This document shows positions 1-64,000 of a stretch of DNA of 64,000 bases, in pieces. Below the pieces are notes generated by a model that worked only from the letters and a program-made list of their open reading frames with translations, had not been told where the DNA came from and did not search any database. The first letter of the stretch is position 1; every line of letters starts with the position of its first letter. Both the position numbers and the translations under genes were made by a program. Source of the stretch: Cellulomonas fengjieae (GTDB lineage Bacteria; Actinomycetota; Actinomycetes; Actinomycetales; Cellulomonadaceae); assembly GCF_018388465.1 (NCBI RefSeq), contig NZ_CP074404.1:3596001-3660000 (forward strand). The letters are read 5' to 3'.

Positions 1-1
1 C

Positions 2-1183
<1,182 letters not shown>

Positions 1184-1285
1184 CACCCGGTCGGCCGTCA
1201 CCTCGGACGGCAGCTCGTCGCGGGAACGCCGGTTCGTCCCGGCGCTCTCGTGGCGGGCTGCCGTCGTCGCGCGCGGCGAGGGACG

Positions 1286-1391
1286 TCAGGCCTTGGCGAC
1301 GATCGCCATGGTCCAGTCGATCCCGGTGCGGCCCTTGCCCAGGACGAGGTGGGCGAGCGCGCCGAACGAGGATCAGTCCGATGAGGAGCAT
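1286..1391 (-). pseudogene. possible decayed small membrane-protein ORF (frameshifted)
   Basis: On the minus strand an ATG at 1391 opens MLLIGLIL, a hydrophobic start that then runs into an Arg/Pro-rich frame. One base of shift continues it as FGALAHLVLGKG followed by GRTGIDWTMAIVAKA and a stop at 1286-1288. Joined, this reads like a small one-helix membrane protein, loosely reminiscent of the GlsB/YeaQ/YmgE family, but the length (106 bases) is not a multiple of three. It could be a decayed gene, a sequencing slip or chance. It lies downstream of the TetR gene on the same strand. The rest of 1184-1408 shows nothing else I can name. Confidence 0.25.
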
Positions 1392-1408
1392 GAGCCGACA
1401 CTCGGGGT

Positions 1409-2185
1409 TTATGCCGGGTTTACGCCCTCGACGAGCACCGCGACGCCGTCGAGCAGGCGGGCGAGGCCGAACTCGAACGCACGACGCGGGTCGTACGACG
1501 CCTGCTGCGCCTCGCCCGCGACCGGCCCGACGCGGGTGACCGTGGGGAACCGCTCGGGGTCGAACACCTGGTCGAAGACGGGCGCGGTGGCCTCCCACCA
1601 CTCCGTCTCGCTGATCCCCGTGGCCCGCTCGGCGGCGACCTGCTCGACGACGCCCCGCGCGGTCCCCGCCACGAACCCCGTGACCAGCGTGACCACGGCG
1701 TCCATCGCGACCTCGTCGAGCCCGGTGCCGTCCACCGCCTGCAGGGACAGCTCGTACTGCGTGAGGACCCCGGGACCGAGGGGCGGCCGCCCCGACGCGG
1801 CCACCTGCAGGAGCCACGGGTGGCGCTCGTAGAGGGACCAGCTCGCCCGCGCGACGGCCTCGAGCCGCGCGCGCCACTCGTCGGCGGCCGGGGCGTACAG
1901 CGACGGGAACTCGCCGAGCGCGCTGTCGACCATCAGGTCGAGCAGCTCGGCCTTGCCCGGGACGTAGGTGTACAGCGTCATCGCGCCGACGCCGAGGTCG
2001 GCGGCCAGGCGGCGCATCGACAGCGCGGCAAGCCCCTCCGCGTCCGCGAGCGCGATCGCGGCGCCCACCACCCGGTCGACGGACAGGCCCACCTCGGCCC
2101 CGCGACCCCGCGGCGCCGGCTCGGCGAGCCGCCACAGCAGGGACAGGCTGCGGGCCGGGTCGCCGGTGCCGGTGATCTCCGTCAT
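1409..2185 (-). CDS. TetR/AcrR family regulator of the drrAB-like operon
   Basis: DNA-binding repressor, 258 aa from this start. The N-terminal helix-turn-helix is clear (ALSMRRLAADLGVGAMTLYTYVPGKAELLDLMVD, about residues 50-85), followed by an all-helical ligand-binding half of the TetR_C type. An ATG three codons upstream (2194) is possible, but the GAGAGG-like ribosome site spaces better to 2185. The gene is divergent from the ABC exporter genes at 2272. The 17-base palindrome in the gap (2237-2253) is its most likely operator. By analogy with other TetR-DrrAB pairs, it probably releases the DNA when it binds a drug or metabolite; the ligand is unknown. Confidence 0.88.
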   Translation of the reverse strand: MTEITGTGDPARSLSLLWRLAEPAPRGRGAEVGLSVDRVVGAAIALADAEGLAALSMRRLAADLGVGAMTLYTYVPGKAELLDLMVDSALGEFPSLYAPAADEWRARLEAVARASWSLYERHPWLLQVAASGRPPLGPGVLTQYELSLQAVDGTGLDEVAMDAVVTLVTGFVAGTARGVVEQVAAERATGISETEWWEATAPVFDQVFDPERFPTVTRVGPVAGEAQQASYDPRRAFEFGLARLLDGVAVLVEGVNPA

Positions 2186-2236
2186 GGCGCCCATCCTCTC
2201 CCGCGGGGAACAACCACGTGACGTCCGGCGCTACTT

Positions 2237-2253
2237 GTCGTACAGTGTACGAC
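2237..2253. promoter_or_regulatory. TetR operator candidate
   Basis: GTCGTACAGTGTACGAC: two perfect 7-base arms around a 3-base centre, midway between the divergent TetR gene and the drrA-like gene. Its position would let one bound dimer shade the start region of both promoters. A good ribosome site, AGGAGG (2262-2267), lies between it and the ATG at 2272. Confidence 0.75.
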
Positions 2254-2271
2254 TAGCCTTCAGGAGGACAC

Positions 2272-3213
2272 ATGGCGATCCGCACCAGAGCACTGACCCG
2301 CCGGTACGGCGAGGCCACGGTGCTCGACGGCCTCGACCTGGACGTTCTGCCCGGCACCGTCCACGGTCTGCTCGGGCCCAACGGCGCCGGCAAGACCACC
2401 GCGGTGCGGATCCTGTCCACGCTGCTGGACCCGCACGGCGGCACGGCGAGCGTCGCCGGGTTCGACGTGGTTCGGGAGCCCGCCCAGGTCCGGCGGCACC
2501 TCGGCCTCGTCGGGCAGCACGCGGCCGTCGACGAGATCCTGGGCGGCCGGGACAACCTCGTGATGTTCGGTCGGCTCTCGCACCTGGGCACCGGGCGGGC
2601 ACGCCGACGGGCGGCCGAGCTGCTCGAGCAGTTCGACCTCGTGGACGCGGCCGACCGACCGGTGTCCACCTACTCCGGGGGGATGCGGCGCCGGTTGGAC
2701 CTCGCGGCGGGCCTCGTCCTGGACCCGGCGGTGCTGCTGCTCGACGAGCCGACGACCGGCCTGGACCCGGCGGGGCGCCGCGAGGTCTGGCGGGCGGTCC
2801 GCGCCCTGGTGGCGGGCGGCGCCGCCGTGCTGCTGACCACGCAGTACCTGGAGGAGGTCGACCAGCTCGCCTCCCAGGTCACGGTGCTCAACCACGGCCG
2901 GGTCGCCGCGGAGGGCACCCCGGACGCGCTCAAGGCGTCGATCGGGCAGGACCGCCTCGACGTCGTCGTCCGCGACGAGGCCGACCTGCCGGCCGCGCGA
3001 TCGGCGCTGCGGTCCGTGGCGCAGGACGCCGACGTGGACCTCGACGGCCGCAGGGTGACCGCGACCGTGACGGACCGCGTCGCGGCGCTCACCCACGTGG
3101 TCCGCACGCTCGACGACGCCGGGATCGTCGTCGACGACGTCATCCTGCGCCGGCCCACCCTCGACGAGGTGTTCCTGCACCTCACCACCTCGACCCTCGA
3201 GGAGGCCTCATGA
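2272..3213 (+). CDS. DrrA-type ABC transporter ATP-binding protein
   Basis: Nucleotide-binding subunit of a two-gene drug exporter, 313 aa, the usual length for the DrrA family. Walker A is GPNGAGKT (residues 35-42), the signature YSGGMRRR (134-141), and Walker B VLLLDEP (154-160). The family-typical TTQYLEE replaces the switch histidine, a hallmark of the daunorubicin-resistance group. The C-terminal DUF4162-like tail (VVRDEADLPAARSALR onward) is present. AGGAGG sits four bases before the ATG. The stop overlaps the permease start (ATGA), so the two are translationally coupled. Substrate cannot be read from sequence. Confidence 0.93.
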   Translation: MAIRTRALTRRYGEATVLDGLDLDVLPGTVHGLLGPNGAGKTTAVRILSTLLDPHGGTASVAGFDVVREPAQVRRHLGLVGQHAAVDEILGGRDNLVMFGRLSHLGTGRARRRAAELLEQFDLVDAADRPVSTYSGGMRRRLDLAAGLVLDPAVLLLDEPTTGLDPAGRREVWRAVRALVAGGAAVLLTTQYLEEVDQLASQVTVLNHGRVAAEGTPDALKASIGQDRLDVVVRDEADLPAARSALRSVAQDADVDLDGRRVTATVTDRVAALTHVVRTLDDAGIVVDDVILRRPTLDEVFLHLTTSTLEEAS

Positions 3214-3986
3214 CCTGGGCGCTGCGCGACTCCTGGACCGTGACCCTGCGCGACCTCGGGCACTGGCGCCGCCAGCCGTGGGGCCTGCTGATCGGGCTCG
3301 CCTTCCCCATCCTGCTGCTGCTGATGTTCGGCTACCTGCTCGGCGGGGCGATCGAGGTCCCCGGCGGCTACATCGACTTCCTGTTCCCCGGCATGCTCGC
3401 CGTGACCATGGCGTTCGGGCTGGAGACCACCATGACCGCCGTGTCGGAGGACGTGCAGCGGGGGGTGACCGACCGGTTCCGGTCCCTGCCGATGTCCCGC
3501 GCCTCGGTGCTGCTGGGCCGGTCGACCGCGGACATGCTCGCGAGCGTGGTCAGCCTCGCGGTCCTGCTGGTCGCCGGGCTCGCGATCGGGTGGCGGGTCC
3601 ACGAGGGCGTCGGCAAGGCCCTGGCCGGCGTCGCCCTGCTGCTGCTCCTGCGGTTCGCGTTCCTGTGGGTCGGCATCTACCTCGGCCTGCTGTTCCGCGG
3701 GCAGGGTGGCGTGATGGCCGTCCAGATCCTGGTGTGGCCGTTCGTCTTCCTCTCGAACGCGTTCGTGCCGATCTCCACGATGCCGGGCTGGCTGCAGGCC
3801 CTGTCGGCCTGGAACCCCGTCACGGCGACCGTCGCGGCCACGCGTGAGCTCTTCGGCAACCCGACCGTCGCGGCGAGCGGATGGGCCGCCGAGAACGTGG
3901 TCCTGCTCGCCGTGCTGTGGCCGGTCGTGCTGTCGGTGGTCTTTGCCACACTGGCCGTGCGCCGCTGGTCGCGGCTCGGTAGGTAG
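3210..3986 (+). CDS. DrrB-type ABC-2 permease
   Basis: Membrane subunit of the exporter, 258 aa from the ATG that overlaps the drrA-like stop. About six membrane segments are visible, for example LLIGLAFPILLLLMFGYLLGGA, MLASVVSLAVLLVAGLAIGW and VVLLAVLWPVVLSVVFATLAV. The conserved ABC-2 region (TDRFRSLPMSRASVLLGR, then FVFLSNAFVPISTMPGWLQALSAWNPVT) is typical of DrrB. A much longer open frame extends upstream of 3210 but is only the out-of-frame shadow of drrA. Together with the ATPase it should export a lipophilic compound. Confidence 0.92.
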   Translation: MTWALRDSWTVTLRDLGHWRRQPWGLLIGLAFPILLLLMFGYLLGGAIEVPGGYIDFLFPGMLAVTMAFGLETTMTAVSEDVQRGVTDRFRSLPMSRASVLLGRSTADMLASVVSLAVLLVAGLAIGWRVHEGVGKALAGVALLLLLRFAFLWVGIYLGLLFRGQGGVMAVQILVWPFVFLSNAFVPISTMPGWLQALSAWNPVTATVAATRELFGNPTVAASGWAAENVVLLAVLWPVVLSVVFATLAVRRWSRLGR

Positions 3987-4010
3987 CAGTCGATGACGAA
4001 GGAGACATTC

Positions 4011-6299
4011 GTGCACGACGCGATCCGGATCCGCGGTGGTCGGGAGAACAACCTCAAGGCCGTGGACGTCGACGTCCCCAAGCGCCAGATCACCGTGTTC
4101 ACGGGCGTGTCCGGCTCCGGCAAGTCGTCGCTGGCGTTCGACACCATCGCGGCCGAGAGCCAGCGGCTGCTGAACGAGACGCACTCCGCGTTCATCCAGA
4201 ACTTCCTGCCGCAGTCGCCGCAGCCCGAGGCCGACGAGCTCACCGGGCTGACCGCGTCGATCGTCGTGGACCAGCAGCCGATGGGCGGCTCGTCGCGTTC
4301 GACGGTCGGCACCGCGACGGACACCTACGCCGGGATGCGCCGCGTGTGGGCGCGGATGGGGGTGCCGAACCTGGGGACGCCCATCGCGTTCTCGTTCAAC
4401 GACCCCCGCGGCATGTGTCTCGACTGCGAGGGCATCGGCTCGGTCGCCGCCATCGACGAGGACGCCCTGGTCGACCCGGCGAAGTCGCTGCTGGAGGGGG
4501 CGATCGACTTCCCGAACTTCCAGGTCGACTCCTGGTACTGGAAGGTCTACGCCGAGTGCGGCTTCTACCCGGCCGACCAGCCGGTCGGGACGTTCACACC
4601 CGAGCAGCGTCGGATGCTGCTCTACGGTCCCGACGAGGCGCCGAAGAAGGGCACCAAGGTCGCCGTCTCCGGGATGTCGCTGACCTACGAGGCGCTCGTC
4701 CCCAAGCTGAAGCGGCTCGTCCTGACCAAGAACCCGGAGCAGCTGCAGCCGCACGCGCGGGCCGCGGTCGAGCGCATCTCGACCCGCGGTCCGTGCCCTG
4801 CGTGCGGCGGCTCCCGGCTGAACGAGGCCGCGCGCGACTCCCTGGTGGGCGGCCGGTCCATCGCCGAGTGCGCGGACATGCAGGTCAGCGACCTCGCGCC
4901 GGTCATCCGCGGTCTGGAGTCCCCCGAGCACCGGCCCATGCTCGACGACCTGGCGGACCGGCTCGACGCGCTGGTGCACATCGGGCTCGGCTACCTCTCG
5001 CTCAGCCGGGAGTCCACCAGCCTGTCGGGCGGGGAGTCGCAGCGCGTGAAGATGGTGCGGCACCTCGGCTCGGCACTGACCGACATCACGTACGTGTTCG
5101 ACGAGCCGTCGGTGGGGCTCCACCCGCACGACGTGCACCGGATGAACGAGCTGCTGGTCGCGCTGCGGGCCAAGGGCAACACCGTCCTCGTGGTGGAGCA
5201 CAAGCCCGAGGTCATCGAGATCGCCGACCACATCATCGACCTGGGCCCCGGCGCCGGCGGCGCGGGCGGTGAGGTGGTCTACGCCGGCGACCTCGAGGGC
5301 CTGCGGACGTCGGGCACCCTGACCGGGAACCACCTGACCAGCCATCAGCCGCTGAAGACGGACGTGCGCTCCCCCACCGGTGTCCTGTCCGTGCAGGGCG
5401 CAACCCTGCACAACCTGCAGGACGTGTCGGTCGACATCCCGCGCGGCGTCCTCACCGTCGTCACCGGCGTGGCGGGCTCGGGCAAGAGCTCGTTGATCCG
5501 GGGCGTCCTGCCGAAGCGGTTCCCGGAGGTCGTCGTGGTCGACCAGGCCACCACCCGGGGGTCCCGCCGGTCCAACTCCGCGACGTACACGGGCATGCTC
5601 GACACCATCCGCAAGCTGTTCGCCAAGGCCAACGGCGTCAAGCCCGCCCTGTTCAGCGCCAACTCCGAGGGCGCCTGCCCGGAGTGCGGCGGTCTCGGCA
5701 TCATCTACACCGACCTGGGCAACTTCGAGCCGATGAAGTCGACGTGCGAGCTGTGCGGCGGGCGTCGGTACACCGAGGAGGTGCTCGGGTACACGCTGCG
5801 CGGGCAGTCGATCGCGGACGTGCTGGAGATGTCGGTGGTCGAGGCGAAGGCGTTCTTCACGGACCGGTCGGAGAAGGCCCTGGCAGGGACGCTCGCCGCG
5901 ATGGACGACGTCGGCATCGGCTACCTGACGCTCGGGCAGCCGCTGTCCACCCTGTCCGGTGGCGAACGCCAGCGGCTCAAGCTGGCCATCGAGCTGGCCT
6001 CCCCCGCCGACGTCTACGTCCTCGACGAGCCGACCACCGGGCTGCACATGTCCGACGTCGACCGGCTCATCGGCCTCATCGACCGGTTCGTCGACGCCGG
6101 GTCCACCGTGATCGTCATCGAGCACAACCTCGACGTGATCTCCCGCGCCGACCACGTGCTCGACCTCGGCCCCGGGGCCGGCGCGCAGGGCGGCCGGGTG
6201 GTGTTCGCCGGCCCGCCGGCCGAGCTGGTACACGTCGGCGAGTCACTCACCGGCGAGCACCTGGCCCGCCGGCACGCGCTGCCCCGGCCGGCTGGCTGA
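4011..6299 (+). CDS. DrrC-like UvrA paralogue (ATP-dependent DNA-binding/drug resistance protein)
   Basis: UvrA-family protein, 762 aa, shorter than the roughly 950 aa of housekeeping UvrA. It has two ABC modules: Walker A GVSGSGKSS near the N-terminus and GVAGSGKSS in the middle, with LSGGESQR and LSGGERQR signatures. Zinc-knuckle pairs are visible (CLDCEGIG / CPACGGSR and CPECGGLG / CELCGGRR). The short length fits the DrrC/UvrA2 group associated with resistance to DNA-binding drugs. I chose GTG at 4011 because AAGGAG (3999-4004) sits six bases before it; an ATG at 3993 has no ribosome site. It closes the operon behind drrAB, which argues that the exported drug binds DNA. Confidence 0.85.
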   Translation: MHDAIRIRGGRENNLKAVDVDVPKRQITVFTGVSGSGKSSLAFDTIAAESQRLLNETHSAFIQNFLPQSPQPEADELTGLTASIVVDQQPMGGSSRSTVGTATDTYAGMRRVWARMGVPNLGTPIAFSFNDPRGMCLDCEGIGSVAAIDEDALVDPAKSLLEGAIDFPNFQVDSWYWKVYAECGFYPADQPVGTFTPEQRRMLLYGPDEAPKKGTKVAVSGMSLTYEALVPKLKRLVLTKNPEQLQPHARAAVERISTRGPCPACGGSRLNEAARDSLVGGRSIAECADMQVSDLAPVIRGLESPEHRPMLDDLADRLDALVHIGLGYLSLSRESTSLSGGESQRVKMVRHLGSALTDITYVFDEPSVGLHPHDVHRMNELLVALRAKGNTVLVVEHKPEVIEIADHIIDLGPGAGGAGGEVVYAGDLEGLRTSGTLTGNHLTSHQPLKTDVRSPTGVLSVQGATLHNLQDVSVDIPRGVLTVVTGVAGSGKSSLIRGVLPKRFPEVVVVDQATTRGSRRSNSATYTGMLDTIRKLFAKANGVKPALFSANSEGACPECGGLGIIYTDLGNFEPMKSTCELCGGRRYTEEVLGYTLRGQSIADVLEMSVVEAKAFFTDRSEKALAGTLAAMDDVGIGYLTLGQPLSTLSGGERQRLKLAIELASPADVYVLDEPTTGLHMSDVDRLIGLIDRFVDAGSTVIVIEHNLDVISRADHVLDLGPGAGAQGGRVVFAGPPAELVHVGESLTGEHLARRHALPRPAG

Positions 6300-6346
6300 G
6301 CCCGCCGAGCCCGCCGAGCCCGCCGAGCCCGCCGAGCCCGGCGGGC
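6297..6346. repeat. GC-rich tandem 9-mer and hairpin between convergent genes
   Basis: Directly after the uvrA-like stop, GAGCCCGCC is repeated four to five times, then runs into GGCGGGC, which pairs with a preceding GCCCGCC. The array could fold as a terminator serving both convergent genes (the uvrA-like gene and the methyltransferase ending at 6347). There is no T-run. Confidence 0.55.
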
Positions 6347-6955
6347 CTACCGGGTCGCGGCGAACCGTTCGACGAGCCGCCACCGCGACGCCTCACGCTC
6401 CGTCAGCGTCAGCCCGGCCCGGTCCAGCAGCAGCACGGGGCGCCGGCGGTGGTGCTCCCCCGCGCTCTGCGGCGTCACCGCGTCGAGCACGCGCTGCACC
6501 CCGCGGCCCAGCCGCGCCGACGACTCCACGTGGTCGGCCACGAGCAACTGGCCGCCCGGTCGCAGCACCCGCGCGAGCTCGCGCAGCACCGCCAGCTCGT
6601 CGTCCACGCAGCACATCGCGAACGTGCAGACCACGGTGTCGAACGACCCCGACGGCAGGTCGAGGTGGGCCGCGTCGCCCGGCACCATCCGGACGGGCAG
6701 GCCGAGCGCCGCCGCCCGCGCGCCCGCCGCGCGCAGCATCGCCGGGCTGACGTCGCTCAGCGTCACGTCCGTGGCGCGGTCGGCGTAGTACGGCAGGTTC
6801 GCCCCGGTGCCGACCCCGACCTCGAGCGTGCTGCCCGAGACGCGGTCGGCGACCCACCGCCGGGCGGGCGCCAACAGCCTCGGCTCGAGGAACGCGGTGG
6901 TGCGGTCGTAGCCGGCGGCCTGCCCGTCCCAGAACTCCGCGCGCGACACGCTCAT
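6347..6955 (-). CDS. class I SAM-dependent methyltransferase
   Basis: Predicted small-molecule methyltransferase, 202 aa. Motif I is LEVGVGTGANLPYY; the Asp of motif II is in VTLSDVSPAML; then GDAAHLDLPSGSFDTVVCTFAMCCVDD and LRELARVLRPGGQLLVADHVESS. It belongs to the Methyltransf_11/UbiE-like group. The substrate is not evident. I start at ATG 6955 (MSVSRAEFWDGQAAGYD); a further 30 codons upstream are open but Arg/Ser-rich and unlike the family. The AAA ATPase gene ends 43 bases upstream on the same strand, so they may be cotranscribed. Confidence 0.85.
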   Translation of the reverse strand: MSVSRAEFWDGQAAGYDRTTAFLEPRLLAPARRWVADRVSGSTLEVGVGTGANLPYYADRATDVTLSDVSPAMLRAAGARAAALGLPVRMVPGDAAHLDLPSGSFDTVVCTFAMCCVDDELAVLRELARVLRPGGQLLVADHVESSARLGRGVQRVLDAVTPQSAGEHHRRRPVLLLDRAGLTLTEREASRWRLVERFAATR

Positions 6956-6998
6956 GCACACCAGGCTGCCACCGCAGGACGACCGCGCCCATCCCCGA

Positions 6999-8102
6999 TC
7001 AGCGCGTGGGCCAGTTCCACGCCGGGCCGTCGAGCACCCCGGCACCGGCCACGGACGTCACACCGTCGTCCTTGACCAGGTCGATCGTCGTGGCGTCCGC
7101 GGAGCGCAACGCCCTGACCAGGTCCCCCGCGTGCGTGACGACGAGCACCTGCGAGCGCTCCGCTGCCGACGCGACCAGCGCGGCGACCGCGGGCATCAGC
7201 GCCGGGTGCAGGCTGGACTCCGGCTCGTTGAGGACCAGGAGGTCCGGCGGGCGGGTGGCGTGCGCGGCGGCGGCCAGCAGCAGGAACGTGAGGGTGCCGT
7301 CGGAGAGCTCGGCCGCCGACAGCGCCCGCCGCAGGCCCGGCTGCGTCATCGCGACCCGGCAGACCCCGTCGTCCTCCTCGACCAGCACCCGCGAGCCGGG
7401 GAACGCCACGTCCACCGATGCCTGCAACGCGTCGACGTCGCCCGTGAGCTGGATCGTCAGGAGGGCCGCGGCGAGGTCGTCGCCGGTCGGCGACAGGACC
7501 GGCGTGTAGGTCGCGACGCCCGGCCGGCGCGCGGGGCTGTCGGTGTCGGTGCGCAGGTGGTCGTAGAAGCGCCAGCGCCTGGCCTGCTCGCGCAGCGCGA
7601 ACAGGTCCGGGGTGGCGGCCGGGTCCGCGAGCAGCGCCATCACCGACTCGTGCGGGTGCACCGTGAGCGGCACGGTGGTCCAGGCGCCGTCGTCGTCGCG
7701 CGTGCGCACCCGTGACCCGGTGCGCTCGGTCAGCACCGTCGACGGTCGCAGCACCGGACCGGCCCAGACGACCTCGGACTTGATCTCCGGGTCCAGCTTG
7801 AACGGGCCGACCTGCGGCAGGCCCAGGTCGATGGCGTACGACAGGTCCTCCGTGGCGACCCCGAGCCGCACCGCGACCGGACCGGCCGTGCGCCGGCCCG
7901 CGTGCACCGCGGAGCGCATCCCGCCCTCGCGCGCGAGCGAGGACACGGCACCGTCCCGGGCCACCTCGGCGAGCAGGCGCAGCGCGCGGTAGACGCTCGT
8001 CTTGCCGCTGCCGTTCGCGCCGGTGACCACCGTGAGGTTGCCGAGCCCCACCGTCAGCGCGCGCAGGCTGCGATACCCCTCAACGGCCAGCGTCTGGATC
8101 AT
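6999..8102 (-). CDS. AAA family ATPase (RecF/OLD-like, SMC-type)
   Basis: Protein of 367 aa with a stand-alone ABC/SMC-like ATPase fold. Walker A GANGSGKTSVYRAL is near residues 28-41. The C-terminal part has the signature-like AELSDGTLTFLLLAAA, Walker B PDLLVLNEPESSLHP and the following VLVVTHAGDLV. This is the layout of the single-domain ATPase 'AAA_15/AAA_21' proteins, often found as accessory or defence-associated genes. There is no TOPRIM domain of the OLD nucleases and no partner nuclease next door, so a defence role is not supported here. Its function is unknown. Confidence 0.8.
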   Translation of the reverse strand: MIQTLAVEGYRSLRALTVGLGNLTVVTGANGSGKTSVYRALRLLAEVARDGAVSSLAREGGMRSAVHAGRRTAGPVAVRLGVATEDLSYAIDLGLPQVGPFKLDPEIKSEVVWAGPVLRPSTVLTERTGSRVRTRDDDGAWTTVPLTVHPHESVMALLADPAATPDLFALREQARRWRFYDHLRTDTDSPARRPGVATYTPVLSPTGDDLAAALLTIQLTGDVDALQASVDVAFPGSRVLVEEDDGVCRVAMTQPGLRRALSAAELSDGTLTFLLLAAAAHATRPPDLLVLNEPESSLHPALMPAVAALVASAAERSQVLVVTHAGDLVRALRSADATTIDLVKDDGVTSVAGAGVLDGPAWNWPTR

Positions 8103-8131
8103 GGCGCGACCCTAACCGTGGGTGCGGACGC

Positions 8132-8560
8132 TCAGACCGGCTCCAGCAGGACCACGGGGATCACCCGGGACGTGCGCTCCTGGTACCGGGCGTAGTTGGG
8201 CAGGGCTGCGACGATCCGGGGCCAGAGCTCCTCGCGCTCCTCCGGCGTCGCCACCCGCGCGAGCATGTCGACGGCGCGCGCCCCGCCCACCGAGACCCGC
8301 ACGTGCGGGTCGTCGCGCAGGTTGAGGAACCACGCGGGGTGCTGGTCGTTCCCGCCGGCGGACGCGACGATCACGAGGGTGTCGCCCAGCGTGAGCGGCG
8401 CCGTGAGCATCGACGTGCGCAGCCTGCCCGACCTGCGCCCGACCGTGATGAGCTCGAGCGAGGGGAGGCCGACGAGCGTGCCGCCGACCCGCCCGCGGCT
8501 GAGGGTGACCGCGGCGCGATGGAACCAGCTCAGCGTCCTCATCAGGGCGGTGCTCGTCAT
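8132..8560 (-). CDS. deazaflavin (F420)-dependent nitroreductase family protein
   Basis: 142 aa, matching the DDN/FDOR-B split-barrel family: LELITVGRRSGRLRTSMLT, DTLVIVASAGGNDQHPAWFLNLRDDPHVRVSVGG and the C-terminal YARYQERTSRVIPVVLLEPV are all family hallmarks. Members bind F420H2 or other flavins and reduce quinones, nitro-compounds or fatty acids; the substrate here is unknown. It ends 30 bases from the AAA ATPase start on the same strand. Two other genes in this window (18286 and 48218) also belong to families that can use F420. Confidence 0.85.
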   Translation of the reverse strand: MTSTALMRTLSWFHRAAVTLSRGRVGGTLVGLPSLELITVGRRSGRLRTSMLTAPLTLGDTLVIVASAGGNDQHPAWFLNLRDDPHVRVSVGGARAVDMLARVATPEEREELWPRIVAALPNYARYQERTSRVIPVVLLEPV

Positions 8561-8630
8561 GCGCTGATGAGAGCACGCCTTCGATCCCCACGCTCAGCGA
8601 GGTGTCGGACCCCGGTGCGACGATGCCGGG

Positions 8631-9038
8631 ATGACCCGATTCGTCGTCGACGCCGGCGCCGCGCTCCGGCTCGCAAGGACCGACACACGCGTGCCTGCCG
8701 CGCACGAGCTCCTGGCACCGACGCTCCTGCGCTCGCAGGCGCTGTCCGCGATGCACGAGGCGGCCCACCGGGGCGAGCTCTCTCCTGCCGTCGCGCGGGA
8801 TCAGCTGGCCCGGCTGAACCGGCTCAAGATCCGCCTGCTCGGCGACGCGGTGCTGCGGCAGGTGGCGTGGCGGATCGCCGACGACCTCGGCTGGGAGTCG
8901 ACCTACGCCGCCGAGTACGTCGCGCTCACCCGGCTGCAGGCCGACTACCTGGTGACGCTGGACGAGGACCTCGCGCGGGCGGTCGAGGGTGTGGTGCCGA
9001 CGGCGCCGTTCGAGGCCCTCCTGGATCCGACCGCGTGA
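8631..9038 (+). CDS. PIN domain-containing protein (VapC-like, no visible antitoxin)
   Basis: 135 aa. FVVDAGAALRL carries the first catalytic Asp at residue 7; AAEYVALTRLQADYLVTLDEDLARA gives the later Glu/Asp cluster, with the Asp in LVTLDEDL, as in VapC ribonucleases. The middle Glu found in many VapC proteins may be in SAMHEAAHRGELS. No small antitoxin-like ORF lies between 8561 and 8630, and the gene downstream is a GNAT, so it is either an orphan toxin-like RNase or an unpaired housekeeping PIN protein. Confidence 0.78.
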   Translation: MTRFVVDAGAALRLARTDTRVPAAHELLAPTLLRSQALSAMHEAAHRGELSPAVARDQLARLNRLKIRLLGDAVLRQVAWRIADDLGWESTYAAEYVALTRLQADYLVTLDEDLARAVEGVVPTAPFEALLDPTA

Positions 9039-9070
9039 CGTTCTCGGCGACTCGTGCCACCCTCCCTCCC

Positions 9071-9625
9071 GTGAAGGTCTCCTTGTCCCCCTGGTCGACC
9101 GCCGACTCCGCCGCCCTGGCTGCCGCCGTGCAGGAGAGCCCCGAGCTCGCTGTCCAGCTCGGCGACGTCCTGGAGACGTCCGGGGCCGCCCGCGGCTACA
9201 TCGAGCACTACCTCACGGACGACGACGACGAGACGGTCGCGTTCGCCATCCGTGTCGACGGCCTCGCCGTCGGCCACGTGGCACTGAGCCACGTCGACCG
9301 GCGGCACGACTCGGCGTGGGCGTCGTACTGGGTCACGGCCAGCCTGCGCCGCCGCGGCCTGGCCACCCGGGCACTGGCCACCGTCGCCGCGCACGGGTTC
9401 GAGACCCTCGGCCTGTTCCGGCTCGAGCTCGGGCACCGGGTGAACAACCCGGCGTCCTGCCGGGTCGCCACCGGCGCCGGCTTCTCCGCCGAGGGGATCG
9501 AGCGGTCGAAGCTCCGCTACGGCAGTGACCGGTACGACGTCGAGACGCATGCCCGGCTGACCACCGACCCCGCGCCGCGGGTCGCCCTCCTGCCCGTGCT
9601 CAGATCGGCCCCGCCCGCGCGCTGA
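9071..9625 (+). CDS. GNAT family N-acetyltransferase
   Basis: 184 aa from GTG at 9071 (VKVSLSPWSTADSAAL). The acetyl-CoA binding region is WVTASLRRRGLATRALATVAAHGFETLGLFRLELGHRVNNPASCRVATGAGFSAEG, the RimJ/RimL pattern that acetylates protein N-termini or small amines. A GTG at 9035 that overlaps the PIN gene stop is also possible and would couple the two genes, but the extra twelve residues do not look like family sequence. The substrate is unknown. Confidence 0.83.
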   Translation: MKVSLSPWSTADSAALAAAVQESPELAVQLGDVLETSGAARGYIEHYLTDDDDETVAFAIRVDGLAVGHVALSHVDRRHDSAWASYWVTASLRRRGLATRALATVAAHGFETLGLFRLELGHRVNNPASCRVATGAGFSAEGIERSKLRYGSDRYDVETHARLTTDPAPRVALLPVLRSAPPAR

Positions 9626-9645
9626 CGCAGCCCGGCACGGCCGAA

Positions 9646-9693
9646 CAAGCCGTGAGCGACGTTCTGCGCACAGATGACGTCACTCATGGCTTG
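9646..9693. repeat. 17-base inverted repeat
   Basis: Arms at 9646-9662 and 9677-9693 (CAAGCCGTGAGCGACGT against ACGTCACTCATGGCTTG) match at 15 of 17 positions with a 14-base loop. It follows the GNAT stop, so it could terminate transcription, but there is no T-run. Its right end abuts the fragment of the SDR gene at 9696, suggesting it marks a recombination junction. Confidence 0.6.
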
Positions 9694-9695
9694 CT

Positions 9696-9759
9696 CGACG
9701 AGGCCGACTGGATCACGGGCCAGAGCATCGCGTCGGACGGCCGCTTCTCCTCGCGCTGA
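9696..9759 (+). pseudogene. 3' fragment of an SDR gene (duplication of the end of the gene at 9909)
   Basis: The fragment encodes DEADWITGQSIASDGRFSSR and a stop. That is 18 of 20 residues identical to the end of the intact SDR gene about 930 bases downstream (DEADWITGQTIASDGGFSSR). No start or upstream SDR sequence remains. The same stem-loop element follows both copies. This looks like the remains of a tandem gene duplication whose upstream copy was deleted down to its tail. Confidence 0.8.
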
Positions 9760-9775
9760 CCGGCGGCGCGGCCCA

Positions 9776-9831
9776 CGAGAACAACATGGGACGCGTTCCG
9801 GGTGGTCAGAACGCGTCCCACGTTGTTCTCG
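9776..9831. repeat. palindromic stem-loop element, family A, copy 1
   Basis: 23-base arms (9776-9798 and 9809-9831, left arm beginning CGAGAACAACATGGG) match at 22 of 23 positions around a 10-base loop. A second copy follows the intact SDR gene at 10701-10756. It could be a terminator or a REP-like intergenic palindrome. Confidence 0.85.
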
Positions 9832-9908
9832 CGGGGCGGCCGAAAGCGATGGTCAGCACGCCGACCGCGTGGCACGGTGTCCCCGCCCACGATCCCCGGA
9901 GGTCTGCC

Positions 9909-10685
9909 ATGCCCGCACTCGAGGGACGCGTCGTCCTGGTCACCGGCGCCAGCCGACGGATCGCGATCGGCGCGGGAGTCGCCCGTCGCCTGGTGGCCGA
10001 CGGCGCCACCGTCCTGTTGCACTCCTGGTCCCAGCACGACGCCGACCAGCCGTGGGGTGCCGACGAGGGCGGACCCGAGGCTCTCGTCGAGGAGCTGCGC
10101 GCGGCGGGCGGAACGGTCGAGCACGTCTCGATGGACCTGGCCGACCCGGCTGCGCCGCACGCGCTCGTCGACGCGGCGCACTCCGCGTTCGGGCGCCTGG
10201 ACGCTGTCGTCGCCAACCACGCCCGCAGTTCTGGGCAGGCGCTCGAGCAGCTCACCGCCGAGGAGCTCGACCTGTCGTACGCGGTGAACACCCGGGCCAC
10301 CCTGCTGCTCGTCCAGGCGTTCGCGGCCCGGCACGACGACGCCCCCGGCGGGCGGGTCCTGCTGTTCACCTCCGGGCAGTACCGCGGTGCGATGCCCGAC
10401 GAGCTGCCCTACATCGCGTCAAAGGCCGCGCTGCACGAGCTCACTGCGAGCCTGGCGGTGCACCTGATGCCCCGCGGGATCACGGTCAACTGCATCAACC
10501 CCGGCCCGAACGACACGGGCTACGCCGACGACGCGACCCGGGCCGCCGTGATCGCCCACAGCCCCGCCGGCCGCTGGAGCACTCCGGGTGACACAGCCCG
10601 ACTGGTCGCGTGGCTCCTGAGCGACGAGGCCGACTGGATCACCGGCCAGACCATCGCGTCGGACGGCGGCTTCTCCTCGCGCTGA
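9909..10685 (+). CDS. short-chain dehydrogenase/reductase (SDR)
   Basis: Classical SDR oxidoreductase, 258 aa. The cofactor motif reads VLVTGASRRIAIGAGVARRL near residues 10-29 (variant TGASxxxxIG spacing), then DLADPAAP, VVANHA in place of NNAG, and the catalytic region LFTSGQYRGAMPDELPYIASKAAL with Tyr and Lys (YxxxK). The C-terminal NCINPGPNDTGY and WITGQTIASDGGFSSR are standard for the family. The ATG at 9909 has GGAGGT (9898-9903) before it. Substrate unknown. The tail of this gene with its following stem-loop is duplicated upstream. Confidence 0.9.
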   Translation: MPALEGRVVLVTGASRRIAIGAGVARRLVADGATVLLHSWSQHDADQPWGADEGGPEALVEELRAAGGTVEHVSMDLADPAAPHALVDAAHSAFGRLDAVVANHARSSGQALEQLTAEELDLSYAVNTRATLLLVQAFAARHDDAPGGRVLLFTSGQYRGAMPDELPYIASKAALHELTASLAVHLMPRGITVNCINPGPNDTGYADDATRAAVIAHSPAGRWSTPGDTARLVAWLLSDEADWITGQTIASDGGFSSR

Positions 10686-10700
10686 CCCCTACGCGGCCCA

Positions 10701-10756
10701 CGAGAACAAGCTGGGACGCGTTCTGGGTGGTCAGAACGCGTCCCATGTTGTTCTCG
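10701..10756. repeat. palindromic stem-loop element, family A, copy 2
   Basis: Arms 10701-10723 and 10734-10756 match at 21 of 23 positions around a 10-base loop nearly identical to copy 1. It sits 15 bases after the SDR stop, the position of a terminator. The reverse complement of its right arm is identical to the left arm of copy 1. Confidence 0.85.
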
Positions 10757-10795
10757 CCGGCGAGCACCGGCCGGCGCGCCCCCTACGCTGCGCGC

Positions 10796-11236
10796 ATGAG
10801 TGAGTTGGCCCAGATCCCCGCCGACCATCCGTGGTTGACCGTCGGCGTCATCGTCACGGTCCTCGTCCTGGGACGGCTGCTCCGGCGGCGCACGCCGCGG
10901 CCGCGCCGGACAGCACCGCGCGCGACGGTGCCGCAGCCGGGCGAGGTCTGGTTCGCGGAGGTGCCGTTCCAGGACGGCACGGGCAGCAAGGACCGACCGG
11001 TGCTGGTGCTGTCCGTCGGCGTGCGCGGGTGTGAGGTCGCGCGGTTCACCTCCCAGGACAAGGGCGCCCGCCACGACCATGTCCGGGCGCCGCAGGGCGT
11101 GCCCGGCCTGCCGAAGGCCAGCTGGCTGGACCTGCGGCCGACGACCCTGCCCCGCGCGGCATTCCGGCGGCGGACCGGCGAGCCCGGCGACGCGTTCGTC
11201 GTCTGGTACCGCCGTGCAGCGGCCGATCGGGTGTGA
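10796..11236 (+). CDS. membrane-anchored PemK/MazF-like protein
   Basis: 146 aa. An N-terminal hydrophobic helix (WLTVGVIVTVLVLG, residues 13-26) is followed by a basic stretch (RLLRRRTPRPRRTAPR), then a PemK/MazF-type domain beginning PGEVWFAEVPFQDGTGSKDRPVLVLS. MazF toxins cleave RNA in the cytoplasm and have no anchor. The conserved PGxVW and RPVLVLS elements are present; the later Ser/Thr of the catalytic pair is less clear (RFTSQDKG may supply it). No antitoxin-like ORF is adjacent. A role in degrading RNA at the membrane, or a non-toxic derivative, is possible. Such anchored forms occur in actinobacteria, to my knowledge uncharacterised. Confidence 0.78.
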   Translation: MSELAQIPADHPWLTVGVIVTVLVLGRLLRRRTPRPRRTAPRATVPQPGEVWFAEVPFQDGTGSKDRPVLVLSVGVRGCEVARFTSQDKGARHDHVRAPQGVPGLPKASWLDLRPTTLPRAAFRRRTGEPGDAFVVWYRRAAADRV

Positions 11237-11270
11237 CCCCGCCCGCACGACGCAGTACCGTCTCGACCCC

Positions 11271-12512
11271 GTGAGCCGGATCGTCGACACCGTCGTCCCG
11301 CGCAGGCTGGGCACCGGGTTCAGGTGGCTGCTGGCCTCGTCGTGGAGCTCGAACCTCGGCGACGGCATCGTGCTGGCCGCAGGGCCGCTGCTCGTGGCGT
11401 CGCGGACCGAGGACGCGTTCCTCGTCGCCCTGGCGGCGCTGCTGCAGTGGCTGCCGCCACTGCTGTTCGGGCTGTGGGCCGGTGCGCTGACGGACCGGCT
11501 GGACCGCAAGCGGCTGGTGATCGTCGTCGACTCCGTGCGGGCGCTCGTCCTGCTCCTGCTGGCCGTCGCGGTGGCCATGGACGTCGCGTCGATCGCCCTG
11601 GTGCTGCTGGCCATGTTCCTGCTCGGCACCGCCGAGACGTTCGCCGACAACGCGTCGAGCACGCTGGTGCCGATGCTGGTGCAGCGCGACGACCTGGCGC
11701 TGGCGAACAGCCGCATCCAGGCCGGGTTCGTCACGGTCAACCAGCTGGTGGGTCCGCCGCTGGGGGCGTTCCTGTTCGCCGCGGGGCAGGCGTGGCCGTT
11801 CGCGGCGGACGCCGTGCTGGTCGCCGCCGGTGCCGCGCTGGTCTCGCGCATCGCGCTCCCGCCGCACCGGAGCGAGGTGCGGCACACGCACATCCGGCAC
11901 GAGATCGCCGAGGGTGTGCGCTGGGTCCGGCACCACGCGGCGGTGCGGACGCTGGTGCTGACCATCTTCATCTTCAACGTGACGTTCGGGGCCGCGTGGT
12001 CGGTCCTGGTCCTGTACACCCACGAGCGGCTGGGGCTCGGGCCGGTCGGCTTCGGCCTCATCACCACCGTGATGGCGGCCGGCGGGCTCCTCGGCACCGT
12101 GTCCTACGGGTGGATCACGCGCCGCGTGAGCCTGGCCAACCTCATGCGGGTCGGGCTCGTCGTGGAGACCCTCACGCACCTGGCGCTCGCGCTGACGACC
12201 ACTGCCTGGGTCGCGGTGCCGGTGTTCTTCGTGTTCGGCGCGCACGCGTTCGTGTGGGGGACGACATCGGTGACCATCCGGCAGCGGGCGGTCCCGACCG
12301 CGCTGCAGGGGCGGGTCGGCAGCGTGAACCTGGTCGGGGTGTTCGGTGGGCTGGTGATCGGGGCGGGCATCGGCGGGCTGCTCGCGCAGAGCTACGGGGT
12401 CACGGCGCCGTTCTGGTTCGCGTTCGTCGGCTCGGCGATCTTCGTCGTGCTCGTCTGGCACCAGCTGCGGCACGTCGCGCACGCCGACGAGCAGGACGCC
12501 CCGGCGGCTTGA
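11271..12512 (+). CDS. MFS transporter (MFS_3 / EntS-like exporter)
   Basis: 413 aa, about 12 membrane segments. The loop GALTDRLDRKRLVI carries the MFS motif A between helices 2 and 3, and TAETFADNASSTLVPMLVQRDDLALANSRI is typical of the MFS_3 group that includes the enterobactin exporter EntS and macrolide pumps. I start at GTG 11271 (VSRIVDTVVPRRLGTGFRWLLASS); the open frame upstream is Arg/Pro/Ser-rich shadow of the preceding gene. Substrate unknown. Its last codons overlap the -35 box of the acr3 promoter, so the arsenic genes begin immediately after it. Confidence 0.87.
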   Translation: MSRIVDTVVPRRLGTGFRWLLASSWSSNLGDGIVLAAGPLLVASRTEDAFLVALAALLQWLPPLLFGLWAGALTDRLDRKRLVIVVDSVRALVLLLLAVAVAMDVASIALVLLAMFLLGTAETFADNASSTLVPMLVQRDDLALANSRIQAGFVTVNQLVGPPLGAFLFAAGQAWPFAADAVLVAAGAALVSRIALPPHRSEVRHTHIRHEIAEGVRWVRHHAAVRTLVLTIFIFNVTFGAAWSVLVLYTHERLGLGPVGFGLITTVMAAGGLLGTVSYGWITRRVSLANLMRVGLVVETLTHLALALTTTAWVAVPVFFVFGAHAFVWGTTSVTIRQRAVPTALQGRVGSVNLVGVFGGLVIGAGIGGLLAQSYGVTAPFWFAFVGSAIFVVLVWHQLRHVAHADEQDAPAA

Positions 12513-12540
12513 CGTCTACATCGACATTCTTCAATATAGA
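12509..12540 (+). promoter_or_regulatory. acr3 promoter with ArsR operator
   Basis: A -35-like TTGACG (12509-12514) and an A/T-rich -10 (AATATA 12533-12538 or TATAGA 12535-12540) lie just before the ATG at 12544, so the transcript is probably leaderless. Between and over them is ATCGACATTCTTCAAT (12520-12535), which matches 13 of 16 bases of the site at 17341-17356. Half-sites ATCGA and TCAAT are the near-palindromic arms expected for an ArsR dimer. Binding there would block polymerase. Confidence 0.72.
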
Positions 12541-12543
12541 GCC

Positions 12544-13638
12544 ATGTCGAACCAGGCCGATCTGCTCGTGATGGGCCCCCCGGCACCCGCCCCCACCCCA
12601 CGACTGTCGACCCTCGACCGGTGGCTGCCGGCCTGGATCGGTCTCGCGATGGTGGCCGGGCTGCTGCTCGGCCGGTTCGTTCCGGTGGTCGGGGACGCCC
12701 TGCAGGCCGTGCAGGTCGGCGGGATCTCGGTGCCCATCGCGCTCGGGCTGCTGGTGATGATGTACCCGGTGCTGGCCAAGGTCCGCTACGACCGCGTCGG
12801 CACCGTCACGGGCGACACGCGCCTGCTGGTCAGCTCGCTGGTGCTCAACTGGGTCGTCGGCCCGGTGCTGATGTTCGCGCTCGCCTGGCTCCTGCTGCCG
12901 GACCTGGCCGAGTACCGCACCGGCCTGATCATCGTCGGGCTCGCCCGATGCATCGCCATGGTGGTCATCTGGAACGACCTGGCCTGCGGCGACCGCGACG
13001 CCGCCGCGGTGCTCGTCGCCCTGAACTCGGTGTTCCAGGTGGTCGCCTTCTCGGTGCTCGGCTACTTCTACCTGACGGTCCTGCCCGGTTGGCTCGGCCT
13101 GGACACCCAGGGGCTGGACGTCTCGATGGGCCAGATCGCGCTCAACGTCCTCGTCTTCCTCGGGATCCCGCTGGCGGCCGGGTTCGCGTCCCGCTGGATC
13201 GGTGAGCGCCGCCGCGGACGCGACTGGTACGAGTCGGTCTTCGTGCCGCGGGTCGGGCCGTGGGCGCTGTACGGGCTGCTGTTCACGATCGTCCTGCTGT
13301 TCGCGCTGCAGGGTGACGCGATCGCGCGCAACCCGCTCGACGTCGTGCGCATCGCCGTCCCGCTGCTCGCCTACTTCGCGCTCATGTGGAGCGTCGGCAT
13401 GGTGGTGGGCCGGGTGCTCGACCTCGGGTACGCCCGGTCGACGACGCTCGCCTTCACCGCCGCCGGCAACAACTTCGAGCTCGCGATCGCGGTGGCCATC
13501 GGCACGTTCGGCGCCGCGTCCGGCCAGGCCCTCGCGGGCGTCGTCGGCCCGCTGATCGAGGTGCCCGTCCTGGTCGGACTCGTGTACGTCTCGCTCTGGC
13601 TCGCCCGCCGTTGGCCCACCCCGAGGAGTCGGTCGTGA
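12544..13638 (+). CDS. acr3: arsenite efflux transporter Acr3
   Basis: Ten-helix transporter of the bile/arsenite/riboflavin superfamily, 364 aa, which extrudes As(III) across the cytoplasmic membrane. Family hallmarks are visible: LARCIAMVVIWNDLACGDRDAAAVLVALNSVFQ holds the conserved Cys in helix 4, and LAFTAAGNNFELAIAVAIGTFG is the Acr3 signature in the second half. It is the first gene of the rightward arsenic operon; the fused arsRC start overlaps its stop (GTGA). Confidence 0.96.
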   Translation: MSNQADLLVMGPPAPAPTPRLSTLDRWLPAWIGLAMVAGLLLGRFVPVVGDALQAVQVGGISVPIALGLLVMMYPVLAKVRYDRVGTVTGDTRLLVSSLVLNWVVGPVLMFALAWLLLPDLAEYRTGLIIVGLARCIAMVVIWNDLACGDRDAAAVLVALNSVFQVVAFSVLGYFYLTVLPGWLGLDTQGLDVSMGQIALNVLVFLGIPLAAGFASRWIGERRRGRDWYESVFVPRVGPWALYGLLFTIVLLFALQGDAIARNPLDVVRIAVPLLAYFALMWSVGMVVGRVLDLGYARSTTLAFTAAGNNFELAIAVAIGTFGAASGQALAGVVGPLIEVPVLVGLVYVSLWLARRWPTPRSRS

Positions 13639-14615
13639 CCGTCGACGCCACCTGCAGCCCCATCGGGTCGGTCACCGACCGCGCCATGAGCGCACCCGCC
13701 GCCGACCACGTGGCGCGCGCGCTCAAGGCCCTGGCCGACCCGCTGCGCCTGCGGGCGCTGTCCCTGATCGCGTCGTCGCCCACGCGCGAGGCGTGCGTCT
13801 GTGACATCAGCGAGCTGACCGACGTGTCCCAGCCGACCGTGTCCCACCACCTCAAGGTCCTCAAGGACGTCGGCCTGGTCACCGCCGAGCGGCGCGGCAC
13901 CTGGGTGTACTACCGGATCAGCCCCGAGTACTCCGGGGCGGTCCGGTCGCTCCTGGAGTCGTTCGCCCCGGCGACCGTGCCGCTGGGTGCAGTCCCCACA
14001 GAGGGCATCGCCGACCTCGACCACATGCTCGACCGCCTCGCCGCCGACCTCGGCCCACGCTTCCCGGAGATCTCCACCAAACGGGTCCGGGACGTCGTGC
14101 GGGACTCGGCGACCGCGCTGGCCCGGACCGCCGGCCTCACCACGCACCTCGTCGTCCTCACCGAGCGGTTCGCCCGGCAGAGGCTGGAGGACCTCGCGCG
14201 CATCGACGGCCGGTCCGCGGTGCCCCACGTGCTGTTCGTCTGCGTCGCCAACGCGGGCAGGTCCCAGCTGGCCGCCGCCCTGCTGGAGCACTACGCGGGG
14301 GAGTCGGTCGTCGTGCGCTCCGCGGGCTCCGCGCCCGCCGCCACGGTGCATCCCCCGGTGCAGGCCTCGCTGGACGAGCTCGGCGCCGACGCGTTCCCCA
14401 AGCCGCTCACCGACGATGCCGTCCGCGCCGCTGACGTCGTGATCACGATGGGCTGCGGCGACGTCTGCCCCACCTACCCCGGGATCCGCTACGAGGACTG
14501 GGCCGTCGGCGACCCCGCGCTGGCCAGCCCGGAGGGCGTCGCCGCCATCCGCGCCGACATCGACACCCGCGTCCGCACCCTGCTCGCGTCCCTGCACTCA
14601 CCTGGAGAGTCATGA
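13635..14615 (+). CDS. ArsR-ArsC fusion: arsenic-responsive repressor joined to an arsenate reductase-like domain
   Basis: 326 aa. Residues about 20-110 are an ArsR winged helix (VARALKALADPLRLRALSLI, then REACVCDISELTDVSQPTVSHHLKVLKDVGLV) with the As(III)-type pair ACVCD at Cys54/Cys56. A helical linker (about 125-195: GIADLDHMLDRLAADLGPRFPEIS to LEDLARID) follows. The C-terminal half is a low-molecular-weight phosphatase-like ArsC (VLFVCVANAGRSQLAAALLEHY, then TMGCGDVCPTYPGIRYEDW). The P-loop CVANAGRSQ keeps the nucleophilic Cys. GTG at 13635 overlaps the acr3 stop; an ATG at 13686 is the alternative. Sensor and enzyme in one chain could couple derepression to As(V) reduction. Confidence 0.9.
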   Translation: MTVDATCSPIGSVTDRAMSAPAADHVARALKALADPLRLRALSLIASSPTREACVCDISELTDVSQPTVSHHLKVLKDVGLVTAERRGTWVYYRISPEYSGAVRSLLESFAPATVPLGAVPTEGIADLDHMLDRLAADLGPRFPEISTKRVRDVVRDSATALARTAGLTTHLVVLTERFARQRLEDLARIDGRSAVPHVLFVCVANAGRSQLAAALLEHYAGESVVVRSAGSAPAATVHPPVQASLDELGADAFPKPLTDDAVRAADVVITMGCGDVCPTYPGIRYEDWAVGDPALASPEGVAAIRADIDTRVRTLLASLHSPGES

Positions 14616-15025
14616 CCAAGCCCAGCGTCCTGTTCGTCTGCGTCCACAACGCCGGCCGGTCCCAGATGGCCGCCGGGTTCCTCACCGCCCTCTCGGGCGG
14701 CGCCGTCGAGGTCCGGTCCGCCGGGTCGATGCCGGCGGACAGGGTCAATGCCGTGGCCGTCGACGCCATGGCGGAGGTCGGCATCGACATCCGTGCCGAG
14801 CAGCCCAAGGTGCTCACCACCGACGCGGTGCAGGCCTCGGACGTGGTGGTGACCATGGGCTGCGGTGACGTGTGCCCGTTCTTCCCCGGCAAGCGCTACG
14901 AGGACTGGGTGCTCGAGGACCCCGCGGGTCAGGGCATCGAGTCGGTCCGGCCGATCCGCGACGAGATCCGTGGGCGGGTCCTCACGCTGCTCGGCGAGCT
15001 CGGCGTGGAGCCCGTCAGCATCTGA
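14612..15025 (+). CDS. arsC: arsenate reductase ArsC (LMW phosphatase fold, mycothiol/thioredoxin type)
   Basis: 137 aa, the normal size of the stand-alone enzyme. The P-loop is CVHNAGRSQ with nucleophilic Cys10; TMGCGDVCPFFPGKRYEDWVLEDPAGQ is the signature loop with further Cys residues. Reduces As(V) to As(III) for export by Acr3. Actinobacterial members commonly use mycothiol and mycoredoxin; that is inference here. The ATG overlaps the stop of the arsRC fusion, so it is translated as the third gene of the operon. It converges with sulP 3 bases away. Confidence 0.93.
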   Translation: MTKPSVLFVCVHNAGRSQMAAGFLTALSGGAVEVRSAGSMPADRVNAVAVDAMAEVGIDIRAEQPKVLTTDAVQASDVVVTMGCGDVCPFFPGKRYEDWVLEDPAGQGIESVRPIRDEIRGRVLTLLGELGVEPVSI

Positions 15026-15028
15026 CGG

Positions 15029-16522
15029 TCAGCTCCCGCCGAGGTTCCCCGCGAGGCGGGCGTGGCGCTGGGCGCTGTCGTCGTCGAGCCCGACGATCGT
15101 GACGTTCTTGCCCTTCGACCGGTACTTCGTCGTGATCGCGTCGAGCGTCGCCACGGTCGACGCGTCCCAGACGTGCGCGGCGCTCAGGTCGATGACGACG
15201 TCCTTCGGGTCACCGGCGTAGTCGAACTGGTAGACGAGGTCGTTCGACGAGGCGAAGAACAGCTCGCCGGTGACCGCGTACACCCGGCGGTCGTCGGCCG
15301 AGGGCAGCCGCGTGACGCTCGTGACGTGGGCGACCCGGCGGGCGAACAGGACCACCGCGACGAGGACGCCCACCAGGACCCCGTACGCGAGGTTGTGGGT
15401 GGCCACGGTGACGGCCACCGTGGCGAGCATGACCGCGGTCTCGCTCTTCGGCATGCGGCGCAGGGTGGACGGGGTGATCGAGTGCCAGTCGAACGTCGCG
15501 ACCGAGACCATGACCATGACCGCGACCAGCGCGGCCATCGGGATGAGCGCGACGACGTCGCCGAGGCCCACCACCAGGATCAGCAGGAACACCCCGGCCA
15601 GGAACGTGGAGATCCGGGTGCGGGCGCCGGAGGCCTTCACGTTGATCATCGTCTGGCCGATCATCGCGCAGCCGCCCATGCCCCCGAGGAAGCCGGTGAT
15701 GATGTTCGCGGCGCCCTGACCCCACGCCTCGCGCGTCTTGTTCGAGTGGGTGTCGGTGACGTCGTCGACGAGCTTGGCGGTCATCAGGGACTCGAGGATG
15801 CCGACCATCGCCATCGCCAGGGCCACCGGCCCGATGATCCGCAGCGTCTCCACGGTCAGCGGGACGTCGGGGACGAACAGCGACGGCAGGCTGTCCGGCA
15901 GCTCGCCCTCGTCCCCCACGGTGGGGACGTTCAGCGCGGTCAGCACCGTCACCGCGGTGAGCAGCACGATCGCGACCAGGGGTGCGGGCACGACCGTGGT
16001 GTACCGGGGCAGCAGCACCAGGATCGCGATGCCGGCGGCGACCATCGGGTAGACGAGCCACGGCACCCCGAGCAGGTGCGGGACCTGCGCCAGGAAGATG
16101 AGGATCGCGAGCGCGTTGACGAACCCGACCATCACCGAGCGCGGGATGTACCGCATGAGCTTGGCGACGCCGAGCAGGCCCAGCGCGATCTGCAGGACGC
16201 CCGCGAGGATCACCGTCGCGATGAAGTACTCGATGCCGTGCTCGCGCATCACCGGGGCGATGACCAGCGCGACCGCCCCGGTCGCTGCGGAGATCATCGC
16301 GGGGCGGCCGCCCAGGAACGCGATCGACACCGCCATCGTGAACGACGCGAACAGCCCGAGCCGGGGGTCGACGCCCGCGATGATCGAGAAGCTGATGGCT
16401 TCCGGGATCAGCGCGAGCGCGACCACCAGGCCGGCGAGCACCTCGGTGCGCAGCTTGCGGGGCGAGCGCAGGGCCCCCAGGACGGAGTCGGCCTCGTCGG
16501 CCTCGGGAACAGCGAGGGTCAC
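15029..16522 (-). CDS. SulP family anion transporter with STAS domain
   Basis: 497 aa. The N-terminal part has about 12-14 membrane helices with SulP motifs (VLAGLVVALALIPEAISFSIIAGVDPRLGLFAS, then GFLGGMGGCAMIGQTMINVKASGARTRISTFLAGVFLL). The C-terminal roughly 100 residues are a STAS domain (AVTGELFFASSNDLVYQFDYAGDPKDVVIDLSAAHVWDASTVATLDAI). SulP proteins carry sulfate, bicarbonate or other oxyanions. It starts only 10 bases after arsM ends and is probably cotranscribed with it; whether it handles an arsenic species, sulfate for thiol synthesis, or bicarbonate cannot be decided from sequence. Confidence 0.92.
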   Translation of the reverse strand: MTLAVPEADEADSVLGALRSPRKLRTEVLAGLVVALALIPEAISFSIIAGVDPRLGLFASFTMAVSIAFLGGRPAMISAATGAVALVIAPVMREHGIEYFIATVILAGVLQIALGLLGVAKLMRYIPRSVMVGFVNALAILIFLAQVPHLLGVPWLVYPMVAAGIAILVLLPRYTTVVPAPLVAIVLLTAVTVLTALNVPTVGDEGELPDSLPSLFVPDVPLTVETLRIIGPVALAMAMVGILESLMTAKLVDDVTDTHSNKTREAWGQGAANIITGFLGGMGGCAMIGQTMINVKASGARTRISTFLAGVFLLILVVGLGDVVALIPMAALVAVMVMVSVATFDWHSITPSTLRRMPKSETAVMLATVAVTVATHNLAYGVLVGVLVAVVLFARRVAHVTSVTRLPSADDRRVYAVTGELFFASSNDLVYQFDYAGDPKDVVIDLSAAHVWDASTVATLDAITTKYRSKGKNVTIVGLDDDSAQRHARLAGNLGGS

Positions 16523-16532
16523 TGCCTGAACT

Positions 16533-17291
16533 CTACGGGCGCTCCGTGACCGGCTTGCGCGCGCGGACCACGGCGCCGTGCATGCCGTCCGCCACCTCGT
16601 GGGTGAACGTGACCTCGGCGTCGGCGAACCCGGCCCGGGACAGGCCGTCGAGGTACTCGGCCCGGGACAGGGCGCCGGCGATGCAGCCGACGTAGGAGCC
16701 GCGCTCGGCCCGCTGCTCGGGGCTCAGGTGGTCCTCGGCGACGACGTCGGAGATGCCCACCCGGCCGCCCGGGACGAGCACCCGGTAGACCTCCGACAGG
16801 ACGGCCGGCTTGTCCGTGGAGAGGTTGACCACGCAGTTGGAGATCACGACGTCGACCGACGCGTCGGGCAGCGGCAGGTCCTCGATGGTGCCCTTGCGGA
16901 ACTCCACGTTCGTCGCCCCGGCCTTCGCCGCGTTCGCGCGGGCCAGGTCGAGCATCTCGTCGGTCATGTCCACGCCGTAGGCGAACCCCTCGGGCCCGAC
17001 CCGGCGGGCGGACAGCAGCACGTCGATCCCGCCGCCGGAGCCCAGGTCGAGCACCCGCTCGCCCGGGGCGAGGTCCGCGACCGCCAGCGGGTTGCCGCAG
17101 CCGAGCGAGGCCGCCAGCGCCTCGGCCGGGATGCTGACCGCGTCGGCAGCGTCGTAGAGGCCGGCACCGAACTTGTCGTCGACGACGATCGCGTCGGGCG
17201 CGCACGATCCGCCGCCGCAACATCCCTCGTCGCCGCCCTGCACCGCCGCCAGCGCGTACCGCTGCCGTACCTGCTCGCGCACCTCGTCCAT
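16533..17291 (-). CDS. arsM: arsenite methyltransferase ArsM
   Basis: 252 aa. SAM-dependent enzyme methylating As(III). Visible: VREQVRQRYALAAVQGGDEGCCGGGSC (early Cys cluster), motif I LDLGSGGGIDVLLSARRVGPEG, GVDMTDEMLDLARANAAKAG, VVISNCVVNLSTDKPAVLSEVYRVLVPGGR with the conserved Cys in NCVVNL, and SYVGCIAGAL with the second conserved Cys. Start ATG 17291 is set by AAGGAGG (17297-17303) five bases upstream; the open frame beyond it runs through the regulatory region. Divergent from arsR-arsN1. Confidence 0.95.
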   Translation of the reverse strand: MDEVREQVRQRYALAAVQGGDEGCCGGGSCAPDAIVVDDKFGAGLYDAADAVSIPAEALAASLGCGNPLAVADLAPGERVLDLGSGGGIDVLLSARRVGPEGFAYGVDMTDEMLDLARANAAKAGATNVEFRKGTIEDLPLPDASVDVVISNCVVNLSTDKPAVLSEVYRVLVPGGRVGISDVVAEDHLSPEQRAERGSYVGCIAGALSRAEYLDGLSRAGFADAEVTFTHEVADGMHGAVVRARKPVTERP

Positions 17292-17306
17292 CTCGTCCTC
17301 CTTGGA

Positions 17307-17356
17307 CATCGACCATCGTCGATGAACCATGGACCCAGGCATCGACACTTGTCAAT
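17307..17356. promoter_or_regulatory. arsM/arsR divergent operators
   Basis: Two symmetric sites lie between the divergent genes. The first is CATCGAC-CATC-GTCGATG (17307-17324), a perfect 7+7 inverted repeat just upstream of the arsM ribosome site. The second, ATCGACACTTGTCAAT (17341-17356), has one arm mismatch and matches the site in front of acr3 at 13 of 16 bases. Both share the half-site ATCGAC. One or both ArsR proteins of this island are the likely binders. Confidence 0.72.
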
Positions 17357-17376
17357 GTCTCGGGCAGACTGTGCGC

Positions 17377-17733
17377 ATGGCTCTGGACCTCCTGCCCGCC
17401 GCCTGCTGCACGCCGGCCACCCGCGCCGCGCTGACGGAGCAGGCCGCAGCCGACCTCTCCCAGTCGCTCAAGGCCCTGGCCGACCCGACCCGCCTGCGCC
17501 TGCTGTCCCTCATCGCGGCGCACGACGGCGCCGAGGCGTGCGTCTGCGACCTGACCGAGCCGGTGGGGCTCAGCCAGCCGACGGTCTCGCACCACCTGAA
17601 GGTGCTGGTCGACGCCGGGCTGGTCACGCGGGACAAGCGCGGGGTGTGGGCCTACTACTCGCTGACACCGGGGGCGCTCGACGCGGTCACGCACCAGCTC
17701 GGCACGCACCTGACCGCCGGCACGACCGCATGA
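17377..17733 (+). CDS. arsR: ArsR-type arsenic-responsive repressor
   Basis: 118 aa winged-helix repressor. LSQSLKALADPTRLRLLSLI and EACVCDLTEPVGLSQPTVSHHLKVLVDAGLV form the DNA-binding region. Candidate As(III) ligands are Cys10 and Cys11 at the N-terminus (LPAACC) and Cys55/Cys57 in ACVCD, the arrangement known from Corynebacterium ArsR (a vicinal N-terminal Cys pair plus one in the helix). ATG at 17377 follows the operator by about 20 bases and has no ribosome site, which suggests a leaderless message. arsN1 overlaps its stop. Confidence 0.93.
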   Translation: MALDLLPAACCTPATRAALTEQAAADLSQSLKALADPTRLRLLSLIAAHDGAEACVCDLTEPVGLSQPTVSHHLKVLVDAGLVTRDKRGVWAYYSLTPGALDAVTHQLGTHLTAGTTA

Positions 17734-18227
17734 GCACCACCGTCCTGCCGCTGACCGCGGAGCACTGGCCGGAGGTCGAGCGGATCTATGCCGCCGGCAT
17801 CGCGACGGGCCACGCCACCTTCGAGTCGGCCACCCCCACCTGGGAGGCGTTCGACGCGGGCAGGCTGCCCGACCACCGGCTCGTCGCGGTCGACGAGGCC
17901 GGGACGGTCGTCGGCTGGGCCGCGGCCTCGCGGGTGTCCGACCGGTGCGCGTACGCCGGGGTCGTCGAGCACTCCCTCTACGTCGACCCCGCCGTGCACG
18001 GCCGCGGCGTCGGTCGCACGCTGCTGACGGCGCTGCTCGAGCACGCGCGCGCCGCGGGGGTATGGACCGTGCAGTCCGGGATCTTCCCCGAGAACACCGC
18101 GAGCCTCGCGCTCCACGCGGCGGTCGGGTTCCGGGTCGTCGGCACCCGCGAGCGCCTCGGCCGGATGACCTACGGGCCGCTGGCGGACCGGTGGCGGGAC
18201 GTCGTGCTCGTCGAGAAGCGGCTCTGA
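17730..18227 (+). CDS. arsN1: ArsN1/phosphinothricin-type N-acetyltransferase
   Basis: 165 aa GNAT of the phosphinothricin acetyltransferase group: IYAAGIATGHATFESATPTWEAFD, RCAYAGVVEHSLYVDPAVHGRGVGRTLLTALL and SGIFPENTASLALHAAVGFRVVGTRERLG are the diagnostic blocks. Members in arsenic operons (ArsN1) acetylate the alpha-amino group of arsinothricin, an arsenic analogue of glutamate; relatives acetylate phosphinothricin. The start overlaps the arsR stop (ATGA). Context favours ArsN1, but the substrate is inferred. Confidence 0.87.
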   Translation: MSTTVLPLTAEHWPEVERIYAAGIATGHATFESATPTWEAFDAGRLPDHRLVAVDEAGTVVGWAAASRVSDRCAYAGVVEHSLYVDPAVHGRGVGRTLLTALLEHARAAGVWTVQSGIFPENTASLALHAAVGFRVVGTRERLGRMTYGPLADRWRDVVLVEKRL

Positions 18228-18285
18228 GCCGGCTCCTCGTCCCCGCAGAGGGAACACGCCCGCCGGCGCGCGGGTTGGGTTGCCC

Positions 18286-18936
18286 ATGACCACCATCGGA
18301 TTCATCGGCGCAGGCCACATCGGCGGCACGCTCGCCCAGCTCGCCATCACCCACGGCTACGACGTCGTCGTCAGCAACTCCCGTGGCCCGGAGACCCTCA
18401 CCGACCTCGTGCACCAGCTCGGTGACAGCGCCCGCGCGGCCACGGCGGCGGAGGCCGCGCAGGCCGGGGACGTCGTCGTGGTGAGCATCCCCACCAAGAA
18501 CATCGCCGAGGTCCCGGTCGAGCCCCTGGCCGGCAAGGTCGTCATCGACACCAACAACTACTACCCCCAGCGCGACGGCCAGATCGCCGCGCTCGACGAC
18601 GAGTCGACGACGGTGTCGGAGCTCCTCCAGGCCCACCTGCCCGAGTCGCACGTGGTCAAGGCGTTCAACCACATCATGTTCAGCGACCTCGCCTCGGAGG
18701 GCGTGCCCGCCGGCACCCCGGACCGCCGCCGCGCCCTGGCGGTGGCGGGCGACTCGCAGGACGCCCGCACCGCGGTGGCACAGCTGGTCGACGAGCTGGG
18801 CTTCGAGCCGGTCGACGTCGGACCGCTGTCCGAGGGCTGGCGCTACCAGCGCGACACCGAGGCGTACGTCCGGCGCTACGACGCGGACGGCCTGCGCGCC
18901 GCGTTGTCCAAGGCCGTGCGCTACCGCGACATGTGA
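18286..18936 (+). CDS. NADPH-dependent F420 reductase family protein
   Basis: 216 aa with an N-terminal Rossmann fold (TTIGFIGAGHIGGTLAQLAITHGYDVVVSNSRGPETL), then DVVVVSIPTKNIAEVPVEPLAGKVVIDTNNYYPQRDG and HVVKAFNHIMFSDLAS. This is the NADP_oxidored_F420/coenzyme-F420:NADP+ oxidoreductase-like group; many relatives act on other substrates. I start at ATG 18286 rather than a TTG two codons upstream. It converges on the hydrolase at 18921 with a 16-base overlap of the 3' ends. Confidence 0.83.
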   Translation: MTTIGFIGAGHIGGTLAQLAITHGYDVVVSNSRGPETLTDLVHQLGDSARAATAAEAAQAGDVVVVSIPTKNIAEVPVEPLAGKVVIDTNNYYPQRDGQIAALDDESTTVSELLQAHLPESHVVKAFNHIMFSDLASEGVPAGTPDRRRALAVAGDSQDARTAVAQLVDELGFEPVDVGPLSEGWRYQRDTEAYVRRYDADGLRAALSKAVRYRDM

Positions 18937-19808
18937 CGCTCCTGCGCGACGTGGGCGACGATCCGCTTGATCGTCTCCGCGTCGCGCAGGATGCGCCGGT
19001 GCCCGAGCCCCTCGCTCATCACCAGCTCCGCTCCGGGCCAGGCGCGCGCGATCCGGGCGCCGTCGGCGTGGTCGGCCTCCTTGTCGTCGCGGTCGCTCAG
19101 CACGAGCGTCGGTGGCAGCGGCACGTCCGCGTTGGCGGCCCGCACGGGGACGTCGAGCTCGGCGAGCCGGCGGCCGGCGAGCGCCTCCATCCGCGCGACG
19201 AACCGGTGCCGGGTCCGCTCGCCGAACCCGAGCGTGCGGGCGAAACCGACGGTGTAGGTGGACGGGTCGGCCAGGGGCGTGACCAGCACCAGGCGCTGCA
19301 CCGGCGTGCCGTCCAGGACCGCGAGCGCGCTCGCCGCCGCCCCCATCGAGTGGCCGACGACCGCCCGTACGGGGCCCTGGTCGGCGACGACCCGGTCGAG
19401 CGCCGACATCATCTCCGGCAGGGTGGTACGCCGACGCCCGAGGTCCCCCGGGCCGGAGTCACCGTGGCTGGGTGCGTCGTAGGCGACCACCCGCAGGCCG
19501 GCAGCCACCAGGGGACCCACCAACGACGCGAGCTGCCCGCGGTGGCCGCCCCAGCCGTGCACCAGCACCACGGTCGGCCCGTCGCCCCACACCTGACCGA
19601 CCATCTGCCCGATCCGCAACGGGGTCCCGCCGGGGATCACCGCCCGGTGCGCCGGGCGCGCGGGGCGGCACCAGAGCCGCAGCGCGCCGCGGGCGACCAG
19701 CTCGGGTGCCATGCGGTCCAGCGCACCGACGGCCGCGCGAATCGCGGGGGGAATGGGCGGGAAGTAGGTACGAACGGTCGTGCTTTTTTCGGGCGACAGC
19801 GAGGCCAC
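18921..19808 (-). CDS. alpha/beta hydrolase
   Basis: 295 aa serine hydrolase fold. VVLVHGWGGHRGQLASLVGPL gives the oxyanion-hole HG motif, VVGHSMGAAASALA the nucleophile elbow (Ser in GHSMG), LVLSDRDDKEADHADG a likely acid, and GLGHRRILRD the catalytic His. The substrate is unknown. GTG at 19808 has AAGGAG upstream. It starts 18 bases after the TetR gene ends, so TetR probably regulates it in the same transcript. Confidence 0.87.
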   Translation of the reverse strand: MASLSPEKSTTVRTYFPPIPPAIRAAVGALDRMAPELVARGALRLWCRPARPAHRAVIPGGTPLRIGQMVGQVWGDGPTVVLVHGWGGHRGQLASLVGPLVAAGLRVVAYDAPSHGDSGPGDLGRRRTTLPEMMSALDRVVADQGPVRAVVGHSMGAAASALAVLDGTPVQRLVLVTPLADPSTYTVGFARTLGFGERTRHRFVARMEALAGRRLAELDVPVRAANADVPLPPTLVLSDRDDKEADHADGARIARAWPGAELVMSEGLGHRRILRDAETIKRIVAHVAQERHMSR

Positions 19809-19826
19809 GGCGGGCTCCTTCGGGTG

Positions 19827-20417
19827 TCAGTCGGTGCGCAGGAGCGACTGCATCAGCCGCTCGAAGGTGAACCGCGTGCGGGTGTCGGCGGCCGGGTCAC
19901 GCAACAGCCGGAACGCGTGGAAGTGCGCGAGCATCAGCCCGTGCAGGTCGTGGGCGAACTGCTCGGGGGCGAGGTCGTCACGGAACGCCCCGTCCTTGGC
20001 CCCCGATCGGTACATCTGCGCCAGGGACTCGAACAGGTCCCAGTGGTCGCGGACCAGCTGGTCGCGCACGGGTCCCGGCTGGTCGTCGAACTCCGTGGCG
20101 GCGGACACGAAGAGGCACCCGGCGGCGCCGGACGACGACGTCTCCAGCCACCGCTCGAACAGCGTCCGGATCCGGGCCTCGCCACGAGGCGCAGCGAGCG
20201 CCGGCCGGATCACCTGGTCGACGAAGTGCTCGCGCGCACCGGCCAGGACGGCGAGCTGGAGCGCCTCCTTGGAGCGGAAGTGCGCGTACAGGCCCGACTT
20301 CGACATCCCGCTCGCGCTCGCCAGCGTGCCGATGGTCAGACCCGAGACGCCCAGGCGCCCGGCGATCTCGACCGCCTGGTCGAGCACCGCCTGCCGCGTC
20401 TCGTCGCCCTTGCTCAC
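19827..20417 (-). CDS. TetR/AcrR family regulator
   Basis: 196 aa. N-terminal helix-turn-helix: TRQAVLDQAVEIAGRLGVSGLTIGTLASASGMSKSGLYAHFRSKEALQLAVL, a textbook TetR start. The C-terminal ligand domain is of the TetR_C_6 kind (ERWLETSSSGAAGCLFVSAATEFDDQPGPVRDQL). GTG at 20417 (VSKGDETRQ) is preferred; twelve further upstream codons are open but pass through the palindrome. Likely targets are its own hydrolase operon and the divergent methyltransferase pair. Confidence 0.88.
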   Translation of the reverse strand: MSKGDETRQAVLDQAVEIAGRLGVSGLTIGTLASASGMSKSGLYAHFRSKEALQLAVLAGAREHFVDQVIRPALAAPRGEARIRTLFERWLETSSSGAAGCLFVSAATEFDDQPGPVRDQLVRDHWDLFESLAQMYRSGAKDGAFRDDLAPEQFAHDLHGLMLAHFHAFRLLRDPAADTRTRFTFERLMQSLLRTD

Positions 20418-20429
20418 CGTCCATGAATA

Positions 20430-20441
20430 GCACGATCGTGC
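20430..20441. promoter_or_regulatory. TetR operator candidate
   Basis: GCACGATCGTGC, a perfect 12-base palindrome, lies 13 bases upstream of the TetR start and 68 bases before the divergent methyltransferase. Its position suits autoregulation; the short length leaves room for chance. Confidence 0.5.
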
Positions 20442-20508
20442 GGCAGACACCACGGTTCTCGCTCATATCCGCTCGCCGGGGCGTGCCCCCCGTCGTAGCG
20501 TCCGGCTC

Positions 20509-21231
20509 ATGGACGCACTGCGGCACCACACGATCCGCGAGCAGAGCCACCGGATCCTCGATCCCTTCACGGACGAGCAGCTGGCGACGCTCGGTCGGGC
20601 CCTGCGGCTCCCACCCGGCGCGACCCTGTTGGACCTCGCGTGCGGCAAGGGCGAGCTGCTGTGCACGTGGGCGCGGGACCACGGCACGGTCGGGACAGGC
20701 GTGGACCTGAACCCCGCGTTCGTCGCGGCGGCACGCGAGCGGGCGGCGGAGCTGGGCGTCGACGTGACGTTCGTCGAGGGTGACGCCGGCGGCTACGTGG
20801 TGACGCCGCCCGTCGACGTCGCCGCGTGCGTCGGTGCCACGTGGATCGGCGGCGGCCTCCTCGGGACCCTCGACCTGCTGGCGAGATCGCTCACCCCCGG
20901 CGGGATCGCGCTCGTCGGTGAGCCGTTCTGGCGCTGCGACCCACCCGAGGCAGCCCGGGCGATCGGCGACTTCCGCACCCTGCCCGGGCTCGTGGCCGCC
21001 GTGCAGGACGCCGGGTGGGACGTCGTCGAGATGGTGCTGGCCGACGAGGACAGCTGGGACCGGTACGTGGCCGCGCAGTGGCTGAACCTGCGCCGGTTCC
21101 TCGACGAGCACCCCGACGACGAGCTCGCGCCCGCGTTCCGCGAGGAGCTGTCCACCGCACCCCTGGACTACGTGACGAACCAGCGGCCGTACCTCGGCTG
21201 GGGCGTGCTCGCCCTGATGCGGCGCCCCTGA
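20509..21231 (+). CDS. SAM-dependent methyltransferase
   Basis: 240 aa. Motif I is LLDLACGKGELLCTWARDHG, followed by GVDLNPAFVAAARERAAELG, VTFVEGDAGGY and LARSLTPGGIALVGEPFWR. The end (PLDYVTNQRPYLGWGVLALMRR) is typical of a family of uncharacterised actinobacterial class I methyltransferases. Substrate unknown. Its stop overlaps the next gene's start (TGATG), and it is divergent from a TetR gene. Confidence 0.85.
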   Translation: MDALRHHTIREQSHRILDPFTDEQLATLGRALRLPPGATLLDLACGKGELLCTWARDHGTVGTGVDLNPAFVAAARERAAELGVDVTFVEGDAGGYVVTPPVDVAACVGATWIGGGLLGTLDLLARSLTPGGIALVGEPFWRCDPPEAARAIGDFRTLPGLVAAVQDAGWDVVEMVLADEDSWDRYVAAQWLNLRRFLDEHPDDELAPAFREELSTAPLDYVTNQRPYLGWGVLALMRRP

Positions 21232-22067
21232 TGGACCCCTCGGCGGTGCGCGCCTACTACGCGGCCCGCAGCGAGCACGAGCGCGACCGGCTGCTCACCG
21301 CCGAGGGCCTCCTGGAGCGGGTGCTGACCACGCGCCTGCTCGAAGCGCACCTCGGAACGCCGGGGCGCGCGCTCGACCTGGGCGGTGGCACCGGCCCGTA
21401 CTCCGTGTGGCTCGCCGAGCTCGGCTGGGACGTGTCCCTGGCCGACCTGTCCCCCGAGCTGCTGGCGATCGCCGAGTCGTCCCTGCCCGCCGGCACCGTC
21501 CAGGAGGTCGTGGAGATCGACGCGCGCGACCTGTCGCGCTGGGCCGACGACACGTTCGACGCCGTCCTGTCCCTCGGCCCGATGTACCACCTGACCGAGG
21601 CGTCCGACCGGGTCCGGGCAGCACACGAGCTGGCGCGCGTCACCCGCCCCGGCGGGCTCGTCGCGGTCGCGCTCATGCCCCGCTACGTCTCCGTCCGCCG
21701 CCTGCTCTCGCGGCCCGACGAGCGCTGGCAGCTGGCCGATCCGGCCTTCCTCGACCGGCTGCTCGACGACGGTGTCTTCGACAACGCGGTGCCCGGGCGG
21801 TTCACGCACGCGTTCGGCGTGCGGCCGGCGGAGGTGGCGCCCTTCTTCGAGTCGCACGGCTTCTCGACCGTGACCCTGGCCTCGACGCACGGCTTCCTCA
21901 CCGGTGTCGAGGCCGGGTTCGAGGCGCTGCGGACCGAGCACCCCGGCGCGTACGGCCGGCTGCTGGACCGGCTCGTCGTGACCGCGGCGGACCCCGGCCT
22001 CCTCGGCACCGCCGGTCACCTGCTGTGGGTCGGGCGGCGTCAGGCTCCGGGGTGGACCGCGTCGTGA
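21231..22067 (+). CDS. class I SAM-dependent methyltransferase
   Basis: 278 aa. Motif I LDLGGGTGPYSVWLAELG, motif II DVSLADLSPELLAIAE, then EVVEIDARDLSRWADDTFDAVLSLGPMYHLTEASDRVRAAHELARVTRPGGLVAVALMPR. The YHLTE motif and overall length match a group of small-molecule methyltransferases. It is read from the overlapping start after the previous methyltransferase, so both are made from one transcript. They are not close copies of each other. Confidence 0.85.
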   Translation: MDPSAVRAYYAARSEHERDRLLTAEGLLERVLTTRLLEAHLGTPGRALDLGGGTGPYSVWLAELGWDVSLADLSPELLAIAESSLPAGTVQEVVEIDARDLSRWADDTFDAVLSLGPMYHLTEASDRVRAAHELARVTRPGGLVAVALMPRYVSVRRLLSRPDERWQLADPAFLDRLLDDGVFDNAVPGRFTHAFGVRPAEVAPFFESHGFSTVTLASTHGFLTGVEAGFEALRTEHPGAYGRLLDRLVVTAADPGLLGTAGHLLWVGRRQAPGWTAS

Positions 22068-22092
22068 CGTCCTGGACCGTGCGCCGCGCGTC

Positions 22093-22164
22093 CGCGAGAT
22101 CGTGGGTTCGGCACCAGATCGTGCGTGCGCACCCACGAGTGTGCGCCGAACCCACGATCTCGCG
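22093..22164. repeat. intergenic palindrome, family B, copy 1
   Basis: Perfect 19-base outer arms (GCGAGATCGTGGGTTCGGC at 22094-22112 and its complement at 22145-22163), extended to 20 by flanking C/G, enclose about 32 bases with inner partial symmetry around AGATCGTGCGTGCGCAC. Two further copies lie at 28466 and 29587. It fills the space between the methyltransferase and the DUF2071 gene. Confidence 0.88.
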
Positions 22165-22189
22165 CCCGGCGGCTGCCTACTGTGGGGCC

Positions 22190-22930
22190 GTGGAGCCCAT
22201 CCGGCGCGTCGCGCCTCCCCTGCCCGGGCGTGCGGTGCTGGCGCAGGACTGGGTGCGGGTCACCTTCCTGCACTGGCGGGTGCCGGCCCACGTCGTCGCA
22301 CCGCTGCTGCCCCCGAACACCCGACCCGACGAGTTCGACGGCACGTCCTGGGTGGGCCTGGTCGCGTTCCAGGTCCCCCGGACCAGCCTCGTCCCCGGGC
22401 CGGTGCTGCCGTACGTCGGCGAGTACCCCGAGATCAACGTCCGGCTGTACACGGTCGACGACGAGGGCCGGCGGGCAGTCCTGTTCCTGTCCCTGGAGGC
22501 CTCACGCGTGCTGACGGTGCTGACCGCGCGGGCGACCGTGCACGTGCCGTACCAGTGGGCGCGGATGTCGATCCGTCGCGACGGTGACGCCCTCGCCTAC
22601 CGCTCGGCGCGCCTGACGGGCGACCGGTCCTCGTCGCACCTCGTCGTCCGGCCCTCGTCGGAGCCCGTCGCCGACGACCCGCTGGCCGACTTCCTCACCG
22701 CGCGGTGGGCGCTGCACACGCCGCTGTGGGGCCGCACGCGGTACGTGCGCATGGAGCACGAGCCGTGGCCGCTGCGTCGCGCGTCACTGGTGTCGCTGGA
22801 CGACGAGCTCGTCGCGGCGGCCGGCCTGGCCGGTGTCGCGACGAGGCCGCCGGACTCGGTGCTCTACTCGCCGGGCGTGCACGCGCGGTTCGCCGGGACG
22901 GTCAGGCCAGCAGCTCGCGCAGGATCCTGA
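22190..22930 (+). CDS. DUF2071 family protein
   Basis: 246 aa matching the YqjF/DUF2071 family: VRVTFLHWRVPAHVVAPLLPPNTRPDEFDGTSWVGLVAFQV, PYVGEYPEINVRLYTVDDEGRRAVLFLSLEAS and LTARWALHTPLWGRTRYVRMEHEPWPL. The fold is related to acetoacetate decarboxylase-like barrels; function unknown. Starts at GTG 22190, immediately after a family-B palindrome. Its last 29 bases overlap the end of the convergent gene at 22902, giving a low-complexity tail (GTVRPAARAGS) that may be extra. Confidence 0.85.
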   Translation: MEPIRRVAPPLPGRAVLAQDWVRVTFLHWRVPAHVVAPLLPPNTRPDEFDGTSWVGLVAFQVPRTSLVPGPVLPYVGEYPEINVRLYTVDDEGRRAVLFLSLEASRVLTVLTARATVHVPYQWARMSIRRDGDALAYRSARLTGDRSSSHLVVRPSSEPVADDPLADFLTARWALHTPLWGRTRYVRMEHEPWPLRRASLVSLDDELVAAAGLAGVATRPPDSVLYSPGVHARFAGTVRPAARAGS

Positions 22931-23387
22931 CGGCCTTCGGGCCGACGCCGTGCAGGCGGAGCACGGCGTCGAGGTCCGCCGCCCGGACGGCGTCGAGCGT
23001 GGTGAGGCCCGCCGCGTGCAGCGCACCGGTCGCGGCTCTGCCGATCGCCTTCGGCAGCGCGCCGCCGGGCGGGGCGCCGACGTAGGGGTGCGCATCCGCG
23101 ACCGCGGCCGGGGCTCGGAACCGCCACGCCTCGGCCACGAGCTGCTCCGTCAGTCGCGGGTCCGCGACCGCCAGGTCGACCTCGGTGGAGCCCTTCGTCA
23201 GCGGTCGCAGGCCCGCCTCCGACCGGTCGCGTGACGGGTCGACGTCGAGCAAAGCGACCCCGCGGCGCTCATCGACCCGGGCGAAGCCGACGTCGGCGAC
23301 GCGGAACCCGACGAGGCGGGCGTGCGGCTTCTCGGTCGCCTCCGGGAGCGCCAGGGCCCACCGCCGGAGGTCGTCGACGGCGATCAT
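22902..23387 (-). CDS. MmcQ/YjbR-like protein with C-terminal helix-hairpin-helix
   Basis: 161 aa. The N-terminal half has the MmcQ/YjbR pattern (DDLRRWALALPEATEKPHARLVGFRVADVGFARVDERRGVALLDVD, then PLTKGSTEVDLAVADPRLTEQLVAEAWRFRAP). The end (GLTTLDAVRAADLDAVLRLHGVGPKAVRILRELLA) is a helix-hairpin-helix like those in DNA-binding or polymerase-tail proteins. A nucleic-acid role is plausible but unproven. It overlaps the convergent DUF2071 gene by 29 bases. Confidence 0.8.
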   Translation of the reverse strand: MIAVDDLRRWALALPEATEKPHARLVGFRVADVGFARVDERRGVALLDVDPSRDRSEAGLRPLTKGSTEVDLAVADPRLTEQLVAEAWRFRAPAAVADAHPYVGAPPGGALPKAIGRAATGALHAAGLTTLDAVRAADLDAVLRLHGVGPKAVRILRELLA

Positions 23388-23411
23388 GCGTCGGAGGCTC
23401 CCACATGACGA

Positions 23412-23441
23412 AGCACCCCGCAGAGGGATCTGCGGGGTGCT
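23412..23441 (-). terminator. hairpin terminator of the gene at 23506
   Basis: A perfect 13-base stem (AGCACCCCGCAGA at 23412-23424 against 23429-23441) with a GGGA loop, downstream of the leftward gene ending at 23506. There is no T-run, as is usual in high-GC actinobacteria. Confidence 0.75.
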
Positions 23442-23505
23442 ACGTGGGACGCACCGATCGGGCGGCGTCGTCACGCCCGGCCGGTGCGAGCTCGGTGTGG
23501 GTCGC

Positions 23506-23961
23506 TCAGAGCTGGGCGGCTGCACCGTCCTGCTCGGGCGTCGCCGGGACGTCACCGTCCGAGTCCTGGTCCGGGCGCTGCGTCGAGTCCTGGTCGGGGC
23601 GCTCGCGGTCCATCCGCTGCTCGGAGTCCTCGCCGCCGCGGCCCTGCTGGGAGTCCTCGCCGCCGGGGCCCTGCTGGGAGCCGCCACCGAAGCCGAAGCC
23701 GCCGCGTCCGTGGTCGCCCCGGTGACCGCCGTCGTCGAAGCGGGCGATGCTGTCGCGCGGCCCGTCGTCGCCGACGGCGTGGCCGATCGCGTAGCCACCC
23801 ACACCCGCGACGCAGAAGGCGACGAGCGCGGCGACGCCGGCCGTGACGAACGGCCGGGACGAGGCGCGCTCGCGGACGGAGCGCTTGCCGGGGACGTCAG
23901 CCGCAGTCACCGGGTGCTGCTCGCCGGCGGGCTCTGCCTGGGGCTTGGGGGTCTCTGCCAT
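23506..23961 (-). CDS. single-pass membrane protein with Gly/Asp/Gln-rich repetitive tail
   Basis: 151 aa, not recognised. A short polar N-terminus (MAETPKPQAEPAGEQHPVTA) and a basic stretch lead to one membrane helix (FVTAGVAALVAFCVAGVGGYAIGHAVG, about residues 38-64). The outside part is disordered and repetitive: DDGGHRGDHGRGGFGFGGG, then two copies of QQGxGGEDSQQ/SEQ and two of RPDQDS. AGGAG lies before the ATG. It follows the padR-like gene on the same strand, each with its own strong hairpin, so they are probably separate units. Surface or stress role is a guess only. Confidence 0.75.
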   Translation of the reverse strand: MAETPKPQAEPAGEQHPVTAADVPGKRSVRERASSRPFVTAGVAALVAFCVAGVGGYAIGHAVGDDGPRDSIARFDDGGHRGDHGRGGFGFGGGSQQGPGGEDSQQGRGGEDSEQRMDRERPDQDSTQRPDQDSDGDVPATPEQDGAAAQL

Positions 23962-24069
23962 CTGTGTCTCCTGAGGTCATGTGCACTCTCGTGCTGTCGT
24001 GACTCCAGGTAACCGGACGGTCCTGAGACGACGCCGTCAGCAGGCTGTGAGCGGGTTGTGAGTGCGACG

Positions 24070-24100
24070 AGGCACCCCGCGACGGTGCCGCGGGGTGCCT
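24070..24100 (-). terminator. hairpin terminator of the padR-like gene
   Basis: A 12-base stem (AGGCACCCCGCG at 24070-24081 against CGCGGGGTGCCT at 24089-24100) with a 7-base loop, directly downstream of the leftward gene ending at 24108. It resembles the hairpin at 23412, sharing GCACCCCGC. Confidence 0.75.
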
Positions 24101-24107
24101 GGTCGGG

Positions 24108-24848
24108 TCAGTCCCCGGGCGTCGGCGTGGGATCTCCGGCGAGGATCAGGTAGAGGTCGCGGCGCGCACGGTCGATGACCTCGAGCGCCTTCGTCGCCTG
24201 CTCGTCCGTGCCGGTGCGGGCGACCTGGTGAGCCGCCGCGCCGAGGGCCTCCACGGCTCCGCGCAGGGCGCGTCCCGGCGAGGTCGGCCGGCTCGCGGCG
24301 TCCTCCCACGGGCTGCCCAGCTGCTCGGCGTGCTCGGTGACGTAGGTGCCACCGGCCTCGGTCAGCGTGGCCATCTTGCGGCCGGACTCGGCGGTGATGG
24401 TCACCAGGCCCTCGTCCTCGAGCAGGTTGAGCGCGGGGTAGATGGCCCCGGGGCTCGGCCGCCACGTGCCGCCCGACCGCTCGCTGATCTGCTGGATCAG
24501 CTGGTAGCCGTGCATCGGCTCCTCGGCAAGCAGCAGGAGGATCGCCGCACGGATGTCACCGCGACCGGCGCGGCGGCCGGGACCGCGACCGCGGCCACCC
24601 GGACCGAAGCCCGGACCGAAACCCGGTCCCCCGAAGCCACGCGGACCGCCAGGGCCGAAGCCGCGGTGCCCGCCGTGCCCGTGGTGCTCGCCGTGCTCGT
24701 GGGGCTCGTGCGGGAAGACGCCGCGGGGGCCGCCGCGTCGGGGGTCGAAGCCCTCCTCGTAGGGGGCTTCGGGGAAGTCGCCGCGTCGGCGACGGTTGCG
24801 GCCGCGGGCGGCCGGGTCGGTGCTGTCGGATGCAAACGGGTGTCGCAT
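24108..24848 (-). CDS. PadR family regulator with His/Gly-rich N-terminal extension
   Basis: 246 aa. The PadR winged helix starts near residue 95: GDIRAAILLLLAEEPMHGYQLIQQISERSGGTWRPSPGAIYPALNLLEDEGLVTI, with a helical dimerisation tail (TDEQATKALEVIDRARRDLYLIL). The first 90 residues are unusual: a charged start, then HEPHEHGEHHGHGGHRG and a run of GFGPGG-type repeats. The His cluster could bind a metal, so a metal-sensing PadR is possible; similar extensions occur in other actinobacterial PadR proteins. Probably autoregulated through the tandem CGATNNATCG sites at 24935. Confidence 0.87.
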   Translation of the reverse strand: MRHPFASDSTDPAARGRNRRRRGDFPEAPYEEGFDPRRGGPRGVFPHEPHEHGEHHGHGGHRGFGPGGPRGFGGPGFGPGFGPGGRGRGPGRRAGRGDIRAAILLLLAEEPMHGYQLIQQISERSGGTWRPSPGAIYPALNLLEDEGLVTITAESGRKMATLTEAGGTYVTEHAEQLGSPWEDAASRPTSPGRALRGAVEALGAAAHQVARTGTDEQATKALEVIDRARRDLYLILAGDPTPTPGD

Positions 24849-24933
24849 GGGGTGTCTCCTTCACGTCATGGCCGCGGGGCGGGGTCGCTCTGCGCGGGTC
24901 CGGGAGGTCGCGTGATCTCGACCAGACAACGTA

Positions 24934-24962
24934 ACGATATATCGTCGATAGATCGTTGACAA
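24934..24962 (-). promoter_or_regulatory. padR-like promoter with tandem operator half-sites
   Basis: On the minus strand TTGTCA (24957-24962) and TATCGT (24934-24939) are separated by 17 bases, a good housekeeping promoter. Overlapping it are CGATATATCG (24935-24944) and CGATAGATCG (24946-24955), two CGATNNATCG palindromes 11 bases apart, one helical turn. The first extends to the 12-base palindrome ACGATATATCGT. A bound PadR dimer pair would cover the promoter. Confidence 0.7.
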
Positions 24963-24977
24963 CCCCTAGCGATAGAC

Positions 24978-25376
24978 CTAGGCGCCGACCGTCTGCGCGA
25001 TCTGGATCAGGTTGCCGCACGTGTCGTCGAGGGTCGCGACGACCACCGGCCCCAGGTCCACCGGCTCCTGCACGAACCGCACGCCCAGCGCGGTCAGCCG
25101 TTCGAACTCGGCCCGGACGTCGTCGACGCCGAACGAGGTGGCCGGGATCCCGTCCTCGACGAGCGCCGCCTTGAACGGGCCGACCGCTGGGTGGCTGCTG
25201 GGCTCCAGCAGGAGCTCGACGCCGTCGGGGGCAGCCGGGGAGACGACGGTCAGCCAGCGGTCCTCGCCGCCCAGCGGGACGTCGTTCTTCACGACGAACC
25301 CCAGCACGCCCGTGTAGAAGTCGAGCGCCTTGCTCTGGTCGTCGACGAACACGCTGGTCACGGTGATCCGGATCAT
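24978..25376 (-). CDS. VOC (glyoxalase/bleomycin resistance) family protein
   Basis: 132 aa with two paired beta-alpha-beta-beta-beta units: VTSVFVDDQSKALDFYTGVLGFVVKNDVPLGG and the second half GVDDVRAEFERLTALGVRFVQEPVDLGPVVVATLDDTCGNLIQIAQ. The variable metal ligands make the reaction unpredictable; relatives include fosfomycin and bleomycin resistance proteins and dioxygenases. Its ATG overlaps the stop of the ArsR-type gene at 25373, so it is controlled by that regulator's promoter. Confidence 0.87.
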   Translation of the reverse strand: MIRITVTSVFVDDQSKALDFYTGVLGFVVKNDVPLGGEDRWLTVVSPAAPDGVELLLEPSSHPAVGPFKAALVEDGIPATSFGVDDVRAEFERLTALGVRFVQEPVDLGPVVVATLDDTCGNLIQIAQTVGA

Positions 25377-25663
25377 GAGCTCTCTCCTTCGTCGGGAACC
25401 GGCCAGCGCTCGGCGATCTGCCGCAGCGGCGCGGTGTCGAGGTGGTGGAACTTGTAGCGGCCCTCACGGCGGACAGTGACGAGCCCGGCGTCTTCGAGGA
25501 CCTCGAGGTGCTGCGAGACGGCCTGCCGGGTGGAGCCCAGCCCGTGCCGCATGGTCAACCGGGTGCACAGCTCGAACAGCGACTGCCCGTCGCGCTCCTG
25601 CAGCTCGTCGAGGATCGCCCGCCGAGTGGCGTCGGCGAGGGCCTTGAAGACGTCGGCGGGCAC
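25373..25663 (-). CDS. ArsR-family winged-helix regulator (no metal cysteines)
   Basis: 96 aa: VFKALADATRRAILDELQERDGQSLFELCTRLTMRHGLGSTRQAVSQHLEVLEDAGLVTVRREGRYKFHHLDTAPLRQI. It belongs to the group usually linked with AHSA1 or VOC genes and lacks the CxC metal motif of the arsenic repressors in this window. It is followed by the VOC gene (ATGA overlap). The ATG at 25663 lies about where transcription should start from the consensus promoter upstream, so its message is probably leaderless. Confidence 0.9.
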   Translation of the reverse strand: MPADVFKALADATRRAILDELQERDGQSLFELCTRLTMRHGLGSTRQAVSQHLEVLEDAGLVTVRREGRYKFHHLDTAPLRQIAERWPVPDEGESS

Positions 25664-25669
25664 CTCGTC

Positions 25670-25699
25670 TTTATAGGCAAGTCATTACTTGCCTGTCAA
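25670..25699 (-). promoter_or_regulatory. arsR-VOC promoter with operator in the spacer
   Basis: On the minus strand TTGACA (25694-25699) and TATAAA (25670-25675) are separated by 18 bases. The spacer region is a perfect inverted repeat, AGGCAAGT-CATT-ACTTGCCT (25675-25694). A repressor bound there would exclude polymerase. The predicted transcription start coincides with the ATG at 25663. Confidence 0.8.
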
Positions 25700-25703
25700 G
25701 GGG

Positions 25704-25732
25704 TGTCGATTTCTGGGCGCCTCGCGCGTCAT
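25704..25732 (+). promoter_or_regulatory. ECF42-type promoter P1 (YCII operon)
   Basis: TGTCGA (25704-25709), 17 bases, then CGTCAT (25727-25732). The -35 TGTCGA and a CGTC/CGAC-like -10 are what I recall for ECF42 sigma factors, and the identical pair with the same spacing recurs at 26481. It stands 37 bases before the first YCII gene and 5 bases from the -35 box of the divergent arsR-VOC promoter. Confidence 0.78.
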
Positions 25733-25768
25733 GATCTCGACAGCACACCGAAGACACGGGAGGACGTC

Positions 25769-26131
25769 ATGGCGGACAAGTGGATGGTTCTGCTCTGGGG
25801 CGACGAGGGGTTCTGGGAGAACGCGACCCCCGAGGTCCGCGACCGCATCATGGACGAGCACCGGGCGTACTCGCAGGCCTGCGAGGAGAAGGGCTACAAG
25901 ATCGTCGGCGGGGACGAGCTGGGCTTCTCCAAGAACGCCGTCACGGTCCGGGCCGACGGCGGGACGCTGACCGTCACGGACGGACCGTACGTCGAGCTGG
26001 CCGAGCACCTGGGCGGCTACTACGTCATCGAGACCGACGACGTGCAGGGCCTGGCCCGGCTGACCGGCGAGCTGCTGCTCACCGACGGCGGCGGTGCGGA
26101 GCTGCGTCCGGTGATCGTGTACGAGGCATGA
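25769..26131 (+). CDS. YCII-related (DGPF) protein 1
   Basis: 120 aa dimeric alpha-beta barrel protein of the YCII/DGPF family: KWMVLLWGDEGFWENATPEVRDRIMDEHRAYSQACEEKGYKIVGGDELG, then TVTDGPYVELAEHLGGYYVIETDDVQGLARL. TDGPY is the DGPF motif. These proteins are the standard partners of ECF42 sigma factors; their biochemical role is unknown. GGGAGGA precedes the ATG. The next YCII gene overlaps its stop. Confidence 0.92.
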   Translation: MADKWMVLLWGDEGFWENATPEVRDRIMDEHRAYSQACEEKGYKIVGGDELGFSKNAVTVRADGGTLTVTDGPYVELAEHLGGYYVIETDDVQGLARLTGELLLTDGGGAELRPVIVYEA

Positions 26132-26478
26132 GCGTGCAGACCTACCTCGTGCTGATCTACGCCGACGAGGGCGACTGGGACGCGGCCGACGAGGCGACGA
26201 AGGCCGAGTACTACCGCCAGCACGGCGACTACGACGACCAGGCCGCCGACTACGGCGTGACGTTCCTGGCCGGCGAGGCCCTGCAGCCGGTGGCCACCGC
26301 CGTCACCCTGCGGCGCTCCGGGCAGGACGCGACGATCACCGACGGCCCCTTCGCCGAGACCGCCGAACAGCTGGGCGGCTTCTACCTGGTCACCGCGCCG
26401 AGCCGGGAGGCCGTCCTGAAGCACGCCATGCTGCTGCCCGAGTACACGATCGAGGTCCGCGAGATCCTGCCCATGTGA
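26128..26478 (+). CDS. YCII-related (DGPF) protein 2
   Basis: 116 aa, same family: TYLVLIYADEGDWDAADEATKAEYYRQHGDYDDQAADYGVTFLAGEALQPVATAVTLRR, then TITDGPFAETAEQLGGFYLVTAPSREAVLKHAMLLPEY and EVREI at the end, the canonical DGPF layout. Overlaps protein 1 (ATGA) and ends just before the second ECF42-type promoter. Confidence 0.93.
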   Translation: MSVQTYLVLIYADEGDWDAADEATKAEYYRQHGDYDDQAADYGVTFLAGEALQPVATAVTLRRSGQDATITDGPFAETAEQLGGFYLVTAPSREAVLKHAMLLPEYTIEVREILPM

Positions 26479-26480
26479 TC

Positions 26481-26509
26481 TGTCGATCCGCCTGCTCGCC
26501 GCGCGTCAT
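26481..26509 (+). promoter_or_regulatory. ECF42-type promoter P2 (YCII3-sigma operon)
   Basis: TGTCGA (26481-26486), 17 bases, then CGTCAT (26504-26509), the same boxes and spacing as P1. It begins three bases after the YCII-2 stop and drives the segment that includes the sigma factor gene, which would make the sigma factor autoregulatory. Confidence 0.78.
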
Positions 26510-26557
26510 CGGGGCAGCAGGGCGCAGCCGGCGCCCGCCGATCCTCCAGGAGCTGAC

Positions 26558-26956
26558 ATGTCCGAGTTCACTGTCGTTCTCTACCGCGACGACGCGCGCG
26601 ACGCCGCCCTGACGCAGGAGGAGCGCGAACGGGCGTGGGCCGCGCACAGCGGGTTCCAGCAGCGCTGCGCCGACGAGGGGTGGGAGATCGTCACGACCAG
26701 GGCCCTCGGGGCGGCCGCGCGAGCACGGTCGCTGCGGTCCGACGGGCGCGCCGGGATCATCGTCTCCGACGGTCCCTACGCCGAGACCGCCGAGCAGGTG
26801 GCCGGGTTCTACCTGGTCGCCCGCACGAAGCTCGACGCATTGACCGAGGCGGTCAGCGTCCTGGTGCTCAACGGCGAGTCCGTCGAGATCAGGCCCACCG
26901 TGCGGTTCGTCGACGGCGTCCCGGTGGACGGCGACGACGCCCTGACGGCGTCGTGA
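26558..26956 (+). CDS. YCII-related (DGPF) protein 3
   Basis: 132 aa: EFTVVLYRDDARDAALTQEERERAWAAHSGFQQRCADEGWEIVTTRALGAAARARSLRSDG, IIVSDGPYAETAEQVAGFYLVARTKLDALTEAV and VEIRPTVRF. SDGPY is the DGPF motif; the longer acidic tail (VDGVPVDGDDALTAS) is extra. It is the first gene after P2 and its stop overlaps the next start (GTGA). Confidence 0.9.
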   Translation: MSEFTVVLYRDDARDAALTQEERERAWAAHSGFQQRCADEGWEIVTTRALGAAARARSLRSDGRAGIIVSDGPYAETAEQVAGFYLVARTKLDALTEAVSVLVLNGESVEIRPTVRFVDGVPVDGDDALTAS

Positions 26957-27183
26957 AGTTCGTCGTCCTCGCGTTCGGGTCGGCCACGGTGCCCGCCGGT
27001 GGCCTCACACTGGGGTCCGTGGACACAGCGACGTCGGTCCTGGACCGCGGCCTGCGGGACGGCACGTTCGACGGGCCGGCCTCGGCGCTGACCGGCGTCC
27101 TCGTGCTCGAGGCGTCCGACCTCGACGCGGTCCTGGACACCCTGCCCCCGACCGGCACCTACGAGGTGCGACCCGCTTGGTGA
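26953..27183 (+). CDS. short YCII-like protein without a full DGPF motif
   Basis: 76 aa, starting at GTG that overlaps the YCII-3 stop and ending across the sigma factor start. KFVVLAFGSATVPAGGLTLGS resembles a first YCII strand, FDGPASALTGVLVLEASDLDAVLDTLPPTGTYEVRPAW resembles the second half, and the central helix and the T/SDGPF motif are missing. It is most likely a contracted YCII domain kept for its place in the operon or as a partner of the sigma factor; it could also be a gene remnant. Confidence 0.7.
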   Translation: MKFVVLAFGSATVPAGGLTLGSVDTATSVLDRGLRDGTFDGPASALTGVLVLEASDLDAVLDTLPPTGTYEVRPAW

Positions 27184-28427
27184 CCACCGAGGACGCCCTC
27201 GACGACGCCTGGCGGAGCCACTGGTCCCGCCTGATCGGGCTGCTCATCGGCCAGTTCGGGCGGCCGGACCTGGCGGAGGACGCCGTCTCCGACGCCTTCG
27301 AGTCGGCCGCCCGGCACTGGCCCGACGACGGCGTGCCGACGAACACCGGCGCCTGGCTGCTCACGGCCGCACGCCGCCGCATCCTCGACCGGCTCCGCTC
27401 GGAGGCGGTCGCCCGCCGTAAGGAGCCGTTGATGGTGGTGGACGACGAGATGCGCGCCGCCGCCGCGGCTGCCGAGGACCCGGGTGCCCACGTCGCCGAC
27501 GACCAGCTGCGGCTGATCTTCGCCTGCTGCCACCCCGCGATCGCCCCCGACGACCGCGTCGCCCTCACGCTGCGGTTCGTCGTCGGCCTGACGACCACCG
27601 AGATCGGTCGGCTCCTGCTCGTCCAGGAGTCGACGATGGCCGCGCGGCTGACTCGCGCGAAGAAGCGGCTGGCGTCGTCGGGCATCCCGTTCGCGACACC
27701 CGCGGCTTCCCGGTTGGACGAGCGCCTGGACGTCGTCGCGACCGTCGTCTACCTCGCGTTCACGTCCGGCTACCACCCCGGGGACGGGGCCGTGCCGCTG
27801 CGCGTGGACCTCGGCGACGAGGCGATCCGGCTCCTGCGGGTCCTCGACTCCCTGCTGCCCGGACGCGCCGTCGTCCGCTCCCTGCTCGCCCTCCTCCTGC
27901 TGCAGCACTCGCGTCGCGACAGCCGCCTCGACGCCGCCGGCGAGCTGATCCTGCTGCCCGACCAGGACCGCTCCCGGTGGCGCCGCGACGAGATCGCCGA
28001 GGGCGTGGCGCTGCTGTCCTCGCTGCCGTCGGCCCCCGGTCCGCACGGGCGGTTGGCTGCCGAGTACCGCCTGCAGGCGCTCATCGCCGCCGAGCACGCC
28101 ACGGCACCCACCTCGGCGGACACCCGCTGGTCCGTCATCGCCGACCTCTACGCCCGGCTCGAGGCGCTGACCGGCTCGCCGGTGGTCCGGTTGGCCCGCG
28201 CGGTCGCGGTGGCGGAGGCATCCGGCCCGGAGGACGGCCTCCGGCTCCTCGAGGGCCTCGACGACGCGCTCCCGAGGCACCACCGGGTCCCCGCGGTCCG
28301 CGCCGAGCTGCTGGCCCGCGCCGGCCACGCGAGCGCAGCCGCCGACGCCTACCGCGCAGCCCTGGCCCTGGTCACCAACCCCACAGAACGCGCCCACCTC
28401 CAGTCCCGCCTGACCGCCCTGGCCTGA
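27180..28427 (+). CDS. ECF42-group sigma factor with C-terminal extension
   Basis: 415 aa, about twice a normal ECF sigma factor. Region 2: DAWRSHWSRLIGLLIGQFGRPDLAEDAVSDAFESAARHWPDDGVPTNTGAWLLTAARRRILDRLRSE. Region 4: LRLIFACCHPAIAPDDRVALTLRFVVGLTTTEIGRLLLVQESTMAARLTRAKKRL. The DUF6596 extension follows (RLDVVATVVYLAFTSGYHPGDG, then a helical TPR-like tail rich in LLLLQHSRRDSRLDAAGELILL). This extension and DGPF neighbours define ECF42. No anti-sigma gene is near; control through the extension is the family expectation. GTG 27180 overlaps the preceding stop. Confidence 0.93.
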   Translation: MTTEDALDDAWRSHWSRLIGLLIGQFGRPDLAEDAVSDAFESAARHWPDDGVPTNTGAWLLTAARRRILDRLRSEAVARRKEPLMVVDDEMRAAAAAAEDPGAHVADDQLRLIFACCHPAIAPDDRVALTLRFVVGLTTTEIGRLLLVQESTMAARLTRAKKRLASSGIPFATPAASRLDERLDVVATVVYLAFTSGYHPGDGAVPLRVDLGDEAIRLLRVLDSLLPGRAVVRSLLALLLLQHSRRDSRLDAAGELILLPDQDRSRWRRDEIAEGVALLSSLPSAPGPHGRLAAEYRLQALIAAEHATAPTSADTRWSVIADLYARLEALTGSPVVRLARAVAVAEASGPEDGLRLLEGLDDALPRHHRVPAVRAELLARAGHASAAADAYRAALALVTNPTERAHLQSRLTALA

Positions 28428-28465
28428 CCGGCCCGGCCGCCGCCGGCTCAGTCCGGCTCACGCCA

Positions 28466-28533
28466 CGAGATCGTGGGTTCGGCGCGACATCGTGGGTGCG
28501 AACGGACGATCTCGTGCCGAAGCCACGATCTCG
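28466..28533. repeat. intergenic palindrome, family B, copy 2
   Basis: Outer arms 28466-28483 and 28516-28533 (left arm CGAGATCGTGGGTTCGGC) match at 17 of 18. The inside carries CGACATCGTGGGTGCG facing CGGACGATCTCGTG, a second nested symmetry. It lies between the sigma factor gene and the nuclease gene. Confidence 0.88.
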
Positions 28534-28625
28534 CCCAGCCGCCCACCGCCCCGTCCGCGCGCGTGCCGTCCACCGGGGATGCCGGGAGTGCACCGGGGCC
28601 GGTCGGCGGCGGCGACGATCGGGCC

Positions 28626-29561
28626 GTGCCTCATCGACCCGGATCCACGCAGCCCGCCCCGCCGACCGCTCCCACAGTGCACCTGGCGCGGGACGTCCCG
28701 CGCCAGGTCGTGGCGGAGCGCGTGGCGGCGCAGCAGTGGCGGCGAGTTGGCCGGGGCGTCTACGTCCCGACGGGCGGCGCGACGGACAAGCGGTCCGACG
28801 CCCTCGCACGGATCGTCGGCCTCCACGCCCGGTTGACCGCGGAGACGTGCTTCAGCCACACCTCCGCGGCCGTCCTGCTCGGGCTGCCGCTGTGGGAGAC
28901 CGGTGCCGTGACGCACATCTTCCAGCGCTCGTCGGCAAGTCAGGACCGCTCCCCCGAGATCGCCAGGCACACCCCGTTCCCGCCACCCGACGACATGACC
29001 GTGATCGCGGGCATCCCGGCCACGACGCTGGGACGCACCGCGTGGGACTGCGCCAGCCTCCTGCGACCGCTGGGCGGACTGGTGGTGGTCGACGCCGCGC
29101 TTCGGGCAGGTGCTGACCCCGCAGAGCTCGCGGCACGTGCGGACGCGACCGTCGGCAGGCGCGGGTCCGGTCGAGCGCGCGCCGTCCTGCAGTTCGCCGA
29201 CGGCGGCTCGGAGTCCGCCTGGGAGACTGCGTGCCGGTTCACGCTCCTGCGCGCGGGGCTGCCGGTCCCGCAGACGCAGATCCCGGTGGCCACACGGCTC
29301 GGCACGTTCTGGGCAGACCTCGGCTGGGCGCAGTGGCGCGTGCTCCTCGAGTACGACGGCCGCACCAAGTACGCCGGGCGGGAGGCGGAGGCGTTCCTGC
29401 AGGAGAAGCGGCGGCACGATGCGATCGTGGAGGCGGACTGGCGGATCATCCACGTCACCCGCGACGACCTCCGGAACACGGCCGCGCTGATCGCACGGGT
29501 GGCCGGCCTGCTGCCGCAGGCAGTCACTTCAGGCCTCCGACCCCGCCGAGAGCTGTACTGA
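28626..29561 (+). CDS. AbiEi-like N-terminus fused to a DUF559/Vsr-like nuclease domain
   Basis: 311 aa. Residues about 15-60 (VHLARDVPRQVVAERVAAQQWRRVGRGVYVPTG) resemble the winged-helix start of AbiEi antitoxins. The middle (TCFSHTSAAVLLGLPLW, MTVIAGIPATTLGRTAWDCA) is the matching AbiEi core. The C-terminal end (FWADLGWAQWRVLLEYDGRTKYAG, EKRRHDAIVEADWRIIHVTRDDL) is the PD-(D/E)XK fold of Vsr/DUF559, with Asp and Glu of the active site in LEYDG and the preceding ADLGW. Such proteins are common in actinobacteria and uncharacterised. I start at GTG 28626; the open frame upstream is palindrome sequence. It is bracketed by family-B palindromes. Confidence 0.83.
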   Translation: MPHRPGSTQPAPPTAPTVHLARDVPRQVVAERVAAQQWRRVGRGVYVPTGGATDKRSDALARIVGLHARLTAETCFSHTSAAVLLGLPLWETGAVTHIFQRSSASQDRSPEIARHTPFPPPDDMTVIAGIPATTLGRTAWDCASLLRPLGGLVVVDAALRAGADPAELAARADATVGRRGSGRARAVLQFADGGSESAWETACRFTLLRAGLPVPQTQIPVATRLGTFWADLGWAQWRVLLEYDGRTKYAGREAEAFLQEKRRHDAIVEADWRIIHVTRDDLRNTAALIARVAGLLPQAVTSGLRPRRELY

Positions 29562-29586
29562 CGCGGCGCGAGCAGGGGATGGGCGA

Positions 29587-29653
29587 CGAGATCGTGGCAT
29601 CGGCCCGAGATCGTGGGTGTGAAGCCCCGATCTCGTGCCGAACCCACGATCTC
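29587..29653. repeat. intergenic palindrome, family B, copy 3
   Basis: Left arm from 29587 (CGAGATCGTGGCATCGGC) and right arm 29637-29653 match at 15 of 17, with inner CGAGATCGTGGGTGTG facing CCCCGATCTCG. It follows the nuclease stop by 26 bases. Copies 2 and 3 flank that gene. Confidence 0.86.
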
Positions 29654-29730
29654 ACGGCACGCCTGCGGGGGCGGAGGCGGAGGCCGTGGGGTGGTGGGCG
29701 GAGCGGGGGCGGGGGTGGCGCAGCCGGAGG

Positions 29731-30975
29731 TCAGGTCAGCAGGAGGAGGGCCAGGAGGGTCAGGTTCAGGGCGACCACCAGTGCCACCACCAGCACCAGG
29801 GTGCCGTGCAGCCAGGGGCCGTTGCGGTGCGTGCCCATCACCGCGCGGGACCGGGTCAGCGCGACCAGCGGGACGACCGCGAACGGGATGCCGAAGCTGA
29901 GCACCACCTGCGAGAGCACCAGCGTCCAGGTGGCGTCGGCGCCGACGGCCAGCAGGACGATCGCGGGGATGAGGGTGACCACCCGGCGGACCAGCAGGGG
30001 GATGCGGCGGTGGATCAGGCCCTCCATGATCGTCGCGCCCGCGTACGCACCGACCGACGTGGACGCCAGGCCCGACGCCAGCAGGCCGACGGCGAACGCG
30101 ATCGCGATGCCGATGCCGAGGGCTCCGGCGATCGCGTCGTACGCGCCCGGGATCGAGTCGGTGCCGGGCACGCCGCGCAGCCCGGCCGCCGCGAGCAGCA
30201 GCAGCCCGATGTTCACGGCGCCGGCGACGGCGAGCGCGATGCCGACGTCCCAGCGGGTCGAGCGCAGGACGGCCGCGAGCGCGGACCCGGAGGTGTGGCC
30301 GTGCCGGTCCCGCGCCAGGGCGGAGTGCACGTAGATCGCGTGCGGCATGACGGTCGCGCCGAGCATCGAGGCGGCCAGCAGCACCGAGTCGGTCCCCTCG
30401 AAGCGCGGGACCAGCCCGGACAGGACCCCCGCCGCCGACGGCGGTGACACGACCAGGCCGGCCAGGAACCCGATGGTGATGACGGCCAGCAGCGCGACGA
30501 TGACGTGCTCGAACCGGCGCTGCCCGTACCGGTTCTGCGTGGCGAGCAGGAGCATCGAGACGGTGCCGACGATCAGCCCGCCGAGCGGCAGCGGGACCCC
30601 GAACAGCAGGTTCAGGGCGATCGCGCCGCCCACCACCTCGGCGATGTCGGTGGCCGCCGCGACGACCTCGGCCTGCACCCAGAACGCGAGGCGCGGACCG
30701 CGGCGCATCCGCTGACCGAGCACGCCCGGCAGCGAGTCGCCCGTGACCAGCCCGAGCTTGGCGGACTGGTACTGGACGAGCACCGCCATCCCGTTCGCCG
30801 CGACGAGCACCCACAGCAGGAGGTAGCCGTACCGGGCGCCGGCGGTCAGGTTCGCAGCGACGTTCCCCGGGTCCACGTACGCGATGGCGGCGACGAACGC
30901 GGGACCCAGCAGCAGCGGTGCGCGCCGACCGGCACTCCCGAGGCGGACCGCGTCGTCGCGCGTGCTGCTCGTCAT
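29731..30975 (-). CDS. mntH: Nramp divalent metal transporter MntH
   Basis: 414 aa. Proton-coupled Mn2+ (and Fe2+) importer. Metal-site motifs are intact: DPGN in AIAYVDPGNVAANL (helix 1) and MPH in ATVMPHAIYVHSAL (helix 6). Eleven helices are visible, for example LLLWVLVAANGMAVLVQYQ and LVLVVALVVALNLTLLALLLL. Start ATG 30975 has AGGTGGG upstream; another possible start lies five codons earlier. An 18-base perfect palindrome sits just upstream (30993-31010), the place for a metal-responsive MntR-type repressor. Confidence 0.95.
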   Translation of the reverse strand: MTSSTRDDAVRLGSAGRRAPLLLGPAFVAAIAYVDPGNVAANLTAGARYGYLLLWVLVAANGMAVLVQYQSAKLGLVTGDSLPGVLGQRMRRGPRLAFWVQAEVVAAATDIAEVVGGAIALNLLFGVPLPLGGLIVGTVSMLLLATQNRYGQRRFEHVIVALLAVITIGFLAGLVVSPPSAAGVLSGLVPRFEGTDSVLLAASMLGATVMPHAIYVHSALARDRHGHTSGSALAAVLRSTRWDVGIALAVAGAVNIGLLLLAAAGLRGVPGTDSIPGAYDAIAGALGIGIAIAFAVGLLASGLASTSVGAYAGATIMEGLIHRRIPLLVRRVVTLIPAIVLLAVGADATWTLVLSQVVLSFGIPFAVVPLVALTRSRAVMGTHRNGPWLHGTLVLVVALVVALNLTLLALLLLT

Positions 30976-30992
30976 GACCCACCTCGGCAAGA

Positions 30993-31010
30993 AGTTCGGA
31001 CGTCCGAACT
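30993..31010. promoter_or_regulatory. mntH operator candidate (18-base palindrome)
   Basis: AGTTCGGACGTCCGAACT is a perfect 9+9 palindrome 18 bases before the mntH start; TAGCAT (minus strand, 31012-31017) directly upstream could be the -10 box. A DtxR/MntR-family dimer pair is the usual kind of binder for such a position. Confidence 0.75.
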
Positions 31011-31044
31011 CATGCTAGCGGGGTGTACGAACGACTGCGCGGCG

Positions 31045-31677
31045 TCACGCCGCCGCAGCCACCTCGCGCTGCCAGCCGTCGGTGGTCGAGCGGAAGCCGA
31101 CCCGCTCCAGGTAGGCGTGCGCCTCGGCAGGCCCCCGCCCGTCGACCACCAGCCGGCGGAACCCGTGCGCGGCGAACACCCCGCTGTCCCGGTACACGAA
31201 CTCCCCGGGCGTGAAGTCCCGGTACCGCGGCGTCACGTAGTCCAGGTCCACGCGGCCGACCCCGTCGCCGGCGGCGCGGACGACGACGGCGCCGACCAGC
31301 TCGTCGCCGCGCACGACGACGAACGCCGCGGACGGCGCGGGGTCCGCCACGGCGAACGACGGGTGGAAGCGCGCGATGTCGGAGGCGTGCGACGTGAGCA
31401 GGTGCCGCAGGACCGCGTCATCGGCGGGCACCTCGAGCACGGCGTAGACGTCGGCGTCGTGGCGCTCGCGGTGCAGCCGGACCAGCCAGTAGACGTCGAT
31501 GACCGCGATGACCCCGTTCATCACGGCGAACGGCCAGATGCCGACGATCGCGTTGTACGCGGTCGCGATCACCGCGCCCACCAGGTTGAGCACCCGGAAC
31601 CGCAGCACCCGCGCCTGCGTGAGCGAGACGATGACCAGCAGCGAGCCGACCCACCCGACGATCTCCAACCACACCAT
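31045..31677 (-). CDS. membrane domain (YgjV-like) fused to GNAT-like domain
   Basis: 210 aa. Residues 1-75 form three membrane helices (MVWLEIVGWVGSLLVIVSLTQ, VLNLVGAVIATAYNAIVGIW, PFAVMNGVIAVIDVYWLVRLH), matching the YgjV/YchE-like inner membrane family. Residues 85-205 look like an acetyltransferase (AVLEVPADDAVLRHLLTSHASDIARFHPSF, FVVVRGDELVGAVVVRA, VDLDYVTPRYRDFTPGEFVYRDSGVFAAHGFRRLVVDGRGPAEAHAYLERVGFR). Start ATG 31677. A membrane-tethered acyltransferase is implied; its substrate is not known. Confidence 0.8.
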   Translation of the reverse strand: MVWLEIVGWVGSLLVIVSLTQARVLRFRVLNLVGAVIATAYNAIVGIWPFAVMNGVIAVIDVYWLVRLHRERHDADVYAVLEVPADDAVLRHLLTSHASDIARFHPSFAVADPAPSAAFVVVRGDELVGAVVVRAAGDGVGRVDLDYVTPRYRDFTPGEFVYRDSGVFAAHGFRRLVVDGRGPAEAHAYLERVGFRSTTDGWQREVAAAA

Positions 31678-31740
31678 GGCGGGAGGGTAGCGATGAAAAG
31701 TGCTCGCCACCCGGCGCCGACAGGGCGGATGGTGGACGGC

Positions 31741-32841
31741 ATGACGACGTGGTCGATCCGTGAGGTGCCGGTGTCCGAGACGGTGGACGGCAACTGGCTG
31801 CTGCACGGCTACACCGACGCGATCAACGACGTCATCGTCTCGACGTGGGGCAACCACGACTTCGAGCGCAGCGCGGCCGAGATCCTCGGCTCGATGCACG
31901 ACCAGCAGTACGACCGCAAACCCCGCCTGGTCGCCGTGGCCGACGACGACGCCGACACCCCGGACCCGGCGCGCGTGCTCGGCTACTCCGCGATGATCCT
32001 GCCGCTGCAGGACAACACGCACACCGCGCACGTGGACCTCGGCGTCCGACCGGGGCACCGACGGCAGGGCATCGGCTCGTCCCTGTACGACACCTCGCTC
32101 GCGCTGGTGCGCGAGGCCGGCCGGACGCAGGTGACGGCCTCCACCGACCACAGCGTCGAGCCGCCCGACGGACCCGGCACGCTGGCCCCCAGCACCGGCG
32201 CGGGCCGGGTGGCCGCCGACGCCGACGGTCCGCGCTTCGCGCTGCAGCGGGGCTTCGCGCTCGAGCAGGTCGGGCGCTACTCGGTGCTCGACCTGCCGTA
32301 CGACGCCGAGCTCATCGCCAAGCGTGCCGACGCCGAGGCGCAGGCCGGTCCCGACTACCGCCTCGTCAGCTGGCAGAGCCATGCGCCGCAGGAGTGGGTC
32401 GACGCGTACGCGCTGCTGCTCACGCGGATGAGCACCGACGCCCCCCTCGGCGGTCTCGACCTCGAGGAGGACGTCTGGGACGCGGAGCGGATCCGTCGCA
32501 CGGAGAAGCAGTGGCAGGACCGCGGGCTCGAACTGCTGGTGCTGGCGGCGGAGCACGTCCCGACGCACACGCTCGCCGCGTTCACCTGCTTCATGGAGGT
32601 GCCCACGACGAGTGTCTTCGTGCACCAGGACGACACGCTCGTGCTCCGGGAGCACCGCGGCAAGCGCCTCGGGATGCTGGTCAAGACGGCGAACCTGCAG
32701 CGCCTCGCGGTCGAGCGCCCGTCGATCCGGCGCGTCGGCACGTGGAACGCCCAGGAGAACTCCTACATGCTCGCCATCAACGTCGCGCTCGGGTTCCACC
32801 CGGCCGGCGGTGCGGGCGAGTGGCAGCTCAAGCTCGGCTGA
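31741..32841 (+). CDS. tandem GNAT acetyltransferase
   Basis: 366 aa with two GNAT units. The first holds VDLGVRPGHRRQGIGSSLYDTSLALVREAGRTQVTAST (about residues 98-135). The second has TLAAFTCFMEVPTTSVFVHQDDTLVLREHRGKRLGMLVKTANLQRLAVERPSIRRVGTWNAQENSYMLAINVALGF (about 285-355). Overall layout resembles mycothiol synthase-type two-domain GNATs, but this is a different actinobacterial group often annotated as GNAT family. Substrate unknown. Its 3' end overlaps the convergent SRPBCC gene by 14 bases. Confidence 0.85.
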   Translation: MTTWSIREVPVSETVDGNWLLHGYTDAINDVIVSTWGNHDFERSAAEILGSMHDQQYDRKPRLVAVADDDADTPDPARVLGYSAMILPLQDNTHTAHVDLGVRPGHRRQGIGSSLYDTSLALVREAGRTQVTASTDHSVEPPDGPGTLAPSTGAGRVAADADGPRFALQRGFALEQVGRYSVLDLPYDAELIAKRADAEAQAGPDYRLVSWQSHAPQEWVDAYALLLTRMSTDAPLGGLDLEEDVWDAERIRRTEKQWQDRGLELLVLAAEHVPTHTLAAFTCFMEVPTTSVFVHQDDTLVLREHRGKRLGMLVKTANLQRLAVERPSIRRVGTWNAQENSYMLAINVALGFHPAGGAGEWQLKLG

Positions 32842-33607
32842 CGCCCGCCGACCTGCGCGGCGCCGCCAGCTCCCACCAGCGCGTCCAGCGCTCCTCGACC
32901 TCGGCGAACGTCTCGGGATGCAGGCCGTAGGTGGACAGGATCGCGTCGACGGTCCCGTGCGGAGGTGTGTGCGCGGCGGGCGTCTCCATGAGGACGAGGA
33001 ACATCTCCGAGATGCCGTGCAGCCGGATCCCGAGCTGCAGCGGCGTCTTGTAGACCAGCGTCCCGCCGAGCAGGGTGCCGTCGGGCCGGCGGCCGTGCAC
33101 GTGGCCGCCGACCGGCACACCGCGCACACCGATCAGTCCGGCGTGGTCGAGCAGCCGGTCGTTCCGGTCGCCGGACGGCATGCCGAACGAGCTCAGGGTC
33201 CGGCGCGTCTGGTCGGGGTGCACGGACAGCGCGAACTGCAGCTGGTGCAGGAACGCGATCCAGCCCTCGTCGATCTCGTCGCGCACACCGTCGAACGACG
33301 ACATGCCCTCGTGGCTGCGCCGGGTCAGCGTCACGTGGGTGACGTGGGGCACGTGCGCCGCCGACCGCACGGTCAGGCGGTCGTGGTGCGGCCAGCTCAG
33401 CGAGTAGATCGTCTCGTCACCCGCGACGTCCTTGGACTCGACCGCCGTGTCGAGGAAGATGTGCTGGATCTCGGCCTGGAGGCCGTCGTAGTCCCAGCCG
33501 AACCAGCGGTGCACCAGCTCCGGGGAGCGCAGGTGGGACCAGACCACCCCCAGCGACACCGGGATGTCGATCGACACGACCTCGCGCAGCTCCAGCGCCA
33601 TCGCCAT
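32828..33607 (-). CDS. SRPBCC (START-like) domain protein
   Basis: 259 aa. The N-terminal two thirds read as an AHSA1/polyketide-cyclase-like helix-grip fold (REVVSIDIPVSLGVVWSHLRSPELVHRWFGWDYDGLQAEIQHIFL, TVRSAAHVPHVTHVTLTRRSHEG, DEIDEGWIAFLHQLQFALSVHP). The remaining part is less typical (GVPVGGHVHGRRPDGTLLGGTLVYKTPLQLGIRLHGISEMFLVLME) and seems to form a second, related half. A hydrophobic ligand is likely. Its start is ATG 33607; a second ATG follows two codons later. Confidence 0.8.
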   Translation of the reverse strand: MAMALELREVVSIDIPVSLGVVWSHLRSPELVHRWFGWDYDGLQAEIQHIFLDTAVESKDVAGDETIYSLSWPHHDRLTVRSAAHVPHVTHVTLTRRSHEGMSSFDGVRDEIDEGWIAFLHQLQFALSVHPDQTRRTLSSFGMPSGDRNDRLLDHAGLIGVRGVPVGGHVHGRRPDGTLLGGTLVYKTPLQLGIRLHGISEMFLVLMETPAAHTPPHGTVDAILSTYGLHPETFAEVEERWTRWWELAAPRRSAGVSRA

Positions 33608-33671
33608 CACCTCGGTACTCGCCGGCGTTCCGGGACGGTTCGACCGTAGCCCCGCAGGTCCTCCACCGCGA

Positions 33672-34664
33672 TCAGGCGTCGTCGAGGACCGCGATCGCGT
33701 CCGGCTCCACCCCGAGCTCGACGACGTCCCCGTCGGACCAGCGCCCGCCCACGGGGCCGAGCGCGGTGACGACGCCGATCCCGTCCACCTCGACGCGCAC
33801 CTCCGAGCGGCCGCGACGCGACGAGACGCCCCGCACGACGCCCTTGACGGCGCCGGACCGCCCCACGACGAATGCCCCCTCGGCGAGCGCGAGGGTGCCC
33901 GACGGAGGGGGGTCCTCCAGCACCGCACGCAGCGGTGCGGCCGCCGGGGCGTCGACCGGCACGAACGCCTCGTACCCGAGGAACGCCGCCACCTCCCGGG
34001 AGACCGGCCTGGTCCACAGGTCGGCGGGCGCGTCGACCTGCAGGATCCGGCCGGCCGCCATGACGGCGACGCGGTCGGCCACCGCGAACGCCTCGTCCTG
34101 GTCGTGCGTGACGAAGACGGCCGTGGTGCCGGTGGCCAGGAGCGCCGCGCGCAGGTCGACGGCGAGGCGCTCGCGCAGGGCCCGGTCCAGCGCGGAGAGG
34201 GGCTCGTCGAGCAGCAGCAGCCGCGGCTGCGGGGCGAGGGCGCGCGCGAGCGCCACCCGCTGCCGCTCCCCGCCGGACAGCGTGGCGATGCCGCGCGGCT
34301 CGTAGCCGGCGAGGCCGACCAGGTCGAGCAGGGAGGCGACGCGGGCCTCCGAGCGCGGCGGCAGGCCGTAGGCGACGTTGCCGCCGACCGACCGGTGCGC
34401 GAACAGCTGGCCGTCCTGGAACATCAGCCCGAACCCGCGCCGGTGCACCGGGACGCCGGCCAGCGGCACACCGTCCCAGGACACCGTCCCGGCAGCCAGC
34501 GGTTCGAGGCCGGCGACCGCACGGAGCAGCGAGGACTTGCCGCACCCGGACGGGCCGAGCAGCGCGACGACGGACCCGGGGGCCACGTCGAGCGAGACGC
34601 CGTCGACGGCCGTCGCGGACCCGTACCGCACGACGACGTCCCGCAGCGACAGACCGTTCACCAC
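33672..34664 (-). CDS. thiamine ABC transporter ATP-binding protein (ThiQ/ThiZ-like)
   Basis: 330 aa. Walker A GPSGCGKSS, Q-loop FGLMFQDGQLFAHRSV, signature LSGGERQRVALARALAP, Walker B RLLLLDEPLSALD, switch His in VTHDQDEA. The C-terminal roughly 90 residues are a TOBE-like regulatory extension (VKGVVRGVSSRRGRSEVRVEVDG). It is last of three genes behind the TPP riboswitch and overlaps the permease stop by seven bases, so the substrate is thiamine or a precursor. Confidence 0.93.
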   Translation of the reverse strand: MVNGLSLRDVVVRYGSATAVDGVSLDVAPGSVVALLGPSGCGKSSLLRAVAGLEPLAAGTVSWDGVPLAGVPVHRRGFGLMFQDGQLFAHRSVGGNVAYGLPPRSEARVASLLDLVGLAGYEPRGIATLSGGERQRVALARALAPQPRLLLLDEPLSALDRALRERLAVDLRAALLATGTTAVFVTHDQDEAFAVADRVAVMAAGRILQVDAPADLWTRPVSREVAAFLGYEAFVPVDAPAAAPLRAVLEDPPPSGTLALAEGAFVVGRSGAVKGVVRGVSSRRGRSEVRVEVDGIGVVTALGPVGGRWSDGDVVELGVEPDAIAVLDDA

Positions 34665-36397
34665 TCACCTCCGGCGCCGGGAGCGCGCAGTCGTTCGCAG
34701 GCCGCGACGATCCCCGCGGTGAGCACCGCGAGGACCACGGACGCGGCCAGGGCCATGCCGTAGGACTCGGGACCCGGCCGTCCGATGAGCCGGAAGATCA
34801 CCACCGGCAACGTGGGCCGGTCGGGCCGGGCGAGGAACGACGTCGCACCGAACTCCCCCAGCGACGCCGCGAACGCGAAGCCGACCGCGAGGCCGAGGGA
34901 CCGCGCGGCGATCGACAGGTCCACGGTCCGCAGCACGCGGCCGGGCGCCGCGCCGAGCGTGGCGGCCGCCTCCCGCAGCCGCGGGTCGATCGCCCGCAGC
35001 ACCGGCAGCACGACGCGGACCACGAGGGGCACGGCGACGACGGCCTGCGCGACGGGCACGAGCACCCCGCTGGTCCGCAGGTCGACCGGGAGCCCGAACG
35101 GGTGGTTCATGGACAGCAGGAACCCGAACCCCACGGTCACGGCGGAGACGCCGAGCGGCAGCATGAACAGCGCGTCGAGGCCGGCCACCGCGCGCCGGCC
35201 GATCCGTCGGCGCGGCCGTCGGGACACCACGAGGGCGACCAGGCCTCCGACGACCAGCGCGATGACCGTGGCGTCCAGCGCGATCCGCAGCGAGTTGAGC
35301 GTGGCCTGCCACACGGTGACCGTGAGGGCGCCACCGGTGCTGCCCAGGGCGGTGTAGTGGTCCAGACCCCAGCCGTCGCCGGTCCGCAGCGACCGGACCA
35401 CCAGGTTGACCAGCGGCAGCGCGAGCAGCACGACCACCAGGGCGGTCACCGCCGTGGCGGCGAGGCTCAGCACGTGCCCGTCGCCCGGCGGCATCCCCGC
35501 GGGTCGGCGCAGCCGCAGCGGTCGCACCGAGGCCGACGGGAGCGTGAGGGCCAGCGCCCGCTCGCGACGGCTGCGTGCGCGCGCGGCGACGGTCAGCGCC
35601 CCGGCGACGACGACGAGCTGCACGACGGACAGCACGGCGGCGGCGCGCAGGTCGAGGAACTGCGTGGTCTGCACCCAGATCTCGGTCTCGATGGTGCCGA
35701 ACTGCAGGCCGCCGAGCACCAGCACGGTGCCGAACGCGGTGGCGCAGTAGAGGAACGCGAGCGACGCGGCGGACGTGATCGCCGGGGCGAGCGACGGCAG
35801 CGTCACGGTGCGGAACGCCCGCCACGGTGACGCCCCGAGCGCCCGCGCCGCCTGCTCCGCCCGGGGGTCCAGCCGCTCCCACAGACCCCCGACCGCCCGC
35901 ACCACGACCGCGTAGTTGAAGAACACGAGGGCGGCGACGATGGCGGCGAACGTGCCGTCCAGCTGCAGGAAACCGAGGGGTCCCCCGCTGACGAGCAGGG
36001 AGCGGAACGCGACGCCGACCACGACCGTCGGCAGCACGAACGGCACCGTGACCAGGGCCCGCAGGAACGTGCGCCCCCGGAAGGAGTGCCGGTAGAGGAC
36101 GTACGCCCCCGGCACCCCGAGCAGCACGCTGAGCAGCGTGCCGAGGGTCGCCTGCGCGAGCGTCAGGCCGATGATCCGCCAGGTCCGGGGTCGAGAGAAC
36201 ACGTCGGCGAACCCGCCGAGGTCCAGGTGCCCGTCGGCCACGAACCCCGTCGAGACCATCGCGACCACGGGCCAGGCGAAGAACACCCCGAGGAAGGCGA
36301 GCGGCAGGGCGACCGCGGCCACCCAGAAGGCGACGACGCGCGACCGGCCCGACGACACCGCGGGGGTGACGTCGGGCCGGACGAGCGTGTCGGTCAT
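34658..36397 (-). CDS. thiamine ABC transporter permease (ThiP-like)
   Basis: 579 aa fused permease with two binding-protein-dependent transport domains, as in ThiP. Half one: LLGVPGAYVLYRHSFRGRTFLRALVTVPFVLPTVVVGVAF and the coupling loop ALGASPWRAFRTVTLPSLAPAITSA. Half two: LDALFMLPLGVSAVTVGFGFLLSM and AATLGAAPGRVLRTVDLSIAARSLGLAVGFAFAASLGEFG. About twelve membrane helices. Middle gene of the riboswitch-controlled operon, 7 bases after the binding protein gene. Confidence 0.95.
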   Translation of the reverse strand: MTDTLVRPDVTPAVSSGRSRVVAFWVAAVALPLAFLGVFFAWPVVAMVSTGFVADGHLDLGGFADVFSRPRTWRIIGLTLAQATLGTLLSVLLGVPGAYVLYRHSFRGRTFLRALVTVPFVLPTVVVGVAFRSLLVSGGPLGFLQLDGTFAAIVAALVFFNYAVVVRAVGGLWERLDPRAEQAARALGASPWRAFRTVTLPSLAPAITSAASLAFLYCATAFGTVLVLGGLQFGTIETEIWVQTTQFLDLRAAAVLSVVQLVVVAGALTVAARARSRRERALALTLPSASVRPLRLRRPAGMPPGDGHVLSLAATAVTALVVVLLALPLVNLVVRSLRTGDGWGLDHYTALGSTGGALTVTVWQATLNSLRIALDATVIALVVGGLVALVVSRRPRRRIGRRAVAGLDALFMLPLGVSAVTVGFGFLLSMNHPFGLPVDLRTSGVLVPVAQAVVAVPLVVRVVLPVLRAIDPRLREAAATLGAAPGRVLRTVDLSIAARSLGLAVGFAFAASLGEFGATSFLARPDRPTLPVVIFRLIGRPGPESYGMALAASVVLAVLTAGIVAACERLRAPGAGGEW

Positions 36398-36404
36398 GTC
36401 GGGG

Positions 36405-37424
36405 TCAGCCGATCACTGTGTCGGACCAGGCCGTCAGCCAGGCCTCGCGGTTGGCGGAGATCTGCGCGGGGTCCACCTCGAACGGGTCGGCGGCCAGCGG
36501 GGCGAACGCGGCCCACTCCTCGGGCAGCGCCGCGGTCGGGCTCACCGGGTACATGTACATGGACCCGGGGATGTCCTCCTGGACCTCGTCGGACAGCAGG
36601 AAGTCGAGCAGCTCCTGCGCACCGTCGGCGTTGGCCGCGCCGTCGAGCACGCCCGCGTACTCGGTCTGCCGGAAGCAGGTGTCCAGCAGGGCGCCCGTCG
36701 TCGGCTCGGTGCCACCCTCCGGCACGGTGTACGGGGGCGAGGACGCGTACGAGACCACGAGCGGGCGCGGGCCGGCGGCCCCGCCGCCCGAGAAGTCGGT
36801 GTAGTAGGCGTCGGACCAGCCGTCGGCCACCTTCAGGCCGTTGGCCTTCAGGGCGGTCCAGTAGTCCTGCCAGCCGTCCTCGCCGAACGCCCCGATGGTG
36901 GCCAGCAGGAACGACAGGCCGGGCGACGACGTCACCGCGTTGGGCACGACGAGCAGGTCCTTGTACTGCGGCAGGGCCAGGTCCTGGAGGGTCACCGGCT
37001 CGGCGAGGCCCTTCGCGGCGAACCACGCGTGGTCCACGTTGATGCACACGTCCCCGTAGTCGACCGGTACGAGCGCACCCTCGAAGGCGTCCGGGGTGCT
37101 GGTCGGCGCGACCACGCCCTCCTGGACCGCGCGGGAGGCGAACGAGTTGTCGATGCCGAACACGAGGTCCCCCAGCGGGGCGTCCTTGGTCAGCACGAGC
37201 TGGTTGACCAGCGCCCCGCCGTCGCCGGGCTGCACGACGTCGACCGTCAGCCCGCTCTGCTCCTCGAACGCGTCGAGGATGCCGTCCGAGAGCGCGAACG
37301 AGTCGTGCGTGACCAGCGTGACGGTTCCGGCGGACCCGCTGGGCGCCGGTCCCGACCCCACGGCCGAGCAGCCTGCCAGCGCGACGACGCCGGCGAGTGC
37401 GATGAGCGAGCGGATCCTCGCCAT
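36405..37424 (-). CDS. thiamine ABC transporter substrate-binding lipoprotein (ThiB-like)
   Basis: 339 aa. Lipoprotein signal peptide MARIRSLIALAGVVALAGC with lipobox LAGC (Cys19). The mature protein is a type 2 periplasmic binding fold of the ThiB group (TLVTHDSFALSDGILDAFEEQSGLTVDVVQPGDGGALVNQLVL, FGIDNSFASRAVQEGV, VSYASSPPYTVPEGGTEPTTGAL). Captures thiamine outside the cell and delivers it to the permease. First gene after the TPP riboswitch. Confidence 0.95.
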   Translation of the reverse strand: MARIRSLIALAGVVALAGCSAVGSGPAPSGSAGTVTLVTHDSFALSDGILDAFEEQSGLTVDVVQPGDGGALVNQLVLTKDAPLGDLVFGIDNSFASRAVQEGVVAPTSTPDAFEGALVPVDYGDVCINVDHAWFAAKGLAEPVTLQDLALPQYKDLLVVPNAVTSSPGLSFLLATIGAFGEDGWQDYWTALKANGLKVADGWSDAYYTDFSGGGAAGPRPLVVSYASSPPYTVPEGGTEPTTGALLDTCFRQTEYAGVLDGAANADGAQELLDFLLSDEVQEDIPGSMYMYPVSPTAALPEEWAAFAPLAADPFEVDPAQISANREAWLTAWSDTVIG

Positions 37425-37510
37425 GGTGATGCTCCTCCTCGATCGAGAAAGGAGGGGGTCGTCGTCGATGCAGCAGGCGACCGCCCGACAACATCGACGA
37501 GGACTGAGAA

Positions 37511-37612
37511 GCCCGACTCCCTACGCCGGTATCAACCGGATCAGGTTCGAGGGTCTGCGGTGGTCCGCACTCTCAGCGTCCAGACCCGTGTGGTCCGACG
37601 CTCCCCTGTCGT
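37511..37612 (-). ncRNA. TPP riboswitch
   Basis: Read on the minus strand, the segment has the conserved thiamine-pyrophosphate aptamer blocks: CTGAGAGTGCGG near 37575-37563, then ACCCTCGAACCTGATCCGG, and GATACCGGCGTAGGGAG (ending near 37514). These correspond to the J2-3 CUGAGA and the P4/P5 CCUGAUC-GGUUAAUACCGGCGUAGGGA elements. It sits in the leader of the thiB-thiP-thiQ operon, about 90 bases before the first ATG, and should turn the transporter off when thiamine pyrophosphate is plentiful. The end points are approximate. Confidence 0.95.
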
Positions 37613-37704
37613 TCGCCGTGATCCTACGCCGCCGGTCGGGCGGCGGGGACGCTCGCGCCGCACTACGGTCGTGTCAGACCCACACCCCACCTGGAGGTTC
37701 ACCC

Positions 37705-37965
37705 GTGGACGACAAGCAGACCCAGTCGATGGTCGCCAAGGTCATCGGTACCGGCGCCGCGCTCGCCGCAGCATTCCTGGTGAACCAGGTGCTGAACCAG
37801 GCGTGGAAGGCCAAGACGGGCCACAAGCCGCCGCGTGCCGACGACCCGGGCGACGCCGGGCTGTCCGAGATCGTCGCCGCTGCCGCCCTGACCGGGGCGC
37901 TGGTCAGCATGGCGCGGGTCCTCGCCACCCGCGGGACGGCCAAGTTCGCGGCGAAGACGAGCTGA
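37705..37965 (+). CDS. DUF4235 membrane protein
   Basis: 86 aa: SMVAKVIGTGAALAAAFLVNQVLNQAWKAKTGHKPP, then AGLSEIVAAAALTGALVSMARVLATRGTAKFAAK. Two predicted membrane helices joined by a short loop, the DUF4235 pattern of actinobacteria; function unknown. GTG 37705 has TGGAGG upstream. It converges with the oxidoreductase 4 bases away. Confidence 0.88.
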   Translation: MDDKQTQSMVAKVIGTGAALAAAFLVNQVLNQAWKAKTGHKPPRADDPGDAGLSEIVAAAALTGALVSMARVLATRGTAKFAAKTS

Positions 37966-37969
37966 CCCC

Positions 37970-39418
37970 TCACGGCGCCAGGCTCGGCGTCGTGGTGATC
38001 CCGAACTCGCGCAGCACGCGCTTCGCCGCGTACCAGCCGCCCAGCCCGTGCACACCCGGGCCCGGCGGCGTGGATGCCGAGCACAGGTAGACCCCGTCCC
38101 GACCCGAGAAGTACGGGTCGAACCGCCACGTCGGGCGGGCGAACAGCTGGCGGATGCTCGCGCGACCGGCCGAGATGTCGCCGTCGACGTAGTTCTGGTT
38201 GTGCTCGCTGAGGCGGGCCGCGGGGGTGCAGCGGGAGGTCACGACGACGTCCCGGAAACCCGGGGCGAACCGCTCGATGTGCCGGGTCACCGCCTCGGTC
38301 ACGTCGACGTCGGAGCCCGACGGCACGTGCGCGTAGGTCCACAGCGGCCGTCGGCCGTGCACCACGCGTCGCTCGTCCACCACCGCCGGGTCGCTGACCA
38401 GGGTCATGGGCAGCTCGGCGTGCCGGCCGCTCGCGACCGTGGCCTCTGCGCGGGCCATCTCGGCGCGGGTGCCGCCCACGTGCACGGTCCCGGCCCGCCC
38501 CACCTCCGGCACCGTCCACGGCACCGGACCGTCGAGCACGAAGTCGACCTTGGCGGCCGCGTCGCCGTACTCGAACGCCTCGAGCGCGGCTCGCGTGCGC
38601 GCGGGCAGCCGGTCGCCCAGCACCTCGACGAGGGTCCGCGGGGTGGTGTCGAAGACGTAGCAGTGAGCCACCGGGAGGTCGGCGTGCCCGCGGACCCGGT
38701 GGTCGGTGCGGATCGTCCCGCCGTGCGCCTCCAGGTCCTCGACCAGGGCGGCGGTCAGCGCGCCGGACCCGCCGCGCGGGATGGGCCAGCCGCCCTCCGC
38801 GTGCGCGAGCGTGCCGAGGAGCAGCGCGGTCCCGGCCGCGGCGAACGACGGCATCGGGCTGATGGCGTGCGCCGCGACGCCCGTGAGCAGGGCCGGGGCG
38901 ACGTCGTCGAGGAACCGGCGGTCCCACGCGCGCGTGCCCTGCTCCAGGACCGCCAGCCCGAAGTGCGCCGCCCGGCGCGGGCTGACCGCGGGCACCGACC
39001 GCTTGTCCCCCAGCGCGAGGCGCACCACCGTGGACGGGTCGCCGCCGACCAGGGAGCGCCAGGCCGGGCCGTCGACGCCCAGCGCCTCCACCGTGCGGTC
39101 CAGGTCCCGGTACGCGATGCCTGCGCGCCCGCCCGGCAGGGGTTGCGCGTACGAGACGTCCGGCACCAGGAGCTCGACGCCGCGCGCGGGCAGGTCCAGC
39201 TCCCGGAAGAACGGGGACGCCCAGGCCATCGGGTGCACCGCCGAGCAGACGTCGTGCACCACTCCGTCGGCCAGCCCGAGGTCCAGCGTCCGCGCGCCGC
39301 CGCCGACCGTCGGCTCCGCCTCGAGCACGAGGACCCGCAGGTTCGCGCGGGCCAGCGTGACTGCCGCGGCCAGGCCGTTGGGCCCCGAGCCGACCACCAC
39401 GACGTCCGGGCGGGTCAT
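37970..39418 (-). CDS. FAD-dependent oxidoreductase (phytoene desaturase/PYROXD2-like)
   Basis: 482 aa. N-terminal FAD motif VVVVGSGPNGLAAAVTLARANLRVLVLEAEPTVGGGART with the following Glu. It has the NAD(P)/FAD amine-oxidase-like layout of the CrtI/PYROXD2 group (DGVVHDVCSAVHPMAWASPFFRELDLPARGVELLVP, AFEYGDAAAKVDFVLDGPVPW) and the C-terminal flavin block DGVYLCSASTPPGPGVHGLGGWYAAKRVL. Carotenoid genes are absent from the window, so the substrate is open. ATG 39418 is preferred for the GGAGG five bases upstream. It lies 16 bases after the mrp operon ends. Confidence 0.88.
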   Translation of the reverse strand: MTRPDVVVVGSGPNGLAAAVTLARANLRVLVLEAEPTVGGGARTLDLGLADGVVHDVCSAVHPMAWASPFFRELDLPARGVELLVPDVSYAQPLPGGRAGIAYRDLDRTVEALGVDGPAWRSLVGGDPSTVVRLALGDKRSVPAVSPRRAAHFGLAVLEQGTRAWDRRFLDDVAPALLTGVAAHAISPMPSFAAAGTALLLGTLAHAEGGWPIPRGGSGALTAALVEDLEAHGGTIRTDHRVRGHADLPVAHCYVFDTTPRTLVEVLGDRLPARTRAALEAFEYGDAAAKVDFVLDGPVPWTVPEVGRAGTVHVGGTRAEMARAEATVASGRHAELPMTLVSDPAVVDERRVVHGRRPLWTYAHVPSGSDVDVTEAVTRHIERFAPGFRDVVVTSRCTPAARLSEHNQNYVDGDISAGRASIRQLFARPTWRFDPYFSGRDGVYLCSASTPPGPGVHGLGGWYAAKRVLREFGITTTPSLAP

Positions 39419-39434
39419 GTGCACCTCCAGAGCC

Positions 39435-39836
39435 TCAGTCTCGGGGGTCGTCGTCCTCCGGTCGACCGGTGTCGCGGACCTGCGCGTTCTCCTGGTCCCT
39501 AGTCAGCTCGTCGACCACCAGCAGGTCGCTGCGGACCTTGCCCGTGCGGTAGCCGGCCCGGCCCACCATGTGCGCCGCCACAGGCGCGGTGAGCATCTGG
39601 AACACGGCCACGAGCGCCAGCGCCCACACCGCGCCGCCGGAGCGCAGCCGCAGGGCCAGCCCGATCAGCACGAGGACGAGCCCGAGCACCTGCGGCTTGG
39701 TCCCCGCGTGCATGCGCGCCAGCAGGTCGGGGAACCGCAGCACCCCGACGCCCGCGGCGAAGGCGAGGAACGCCCCGCCGAGCAGGCACACCGACGAGGC
39801 GACGTCGGCGACGGTCGTCCACTGGTCCACGGTCAT
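39435..39836 (-). CDS. mnhG: Na+/H+ antiporter subunit G (MrpG/MnhG)
   Basis: 133 aa. DVASSVCLLGGAFLAFAAGVGVLRFPDLLARMHAGTKPQVLGLVLVLIGLAL and VFQMLTAPVAAHMVGRAGYRTG are the MnhG signature; three helices and a charged tail. Last gene of the Mrp operon; start overlaps mnhF stop (ATGA). Confidence 0.95.
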   Translation of the reverse strand: MTVDQWTTVADVASSVCLLGGAFLAFAAGVGVLRFPDLLARMHAGTKPQVLGLVLVLIGLALRLRSGGAVWALALVAVFQMLTAPVAAHMVGRAGYRTGKVRSDLLVVDELTRDQENAQVRDTGRPEDDDPRD

Positions 39837-40243
39837 CGGACCTCCCCCTCCGCGCCGCCGCCGTGGTGCTCGTCGTTGCTCGTGCGCCGGCCCGACCGCC
39901 GGCTCTCCTCGGCGACCGTCTCGGACTCGATCCGCTCGGCCTCCATCGCCGCGATCTCCTCGCGGGTGAGCACGCGGCCCTCGCCCTCGGGCTCGACGGC
40001 GGCGAACCGGGCGATGGTCACCGAGCCGACGAAGCCGACGAGCGAGAGGACCACGAGGATCGGGACGACGTCCGCGCGCCGGTTGACGGCGGCGTACAGC
40101 GCGACCGCCGCGATCATCGTGGTCACGACGATGTCCAGGGCGATGGTCCGGTCGAGCATCGACGGACCCTTCTCCGCCCGGACGATCGCCAACAGGGCGC
40201 CGACGGTGAGCAGCACCCCGCAGATCACGACCACGACGTTCAT
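39833..40243 (-). CDS. mnhF: Na+/H+ antiporter subunit F (MrpF/MnhF)
   Basis: 136 aa. Three helices with the conserved RAEKGPSMLDRTIALDIVVTTMIAAVALYAAVNRRADVVPILVVLSLVGFVGSVTIARF. The C-terminal acidic/basic tail (EAERIESETVAEESRRSGRRTSNDEHHGG) is longer than in most MnhF proteins. Coupled to subunits E and G by four-base overlaps. Confidence 0.95.
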   Translation of the reverse strand: MNVVVVICGVLLTVGALLAIVRAEKGPSMLDRTIALDIVVTTMIAAVALYAAVNRRADVVPILVVLSLVGFVGSVTIARFAAVEPEGEGRVLTREEIAAMEAERIESETVAEESRRSGRRTSNDEHHGGGAEGEVR

Positions 40244-40791
40244 CCACGCACCCCCAGGCCGGCCGCGGCCAGCTCCTCGTCGGACGCGAACGCGCGCAGC
40301 ACCCGCTCCTCCTGGTCGAGCACGGCCTGGCGTGCGGCCTCGATGCCGCCGCTCTGCCGGACGTCGAGCACGTGCAGGTACAGCATGCCGGTCAGCCGGT
40401 GGGCCTCGACCACGAGCGAGCCCGGAACCAGCGACGCCAGCTCGGCGGTGAGGGTCAGGTAGAGGTCGGAGTGGCTGCGCAGCTGCACGCCGATCACGGC
40501 CCCGTGCGGCTCGTACCCCGGTCGCAGCGCGATCAGGCTGACCTCGAACGAGGCCCGCAGGACGTCGATGGCGAACCGGGAGACCAGCCGCAGCACGCCC
40601 CACGGCCGGAACGTCCCGTGGAAGTCGATCGGCGCCATCCGCAGCCCGGTGGTCACGACCAGCGCGATCACGACGCCGGACAGCAGGTTCCCGATCGACA
40701 GGTCGCCCCACAGCAGGACCCAGACCACGGTCAGCCAGATGACCGTCGCCCACTGGGTGCGCCATCGACGGCGGCGCGGGTGCAGGCTCAT
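40240..40791 (-). CDS. mnhE: Na+/H+ antiporter subunit E (MrpE/MnhE)
   Basis: 183 aa. WATVIWLTVVWVLLWGDLSIGNLLSGVVIALVV gives the N-terminal helices, and ALRPGYEPHGAVIGVQLRSHSDLYLTLTAELASLVPGSLVVEAHRLTGMLYLHVLDV is the MnhE cytoplasmic block. Overlaps subunits D and F. Confidence 0.95.
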   Translation of the reverse strand: MSLHPRRRRWRTQWATVIWLTVVWVLLWGDLSIGNLLSGVVIALVVTTGLRMAPIDFHGTFRPWGVLRLVSRFAIDVLRASFEVSLIALRPGYEPHGAVIGVQLRSHSDLYLTLTAELASLVPGSLVVEAHRLTGMLYLHVLDVRQSGGIEAARQAVLDQEERVLRAFASDEELAAAGLGVRG

Positions 40792-42329
40792 CCGTCCTCC
40801 GCCACGTCGTCGGAGACGCCCTGGCCCCGCTCACCGTCGGGCAGCACCGCGTAGATGTACGGCGTGCGCTCGGTGAGCGAGGCTGCCGCGCGCTCCGTGT
40901 AGGAGTACAGCGGGCCGGCCGCGACGGTGAGCAGCAGCCCCACGGCGATCAGCGCCGTGGTCGGGGCGACCATCCCGAAGGGCAGGCGCACCGGCGGGCG
41001 CGGCTCCTCGGGCGTCTGCCAGAAGGCCTTGTTCCACGCCTTGACCAGCGCGTAGAGCGTGAGCAGCGAGGTGAGCACGCTGCCGACGACCAGCACGTAC
41101 GCCAGCGGGGTGCCCACCTGGACCCCGGCCTGGAGCAGGCCGATCTTGCCCAGGAAGCCGGACAGCGGGGGGATGCCCGCCAGGTTCATGGCGGGCACGA
41201 AGAAGAGGATCGCGAGCACGGGGGTGAGCTTGGCCAGGCCGCCCAGCTTGGTCAGGGACGTGGACCCGCCCGCGCGCTCCACCAGACCCACCACGAGGAA
41301 CAGCGCCGTCTGCACGGTGATGTGGTGGGCCACGTAGTAGATGGCGGCCGTGTAGCCCAGGTCCGTGGCCAGCGCGATGCCGAACACCATGAACCCGATG
41401 TGGCTGACGAGCGTGAACGAGAGCAGTCGCTTGATGTCGTCCTGCGCGACCGCGCCGAGGATCCCGATCACCATCGTCGCCAGCGCCACCCACATCAGCG
41501 CGTCGTCCAGCCGGCCGTCGGGGAACAGCAGCGTCTGCGTGCGGATGATCGCGTACACGCCGACCTTCGTCAGCAGGCCCGCGAACACCGCGGTGACCGG
41601 CGCGGGCGCGGTCGGGTAGGAGTCCGGCAGCCACGCGGACAGCGGGAAGATGGCTGCCTTGATCGCGAACGCGAGCAGCAGGAGCACCTGCAGGACGAGG
41701 CTGACGCCCGGGTCGATCTCGGGCAGGCGGATCGCCAGCTGCGCCAGGTTCACCGTGCCCGTGGCGGCGTAGATCATGGCGATCGCGATGAGGAACAGCA
41801 CCGAGGACAGCAGCGCGACGACGATGTAGATCGTGCCCGCCCGGATGCGCTCGCCGGTGCCGCCCAGCGTGATGAGCACGTAGCTGGCGGCCAGCAGGAT
41901 CTCGAAGCCGACGTAGAGGTTGAACAGGTCGCCGGACAGGAACGCGTTGGCCACCCCGGCCGTCAGCACCAGGTACGTCGGGTGGTAGATCGAGACGGGC
42001 GCGGACTCCTCGTCGTCCTCGCCGCCCTGCGCCAGCGAGTAGAGCAGGACGCAGAGCGTGACCGCGCTGGAGATCGTGAGCATGAGCGCGGACAGCCGGT
42101 CGGCCACGAGGTCGATGCCGACCGGGGCCGCCCAGCCGCCGACGTCGACCACCACGGGGCCGTCGTCGGCCAGGACCAGCAACGCCAGGCTGGCGACGAG
42201 CACGAGGCTGAGCGCGCCGACGGTGACGAGCCGCTGCAGGTTCGGCCGACGGTAGAGCGCGAGCGCCAGCCCCGCCGCGGACAGCGGGATCACGACGGGC
42301 AGGGGTGCGATCCACGAGAAGTCGGTCAC
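40788..42329 (-). CDS. mnhD: Na+/H+ antiporter subunit D (MrpD/MnhD)
   Basis: 513 aa, about 14 helices, NuoN/NuoM-related proton channel subunit. Conserved ion path residues are in FIFLSGD-like NAFLSGDLFNLYVGFEILLAASYVLITLG (Glu in helix 5), AFAIKAAIFPLSAWLPDSYPTAPAPVTAVFAGLLTKVGVYAI (Lys) and QDDIKRLLSFTLVSHIGFM. Start GTG 42329 overlaps the mnhC stop; the longer open frame upstream is a shadow. Confidence 0.95.
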   Translation of the reverse strand: MTDFSWIAPLPVVIPLSAAGLALALYRRPNLQRLVTVGALSLVLVASLALLVLADDGPVVVDVGGWAAPVGIDLVADRLSALMLTISSAVTLCVLLYSLAQGGEDDEESAPVSIYHPTYLVLTAGVANAFLSGDLFNLYVGFEILLAASYVLITLGGTGERIRAGTIYIVVALLSSVLFLIAIAMIYAATGTVNLAQLAIRLPEIDPGVSLVLQVLLLLAFAIKAAIFPLSAWLPDSYPTAPAPVTAVFAGLLTKVGVYAIIRTQTLLFPDGRLDDALMWVALATMVIGILGAVAQDDIKRLLSFTLVSHIGFMVFGIALATDLGYTAAIYYVAHHITVQTALFLVVGLVERAGGSTSLTKLGGLAKLTPVLAILFFVPAMNLAGIPPLSGFLGKIGLLQAGVQVGTPLAYVLVVGSVLTSLLTLYALVKAWNKAFWQTPEEPRPPVRLPFGMVAPTTALIAVGLLLTVAAGPLYSYTERAAASLTERTPYIYAVLPDGERGQGVSDDVAEDG

Positions 42330-42814
42330 GGGTGCACCTCCCGGGCGGGCGCGCCCTCGTCCGTCTCGTCGCGGGCCTCGGCGGCCTCCTCGTCGAGCGT
42401 GTCCGCGGCGATCTCCGTGTCCGAGTCGGTGACCGCGCGCTCGTCGACGGCCGCCAGCCGGGCGATGCGGCGGTCCTCGACGTCGTCCTGCACCTCGTCG
42501 TGCCCGTGCAGCTGCCACGAGCGGTAGGCCAGGGCCAGCAGGAACGCCGTGATGCCGAGCGTGATGACGATGGCCGTGAGCACCATGGCCTGCGGCAGCG
42601 GGTCGCTCATCCGGCCCTCGGGGGTCGCGCCCACGATCGGCGGGCGTCCCGCGGCTCCACCGGCCACGAGGAACAGCAGGTTCGCACCGTTGCCGATGAG
42701 GATGACGCCGATGAGCACCCGGGACAGGCTGCGCTCGAGGAGCAGGTAGGTGCCGGTGGCGAAGAGCACGCCGATGGTGACCACCAGCACGATGTTGGGA
42801 CTCATGTCGATCAC
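42326..42814 (-). CDS. mnhC: Na+/H+ antiporter subunit C (MrpC/MnhC)
   Basis: 162 aa, NuoK-like. GVLFATGTYLLLERSLSRVLIGVILIGNGANLLFLVAGG and DPLPQAMVLTAIVITLGITAFLLALAYR are the defining blocks. An acidic tail of about 45 residues is added. GTG 42814 overlaps the mnhA stop (GTGA); ATG 42805 is the alternative. Confidence 0.95.
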   Translation of the reverse strand: MIDMSPNIVLVVTIGVLFATGTYLLLERSLSRVLIGVILIGNGANLLFLVAGGAAGRPPIVGATPEGRMSDPLPQAMVLTAIVITLGITAFLLALAYRSWQLHGHDEVQDDVEDRRIARLAAVDERAVTDSDTEIAADTLDEEAAEARDETDEGAPAREVHP

Positions 42815-45800
42815 GGCACGACCCCTTCCCGCCCGGTCGGGCGTGAGCCCGCGGACACGCGGTCGGGCAGGCCGGGGTCGCCGGGCACCGGGTCCTCGCC
42901 CGTCTCGGCCCGCCGGTCGAGCTCGGCCCCGAGGCTGCGCAGGATGTCGAGCACCAGGCCGACCACCACCAGATAGACGCCGATGTCGAAGAACAGGCTG
43001 GTCACCAGGTGGATGTCGCCGACGACCGGCAGGTGGATGTCGATGATCCAGGACTGCAGCACCACGCCACCGGCCAGCAGGGCCAGCATGCCGACGCCGG
43101 CCGACAGGAACAGCCCGAGGCCGAGCAGCACACCCGGTTGCACCGGGGCCGCCTCACCCAGCTCGTACCGGCCGCCCGCGAGGTAGCGGACGATGAGCGC
43201 GATCCCCGTGACCAGACCGGCCGCGAACCCGCCGCCGGGGGCGTTGTGGCCGCTGAACATCAGGTAGATCGAGTAGACGATCATCGTGTGGAACAGCAGC
43301 CGCACCACGACCTCGAAGATGACCGAGCGGCGCTGCGGCGCCAGCGTGCGGCCCGCGTGCAGCCACTCGCGCCCGCGGGCGGCGCTCGACGGCACGGCCG
43401 CCTCGTCGCGGTCGGCCACCATGCCACCGGCGTCGACCTCGGCCCGGTCGCCGCCCGGTCGGCGCAGCGCCGCCATGGGATCGTCCGCGCCACCCCAGAC
43501 GGCCCGGTCCCGGCGGGCGTCCTGCGCCCGGTAGATCGCGCCGCCGCGGCGGGAGAGGAAGACGAGGGACGCGACGCCGGTCGCGGCCACCAGCAGCACG
43601 GAGATCTCGCCCATCGTGTCCCACGCCCGGATGTCCACGAGGGTCACGTTGACGATGTTCTTGCCGCCGCCGAACTCGACCGCCTCCGCCGCGAAGTCCG
43701 TGGAGACGGGCGGGTGGATCCGCGCGCTGGGGGCGACGAGCGCGACGCCGGCGACCGTCAGGCCGACCGCGATCCCGACGCCCAGCCGCACCCACCGGCT
43801 GCCGGCGAGCGGCCGGTCGGAGAAGTACGGGGGCAGCCGGCGCAGCACGAGCACGAAGACGACCAGCGTGACGGTCTCGACGAGCACCTGCGTGAGGGCC
43901 AGGTCAGGCGCACCGTGCAGCAGGTACAGGCCGGCCACCGCGTAGCCGCCGATGCCCAGCAGGATGACGGCCTTGAGCCGCCGGCGGGCCCGGATGACCA
44001 GCAGGGCGGACACGATCGTGCCGGCCGCGAACACCAGCTGCGCCGGGTTGTCCCAGGCCCTGACCTGCGTCGGGAACACCGTGCTGCCCAGCGTGGTGCC
44101 GGCGACGGCCACGACGAACACCAGCAGGATCAGGCCGAGGTACAGCGGCAGCGAACCGCGCTGCGTGACGGCGGTGACGTCGGCCGCCACGTCGTCGAGC
44201 CGGCGCATGAACCGTCGGTAGACGCGGTCGGCCTCCGGACCACGGGACACCGCGGTCTGCCAGCGCTCGACGCGGTCGCGCACGACGAACAGCACGGCAC
44301 CGCTGAGCAGGATCGCGAGCGTCAGGACGAAGGTCGGCGTGAACCCGGCCCAGAGCACCAGGTGCCCCGGCTCGCCCTCCGGATAGGTGTTCGCGTACGG
44401 CAGGAGCAGGTGCTCACCCAGCTTGGGCAGCAGCGCGACGGCGAGCCCGAGCACGGCCAGGATCATCGCCGGCCACACGAGCAGCAGGGACGGGCGCGTG
44501 ATCGGGGCCGGCGGCGCCTCGTCGCGCGCCGCCTCGTGGATCGACGTCCCCGGGGCCGTCGATCCGCTGACCTCCTCCGGCACGACCGCGGGCTTGGTCG
44601 CGAACGCGCCCCACCACAGCCGCACACCGTAGGCGACGGTCAGCACGGAGCCGACGGCCACCGCCACGAGCAGGACCGTGCCGACGGGCCCGTCGATGTG
44701 CCCGACCGCCTCGAGCCCCGCCTCCTTCGCCACGTACCCGGCGAACGGGATGAGGCCGATCATGGACGCCGTCGCAAGCGCCCCCGCGAGCGCGGTCAGC
44801 GGCAGCTCGCGGCCCACGCCGGACAGCCGCCGCAGGTCACGCGTGCCGGTGGCGGCGTCGACCACGCCGACCACGAGGAACAGCGCGGCCTTGAACATCG
44901 CGTGCGCACCCAGCATCGCGAGCCCCGCGAGCGCCGTCGCCCGGGAGCCGAGCCCCACCAGCAGCACGATCAGGCCCAGCTGGCTCACGGTGCCGAACGC
45001 CAGGATCAGCTTGAGGTCGTGCTGGCGCAGCGCGCGGTACCCACCGAGCAGCAGCGTGCCGCAGCCGAGCACGATGATCATCCACATCCACGTGGGGTCC
45101 GTGGCGTACGCCGGGGCGAACCGCGCGACGAGGTAGACACCGGCCTTCACCATGGCGGCGGCGTGCAGGTAGGCGCTCACCGGCGTCGGGGCCGCCATCG
45201 CGGCGGGCAGCCAGAAGTGGAACGGGATGAGGGCCGACTTCGTCGCCGCGCCGGCCAGCAGGCAGACGATCGCGGCCGTCACGGCGGCGCTCCCCTGCGG
45301 CGGGTCGGCGATCACCTCCGACAGCCGGTAGGTGCCGGCGGCCTCGCCCAGCAGCACCAGGCCGACGAGCATGGCCAGGCCGCCCGCGGTCGTGATGACG
45401 ATGGCCTGCATGGCGGCGCGGCGGCTCGCCTTGCGCTCCGAGTAGTGGCCGATGAGCAGGTACGACATGACTGTCGTGAGCTCCCAGAACGTGAACAGGA
45501 GCAGCATGTCGTCGGCCGTGACCAGGCCCAGCATCGCGCCGCTGAACGCGACGAACACGCCTCCGAACCGGCCCAGGCCGGACGCGCTCGTCTTGAAGTA
45601 GGCCGCGCAGTACACGAGCACGAGCGCGCCGACGCCCCCGACGATCAGCGTCATCAGCCACGACAGCGTGTCCATGCGGAACGTCAGCTCGAACCCGAGC
45701 GCCGGGATCCACTGGACCTGCTCGACCGGCCCGTTCCCGCTCTGCACCCGCGACGTCCACGTCAGCGCCCAGACCGCGGCGCTCGCCGGCGCGAGGGCCA

Positions 45801-45888
45801 GGATCCAGAACGCCTTGCGGCCCATCCAGCGCAGGAGTGCGGGCGCGACGATGGCTGCGGCCAGGTGAACGGCGAGCAGCAGCAGCAC
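42811..45888 (-). CDS. mnhA: Na+/H+ antiporter fused subunit A+B (MrpAB)
   Basis: 1025 aa. The N-terminal 500 residues are the NuoL-like MrpA channel ([91 protein letters not shown]). A DUF4040/MbhD-like region follows ([23 protein letters not shown]). The C-terminus is MrpB ([49 protein letters not shown]), so no separate mnhB gene is needed. First gene of the operon, which keeps pH and sodium balance. The 248-base gap upstream holds the divergent starts; I see no clear operator there. Confidence 0.95.
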
Positions 45889-46136
45889 GTCCGGCTCCGT
45901 CCTGTAGGGCGGGTGGTCGGTCGGTCAGGTTTCTGGAGGTCAGGCGCAGGTTCGGGCACGCGTCGGGGACCGGGTGTGCGCCCCCGCGATGCACTGAAGG
46001 TTTGGTCAAGATTCTATCAACCGGTTTCCGGTGCTCCGGCCGCGACCCCCTCGCGGACCCGCCGTGCGGCGCGGTCATGCGGCTGGTGGGCGCGCGGTCC
46101 CAGGAGCGGGGGCGCCGACGCGGTTACCGTGGCGGC

Positions 46137-48221
46137 GTGGATGCGCTGCAGCTCGTGTGCCTGACCCTCGTCGTCGTGTCCAGCGTCGTCGGCGTCGCGG
46201 TGTTCTCGCGCGGGGCCGTCGAGATCGTGCGGACCGTGCGGATCGGCGGACCGGCCCCGGGGCGGTGGACGCCGGTCGGGCCGCGACTGGCCACGCTCGC
46301 GCGCGAGGTGCTCGGGCACGAGCGGTTCCAGAACAAGCCCCTGGTCCGGGTGGCGCACTGGGCGGTGATGCTGTCCTTCCCCGTGCTGGTCCTGACCCTG
46401 GTCACCGGCTACGGGCAGGTGGTGGACCCCTCGTTCGCCCTGCCGCTGCTCGGCCACCTCGCTCCGCTCGAGTGGGTGACCGAGGCGATCGCGTGGGCCT
46501 CGCTGCTCGGCATCCTCGTGCTTGTCGTCGTCCGCATCCGGCTGCTGCCGCGGGGGGACCGGCGGTCGCGGTTCTTCGGGTCGAACCAGGGGCAGGCGTT
46601 CTTCGTCGAGGCCACCGTGCTCGCGGTCGTCCTCGCGGTCCTGGTGCTGCGAGGGCTGGAGTACGCGCTCGGGGTGCAGGCCGGCGAGCCGTGGGCGACG
46701 GCGTGGCACTTCCCGCTGACCGCGTGGCTCGGGGCGGCGTGGAGCGGGGTCGCGACGACGACCCTGCAGACGGCCGTCGTCCTCGTCGCGACCGTCAAGA
46801 TCGTCGTGTCGATGTCGTGGTTCGTGGTCGTCGGCCTGCAGCCCACCATGGGCGTCGCGTGGCACCGGTTCCTGGCGGTCGTCAACGTCTACGCCCGCCG
46901 GGAGCCCACCGGCGGCGTCGCTCTCGGCCCGGTGCAGCCGCTGCCCGTGGACCTGCTCGGTGAGCTGCCCGACGACGTCCGCCTCGGCGTCGGCGCCATC
47001 GAGGACTTCACCTGGAAGGGTCTGCTCGACTTCGCCACGTGCACCGAGTGCGGCCGGTGCCAGGAGCAGTGCCCGGCCTGGGCCACGGGCAAGCCGCTGA
47101 GCCCCAAGGCGGTGACGCTCTCGCTGCGCGACCACGCGGCCGCCACGGCTCCGTACCTGCGGGCCGGCGACACCAGCCACCGCGGGCTCGACCTCATCGG
47201 CACCGGCGTCATCGACGCGGACGCCCTGTGGGCCTGCACCATGTGTGGCGCGTGCGTGCAGCAGTGCCCGGTGGACATCGAGCACGTGGACGCCATCGTG
47301 GACATGCGGCGCTACCAGGTGCTCATGGAGTCGGCGTTCCCCAAGGAGCTGGGCGGCACGTTCAGCAAGCTCGAGCGGCAGGGCAACCCGTGGGGGCTGC
47401 CCGCGCGCAACCGGCTGAACTGGGCGAAGGGGCTCGACTTCGACGTGCCGGTGGTCGGCGTCGACGTGGAGTCGGCGGCCGAGGTCGAGTACCTGTTCTG
47501 GGTGGGCTGCGCGGGCGCGTACGAGGACCGGGCGATCCGCACGACGAAGGCCGTCGCGGAGCTGCTGCACACCGCGGGGGTGAGCTTCGCGGTCCTGGGT
47601 GACGGGGAGTCGTGCACGGGCGACCCGGCGCGACGGGCGGGCAACGAGCTGCTGTTCCAGATGCTCGCGAGCGCCAACGTGGAGATGCTGAACGAGGTGG
47701 GTGCGCAGCGGATCGTCGTCACGTGCGCCCACTGCTTCAACACGATCGCCCGCGAGTACCCCCAGCTGGGAGGCCGGTACGAGGTGGTGCACCACACCGA
47801 GCTGCTGAACACCCTGGTCGCGGACGGCCGGCTGACGCTGCTGCCGCCGACGGACGAGCGCACCGTCACCTACCACGACCCCTGCTACCTGGGCCGGCAC
47901 AACGCGATCTACTCCCCGCCGAGGGAGCTGCTCGGCGCCCTTCCCGGCGTCCAGCTGGCCGAGATGCCCCGCAACCGGGAGAACTCCTTCTGCTGCGGGG
48001 CGGGGGGCGCGCGCGTGTGGATGGAGGAGACCATCGGCACCCGCATCGGCACGGCGCGCGCCGAGGAGGCCGTCGCCACCGGCGCGGACGTCGTCGCGAC
48101 CGCCTGCCCGTTCTGCACCGTGATGCTCACCGACGGGGTGGCCGCGTCGCAGTCCGTCGGCGTCCCGGAGGTCACCGACATCGCCCTCCTGCTGCTCGAC
48201 CGTGTGAAGGAGTCGCCGTGA
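46137..48221 (+). CDS. membrane-bound (Fe-S) oxidoreductase (HdrD/GlpC-like with NarI-like membrane part)
   Basis: 694 aa. The N-terminal 270 residues form about six membrane helices with a cytochrome b/NarI-like look ([29 protein letters not shown]). Two 4Fe-4S ferredoxin motifs follow: [14 protein letters not shown] and [14 protein letters not shown]. Two CCG-type domains come last ([19 protein letters not shown] with CAHCFN, and [11 protein letters not shown] with [15 protein letters not shown]). This is the electron-transfer protein seen with acyl-CoA dehydrogenases and ETF in actinobacteria. It likely passes electrons to menaquinone. GTG 46137 starts it; the next gene overlaps its stop. 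Confidence 0.9.
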
Positions 48222-48661
48222 CCGACCCGCGCAGCACCGAGCAGCGACGGCAGGACGCGCTGTACCGGCTCGGTCACGACGTCGACGCGTGGGTCGCGAC
48301 GACGGACACCGGCACGGGGGCACCCCGCCTGACCCCGCTGTCGTTCCTGTGGCACGACGGGTCCCTGGTCCTCTCCACGCCGGCGACCAGCGCGACGGGC
48401 CGGAACCTGGCCGCCAACCCCTCGGTGCAGGTCGGCGTCGGCCAGACGCGCGACGTGGTGCTCGTGCAGGGGACGGTCGAGGTCCTGGGGTCGGTGGGCG
48501 ACCGCCTCGGCGACGCGTTCGCTGCGAAGGCCGGGTTCGACCCGCGGAGGATCTCCGACCCCTACCCGTACTTCCGGCTCACCCCCCGCACGATCCAGGT
48601 GTGGCGCGAGGAGAACGAGCTCGCCGGGCGGTGGGTGATGCGCGGCGGGGCCTGGGTCTAG
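48218..48661 (+). CDS. PNPOx-like flavin/F420-binding family protein
   Basis: 147 aa split barrel of the pyridoxamine 5'-phosphate oxidase-like superfamily: [71 protein letters not shown], then [31 protein letters not shown]. Close relatives bind F420 or FMN. Translationally coupled to the Fe-S oxidoreductase (GTGA). Its stop overlaps the convergent penicillin acylase gene by four bases. Confidence 0.85.
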
Positions 48662-50769
48662 ACGTCGGGCAGCGTGCTGGGCTGCGGCAGTCCGGCCTGC
48701 GTGCTCGACTCCTCCTGGACCAGCAGGTGCCAGTCGGTGACGACCGGGACGGTCTGCGCGGCCGCCCAGGCCTCGAGCTGGTCCGTGGCGTGCGGGCTGC
48801 CGGGATCCCCCGAGGCACCGAACGGGACGCCCCACCGGCTGCGGCGACGGTCGGACAGGTCCCAGACCCAGCGCGCCGCCGAGCCGCGCGACGACAGGTC
48901 GCTCAGCCCCGGCACGCTCGCGGTGCAGCGGACGCAGTCGGAGTCCCCGGACAGCGGGACGGGGTCGACGACCGGTCCGCCGACGCCGGCCAGCACCGGG
49001 ACGGGTTGGAGCCGGTGGAGGTCGCCCCACGCGTCGGGGCCACTCCCGGACGACGCCACCAGCTCCAGCGCGTCGCGGACCACCGCGGCGCCGTCGATCC
49101 CGAGCGACGTCGCGCCGAGGAGCCCCGGCAGCGCGTCGGCGACGCGGACCGCCACGGCCAGCCACGGCTCGAACAGGGCGTCGTGGCCGTGCGGGCGGTA
49201 CAGCGGGGCCAGCCCCGGGTGCGCGCTGAGCCGGACGGCGACGTGCGAGCGCCACTGCGCGAAGAGCGCCGCGTCCGTGCTGTCCGCGTCCATGTGCCGG
49301 TCCCAGGCCAGCAGCCGGTCGCGCAGTGCCTCCCCGCCCGCGGACAGCCCGGACGCCCGGCGGACCCAGCCGAGCAGCTCGTCGGCACCGCCCAGGAGCG
49401 TGTCGCCGTGGATCGCGGCCATGTCGTCCGGGCCCAGGGCCGACGGCGTCTCCAGCAGAGCCGCGATGCGCCGCGCCCGGTACGGGGGCGCGTAGGCGCG
49501 TCCGAGGTCGCGCGCGACGCCGCCCGGCCGCTCGTTGGCGTCGACGGCGACGTCCGTGACCGGGGCGGGATCGGCCAGGCGGTGCCACGGCCCCCGGCGG
49601 GCGGCCGGCGACCAGGCGTCGTGCGGCAGCCGACGGTCCTGCCGGTGCCGGCCCACGACGAGGCCGGCGTCGAAGCTCAGCACCGTCCCGGTCGCGTCGG
49701 CGGCCAGCACCCGGTTGACCGGGTCCACCCAGCCGCGCAGGGCGTCGGCCACGTCGCCCGCCGTGCGCGCCCGCAGCAGCGGCAGCAGGCAGGAGATGCC
49801 GACGTCCGAGGCGACGCGGGCGGGGAACCGGACGCTCAGCCCGTCGAGGACCACCGGCCCCCGGTCCGTCTCGACGACCTCCACCACGACGTCGGTGCCG
49901 CGGCGCACCCGGATCGTCTCGGCGTGCCGCGTCACGGGTGCCCAGCCGTCCGGTCCGAGCGCCGTCAGGCCGTCGTCGGAGAACTCCTCCCGGAAGAGCT
50001 CGACGTGGTGGGCGATCGCGTTGGTGATCCCCCAGGCCGCCGATCCGGTGTGCCCGAAGTGCTGCACCCCCGGCACCCCCGGGAACGTCAGCCCGACCAC
50101 GTCGAACTCGTCGCACGCGAGCCTGACCTGCTGGTACACCCCCGGCAGCTCGAGCACGCGGTGCGGGTCGCCCGCGAGCAGCGGCTTGCCGCTCACCGTG
50201 CGGGAGCCGTGCAGCGCCCACGCGTTGGAGCCGTACGCCGGCTCGGTGGCGGCGAAGAGGTCGACCGCGTCGTCGCCGAGCGTCCGGAGCACGTGCTCGT
50301 TCCACAGCAGCCGCGGGAACGTGGAGAACAGGGCGTGCTCGACGAGCAGGATGCCGAGCGGCGCCCACGCGCGCCACGGCTCGTGCGGCGTCAGGGACCC
50401 GAACTGCTCGTCCAGGACCCGGCGCTCCGCCGAGCGCCGACCGGTGCGGCCGGTCTCCTCGGCCAGCCCGGCGTTGACGCCCGTGACGTAGGCGTCGACG
50501 AACGCCCGGTCGTGGGCCGCGAGCGCCGCGTACGCCCGCTGTGCGGTGTCCGCCAGGCGCGCCCGCCGCGCGAACCGGTCCCACTCCACGCCGGCGGCGC
50601 CGATCCGCTCGGCCAGTCGGCCCTCGGACCGCCACCGGCTCACCTCGATCTGCCAGCCACGGTCGCGCGCGGTGACGAGCCCCTGCTCGCGGGCGAGCTC
50701 CAGGCGATCGGGGGACCGGATGTGCGGGACGCCGAGCGCGTCGCGGAAGACGGTCACCGCACGCCCCAC
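48658..50769 (-). CDS. penicillin acylase family protein (Ntn hydrolase)
   Basis: 703 aa precursor-type Ntn hydrolase. N-terminal chain: VFRDALGVPHIRSPDRLELAREQGLVTARDRGWQIEVSRWRSEGRLAE. The processing site is at GSNAWALHGSRTVSGKPLLAGDPH, where Ser of SNAW becomes the N-terminal nucleophile of the beta chain after self-cleavage. Later blocks GHTGSAAWGITNAIAHH and the Asn-containing NRVLAADATG fit the family. No signal peptide is seen, so it is probably cytoplasmic. Substrate could be an amide such as acyl-homoserine lactone or a beta-lactam; not decidable here. Confidence 0.88.
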   Translation of the reverse strand: MGRAVTVFRDALGVPHIRSPDRLELAREQGLVTARDRGWQIEVSRWRSEGRLAERIGAAGVEWDRFARRARLADTAQRAYAALAAHDRAFVDAYVTGVNAGLAEETGRTGRRSAERRVLDEQFGSLTPHEPWRAWAPLGILLVEHALFSTFPRLLWNEHVLRTLGDDAVDLFAATEPAYGSNAWALHGSRTVSGKPLLAGDPHRVLELPGVYQQVRLACDEFDVVGLTFPGVPGVQHFGHTGSAAWGITNAIAHHVELFREEFSDDGLTALGPDGWAPVTRHAETIRVRRGTDVVVEVVETDRGPVVLDGLSVRFPARVASDVGISCLLPLLRARTAGDVADALRGWVDPVNRVLAADATGTVLSFDAGLVVGRHRQDRRLPHDAWSPAARRGPWHRLADPAPVTDVAVDANERPGGVARDLGRAYAPPYRARRIAALLETPSALGPDDMAAIHGDTLLGGADELLGWVRRASGLSAGGEALRDRLLAWDRHMDADSTDAALFAQWRSHVAVRLSAHPGLAPLYRPHGHDALFEPWLAVAVRVADALPGLLGATSLGIDGAAVVRDALELVASSGSGPDAWGDLHRLQPVPVLAGVGGPVVDPVPLSGDSDCVRCTASVPGLSDLSSRGSAARWVWDLSDRRRSRWGVPFGASGDPGSPHATDQLEAWAAAQTVPVVTDWHLLVQEESSTQAGLPQPSTLPDV

Positions 50770-50940
50770 GGGGCGCAGAGCGCACTCGCGAGCGGCGAGT
50801 CGCCGTCGACGACGGACATGCGTGGCATCGCGCGCACTCGGGGCCTTCTCGAGGGGTGAGGACGGCCGAACTCCGGCAAACGTAGCGGAACGTGGACACG
50901 CGTCAAGGGGCTTCGGGGGTCCGGCAGTGGCTGGGGGACG

Positions 50941-51720
50941 CTAGGACTTCCCGGCCTTCCAGTACCCGCAGAACGTGACGTTTCCCTTGGGCACCCCGCG
51001 CTCGCCGACCAGGTACCGGCGGGTGCCGGTCGCGATCGCGGACTCGCCCACCGCGAACGCGTACGGCGTGCCGGCGGGCCAGTCCAGCGACCTGAGCATG
51101 CCCAGCGCGGTGCCGCCCGCGCCGCGTGGCACCCAGTGCACGGCCATCCCGGCGGGGGCGTCGACGTCCTGGGCGTCGGCGGCGTCGATGAGCTCGACGA
51201 CCGCGTGGCCGACGGCGTCGCGCGGCATGTCCCGCAGGATGCCGAGGACGGCTGGCAGCCCGGACTCGTCGGCCACCAGCAGCGACCAGTCGGCGGGCAC
51301 CGGTGCCCAGCCGCAGCCCTGGTCGATGAACGCCACCTCGGTCCCGGGCTCCACGGTCTCGGCCCACGGGCCGGCCACGCCGGACGAGCCGTGGCAGACG
51401 AAGTCGATGTCGAGCTCGGGCACCTCCGGGCGGAAGAACCGCACGGTGTAGCTGCGGATCACCGGCCGCGTGGACTTCGGCAGCACCAGGTACCGCAGGT
51501 AGGACCGGGTGTCGAAGCGCTCCGGCAGGTTGTCGAACCGGGCGTGGTCGTCGACCGGCACCGCGAGCCGGAACCACTGGTCGAACCCGCGGTACCGGAA
51601 CCGGCGCAGGTCGTCCCCGGTCAGCGTCACCCGGACCATGTGCGGCGTGACGCGCTCGGTCCGGGCGACGTGCGCGTGCACCAGGCCGCTCGGAGCGTGC
51701 GTCACGGTGATGCTGCTCAT
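50941..51720 (-). CDS. siderophore-interacting protein (FAD-dependent ferric reductase)
   Basis: 259 aa ViuB/SIP family: FQWFRLAVP-type FAD region VTPHMVRVTLTGDDLRRFRYRGFDQWFRLAVP, YTVRFFRPEVPELDIDFVCHG, GPWAETVEPGTEV, and the C-terminal AFAVGESAIATGTRRYLVGERGVPKGNVTFCGYWKAG. Uses NAD(P)H or a ferredoxin to reduce ferric siderophore inside the cell and free the iron. Sixth gene of the desferrioxamine operon; start overlaps the second acyltransferase stop. Confidence 0.94.
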   Translation of the reverse strand: MSSITVTHAPSGLVHAHVARTERVTPHMVRVTLTGDDLRRFRYRGFDQWFRLAVPVDDHARFDNLPERFDTRSYLRYLVLPKSTRPVIRSYTVRFFRPEVPELDIDFVCHGSSGVAGPWAETVEPGTEVAFIDQGCGWAPVPADWSLLVADESGLPAVLGILRDMPRDAVGHAVVELIDAADAQDVDAPAGMAVHWVPRGAGGTALGMLRSLDWPAGTPYAFAVGESAIATGTRRYLVGERGVPKGNVTFCGYWKAGKS

Positions 51721-52304
51721 GCGGTCTCCAAGGTGGTCGGCAGGGTGGTCGGCACGGTGGTCGGCAGGGTGAGGAACGCGAGCTGCGCGCGCTTGTGCGG
51801 CAGGTCGACGACGGGTCCGGCGACGAAGCCGGTGCGGGCGATGCGCGCGAGCGCGCGGTCGTTGCGGACGTCGGGCTCGGCGACGATCCGGCGGGCGCCC
51901 GGCTGGTCGCGCAGGAAGGCGAGGAGTGCACCGAGCAGCCGGGTCGAGAAGCCGGCGGTCGGCCGCCCGCGGGCACCCACAAGGAGGTGCACGCCGAGGT
52001 CGCCCGGCCGGACCTCGTAGCACTCGCCCACCGGGTCGTGCGCGGGGTCGTACGCCTGCAGGAGGGCGACCGGCTCGTCGTCGCGGAGCACCAGGTAGGC
52101 GTGGTGGGTGGGCAGGGAGTCGACGAAGGCGTAGGTCTCCCGCAGCTCCTCCCGGGTCAGCTCCCCCAGCCCCCAGAACTGCGTGCCCCGCGCGGTGACC
52201 CAGGCGTGCAGCGTGTCCAGGTCCGCGTCGGGGTCGAGCACCCGCACGGTGACCCGCCCGAGGCCCTCGACCTGCCGCTCGTCGACGACCTCGCCGCGCC
52301 TCAT
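51717..52304 (-). CDS. second siderophore N-acyltransferase-like GNAT
   Basis: 195 aa, IucB/DesC-type GNAT: LDTLHAWVTARGTQFWGLGELTREELRETYAFVDSLPTHHAYLVLRDDEPVALLQAYDPAHDPVGECYEVRPGDLGVHLLVGARGRPTAGFSTRLLGALLAFLRDQPGARRIVAEPDVRNDRALARIARTGFV. It is similar in layout to desC two genes away but clearly diverged. The C-terminal 12 residues are a PTTL-type repeat written in a 12-base tandem repeat (51727-51770). A second acylation specificity in siderophore assembly is likely. Confidence 0.87.
   Translation of the reverse strand: MRRGEVVDERQVEGLGRVTVRVLDPDADLDTLHAWVTARGTQFWGLGELTREELRETYAFVDSLPTHHAYLVLRDDEPVALLQAYDPAHDPVGECYEVRPGDLGVHLLVGARGRPTAGFSTRLLGALLAFLRDQPGARRIVAEPDVRNDRALARIARTGFVAGPVVDLPHKRAQLAFLTLPTTVPTTLPTTLETA
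51727..51770. repeat. 12-base tandem repeat at a gene end
   Basis: AGGTGGTCGGCA-like units occur about three and a half times inside the last codons of the acyltransferase gene, encoding TTVPTTLPTTLETA. They directly precede the overlap with the siderophore-interacting gene. Slippage-prone, probably of little functional weight. Confidence 0.6.
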
Positions 52305-54055
52305 GCGATCGGGTTCGCGAGCGTGCCCGCGTAGATCAGCGACGACGACTGGTCGGCCAGGTCGACCATCTGCAGCGTGTTCCGCAGCTGCAGGCGGTTG
52401 AGGCAGGAGTGGGCGAACCGCGCGGCGCGCAGGTCCACCCCGCCGGACAGCCCGGGATGGTCCGCGGCGTGCTGGTCGACGCACTCGCGCACCAGGGACC
52501 AGAACGCGTCCTGCGGCAGCACGCCGTCCGTGTCGAGGATCGCCGCGAGGTGCCGGAGGACCCCGTCGAACACGTCGGTGAAGATCGCCAGCGCGCGCTC
52601 CTCGTCGTCCACGACCTGCCGGACCCGCGCCACCGCCTCCGGCAGCGGGCGGTGCCCGAGCACGGTCACCTCCTCGCCGATGTCCTTCAGGAACACGCGG
52701 GCCGGCGCGTGCCCGTCGAGCACGAGGATCACGTTCTCGCCGTGCGGCATGAACGCCACCTGGTGCGCCAGCAGGCAGTGCACGAGCGGGCGCAGGTAGG
52801 CGCGCAGGTACCGCCGCACCCAGTCCCTCGCGGGCAGTCCCGACGCCCGCACGCAGGCCGTGACGAACGCGTCGCCGTCCGCGTCGCGGTGCAGCAGCGC
52901 GGCCATCGTCGCCGGCCGCTCGGTCGGTCCGACCAGCGGCACGGGGCTCTCCCGCCACAGGGCCGCGAGCATCTTGCGGTGCGCGTTGGGCGCGGGCGTC
53001 CGGTGGTAGACGTCGCCGGTGTAACCCAGCGACACCCGCTCGCGCAGCACCTGGAACCCGCACTCCGTCAGCGTGGGATCGTGGCTGACCAGGTCGAACA
53101 CCCAGTCGTTGATCGCGGGCGTCGCGCGCATGTACGCCGGCGACAGACCGCGCAGGAACCCCATGTTCTGGATGGCCAGCGCCACCTTGACGTAGTGCCG
53201 GTCCGGCCGCGAGGTGTTGAACAGCGTGCGGATCGACTGCTGCGCCACGTACTCGTCGTCGCCCGCTCCCAGCGGCACCAGGTCTCGGCGAGCCACGTCC
53301 GGCGCGAACGTCACGGCCACCCGGTGCTCCCACTGCCACGGGTGCACGGGCAGGAACCGGTAGCCGGTGGGGTCCTCGCCGAGGTCGCGCAGCGTGGCCT
53401 CGAACCGGTCGAGCGTGTCCGCGCCGAGCTCGTCGAGGTAGAACCCGTCCTCGTCCAGCCCGGTGCCGAGCGCCAGGTGGCTCGACGCCTTGCGCACCCC
53501 GAGCCACAGGAGCCGGATCGGCGCCCCGGCCTCGGGCGCGTACGCGGCGTGCTCATCGACCCCGAAGCCGATGCGGCCGTTGTTCGCGACGAAGGACGGG
53601 TGCCCCTCGGTCATCGCGCGCTCGACGGTCGGCAGGTCGGCGTGCAGCAGCTCGGCGGCCGACGGTCCGCCGTGGTGGACCTTGAACGCGGCGGCGGCCA
53701 GGGTGGACGACAGCTCCTCGAGGTACACCGCAAGCAGTGCGTCGGGGATCTGCAGCAGCGGCTGCAGCTCGAGGACCAGCGCGAGCGCGTCGAGGTCGGC
53801 CGGTGCGCCGTCGACGGTCCGGGTCAGCGACGCCTCCTCGATGGTCCAGTGCTCGAGCGCCAGCCGCCGGGCGCGGAACCGGTAGACCACGTCCCCGAGC
53901 ACCACGCGGTAGCGCTCATCGTCCGCGACCGGCGCCAGCAGCCGCTCGTGCGCGAACTCCGCGAGCGCCTTGGTGACCAGGTGGCGGTGCGCGACGGCCA
54001 TGGCCGCGGGGTTCAGGTGGGGCGCGAGCGTCGGTCGGGCGAGCACCTCGGTCAT
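52301..54055 (-). CDS. desD: NIS siderophore synthetase DesD-like (IucA/IucC family)
   Basis: 584 aa. ATP-dependent synthetase that joins hydroxamate diamine units into desferrioxamine-type macrocycles. IucA/IucC signatures: EGHPSFVANNGRIGFGVDEHAAYAPE (the HP motif), FLPVHPWQWEHRV, SIRTLFNTSRPDRHYVKVALAIQNMGFLRGLSPAYM (ATP-binding region), FMPHGENVILVLDGHAPARVFLKDIGEEV and the C-terminal FerR-like iron-transport fold end with Cys in FAHSCLNRLQLRN. Fits the DesD subgroup by neighbours. Overlaps desC and the second acyltransferase. Confidence 0.94.
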   Translation of the reverse strand: MTEVLARPTLAPHLNPAAMAVAHRHLVTKALAEFAHERLLAPVADDERYRVVLGDVVYRFRARRLALEHWTIEEASLTRTVDGAPADLDALALVLELQPLLQIPDALLAVYLEELSSTLAAAAFKVHHGGPSAAELLHADLPTVERAMTEGHPSFVANNGRIGFGVDEHAAYAPEAGAPIRLLWLGVRKASSHLALGTGLDEDGFYLDELGADTLDRFEATLRDLGEDPTGYRFLPVHPWQWEHRVAVTFAPDVARRDLVPLGAGDDEYVAQQSIRTLFNTSRPDRHYVKVALAIQNMGFLRGLSPAYMRATPAINDWVFDLVSHDPTLTECGFQVLRERVSLGYTGDVYHRTPAPNAHRKMLAALWRESPVPLVGPTERPATMAALLHRDADGDAFVTACVRASGLPARDWVRRYLRAYLRPLVHCLLAHQVAFMPHGENVILVLDGHAPARVFLKDIGEEVTVLGHRPLPEAVARVRQVVDDEERALAIFTDVFDGVLRHLAAILDTDGVLPQDAFWSLVRECVDQHAADHPGLSGGVDLRAARFAHSCLNRLQLRNTLQMVDLADQSSSLIYAGTLANPIA

Positions 54056-54594
54056 CGTCGGCTCCCCGCCGTCATGGTGCTCTCCGCGAACGCCTCGCGG
54101 GTGCACACCGCGAGCGAGGCCCGCTTGCCGGGCAGGTCGAGCTCGCGCAGCACGCGGAACCCGACCTCGGCGTTCTTGGCGGCGACCCTGTGGTTGCGCA
54201 CGTCCGGCTCGACGACCACCCGCGAGGCCCCCAGCTCGCCGAAGCAGAACGCCACGGTCGCGGCCATGACCCCCGAGGTGAACCCGTGCACGGGTGCCCC
54301 GGTGGGCGGGGCGACCAGCAGGTGCATGCCGAGGTCGCCGGGCCGCACCTCGGGGACGCCGTCGAGCAGGACGGTGGTCGGGTCGTACGTCTCGACCAGG
54401 AACGTGGGCTCCTCGTCGACGAACCCGAGCCACGAGTCCTGCCGCGGGTCGGCGGCCACCGCGGCGAGGTACGCACGCACGTCGTCGAGCGACAGCCCGC
54501 CCATCTGCCAGAACGCGGACGCGGGATGCGCGAGCCAGCCGTGCACGAGGGGTGCGTACCGGTGCCGGTCCAGCGGCAGGATCGCGATGCTCAT
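54052..54594 (-). CDS. desC: siderophore N-acyltransferase DesC-like
   Basis: 180 aa GNAT of the IucB/RhbD group: HPASAFWQMGGLSLDDVRAYLAAVAADPRQDSWLGFVDEEPTFLVETYDPTTVLLDGVPEVRPGDLGMHLLVAPPTGAPVHGFTSGVMAATVAFCFGELGASRVVVEPDVRNHRVAAKNAEVGFRVLRELDLPGKRASLAV. It acylates N-hydroxycadaverine with acetyl- or succinyl-CoA in the desferrioxamine pathway. Lies between desB and desD with four-base overlaps on both sides. Confidence 0.92.
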   Translation of the reverse strand: MSIAILPLDRHRYAPLVHGWLAHPASAFWQMGGLSLDDVRAYLAAVAADPRQDSWLGFVDEEPTFLVETYDPTTVLLDGVPEVRPGDLGMHLLVAPPTGAPVHGFTSGVMAATVAFCFGELGASRVVVEPDVRNHRVAAKNAEVGFRVLRELDLPGKRASLAVCTREAFAESTMTAGSRR

Positions 54595-55853
54595 CGGACC
54601 GCCACCCCCGCCGGCACCCCGAACTCCTGGAACGCGATCCGCCGCTCGACCGGGTAGATCTCCCGGCCGGTGATCGTCGCCAGGATCGAGGAGTTGCGCC
54701 AGGCCCCGAAGCCCAGGTCGGGGGCCGTCAGGCCGTGCGTGTGCTCCTCGGCGTTCTGCACGAACACCCGGCCGCGGCCGCCGTCGACCGAGTAGTCGCG
54801 GGCGACCGCGAACCGCCCGGTGTCGTCCCAGTCGAGCAGGTGCCGGATGCCAAGCACGAAGTCGGGCACCTGCGCGACGTACCCGGTGGCCAGCACCAGC
54901 GCATCCGTCCGCCGCTCGTAGACCTCGTCGAGCTGGGCGTGCCGCAGGGTCAGCGTGAACGCGTCGCCGTCCCACGTCGCGCCGAGCAGCTCGGTGTCGG
55001 TGAGCAGCGTCGTCGGCACCGGTCCGTCGAGGCTCAGCCGGTAGAGCGCGTCGTAGATGTCGTCGACCAGGTCCCCGCTGATGCCCTTGTACAGCGACCG
55101 CTGCTCGCGCCCGAGCCGTCCGCGCACCTCGGCCGGCAGGGCGTGGAAGTGGTCGGTGTACTCCGGCGACGTCAGCTCCAGCGTGAGCTTGGTGTACTCC
55201 ATCGGGAAGAAGCGCGGCGACCGCGTGACCCAGTCCAGCCGGCCCGTGGTGCCCAGCAGGTCGCGGTAGATCTCCGCGGCGGACTGCCCGCTGCCGACGA
55301 TCGTGACCGAGCCGGCGTCCCGCAGCGCGTCCCGGTGCGTCAGGTAGTCGGCGCTGTGCACCACCGGGCCCTCCCCGTGGCGCACCGACTCGGGCAGGAC
55401 CGGTCGCGTCCCGACGCCGAGCACCACGTGCCGCCCCCGGTACGTCTCCCCGCCGTCCGTCGTGACGACGTAGTGGTCGCCGTCCGCGTGCAGCCCGACG
55501 ACCCGACGGCCCCAGCGCAGGGACGGCAGCTGCGCCGCCACCCACCGGCAGTAGGCGTCGTACTCCGCGCGCAGCGGGTAGAAGCTCTCGCGGATGTAGA
55601 ACGGGTACAGCCGGCCCGTCGCCTTGAGGTGGTTGAGGAACGAGTACGGCGACGTCGGGTCCGCCATCGACACCAGGTCCGCGAGGAACGGCACCTGGAT
55701 CCGAGCGCCCTCGATCATCATCCCGGGGTGCCAGCGGAACTCGTCCGCGGCGTCGAGGAACACCGCGTCGAGGCCGTCGACGGGCGCGCTCAATGCGGCG
55801 AGCCCCAGGTTGAACGGGCCGATCCCGATGCCGACGACGTCGTGGACCCTCAT
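54591..55853 (-). CDS. desB: amine N-hydroxylase DesB-like (lysine/cadaverine 6-N-monooxygenase family)
   Basis: 420 aa flavin monooxygenase. FAD motif VVGIGIGPFNLGLAALSA at the N-terminus, IQVPFLADLVSMADPTSPYSFLNHLK and FYIRESFYPLRAEYDAYCRWVA, NADPH motif IVGSGQSAAEIYRDLL (GSGQSA), and DALVLATGYVAQVPDF. The family hydroxylates lysine, ornithine or cadaverine; the desA neighbour favours cadaverine. Overlaps desA and desC. Confidence 0.94.
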   Translation of the reverse strand: MRVHDVVGIGIGPFNLGLAALSAPVDGLDAVFLDAADEFRWHPGMMIEGARIQVPFLADLVSMADPTSPYSFLNHLKATGRLYPFYIRESFYPLRAEYDAYCRWVAAQLPSLRWGRRVVGLHADGDHYVVTTDGGETYRGRHVVLGVGTRPVLPESVRHGEGPVVHSADYLTHRDALRDAGSVTIVGSGQSAAEIYRDLLGTTGRLDWVTRSPRFFPMEYTKLTLELTSPEYTDHFHALPAEVRGRLGREQRSLYKGISGDLVDDIYDALYRLSLDGPVPTTLLTDTELLGATWDGDAFTLTLRHAQLDEVYERRTDALVLATGYVAQVPDFVLGIRHLLDWDDTGRFAVARDYSVDGGRGRVFVQNAEEHTHGLTAPDLGFGAWRNSSILATITGREIYPVERRIAFQEFGVPAGVAVR

Positions 55854-57298
55854 CGGGCACCCACCTGCTCGGCGGCGACCAGGTCGTCGCCCTCGGCCAG
55901 CGCGGCGCCCGCCCCGCGGACCAGCTCGAGCACCGCGCGCACGTCGTCGAGCGTGGTGTCCGGGTTGAGCAGCGTGAGCTTGAGGCACGGCCGCCCGTCC
56001 ACCACGGTCTTCGCGACGATCGCCCGTCCCGACTCGAACAGCACGCGCCGCACCAGCGGCACCAGCCGGTCGGCCTGCTCGTCCGTCACGTCGAGCGGCT
56101 GGTAGCGGAACAGCACCGTGCTCAGGTCGGTGCGACCGACCAGCTCGAGGTCGGGGTCGCGCTCGAGCTCGTCGTGCACCCGGGCAGCCAGGTCCAGGAC
56201 CGTGTCGAACATCGCGCCGATGCCGTCCGCACCGAGCGCACGTAGCGTCGTCCAGAGCTTGAGCGCGTCGAACCGCCGGGTCGTCTGCAGCGACTTGTCG
56301 ACCTGGTTGGGCTCGTCGGCGTCCGCGGGGTTGAGGTAGTCCGCGTGCCAGGTCACGTGCCGCAGATCCGCCGGCTCGCGCACCAGCACCGCGCTGGAGG
56401 AGACGGGCTGGAAGAAGCTCTTGTGGAAGTCGACGGTGACCGACCGGGCGCGCTCGATGCCGGCGAGCAGGTGCCGCCGCGTGGGGGACACCAGCAGGCC
56501 GCACCCGTACGCGGCGTCGACGTGCAGCCACACGCCGGCCCGGTCGCACTCGTCCGCGATCGCCGCCAGCGGGTCCAGCCGGCCGCGGTCGGTCGTCCCG
56601 GCGGTGGCGACGACGCACATCGGCACCCGGCCGATCGCCGCCAGGGTGTCCAGCGCCCCCGCGAGCGCGGCCGGGTCCATCCGCCCCTGCGCGTCGGTGC
56701 GTACAAGCAGCACGGCCTCGTCGCCCAGTCCGAGCAGCCGGGCGGACTTCTGCACGCTGAAGTGGCTGGACGCGGTCGCGACGATGACCAGGGCATCGGT
56801 CCGGGCGCCCGCCGCGGCAGCCGCCTCCCGCGCCAGCAGCAGCGCCTGCAGGTTCGACTGCGTGCCGCCCGAGGTGAACACCCCGTCGCCGGCCGCGAAC
56901 CCGATCCGCCCGCACGTCCAGTCGACCAGCTTGCGCTCCATGAGCGTGCCGACCGTCGACTGGTCGTAGGTGTCCAGCGACGGGTTGACCGCCGCGATGA
57001 TCGCCTCCGCGACGACCGCCGGCACCGCGACCGGGCAGTTGAGGTGGGCCGAGTAGGCGGGGTGATGGAACCAGACCGCGTGCTCGCCGACGAGGTCGTC
57101 GGCCTCCCGCAGCGCGGTCGCCGTGCCCAGCCCCTCGGCGTCCAGGTCGACGGCGTCGACCAGTGCCTGCAGCTGGGTCCGGCTCGCCCCGGAGAACGGC
57201 TGGGGGACGCTGCGCAGCCGGCCCGCCAGCCGGTCGACGGTCTCGCGCATCGCCTCGACGTAGTGGTCGGCGGACGTGGAGGACAACAGCTCGTGCAC
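55850..57298 (-). CDS. desA: PLP-dependent lysine decarboxylase DesA-like
   Basis: 482 aa group II decarboxylase producing cadaverine from lysine. PLP lysine in SVTVDFHKSFFQPVSS, PLP-binding Ser/His in FTSGGTQSNLQALLLARE and ASSHFSVQKSARLLGLG, Asp in LHVDAAYG. The length and YDQSTVGTLMERKLVDWTCGRIG fit the siderophore-linked group. GTG 57298 starts it; first gene of the operon, just downstream of the iron-box-like sequences. Confidence 0.93.
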   Translation of the reverse strand: MHELLSSTSADHYVEAMRETVDRLAGRLRSVPQPFSGASRTQLQALVDAVDLDAEGLGTATALREADDLVGEHAVWFHHPAYSAHLNCPVAVPAVVAEAIIAAVNPSLDTYDQSTVGTLMERKLVDWTCGRIGFAAGDGVFTSGGTQSNLQALLLAREAAAAAGARTDALVIVATASSHFSVQKSARLLGLGDEAVLLVRTDAQGRMDPAALAGALDTLAAIGRVPMCVVATAGTTDRGRLDPLAAIADECDRAGVWLHVDAAYGCGLLVSPTRRHLLAGIERARSVTVDFHKSFFQPVSSSAVLVREPADLRHVTWHADYLNPADADEPNQVDKSLQTTRRFDALKLWTTLRALGADGIGAMFDTVLDLAARVHDELERDPDLELVGRTDLSTVLFRYQPLDVTDEQADRLVPLVRRVLFESGRAIVAKTVVDGRPCLKLTLLNPDTTLDDVRAVLELVRGAGAALAEGDDLVAAEQVGAR

Positions 57299-57320
57299 GC
57301 GAGAGCCCCCTTCGGCGAAG

Positions 57321-57354
57321 CTTAGGACGTCCTAAGTAAGCGTCGCCTAACGTA
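57321..57354. promoter_or_regulatory. iron-box-like operators of the des operon
   Basis: CTTAGGACGTCCTAAG (57321-57336) is a perfect 16-base palindrome, and the adjoining CTAAGTAAGCGTCGCCTAA (57332-57350) matches the DtxR/IdeR 19-base consensus at 12 of 19 positions. Both lie 23-55 bases upstream of the desA start. Repression by a DtxR/DmdR-type protein when iron is sufficient is the expected control. Confidence 0.7.
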
Positions 57355-57419
57355 GCCGGATCCGGACATCCGTCAACCCGCCGTCCACGGGGTGCTGGAC
57401 GGCGGTGCGGGACGACCGC

Positions 57420-58769
57420 TCAGCGCTCGTAGGCCCACGTGCGGTCGGTGAGCATGCGGGCGATTGCCAGCCCGATCGCCAGGGACGCAACCACGAGGGC
57501 GGCCTGCACGCCGTACGACAGCGCGTCGACCGTCTCGCCGTTGGAGATGTGGAACACCGCCCGGTAGGCCAGGACGCCGGGCACCATGATCGTCACGGCG
57601 GGCACGTAGACCGTGATCCGCGGGACGTCGAGCCGCGGAGCGATGACCGCGGCGAGCAGTCCCACGGCGAGGGCGGCGATCGCGGCAGCCGCCTGCGGTG
57701 GCACCGCGCTCTCGACCAGCTCGATGCGCAGCACGTTGGCCACCATCCCGACACCCGCCGCGGCCAGCGCGATCCGCCACGGGCTGTTGAACATCAGCGC
57801 GAAGCCGAGCACGCCCAGGAAGCTGGCGACGAAGCGCAGCGTCAGCAGCAGGCCGGGATCGAGCTCGGGGGCGGTCGGCGGGTCGGGGCTCAGTCCCACG
57901 ACGAGCGACAGCGCCCACACCGCGAGCGCGGCGGAGGTGAGGATCATCAGCGCGTACGTCAGTCGCGCGATCCCCGCGGAGAAGTCCAGCTTGGCCAGGT
58001 CGAGGAAGCCGGTGACCAGCGGGAACCCCGGGATGAGGAACAGCACGGCCGAGACGTAGCCCGCGTCGTGGCCACCTCCCGCTGCCCCTGTGGCCTGCAG
58101 CAGGCCGACGAAGCCGAGGTAGCCCAGGCACGCGACCGTCGCGCAGAGCATCGTGACGCCGAACGGGTTGAACCCGCGGTGCAGCATCGTGCGCCGCAGC
58201 GCCTGCCCGAGGAACGCCCCGACGAAGACCCCGACGACCTCGACCACGCCGCCGCTGTTCAGGAACGAGAAGGCCGCGCACGCCATCGCGGCCCACAGCG
58301 CGTTGGCGAGCACCGGGTACAGCGGCGGCTTGCCCGCGATGCGGTCCAGCTCGGCCGTGACCTCCTCGACGGTGGCCTCGCCCCGCGCCTCCAGCCGGCC
58401 CGCCAGGTGCTCCAGGCCGGTGAGCCGGTCGACGTTGACGCCGATCGTCCGCTCCTCGACCACCTCGGTCCGAAAGCTCGGTCCGCGGTGCGAGGTCGTC
58501 GTGATCTCGGTGAGCGTCACGTGCGCCTCGTGCCGGTCGATGCCCAGCGCCCGGGCGACCCGGGCCATCGACGCCTTGACCCGGTACGACCCCGTCCCGG
58601 CCGACAGGCTCAACCGCCCGACCCGCAGCACGACACCGGAGCGCCGGATCAGGTCGAGCTCGTCGAGGTCCGGCGCGGGTGGCATGCCTCCATGATGGTG
58701 CGCCGATGCCCCGGGCCGTGGGCCGATCGTCCTCGCGGCGCCCGTTGGGAACGTCACGTCGTCGGTCAC
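57420..58769 (-). CDS. threonine/serine exporter ThrE family
   Basis: 449 aa. N-terminal cytoplasmic ThrE/DUF1212 part (LDLIRRSGVVLRVGRLSLSAGTGSYRVKASMARVARALGI, VTEEVVEERTIGVNVDRLTGL-like region) followed by about ten helices (YVSAVLFLIPGFPLVTGFLDLAKLDFSAGIARLTYALMI, VTIMVPGVLAYRAVFHIS). Exports threonine and serine. The GTG at 58769 has no good ribosome site; an ATG at 58685 (MPPAPDLDEL) has GGAGG very close and could be real. The 250-base gap after it (58770-59019) holds only an inverted repeat. Confidence 0.9.
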   Translation of the reverse strand: MTDDVTFPTGAARTIGPRPGASAHHHGGMPPAPDLDELDLIRRSGVVLRVGRLSLSAGTGSYRVKASMARVARALGIDRHEAHVTLTEITTTSHRGPSFRTEVVEERTIGVNVDRLTGLEHLAGRLEARGEATVEEVTAELDRIAGKPPLYPVLANALWAAMACAAFSFLNSGGVVEVVGVFVGAFLGQALRRTMLHRGFNPFGVTMLCATVACLGYLGFVGLLQATGAAGGGHDAGYVSAVLFLIPGFPLVTGFLDLAKLDFSAGIARLTYALMILTSAALAVWALSLVVGLSPDPPTAPELDPGLLLTLRFVASFLGVLGFALMFNSPWRIALAAAGVGMVANVLRIELVESAVPPQAAAAIAALAVGLLAAVIAPRLDVPRITVYVPAVTIMVPGVLAYRAVFHISNGETVDALSYGVQAALVVASLAIGLAIARMLTDRTWAYER

Positions 58770-58966
58770 GGCGAGCCGCCACCGGCGTCGGGCGCGCTGA
58801 CCGTCCGGCCGTCACGGCGCCGGCGGAACGTGTAGCGCATCGGCGAGAACGGCAGCGGATCCGGCCGATCGACATCCCCGCGCCGCCGGACGCGACCGGG
58901 CGGCTTCGCGTGCCGCTCGATCGTCAGATCCAGGCGATGCACCAAGGTCTGACCTGCACACACATA

Positions 58967-59011
58967 TCCACAGGCGGCGGCGCGAGCCGCCCACAGGGAG
59001 GTGCCTGTGGA
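58967..59011. repeat. inverted repeat after the MarR gene
   Basis: TCCACAGGC (58967-58975) pairs with GCCTGTGGA (59003-59011), and an inner GGCGGC...GCCGCC can also pair. It is just downstream of the leftward MarR gene end (59020), so it may be its terminator. Confidence 0.5.
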
Positions 59012-59019
59012 CGACGAGC

Positions 59020-59442
59020 TCAGTCCGCGACCGCCCGCAGCAGCCGCAGCAGCTCGGCCTGGTCCTCCTCAGAGAGCCGGCCCAGCCGCTCGGCCACCCC
59101 CTCGTGCCGCTGCGCGGAGATCGCCGCCAGCAGCCGCCGCCCGTCGTCGGTCAGCTCGAGCAGCGTCGCCCGCCGGTCGGTCGGGTCGGGCAGCCGCCGC
59201 ACGAGCCCGTGCTCCTCGGCCAGGTCCACCTTGGACGTCACCGACCGCGGCGCCACGTCGAGCGCCGCGGCGAGCTCGCCCAGGCGACGCGGGCCGTCGC
59301 ACCGTTCGAGCGTGCGCAGCAGCCGCAGCTGTCCGGGCGTCGTCCCCGACAGCTCCAACCGGGCCGCCGCGTCGCGCCGAACCCCGTGCAGCACGCCGTG
59401 GAGCAGCTCGAGCAGCTCCCCGGACCGGTCCTCGTTGTTCAC
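59020..59442 (-). CDS. MarR family regulator
   Basis: 140 aa winged helix: LSGTTPGQLRLLRTLERCDGPRRLGELAAALDVAPRSVTSKVDLAEEHGLVRRLPDPTDRRATLLELTDDGRRLLA, the DxRA/wing motif DPTDRR included. Divergent from an ABC exporter gene 131 bases away, the usual arrangement for a MarR repressor of a drug pump. GTG start at 59442. Confidence 0.9.
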   Translation of the reverse strand: MNNEDRSGELLELLHGVLHGVRRDAAARLELSGTTPGQLRLLRTLERCDGPRRLGELAAALDVAPRSVTSKVDLAEEHGLVRRLPDPTDRRATLLELTDDGRRLLAAISAQRHEGVAERLGRLSEEDQAELLRLLRAVAD

Positions 59443-59573
59443 GGCCGTGACGCTATCGCATCTTGTGATGTACGCACATAGTGAGTTAACCTCAGCACCG
59501 GCTCACGACGCCACGCGCCCCCAAGCTGCGCCACAGCGACAGCACGGGCCGCACCAGAAGAGGAGGTGGGCCC

Positions 59574-61463
59574 GTGTCCATGACACCCGGAAGCCCCAAC
59601 ATGCGCAGCTTCGCCAAGGACCGCACGGTCGCCGACCACAAGCTGACCAAGGACACGCTGAAGCGCATCCTGTCGTTCGCGCGCCCGTACCGGGGCAAGC
59701 TCGCGGTCTTCCTCGGGCTGATCGCCCTCGAGGCCGCCGCCGGCGCCGTCACGCCCCTGCTCTTCAAGACCCTCATCGACGACGGCATCGCCGCGGGGAG
59801 CACCCGCGTCGTCCTGACCATCGCGGCCGTCGTGGCGGTCCTCGCGATCGTCGGCGCGGGCCTGTCCGTGGCCGACCGGTGGGTCTCGTCGCAGGTGGGC
59901 GAGGGGCTCATCCGCGACCTGCGCACCGAGGTCTTCGACCACGTGCAGCGCATGCCGCTCGCCTTCTTCAGCCGCGCCAAGACCGGTGCGCTCGTGCAGC
60001 GGCTCAACGGCGACGTCCTCGGCGCTCAGCAGGCGTTCACGTCCACCCTGCAGAACGTGGTGAGCAACTCGCTGACCATCGTGTTCGTGCTCGCGGCCAT
60101 GTTCAGCATGTCGTGGGAGCTCACCCTGCTCAGCCTGGTGCTGCTGCCCGCGTTCGTCTTCCCGGCCCGCTGGTTCGGCAAGAAGATCGCAGCGATCACG
60201 CGCGAGAGCTACGCCCTGAACGCCGACGCCGCGCAGATCATGAACGAGCGGTTCAACGTCGCCGGCGCGCACCTGGTCAAGATCTTCGGGGACCCGCAGC
60301 GCGAGTCGCGCGGCTACGCCGAGCAGGTGGACCGCGTCCGCGACATCGGCGTCACCCGGGCCCTGTACTCCACGTGGTTCCGGGTCGGGCTGACCACGCT
60401 CGCCAGCGTCGCGGTCGCGATCGTCTACGGCCTCGGTGGGGTCATGGCGATCCGCGGAGAGCTCACGGTCGGTGTCGTCGTCGCGCTCACCGCCTACCTC
60501 GGCCGCCTCTACGGGCCGCTGACCGCGATGTCGAACGTGCAGGTCGACGTCATGACCGCACTGGTCAGCTTCGAGCGCGTGCTCGAGGTCCTGGACCTGG
60601 AGCCGACGGTCGCGGAGAAGCCGGACGCCGTCGACCTGACCGTGCGGACGGCGCGGCACGGTGCCTCCGTCGAGCTCGACTCCGTGACCTTCCGCTACCC
60701 GGGGGCCGACGAGGTCTCGCTGGCCTCCCTCGAGTCCGTCGCCACCCTGCGCCACGAGACCGTCGAGGACACGCTGCACGACGTCAGCTTCACCGTTCCC
60801 GCGGGCCACATGGTCGCGCTGGTCGGCCACTCGGGCGCGGGCAAGACGACGATCTCGCAGCTGGTCACCCGCATGTACGACCCCACGCGCGGCGCCGTGC
60901 GGATCGCGGGTGCGGACCTGCGGGACGTCACCCAGGCGTCCCTGCGCGCGACGGTCGGCGTGGTCAGCCAGGAGGCGCACCTCTTCCACGACACCATCGC
61001 GGGCAACCTGCGCTACGCCCGCCCCGAGGCCACCGACGCGGACATCCAGCGGGCGCTCGAGCAGGCGCACATCGCCGACCTCGTCGCGACCCTGCCCGAC
61101 GGCATCCACACCGTGGTCGGCGACCGCGGCTACCGGCTGTCCGGCGGCGAGCGTCAGCGCCTGGCCATCGCCCGGATGCTGCTCAAGGCGCCCGACGTCG
61201 TGGTCCTCGACGAGGCCACCGCCCACCTCGACTCCGCATCGGAGGCCGCCGTCCAGGCCGCGCTCGACGAGGCCCTGGCTGGCCGCACGAGCATCGTCAT
61301 CGCCCACCGCCTGTCCACCGTGCGGCAGGCCGACTCGATCGTCGTCCTCGACCACGGCCGGGTGGTGGACCAGGGCACGCACGCCGAGCTGCTGGCCCGC
61401 GGCGGGGTGTACGCCGAGCTGTACCGCACGCAGTTCGCGAGCACCTCGACGGTCGCCGCCTGA
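59574..61463 (+). CDS. ABC transporter, fused membrane and ATPase domains (exporter type)
   Basis: 629 aa half-transporter that dimerises. Six membrane helices in the first 330 residues (VFLGLIALEAAAGAVTPLLFKTLIDDGI, SLTIVFVLAAMFSMSWELTLLSLVLLPAFVFPARWFGKKI). ATPase: Walker A VGHSGAGKTT, Q-loop VVSQEAHLFHDTIAGNL, signature LSGGERQRLAIARMLL, Walker B PDVVVLDEATAHLD, switch VIAHRLSTV. A short insert (EVSLASLESVATLRHETVEDTLHD) lies before Walker A. GTG at 59574 has AGGAGG seven bases before it. Likely a multidrug or lipid exporter under MarR control. Confidence 0.93.
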   Translation: MSMTPGSPNMRSFAKDRTVADHKLTKDTLKRILSFARPYRGKLAVFLGLIALEAAAGAVTPLLFKTLIDDGIAAGSTRVVLTIAAVVAVLAIVGAGLSVADRWVSSQVGEGLIRDLRTEVFDHVQRMPLAFFSRAKTGALVQRLNGDVLGAQQAFTSTLQNVVSNSLTIVFVLAAMFSMSWELTLLSLVLLPAFVFPARWFGKKIAAITRESYALNADAAQIMNERFNVAGAHLVKIFGDPQRESRGYAEQVDRVRDIGVTRALYSTWFRVGLTTLASVAVAIVYGLGGVMAIRGELTVGVVVALTAYLGRLYGPLTAMSNVQVDVMTALVSFERVLEVLDLEPTVAEKPDAVDLTVRTARHGASVELDSVTFRYPGADEVSLASLESVATLRHETVEDTLHDVSFTVPAGHMVALVGHSGAGKTTISQLVTRMYDPTRGAVRIAGADLRDVTQASLRATVGVVSQEAHLFHDTIAGNLRYARPEATDADIQRALEQAHIADLVATLPDGIHTVVGDRGYRLSGGERQRLAIARMLLKAPDVVVLDEATAHLDSASEAAVQAALDEALAGRTSIVIAHRLSTVRQADSIVVLDHGRVVDQGTHAELLARGGVYAELYRTQFASTSTVAA

Positions 61464-61504
61464 ATGGTCTTGCGGTCGGGGCCCGCGCGGTGAACTCTCG
61501 TGGC

Positions 61505-62347
61505 ATGCCCGACTCCCCACGCCGGACCCGCCCGAGCTTCTGGATCTGCGCCACGTGCGCCGTCGAGAGCGCCGAGCGGCTCGACGTGTGCCCGGTCTGT
61601 GCCGACGAGCGCCAGTGGGTGCCGGGTGCGGGCCAGCGCTGGACCACTCTGGAGGAGCTCCGCGCCGAGGGCTACCGGGCCTCCCTGACTGCGCTGGAGC
61701 CCGACCTCTACGCGCTCACCAGCACGCCGAGCGCGGGCATCGGCCAGCAGTCCAAGCTGCTGGTCACGTCCGGGGGCAGCCTCCTGTGGGACCCGATCGG
61801 CTTCCTCGACGACGAGGTCGTCGAGCGGATCCTCGCCCTCGGGCCCGTGCGCGCCATCGCGGCCAGCCACCCGCACATGTACGGCGTGCAGGTCGAGTGG
61901 AGCCGCGCGCTCGGCGACCCGCCGGTCTACGTCGCCGAGGCGGACGCCCGGTGGATCAACCGCCCGGACCCGGTGATCCGCACCTGGTCCGGCGAGCTCG
62001 AGGTCCTGCCCGGCGTCACGCTGTCGCAGCCCGGCGGCCACTTCCCGGGCAGCGCGGTCGCGCACTGGCCGGCGGGTGCGGACGGCCGGGGCGTCCTGCT
62101 CAGCGGCGACACGCTCTTCGCCAACCCGGACCGGCGGAGCGTCGCGTTCATGCGCAGCTACCCCAACCACCTGCCGCTGTCCGGCGCGGTCGCCCGCCGC
62201 GTCGCCGACGCCGTGGACGACCTCGCCTTCGACCGCCTCTACGGCAACTTCGCGAACGTCATCGCCTCGGAGGCCAAGGACGTCGTCCGCCGCTCCGCCG
62301 CGCGCCACATCGGCTGGGTGAACGGCGACTTCGACCACCTCACCTGA
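61505..62347 (+). CDS. MBL-fold hydrolase-like protein with N-terminal zinc ribbon
   Basis: 280 aa. A short zinc-ribbon-like start (FWICATCAVESAERLDVCPVCADERQWV: CxxC ... CxxC) precedes a metallo-beta-lactamase fold: SKLLVTSGGSLLWDPIGFLDDEVVERILALGPVRAIAASHPHMYG, QPGGHFPGSAVAHWP, GVLLSGDTLFANPDRRSVAFMRSYPNHLPL. The usual HxHxDH is reduced to SHPHMYG, so metal binding is altered. Function unknown. It overlaps the convergent NUDIX gene by eight bases. Confidence 0.82.
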   Translation: MPDSPRRTRPSFWICATCAVESAERLDVCPVCADERQWVPGAGQRWTTLEELRAEGYRASLTALEPDLYALTSTPSAGIGQQSKLLVTSGGSLLWDPIGFLDDEVVERILALGPVRAIAASHPHMYGVQVEWSRALGDPPVYVAEADARWINRPDPVIRTWSGELEVLPGVTLSQPGGHFPGSAVAHWPAGADGRGVLLSGDTLFANPDRRSVAFMRSYPNHLPLSGAVARRVADAVDDLAFDRLYGNFANVIASEAKDVVRRSAARHIGWVNGDFDHLT

Positions 62348-62795
62348 GCGCGTCCTCCAGCCGGTCGACGAAGGCCGCCTGCGCGCCGACCACGAGCCGG
62401 CGCGCCTCGTCGGGTGCGAACCAGCCGGCCCGGTCGAGCTCGGGCACCAGCAGCGTGCGCCCGGACCGCGGCGGCCAGTCGATCTCGACCAGGTTGCTCG
62501 CGATCGTGCTGACGTCGAGGTCCCCCTCGACCGCCCACGCCGTCACCACCTTGCCGCCGCTCTGCCGCACGTCGCCCAGCGGGATGGGTTCCGACGAGGG
62601 CGCCGGCACCCCGAGCTCCTCGGCGAACTCACGCAGCGCGGTCTCGAGCGGCTGCTCGCCCGGTGCTGGCTCGCCCTTGGGGATCGTCCAGGCGCCCTGG
62701 TCCTTGCGCGCCCAGAACGGACCGCCCATGTGCCCGAGCAGCACCTCGAGCCCGGCGGACCGCCGGAACACCAGGAGACCGGCGCTCGTGCGCAC
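62340..62795 (-). CDS. NUDIX hydrolase
   Basis: 151 aa. NUDIX box: GEPAPGEQPLETALREFAEELG (G-x5-E-x7-REFxEE), preceded by RRSAGLEVLLGHMGGPFWARKDQGAWTIPKG, and a C-terminal VPELDRAGWFAPDEARRLVVGAQAAFVDRLEDAL. Pattern fits the dNTP/diadenosine-type pyrophosphohydrolases with the FWARKDxGAWTIPKGE region. GTG starts the gene; stop of the upstream hypothetical gene is two bases away. Confidence 0.9.
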   Translation of the reverse strand: MRTSAGLLVFRRSAGLEVLLGHMGGPFWARKDQGAWTIPKGEPAPGEQPLETALREFAEELGVPAPSSEPIPLGDVRQSGGKVVTAWAVEGDLDVSTIASNLVEIDWPPRSGRTLLVPELDRAGWFAPDEARRLVVGAQAAFVDRLEDALR

Positions 62796-62797
62796 GC

Positions 62798-63940
62798 TCA
62801 GATGTCCTCGGGGTCGACCAGGAAGTCGGCCTCGTCGGCGATCTCGCCGCCGACCGCGGCGTGCACGGCCCGGGCCACCGCCTGCACCAGAGGGGCCGCG
62901 CGGGACCGGGCGACCCGGTGCTCGAAGGACGGCCGCTCGGCCTCGAGCTCCTCGACGAAGGGCGGCTCCCAGTGCACCCGGTACGCCACCACGCCGTCGC
63001 GCGCCCACGGCAGGTCGCCCACCAGCGGGGGCAGCAGGGTCTCGGAGCCGGCCTCGACCGAGAGCATCCCGTCGTGCCCGAGCTCCACGAGGATGCCGTA
63101 GGACTCGGGCAGCGGCGGCACCGCGAGCATCCGCTCGTCGTACGCAGCCGCCTCCGCCATGAGCCGGCGGCGCTCGGCCTCCTCGCTGACCCCGTGCTCG
63201 TCGAGCGACGCCGACAGCCCGCTCCCGCCGGCCTCGGCGACCCAGCCGGGCCGTCCGGACGCGTCCCGTCCGACTCCGGCCTGCGGACCGGTCCACGTGC
63301 CCGGCGCCTCGCTGATCCGCGCCCGGGCGTGCACCGACTGGACCACCGCGAGCGCCTCCCCGGGCTCCAGCCAGGAGTCGGACAGCACCGTGAGGTCGAT
63401 CGCGCTGTCGATGTCGGGGGTGAGCACCGTGCCGCGCACGCCGGTGCGCACCGAGCCGCCCAGGCGACGGGCCGCGGCGACCAGCCACCGCAGGACGCGG
63501 TCCTCCTCGCGGACGGGCATGCCGTCGGGGAACGCGCGCTTGAGACCGTCGCGGTCCCCGCCCGGGTACGGCTTGTCGCCTCGTTCGCGCGGGCACACCA
63601 GGACGTACGCCAGGGTGCAGGTCGCGGGCAGGCCGAGGCTGACGGCGTCCTGCGTCTCCAGCCGGAACGGGCCGTTCAGGGTGGACAGCCGGGCGAGCCG
63701 CAACGTCCGCGGCGGGATGCTCGCGGACCCGACGGCCCGGATGCCGAGCGCCGCGGTCATGGGCCCGATGATTCCGCGCGGCTGCAGCGCGTCCTGCTCC
63801 TGCTCCTCCCAGCGCGCGTTCGCGAACCGGCTGATGGCGAGCACCTCGACCTCGTCGACCCCGACGTCCGCGGGCAGCGCCAGGATGTGCCGGTCCCGCA
63901 GACCGGGGTCGTCGGCCGTGAGACGGGTCAACCCGGCCAC
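62798..63940 (-). CDS. conserved hypothetical protein
   Basis: 380 aa, not recognised. Mostly globular with acidic and hydrophobic alternation; notable segments are LAYVLVCPRERGDKPYPGGDRDGLKRAFPDG, VLTPDIDSAIDLTVLSDSWLEPGEALAVVQSVHARARISEAPGTWTG and VAYRVHWEPPFVEELEAERPSFEHRVARSRAAPLVQAVARAVHAAVGGEIADEADFLVDPEDI. No membrane segment or signal peptide. GTG start; the gene seems to be in one unit with the NUDIX gene that follows. Confidence 0.75.
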   Translation of the reverse strand: MAGLTRLTADDPGLRDRHILALPADVGVDEVEVLAISRFANARWEEQEQDALQPRGIIGPMTAALGIRAVGSASIPPRTLRLARLSTLNGPFRLETQDAVSLGLPATCTLAYVLVCPRERGDKPYPGGDRDGLKRAFPDGMPVREEDRVLRWLVAAARRLGGSVRTGVRGTVLTPDIDSAIDLTVLSDSWLEPGEALAVVQSVHARARISEAPGTWTGPQAGVGRDASGRPGWVAEAGGSGLSASLDEHGVSEEAERRRLMAEAAAYDERMLAVPPLPESYGILVELGHDGMLSVEAGSETLLPPLVGDLPWARDGVVAYRVHWEPPFVEELEAERPSFEHRVARSRAAPLVQAVARAVHAAVGGEIADEADFLVDPEDI

Positions 63941-63944
63941 GGGG

Positions 63945-64000
63945 TCAGACGTCCGTCCGGTGGAAGTTCTGCCACGACCGCGACGCCGTCGGCCCCCGCT
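63945..64000 (-). CDS. possible C-terminus of an upstream gene (cut by the window edge)
   Basis: A minus-strand frame entering from the right edge ends with ASRSWQNFHRTDV and a stop at 63945-63947, four bases before the hypothetical gene's start. Close spacing suggests the tail of a gene in the same operon. Only 17 codons are visible, so the product cannot be named. Confidence 0.35.
   Translation of the reverse strand, partial: RGPTASRSWQNFHRTDV

Follow-up and report, generated by a model that had tools for sequence, protein, structure and literature searches.

One exact promoter sequence through which an ECF42 sigma factor of Cellulomonas fengjieae very probably activates its own gene and dispersed YCII genes

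In Cellulomonas fengjieae, a 415-residue ECF42 sigma factor very probably activates the gene that encodes it, together with a few dispersed YCII genes, and does so at promoters of a single exact spelling. The factor is encoded in a stretch of 64,000 nucleotides (contig NZ_CP074404.1, positions 3,596,001 to 3,660,000; the window), and it can be held with good confidence that a single promoter, TGTCGA-N17-(cgcg)CGTCAT, serves it at two boxes beside its gene and at two remote YCII genes. RNA polymerase carrying this factor would read box 1 to yield two YCII proteins; transcription from box 2 would supply the factor together with a third YCII protein and a shortened relative of that family. The same factor would read the remote YCII genes at genome positions 1144592 and 3530745. 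ECF42-YCII circuits are already known, and the present locus, a well-supported addition to them, cleanly illustrates a familiar type of bacterial control circuit.

Both boxes lie on the forward strand exactly where the initial annotation had placed them, box 1 at 25704-25732 (-35 TGTCGA 25704-25709, 17-base spacer, -10 CGTCAT 25727-25732) and box 2 at 26481-26509 (-35 TGTCGA 26481-26486, 17-base spacer, -10 CGTCAT 26504-26509), with identical hexamers and spacing and unlike spacers. The shorter pattern TGTCGA-N17-CGTC also has two matches in the window, and because 14 of 100 window shuffles yield at least two, this pair was dropped as proof by itself. The shared AT takes the full pair beyond chance, since 0.01 are expected in the window and none of 100 shuffles reaches two matches. 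A TGTCGC-N17-CGTCAT match near window position 24841, at the start of an opposite-strand PadR gene, was dismissed as chance.

Box 1 precedes two forward-strand YCII genes that overlap by ATGA, encoding proteins of 120 aa (25769..26131; PF03795, 40.1 bits) and 116 aa (26128..26478; 49.4 bits). Box 2 ends 48 bases before a forward-strand run comprising a third YCII gene (26558..26956; 132 aa, 26.9 bits), a 76-aa frame with a GTG start (26953..27183), and the sigma factor gene, also with a GTG start (27180..28427). These three overlap in turn by GTGA, so that box 2 does head a joined run into the sigma gene, an arrangement that likely implies positive autoregulation. The three longer proteins all exceed the Pfam cut-off for PF03795, and the first shares 29% identity with the second and 31% with the third. 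The description of a four-member YCII set therefore holds for three genes; the fourth matched nothing in Pfam or NCBIfam at E 0.01 and is classed, by alignment only, as a shortened YCII relative. It aligns with the three YCII proteins, showing a deficit of about 29 residues in the first half, and with 11 homologs from other Cellulomonas loci, among which dN is below dS in every pair computed; a fold search returned nothing significant (best E 0.82).

The sigma factor matches Sigma70_r2 (36.5 bits) and Sigma70_r4_2 (36.2 bits) above the cut-offs, and DUF6596 (PF20239, 100.1 bits) follows region 4 at residues 182-280, in agreement with its initial description as a 415-aa factor with a DUF6596 extension. 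DUF6596 is taken here to be a marker of ECF42, a group that has a C-terminal TPR extension of about 200 residues, required for activity, and a consensus promoter of TGTCGA and CG(A/T)C at fixed spacing. The predicted model is helical (mean pLDDT 87), and the approximately 250 residues beyond region 4 are almost entirely helical, most of them modelled with high confidence. The extension has no TPR match in Pfam; Foldseek ranks TPR proteins highest for it, with no E under 0.001 and a lowest value of 4.8e-3. The factor thus has the ECF42 anatomy of regions 2 and 4, DUF6596, and a helical C-terminal extension. As had been noted before, no anti-sigma gene was recognised nearby, here among the three upstream genes scanned, which encode ArsR, VOC, and PadR proteins, all on the reverse strand. 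Activity may be controlled not by an anti-sigma factor but by protein contacts on the helical extension, the YCII proteins being the likeliest partners. Partner binding by YCII has been proposed in print only, and for most of the ECF42 extension the interaction partner is described as still to be identified, in the accessible part of the source (PMC8999054). With targets that are mostly YCII genes and include the sigma gene, the question narrows to a possible action of YCII proteins on the extension.

One indication that the boxes belong to this factor comes from sites far from the locus. The C. fengjieae genome holds 14 exact TGTCGA-N17-CGTC sites, four of them directly before YCII genes; the remote YCII boxes lie at 1144592 (reverse strand, CGTCAT) and 3530745 (CGTCAC). 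Of the other ten sites, four are within probable genes and one is 170 bases ahead of a long, unrelated frame; the frame filter left the remaining five unplaced. No box precedes the DUF899 gene of this genome (3757765). Across 81 genomes of the genus, TGTCGA-N17-CGTCAT has 126 matches in 53 genomes and the reversed pattern none in 81. Boxes far from the locus number 71, in 42 of the 45 genomes with an ortholog of the 415-aa factor, the one sigma factor that this presence test covers, versus 11, in 10 of the 36 without (counts uncorrected for descent); three of the 71 (G137:C17) may sit on a broken-off piece of the locus. A YCII gene follows 57 of the 71, the other 14 failing the criterion used, and 3 of the 11 in ortholog-less genomes. 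The motif is thus not equally common ahead of unrelated genes, and the spacer letters cgcg before CGTCAT, which lie outside the search pattern, are conserved in 79, 84, 75, and 63% of the 57. Because remote boxes follow the presence of the ortholog and mostly precede YCII genes, the earlier proposal that the boxes are this factor's own targets is supported. Comparison likewise supports their assignment to this paralog, as opposed to any of the five others that the genome encodes, and a predicted output of mostly YCII proteins.

A comparison of ECF42 operons in the family supports the view that this sigma class uses the boxes as promoters; 123 rows were kept for it after removal of three low-scoring duplicate sigma rows (L094, L128). 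TGTCG-N17-CG[TA]C occurs upstream in 85 of the 123, with at most 17 for any other spacing tried (N9 to N23); for the N17 spacing, the reverse strand gives 4 and the interior of the sigma genes 0. A YCII gene adjoins 112 of the loci. The N17 box is absent from the searched stretch in 30 operons, including operon 3588629 of the same genome; in at least L113, L174, and L177, an N17 box is present farther from the operon than that stretch. All 123 rows entered the sigma tree and the 92 with an assigned box entered the letter tests, with some assignments doubtful: a CGTCAG site chosen despite an existing CGCTCA site in L101, two candidates in L111, and, in L071, L119, and L122, a gap of 190-210 bases between the box and the first YCII start recovered. 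In these tests the -10 letters vary in step with the sigma tree: the third letter requires 7 changes, where shuffling gives a mean of 29 and a minimum of 24 (100 shuffles).

At 20 of the 23 named Cellulomonas ortholog loci, 36 boxes were found (excluding one TGTCGC match in L191), of which 31 end in CGTCAT and the other five in CGTCAC or CGTCGT; no box was found at the remaining three. Most orthologs have a box ahead of the first YCII gene, and 12 of the 23 have at least two boxes. The double box is an elaboration within Cellulomonas, and the ancestral arrangement was probably box-YCII-YCII-sigma; most simply, a box-plus-YCII unit would have been inserted between the ancestral YCII pair and the sigma gene.

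Three other explanations of the boxes were considered. It is unlikely that they are general ECF42 promoters used by several or all paralogs in a genome, even though TGTCG-N17-CG is common to most classes, CGTC or CGAC to most, and CGTCA recurs in a second, distant ECF42 clade (L153, L158, L179, L146, L183, and others). Such sharing would sit poorly with the scarcity of boxes in ortholog-less genomes, in 30 of which a search with this sigma protein (E up to 0.001) still gave other matches, 70 altogether, and same-genome ECF42 boxes have a common -10 hexamer in 3 of 103 pairs, where shuffling gives a mean of 9.5. Less probable still, and very unlikely, is that the likeness of the boxes is a relic of a recent duplication of box-plus-YCII DNA and not a matter of recognition. 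The resemblance of YCII proteins 2 and 3 to protein 1 and the extra box-YCII units beside the locus in relatives L187, L190, L191, and L201 would fit such an event, but it is largely contradicted by the divergence of the spacers between identically spaced hexamers, which recurs within the listed double-box relatives. Clade conservation, as seen on the sigma tree, is likewise located in the hexamers and adjoining letters and not in spacer bases 5 and 7, which are near the shuffled value, while bases 9 and 11 fall somewhat under the shuffled range.

A more serious alternative, still improbable, accepts that the boxes fire from this factor and holds that the sigma gene is mainly transcribed from elsewhere, with no meaningful positive feedback. 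Several orthologs have no recovered box, and overexpressed RpoE10 of Sinorhizobium meliloti apparently failed to activate its own operon, according to the available part of PMC6180224. Against this stand the closeness of box 2 to the run that reaches the sigma gene and the locus of Cellulomonas sp. Leaf334 (L188), where a box lies 178 bases before the sigma gene and the YCII genes end about 726 bases before it. Between 25350 and 28700, moreover, no sigma-70-type promoter-like site was found, by scans of a kind that miss many actinobacterial promoters, and no terminator-like site; transcription begun at box 1 could therefore read on into the second unit. Under the preferred reading, positive feedback would act through box 2, with such read-through added.

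The five other ECF42 factors of this genome have -10 hexamers CGTTGC, CGACCA, CGTATG, and CGACGA, one factor being without a box. With somewhat less than even confidence, the ECF42 paralogs of a genome are proposed to form insulated, parallel YCII circuits spelled in the -10 and the four preceding spacer letters (cgcg-CGTCAT, cgtt-CGACGN, gctc-CGACCA, cgtt-CGTTGC, among others). Hexamer-only matches have a background: the CGACCA-class scan also gave many matches without the spacer ending of the clade. Clade-specific -10 spelling could provide the insulation, Actinobacteria would then hold as many as five natural copies of one sigma circuit, each orthogonal to the others, and the third -10 letter (T/A) would largely be set by residue 46 in the L3 loop of sigma-2. 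Position 46 is Q, S, A, or G in 27 of 31 CGAC factors versus 5 of 53 CGTC factors (one of the latter gapped there). Mutual information with the third letter is spread over many columns, residue 46 ranking third, so assignment to a single residue was not achieved. Tree contrasts correcting for descent gave four independent pairs among the columns listed, with a mixed outcome, and residue 46 is offered as a possible lead, uncorrected for descent. The clade-specific letters make ECF42 a natural set in which to study -10 recognition by sigma-2 and the avoidance of cross-talk between paralogs. Todor and others (PNAS 2020) reportedly described ECF sigma-promoter covariation and Casas-Pastor and others (NAR 2021) subgroup motifs, so clade-specific ECF42 motifs are not claimed as new to print.

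ECF42 of Streptomyces venezuelae reportedly uses a TGTCGA -35 with a CG(A/T)C -10; the present case differs in having a YCII set divided between two boxes, a T as third -10 letter with AT after it, and remote sites described across a genus. Pseudomonas putida ECF-10 has known stress, antibiotic, and biofilm phenotypes. Within the accessible parts of the sources, the S. venezuelae factors (Sven_0747, Sven_4377, Sven_7131; Liu, Pinto and Mascher 2018, as cited there) share the long C-terminal extension and adjacent YCII genes (PMC8999054), and ECF-10 belongs to the same sigma group (PMC8999054, PMC6180224), with a gene neighbourhood resembling that of RpoE10 (PMC6180224). The same part of PMC6180224 places a YCII gene directly upstream of rpoE10 and links the RpoE10 (ECF42) response to TGTCGG-N17-CGTCAT, found before SMb20475, with TGTCGG-N17-CGTCCT before SMc01149; unlike here, the targets are glyoxalase-like and other proteins, and no autoactivation was seen. 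PMC9205884 and PMC8103513, as far as available, hold no further promoter data, and the literature search returned no paper on ECF42-DGPF promoters, DUF899 with sigma factors, or ECF covariation.

Upstream of box 1, an ArsR-family regulator gene (25373..25663, reverse strand; HTH_20, HTH_5, NF033788) is a divergent neighbour and is not claimed as a box target; an ArsR gene adjoins the locus in 6 of the 18 loci searched (L187, L190, L191, L196, L201, L203). Beside it lies a gene for a glyoxalase-type (VOC) protein (24978..25376, reverse strand; PF00903, 73.3 bits), present at 7 of the 18.

Two copies of the ECF42-type promoter TGTCGA-N17-CGTCAT were borne out in the window, one at 25704-25732 (box 1) upstream of two overlapping YCII genes (25769-26131 and 26128-26478) and one at 26481-26509 (box 2), from which a run linked by GTGA overlaps leads, as initially annotated, through a third YCII gene (26558-26956) and a gene for a 76-residue protein (26953-27183) to the gene for the 415-residue sigma factor (27180-28427, + strand). 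In the long form ending in CGTCAT, the pair is well above chance (expected 0.01; none of 100 shuffles gives two); for the short form ending in CGTC, 14 of 100 window shuffles reach two, so that a pair is within chance. Upstream neighbors on the other strand encode ArsR, a VOC protein, and PadR, and no anti-sigma gene was recognized upstream of the sigma gene.

The four-member YCII set of the initial annotation holds for three genes; the 76-residue protein had no family match in profile searches and only aligns as a YCII protein shortened by about 29 residues. Relatives retain its gene: homologs at 11 further loci were aligned, and dN was less than dS for all pairs computed. The predicted structure of the protein comprises three strands and a single helix of at least four residues, with a mean confidence of 77 and a weak middle, and a structure search with it gave no significant match. 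The sigma factor contains regions 2 and 4 and DUF6596, and its model is almost entirely helical (mean confidence 87). Its top structural matches are TPR proteins, none with E < 0.001, so the TPR label rests on literature for the ECF42 group.

Comparative evidence, including the genome- and genus-wide scan proposed initially, supports the promoter class, its ownership by the sigma factor of the window, and its mostly YCII output. TGTCGA-N17-CGTC occurs at 14 sites in the 3.99-Mb C. fengjieae genome, which has 12 YCII matches and in which the window lies within one contig. Four sites are upstream of YCII genes (the window pair, 3530745, and 1144592 on the minus strand); of the other ten, four fall within likely genes (L001, L006, L007, L011), one (L005) lies 170 bases upstream of a 452-codon frame, and five gave no assignment under the frame filter. 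Across the genus, TGTCGA-N17-CGTCAT has 126 copies in 53 of 81 genomes, and the reversed pattern has none in 81. Clear orthologs of the window factor (at least 445 bits; next match 315) are present in 45 genomes. Remote boxes, those more than 8 kb from the ortholog (44 boxes in 25 genomes were left out as nearer), number 71 in 42 of these 45 genomes versus 11 in 10 of the 36 without it (Fisher p 5e-10, kinship ignored). Of those 36, 30 contain other matches to the sigma protein, 70 altogether, and the box therefore goes with the window factor rather than with ECF42 in general. At 57 of the 71 remote boxes, versus 3 of 11 in ortholog-less genomes, a YCII domain follows, its beginning 40-140 bases past the start of the box (actual range 53-129), and letters directly before the -10, outside the search pattern, are conserved too. 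Ownership of the boxes by the window factor, as first proposed, is thus supported by the available comparative tests of sequence.

Fourteen remote boxes lack YCII by this criterion. Five, one in each of five other Cellulomonas genomes, precede DUF899 proteins (L282, L294, L313, L320, L331; two confirmed with Pfam, three by plain sequence likeness); the DUF899 gene of C. fengjieae (C1:3757765) has no window-class box. Four (L266, L270, L310, L332) precede proteins of 63-73 residues with a common P-D-[AS]-P-V-V stretch, without a Pfam match in the three that were scanned, and copies of a GACCG[GC]TACAG element occur in the leaders of L266 and L310. One precedes an SDR protein, and L296 is an ambiguous case. 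By eye, L309 resembles a WhiB and L315 a LacI-type gene, and both boxes may be chance. The YCII call for the first box of L342 is borderline.

Of 61 genomes from the host's family, 43 encode DUF6596 proteins; 117 fetched regions and six own-genome loci, with three duplicate fragments removed, gave 123 sigma loci. YCII lies upstream of the sigma gene at 112 of these, and TGTCG with a 17-base spacer, counted from the -35 hexamer, and CG[TA]C is found upstream of the first YCII gene at 85 of the 123. The best count at any other spacing (N9 to N23) is 17, and N17 controls gave 4 on the reverse strand and 0 inside sigma genes. With the -10 relaxed to CG, a box is missing from the searched stretch at 30 of 123 loci, a figure that overstates boxless operons because L113, L174, and L177 carry a box farther upstream. 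In one of the six C. fengjieae ECF42 operons (L039 / L025, C1:3587700-3589300), the YCII gene is not preceded by a TGTCG-N17 box.

Spelling of the -10 follows sigma clades in a tree of the 123 factors, with letter tests on 92 assigned boxes: the third letter changes 7 times versus a shuffled mean of 29, and the core four letters 11 times versus 33. Spacer bases 1 and 2, adjacent to the hexamer (10 and 16 changes versus 34 and 39), and 13 to 17 (14, 5, 12, 10, and 18 versus 43, 29, 30, 24, and 39) are clade-conserved, bases 9 and 11 are partly inherited (37 and 35 versus 46 and 45), and bases 5 and 7 are near chance (29 and 34 versus 33 and 37). Within C. fengjieae, the window factor has CGTCAT, and its paralogs have CGTTGC, CGACCA, CGTATG, CGACGA, and, in one case, no box. 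Among 26 genomes with at least two assigned boxes, 3 of 103 same-genome pairs have a common -10 hexamer (shuffled 9.5; 11 of 2000 shuffles as low), a scarcity that partly restates the clade pattern, as paralogs stem from different clades. Sigma residue 46 (window-factor numbering), at the L3 loop, is associated with -10 spelling (Q, S, A or G in 27 of 31 CGAC factors versus 5 of 53 CGTC factors, uncorrected for descent), and together with the clade-specific spelling this is a lead worth following. An orphan YCII gene of C. fengjieae at C1:3558691 (L019) has CGTCGG-N17-CGTTGC; its -10 matches that of the ECF42 paralog at C1:393319-394509, suggesting that the gene is a remote target of this factor. 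Five Cellulomonas genomes (G062:C97:3202-3268, G064:C22:707-773, G074:C1:515943-516009, G075:C1:3969347-3969413, and G094:C373:506-572) have CGACCA-class boxes in divergent back-to-back arrangement with 9 bases between them.

Among 23 named Cellulomonas orthologs, which overlap with the unnamed genus genomes and are not independent of them, the number of boxes is two or three in 12, one in 8, and zero in 3; 31 of 36 boxes end in CGTCAT (one TGTCGC match in L191 excluded). Orthologs of Arthrobacter (L210, L212), Nocardioides (L213), and Nonomuraea (L215, L216) have one box, then two YCII genes and sigma, with an additional CGACAC match within the unit in L212; of the two Oerskovia loci, L211 carries a box with a single YCII gene and L208 lacks a box. 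The simplest reading is an ancestral box-YCII-YCII-sigma unit that acquired, in Cellulomonas, an insertion of box, YCII gene, and shortened YCII gene. A third box-YCII unit lies beyond the ArsR-VOC pair in L187, L190, L191, and L201, and is absent from the window.

Box 2 would place the sigma gene under positive feedback, to which read-through from box 1 could add; no terminator-like site was found between the two units. Sigma activity would be controlled by protein contact on the C-terminal extension, a mode proposed in PMC8999054, with the neighboring YCII protein named as candidate. The circuit type is already known. According to PMC6180224, TGTCGG-N17-CGTCAT and TGTCGG-N17-CGTCCT precede two genes of Sinorhizobium meliloti that respond to its ECF42 factor RpoE10. 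In the same study, RpoE10 apparently did not activate its own operon, so autoregulation of the window factor should not be assumed.

A short interspersed repeat around GAGATCGTGGGT has seven copies in the window with at most one mismatch (0 of 100 shuffles reach seven), at 22096-22161, 28467-28532, and 29607-29653, partly as inverted pairs and apparently intergenic.
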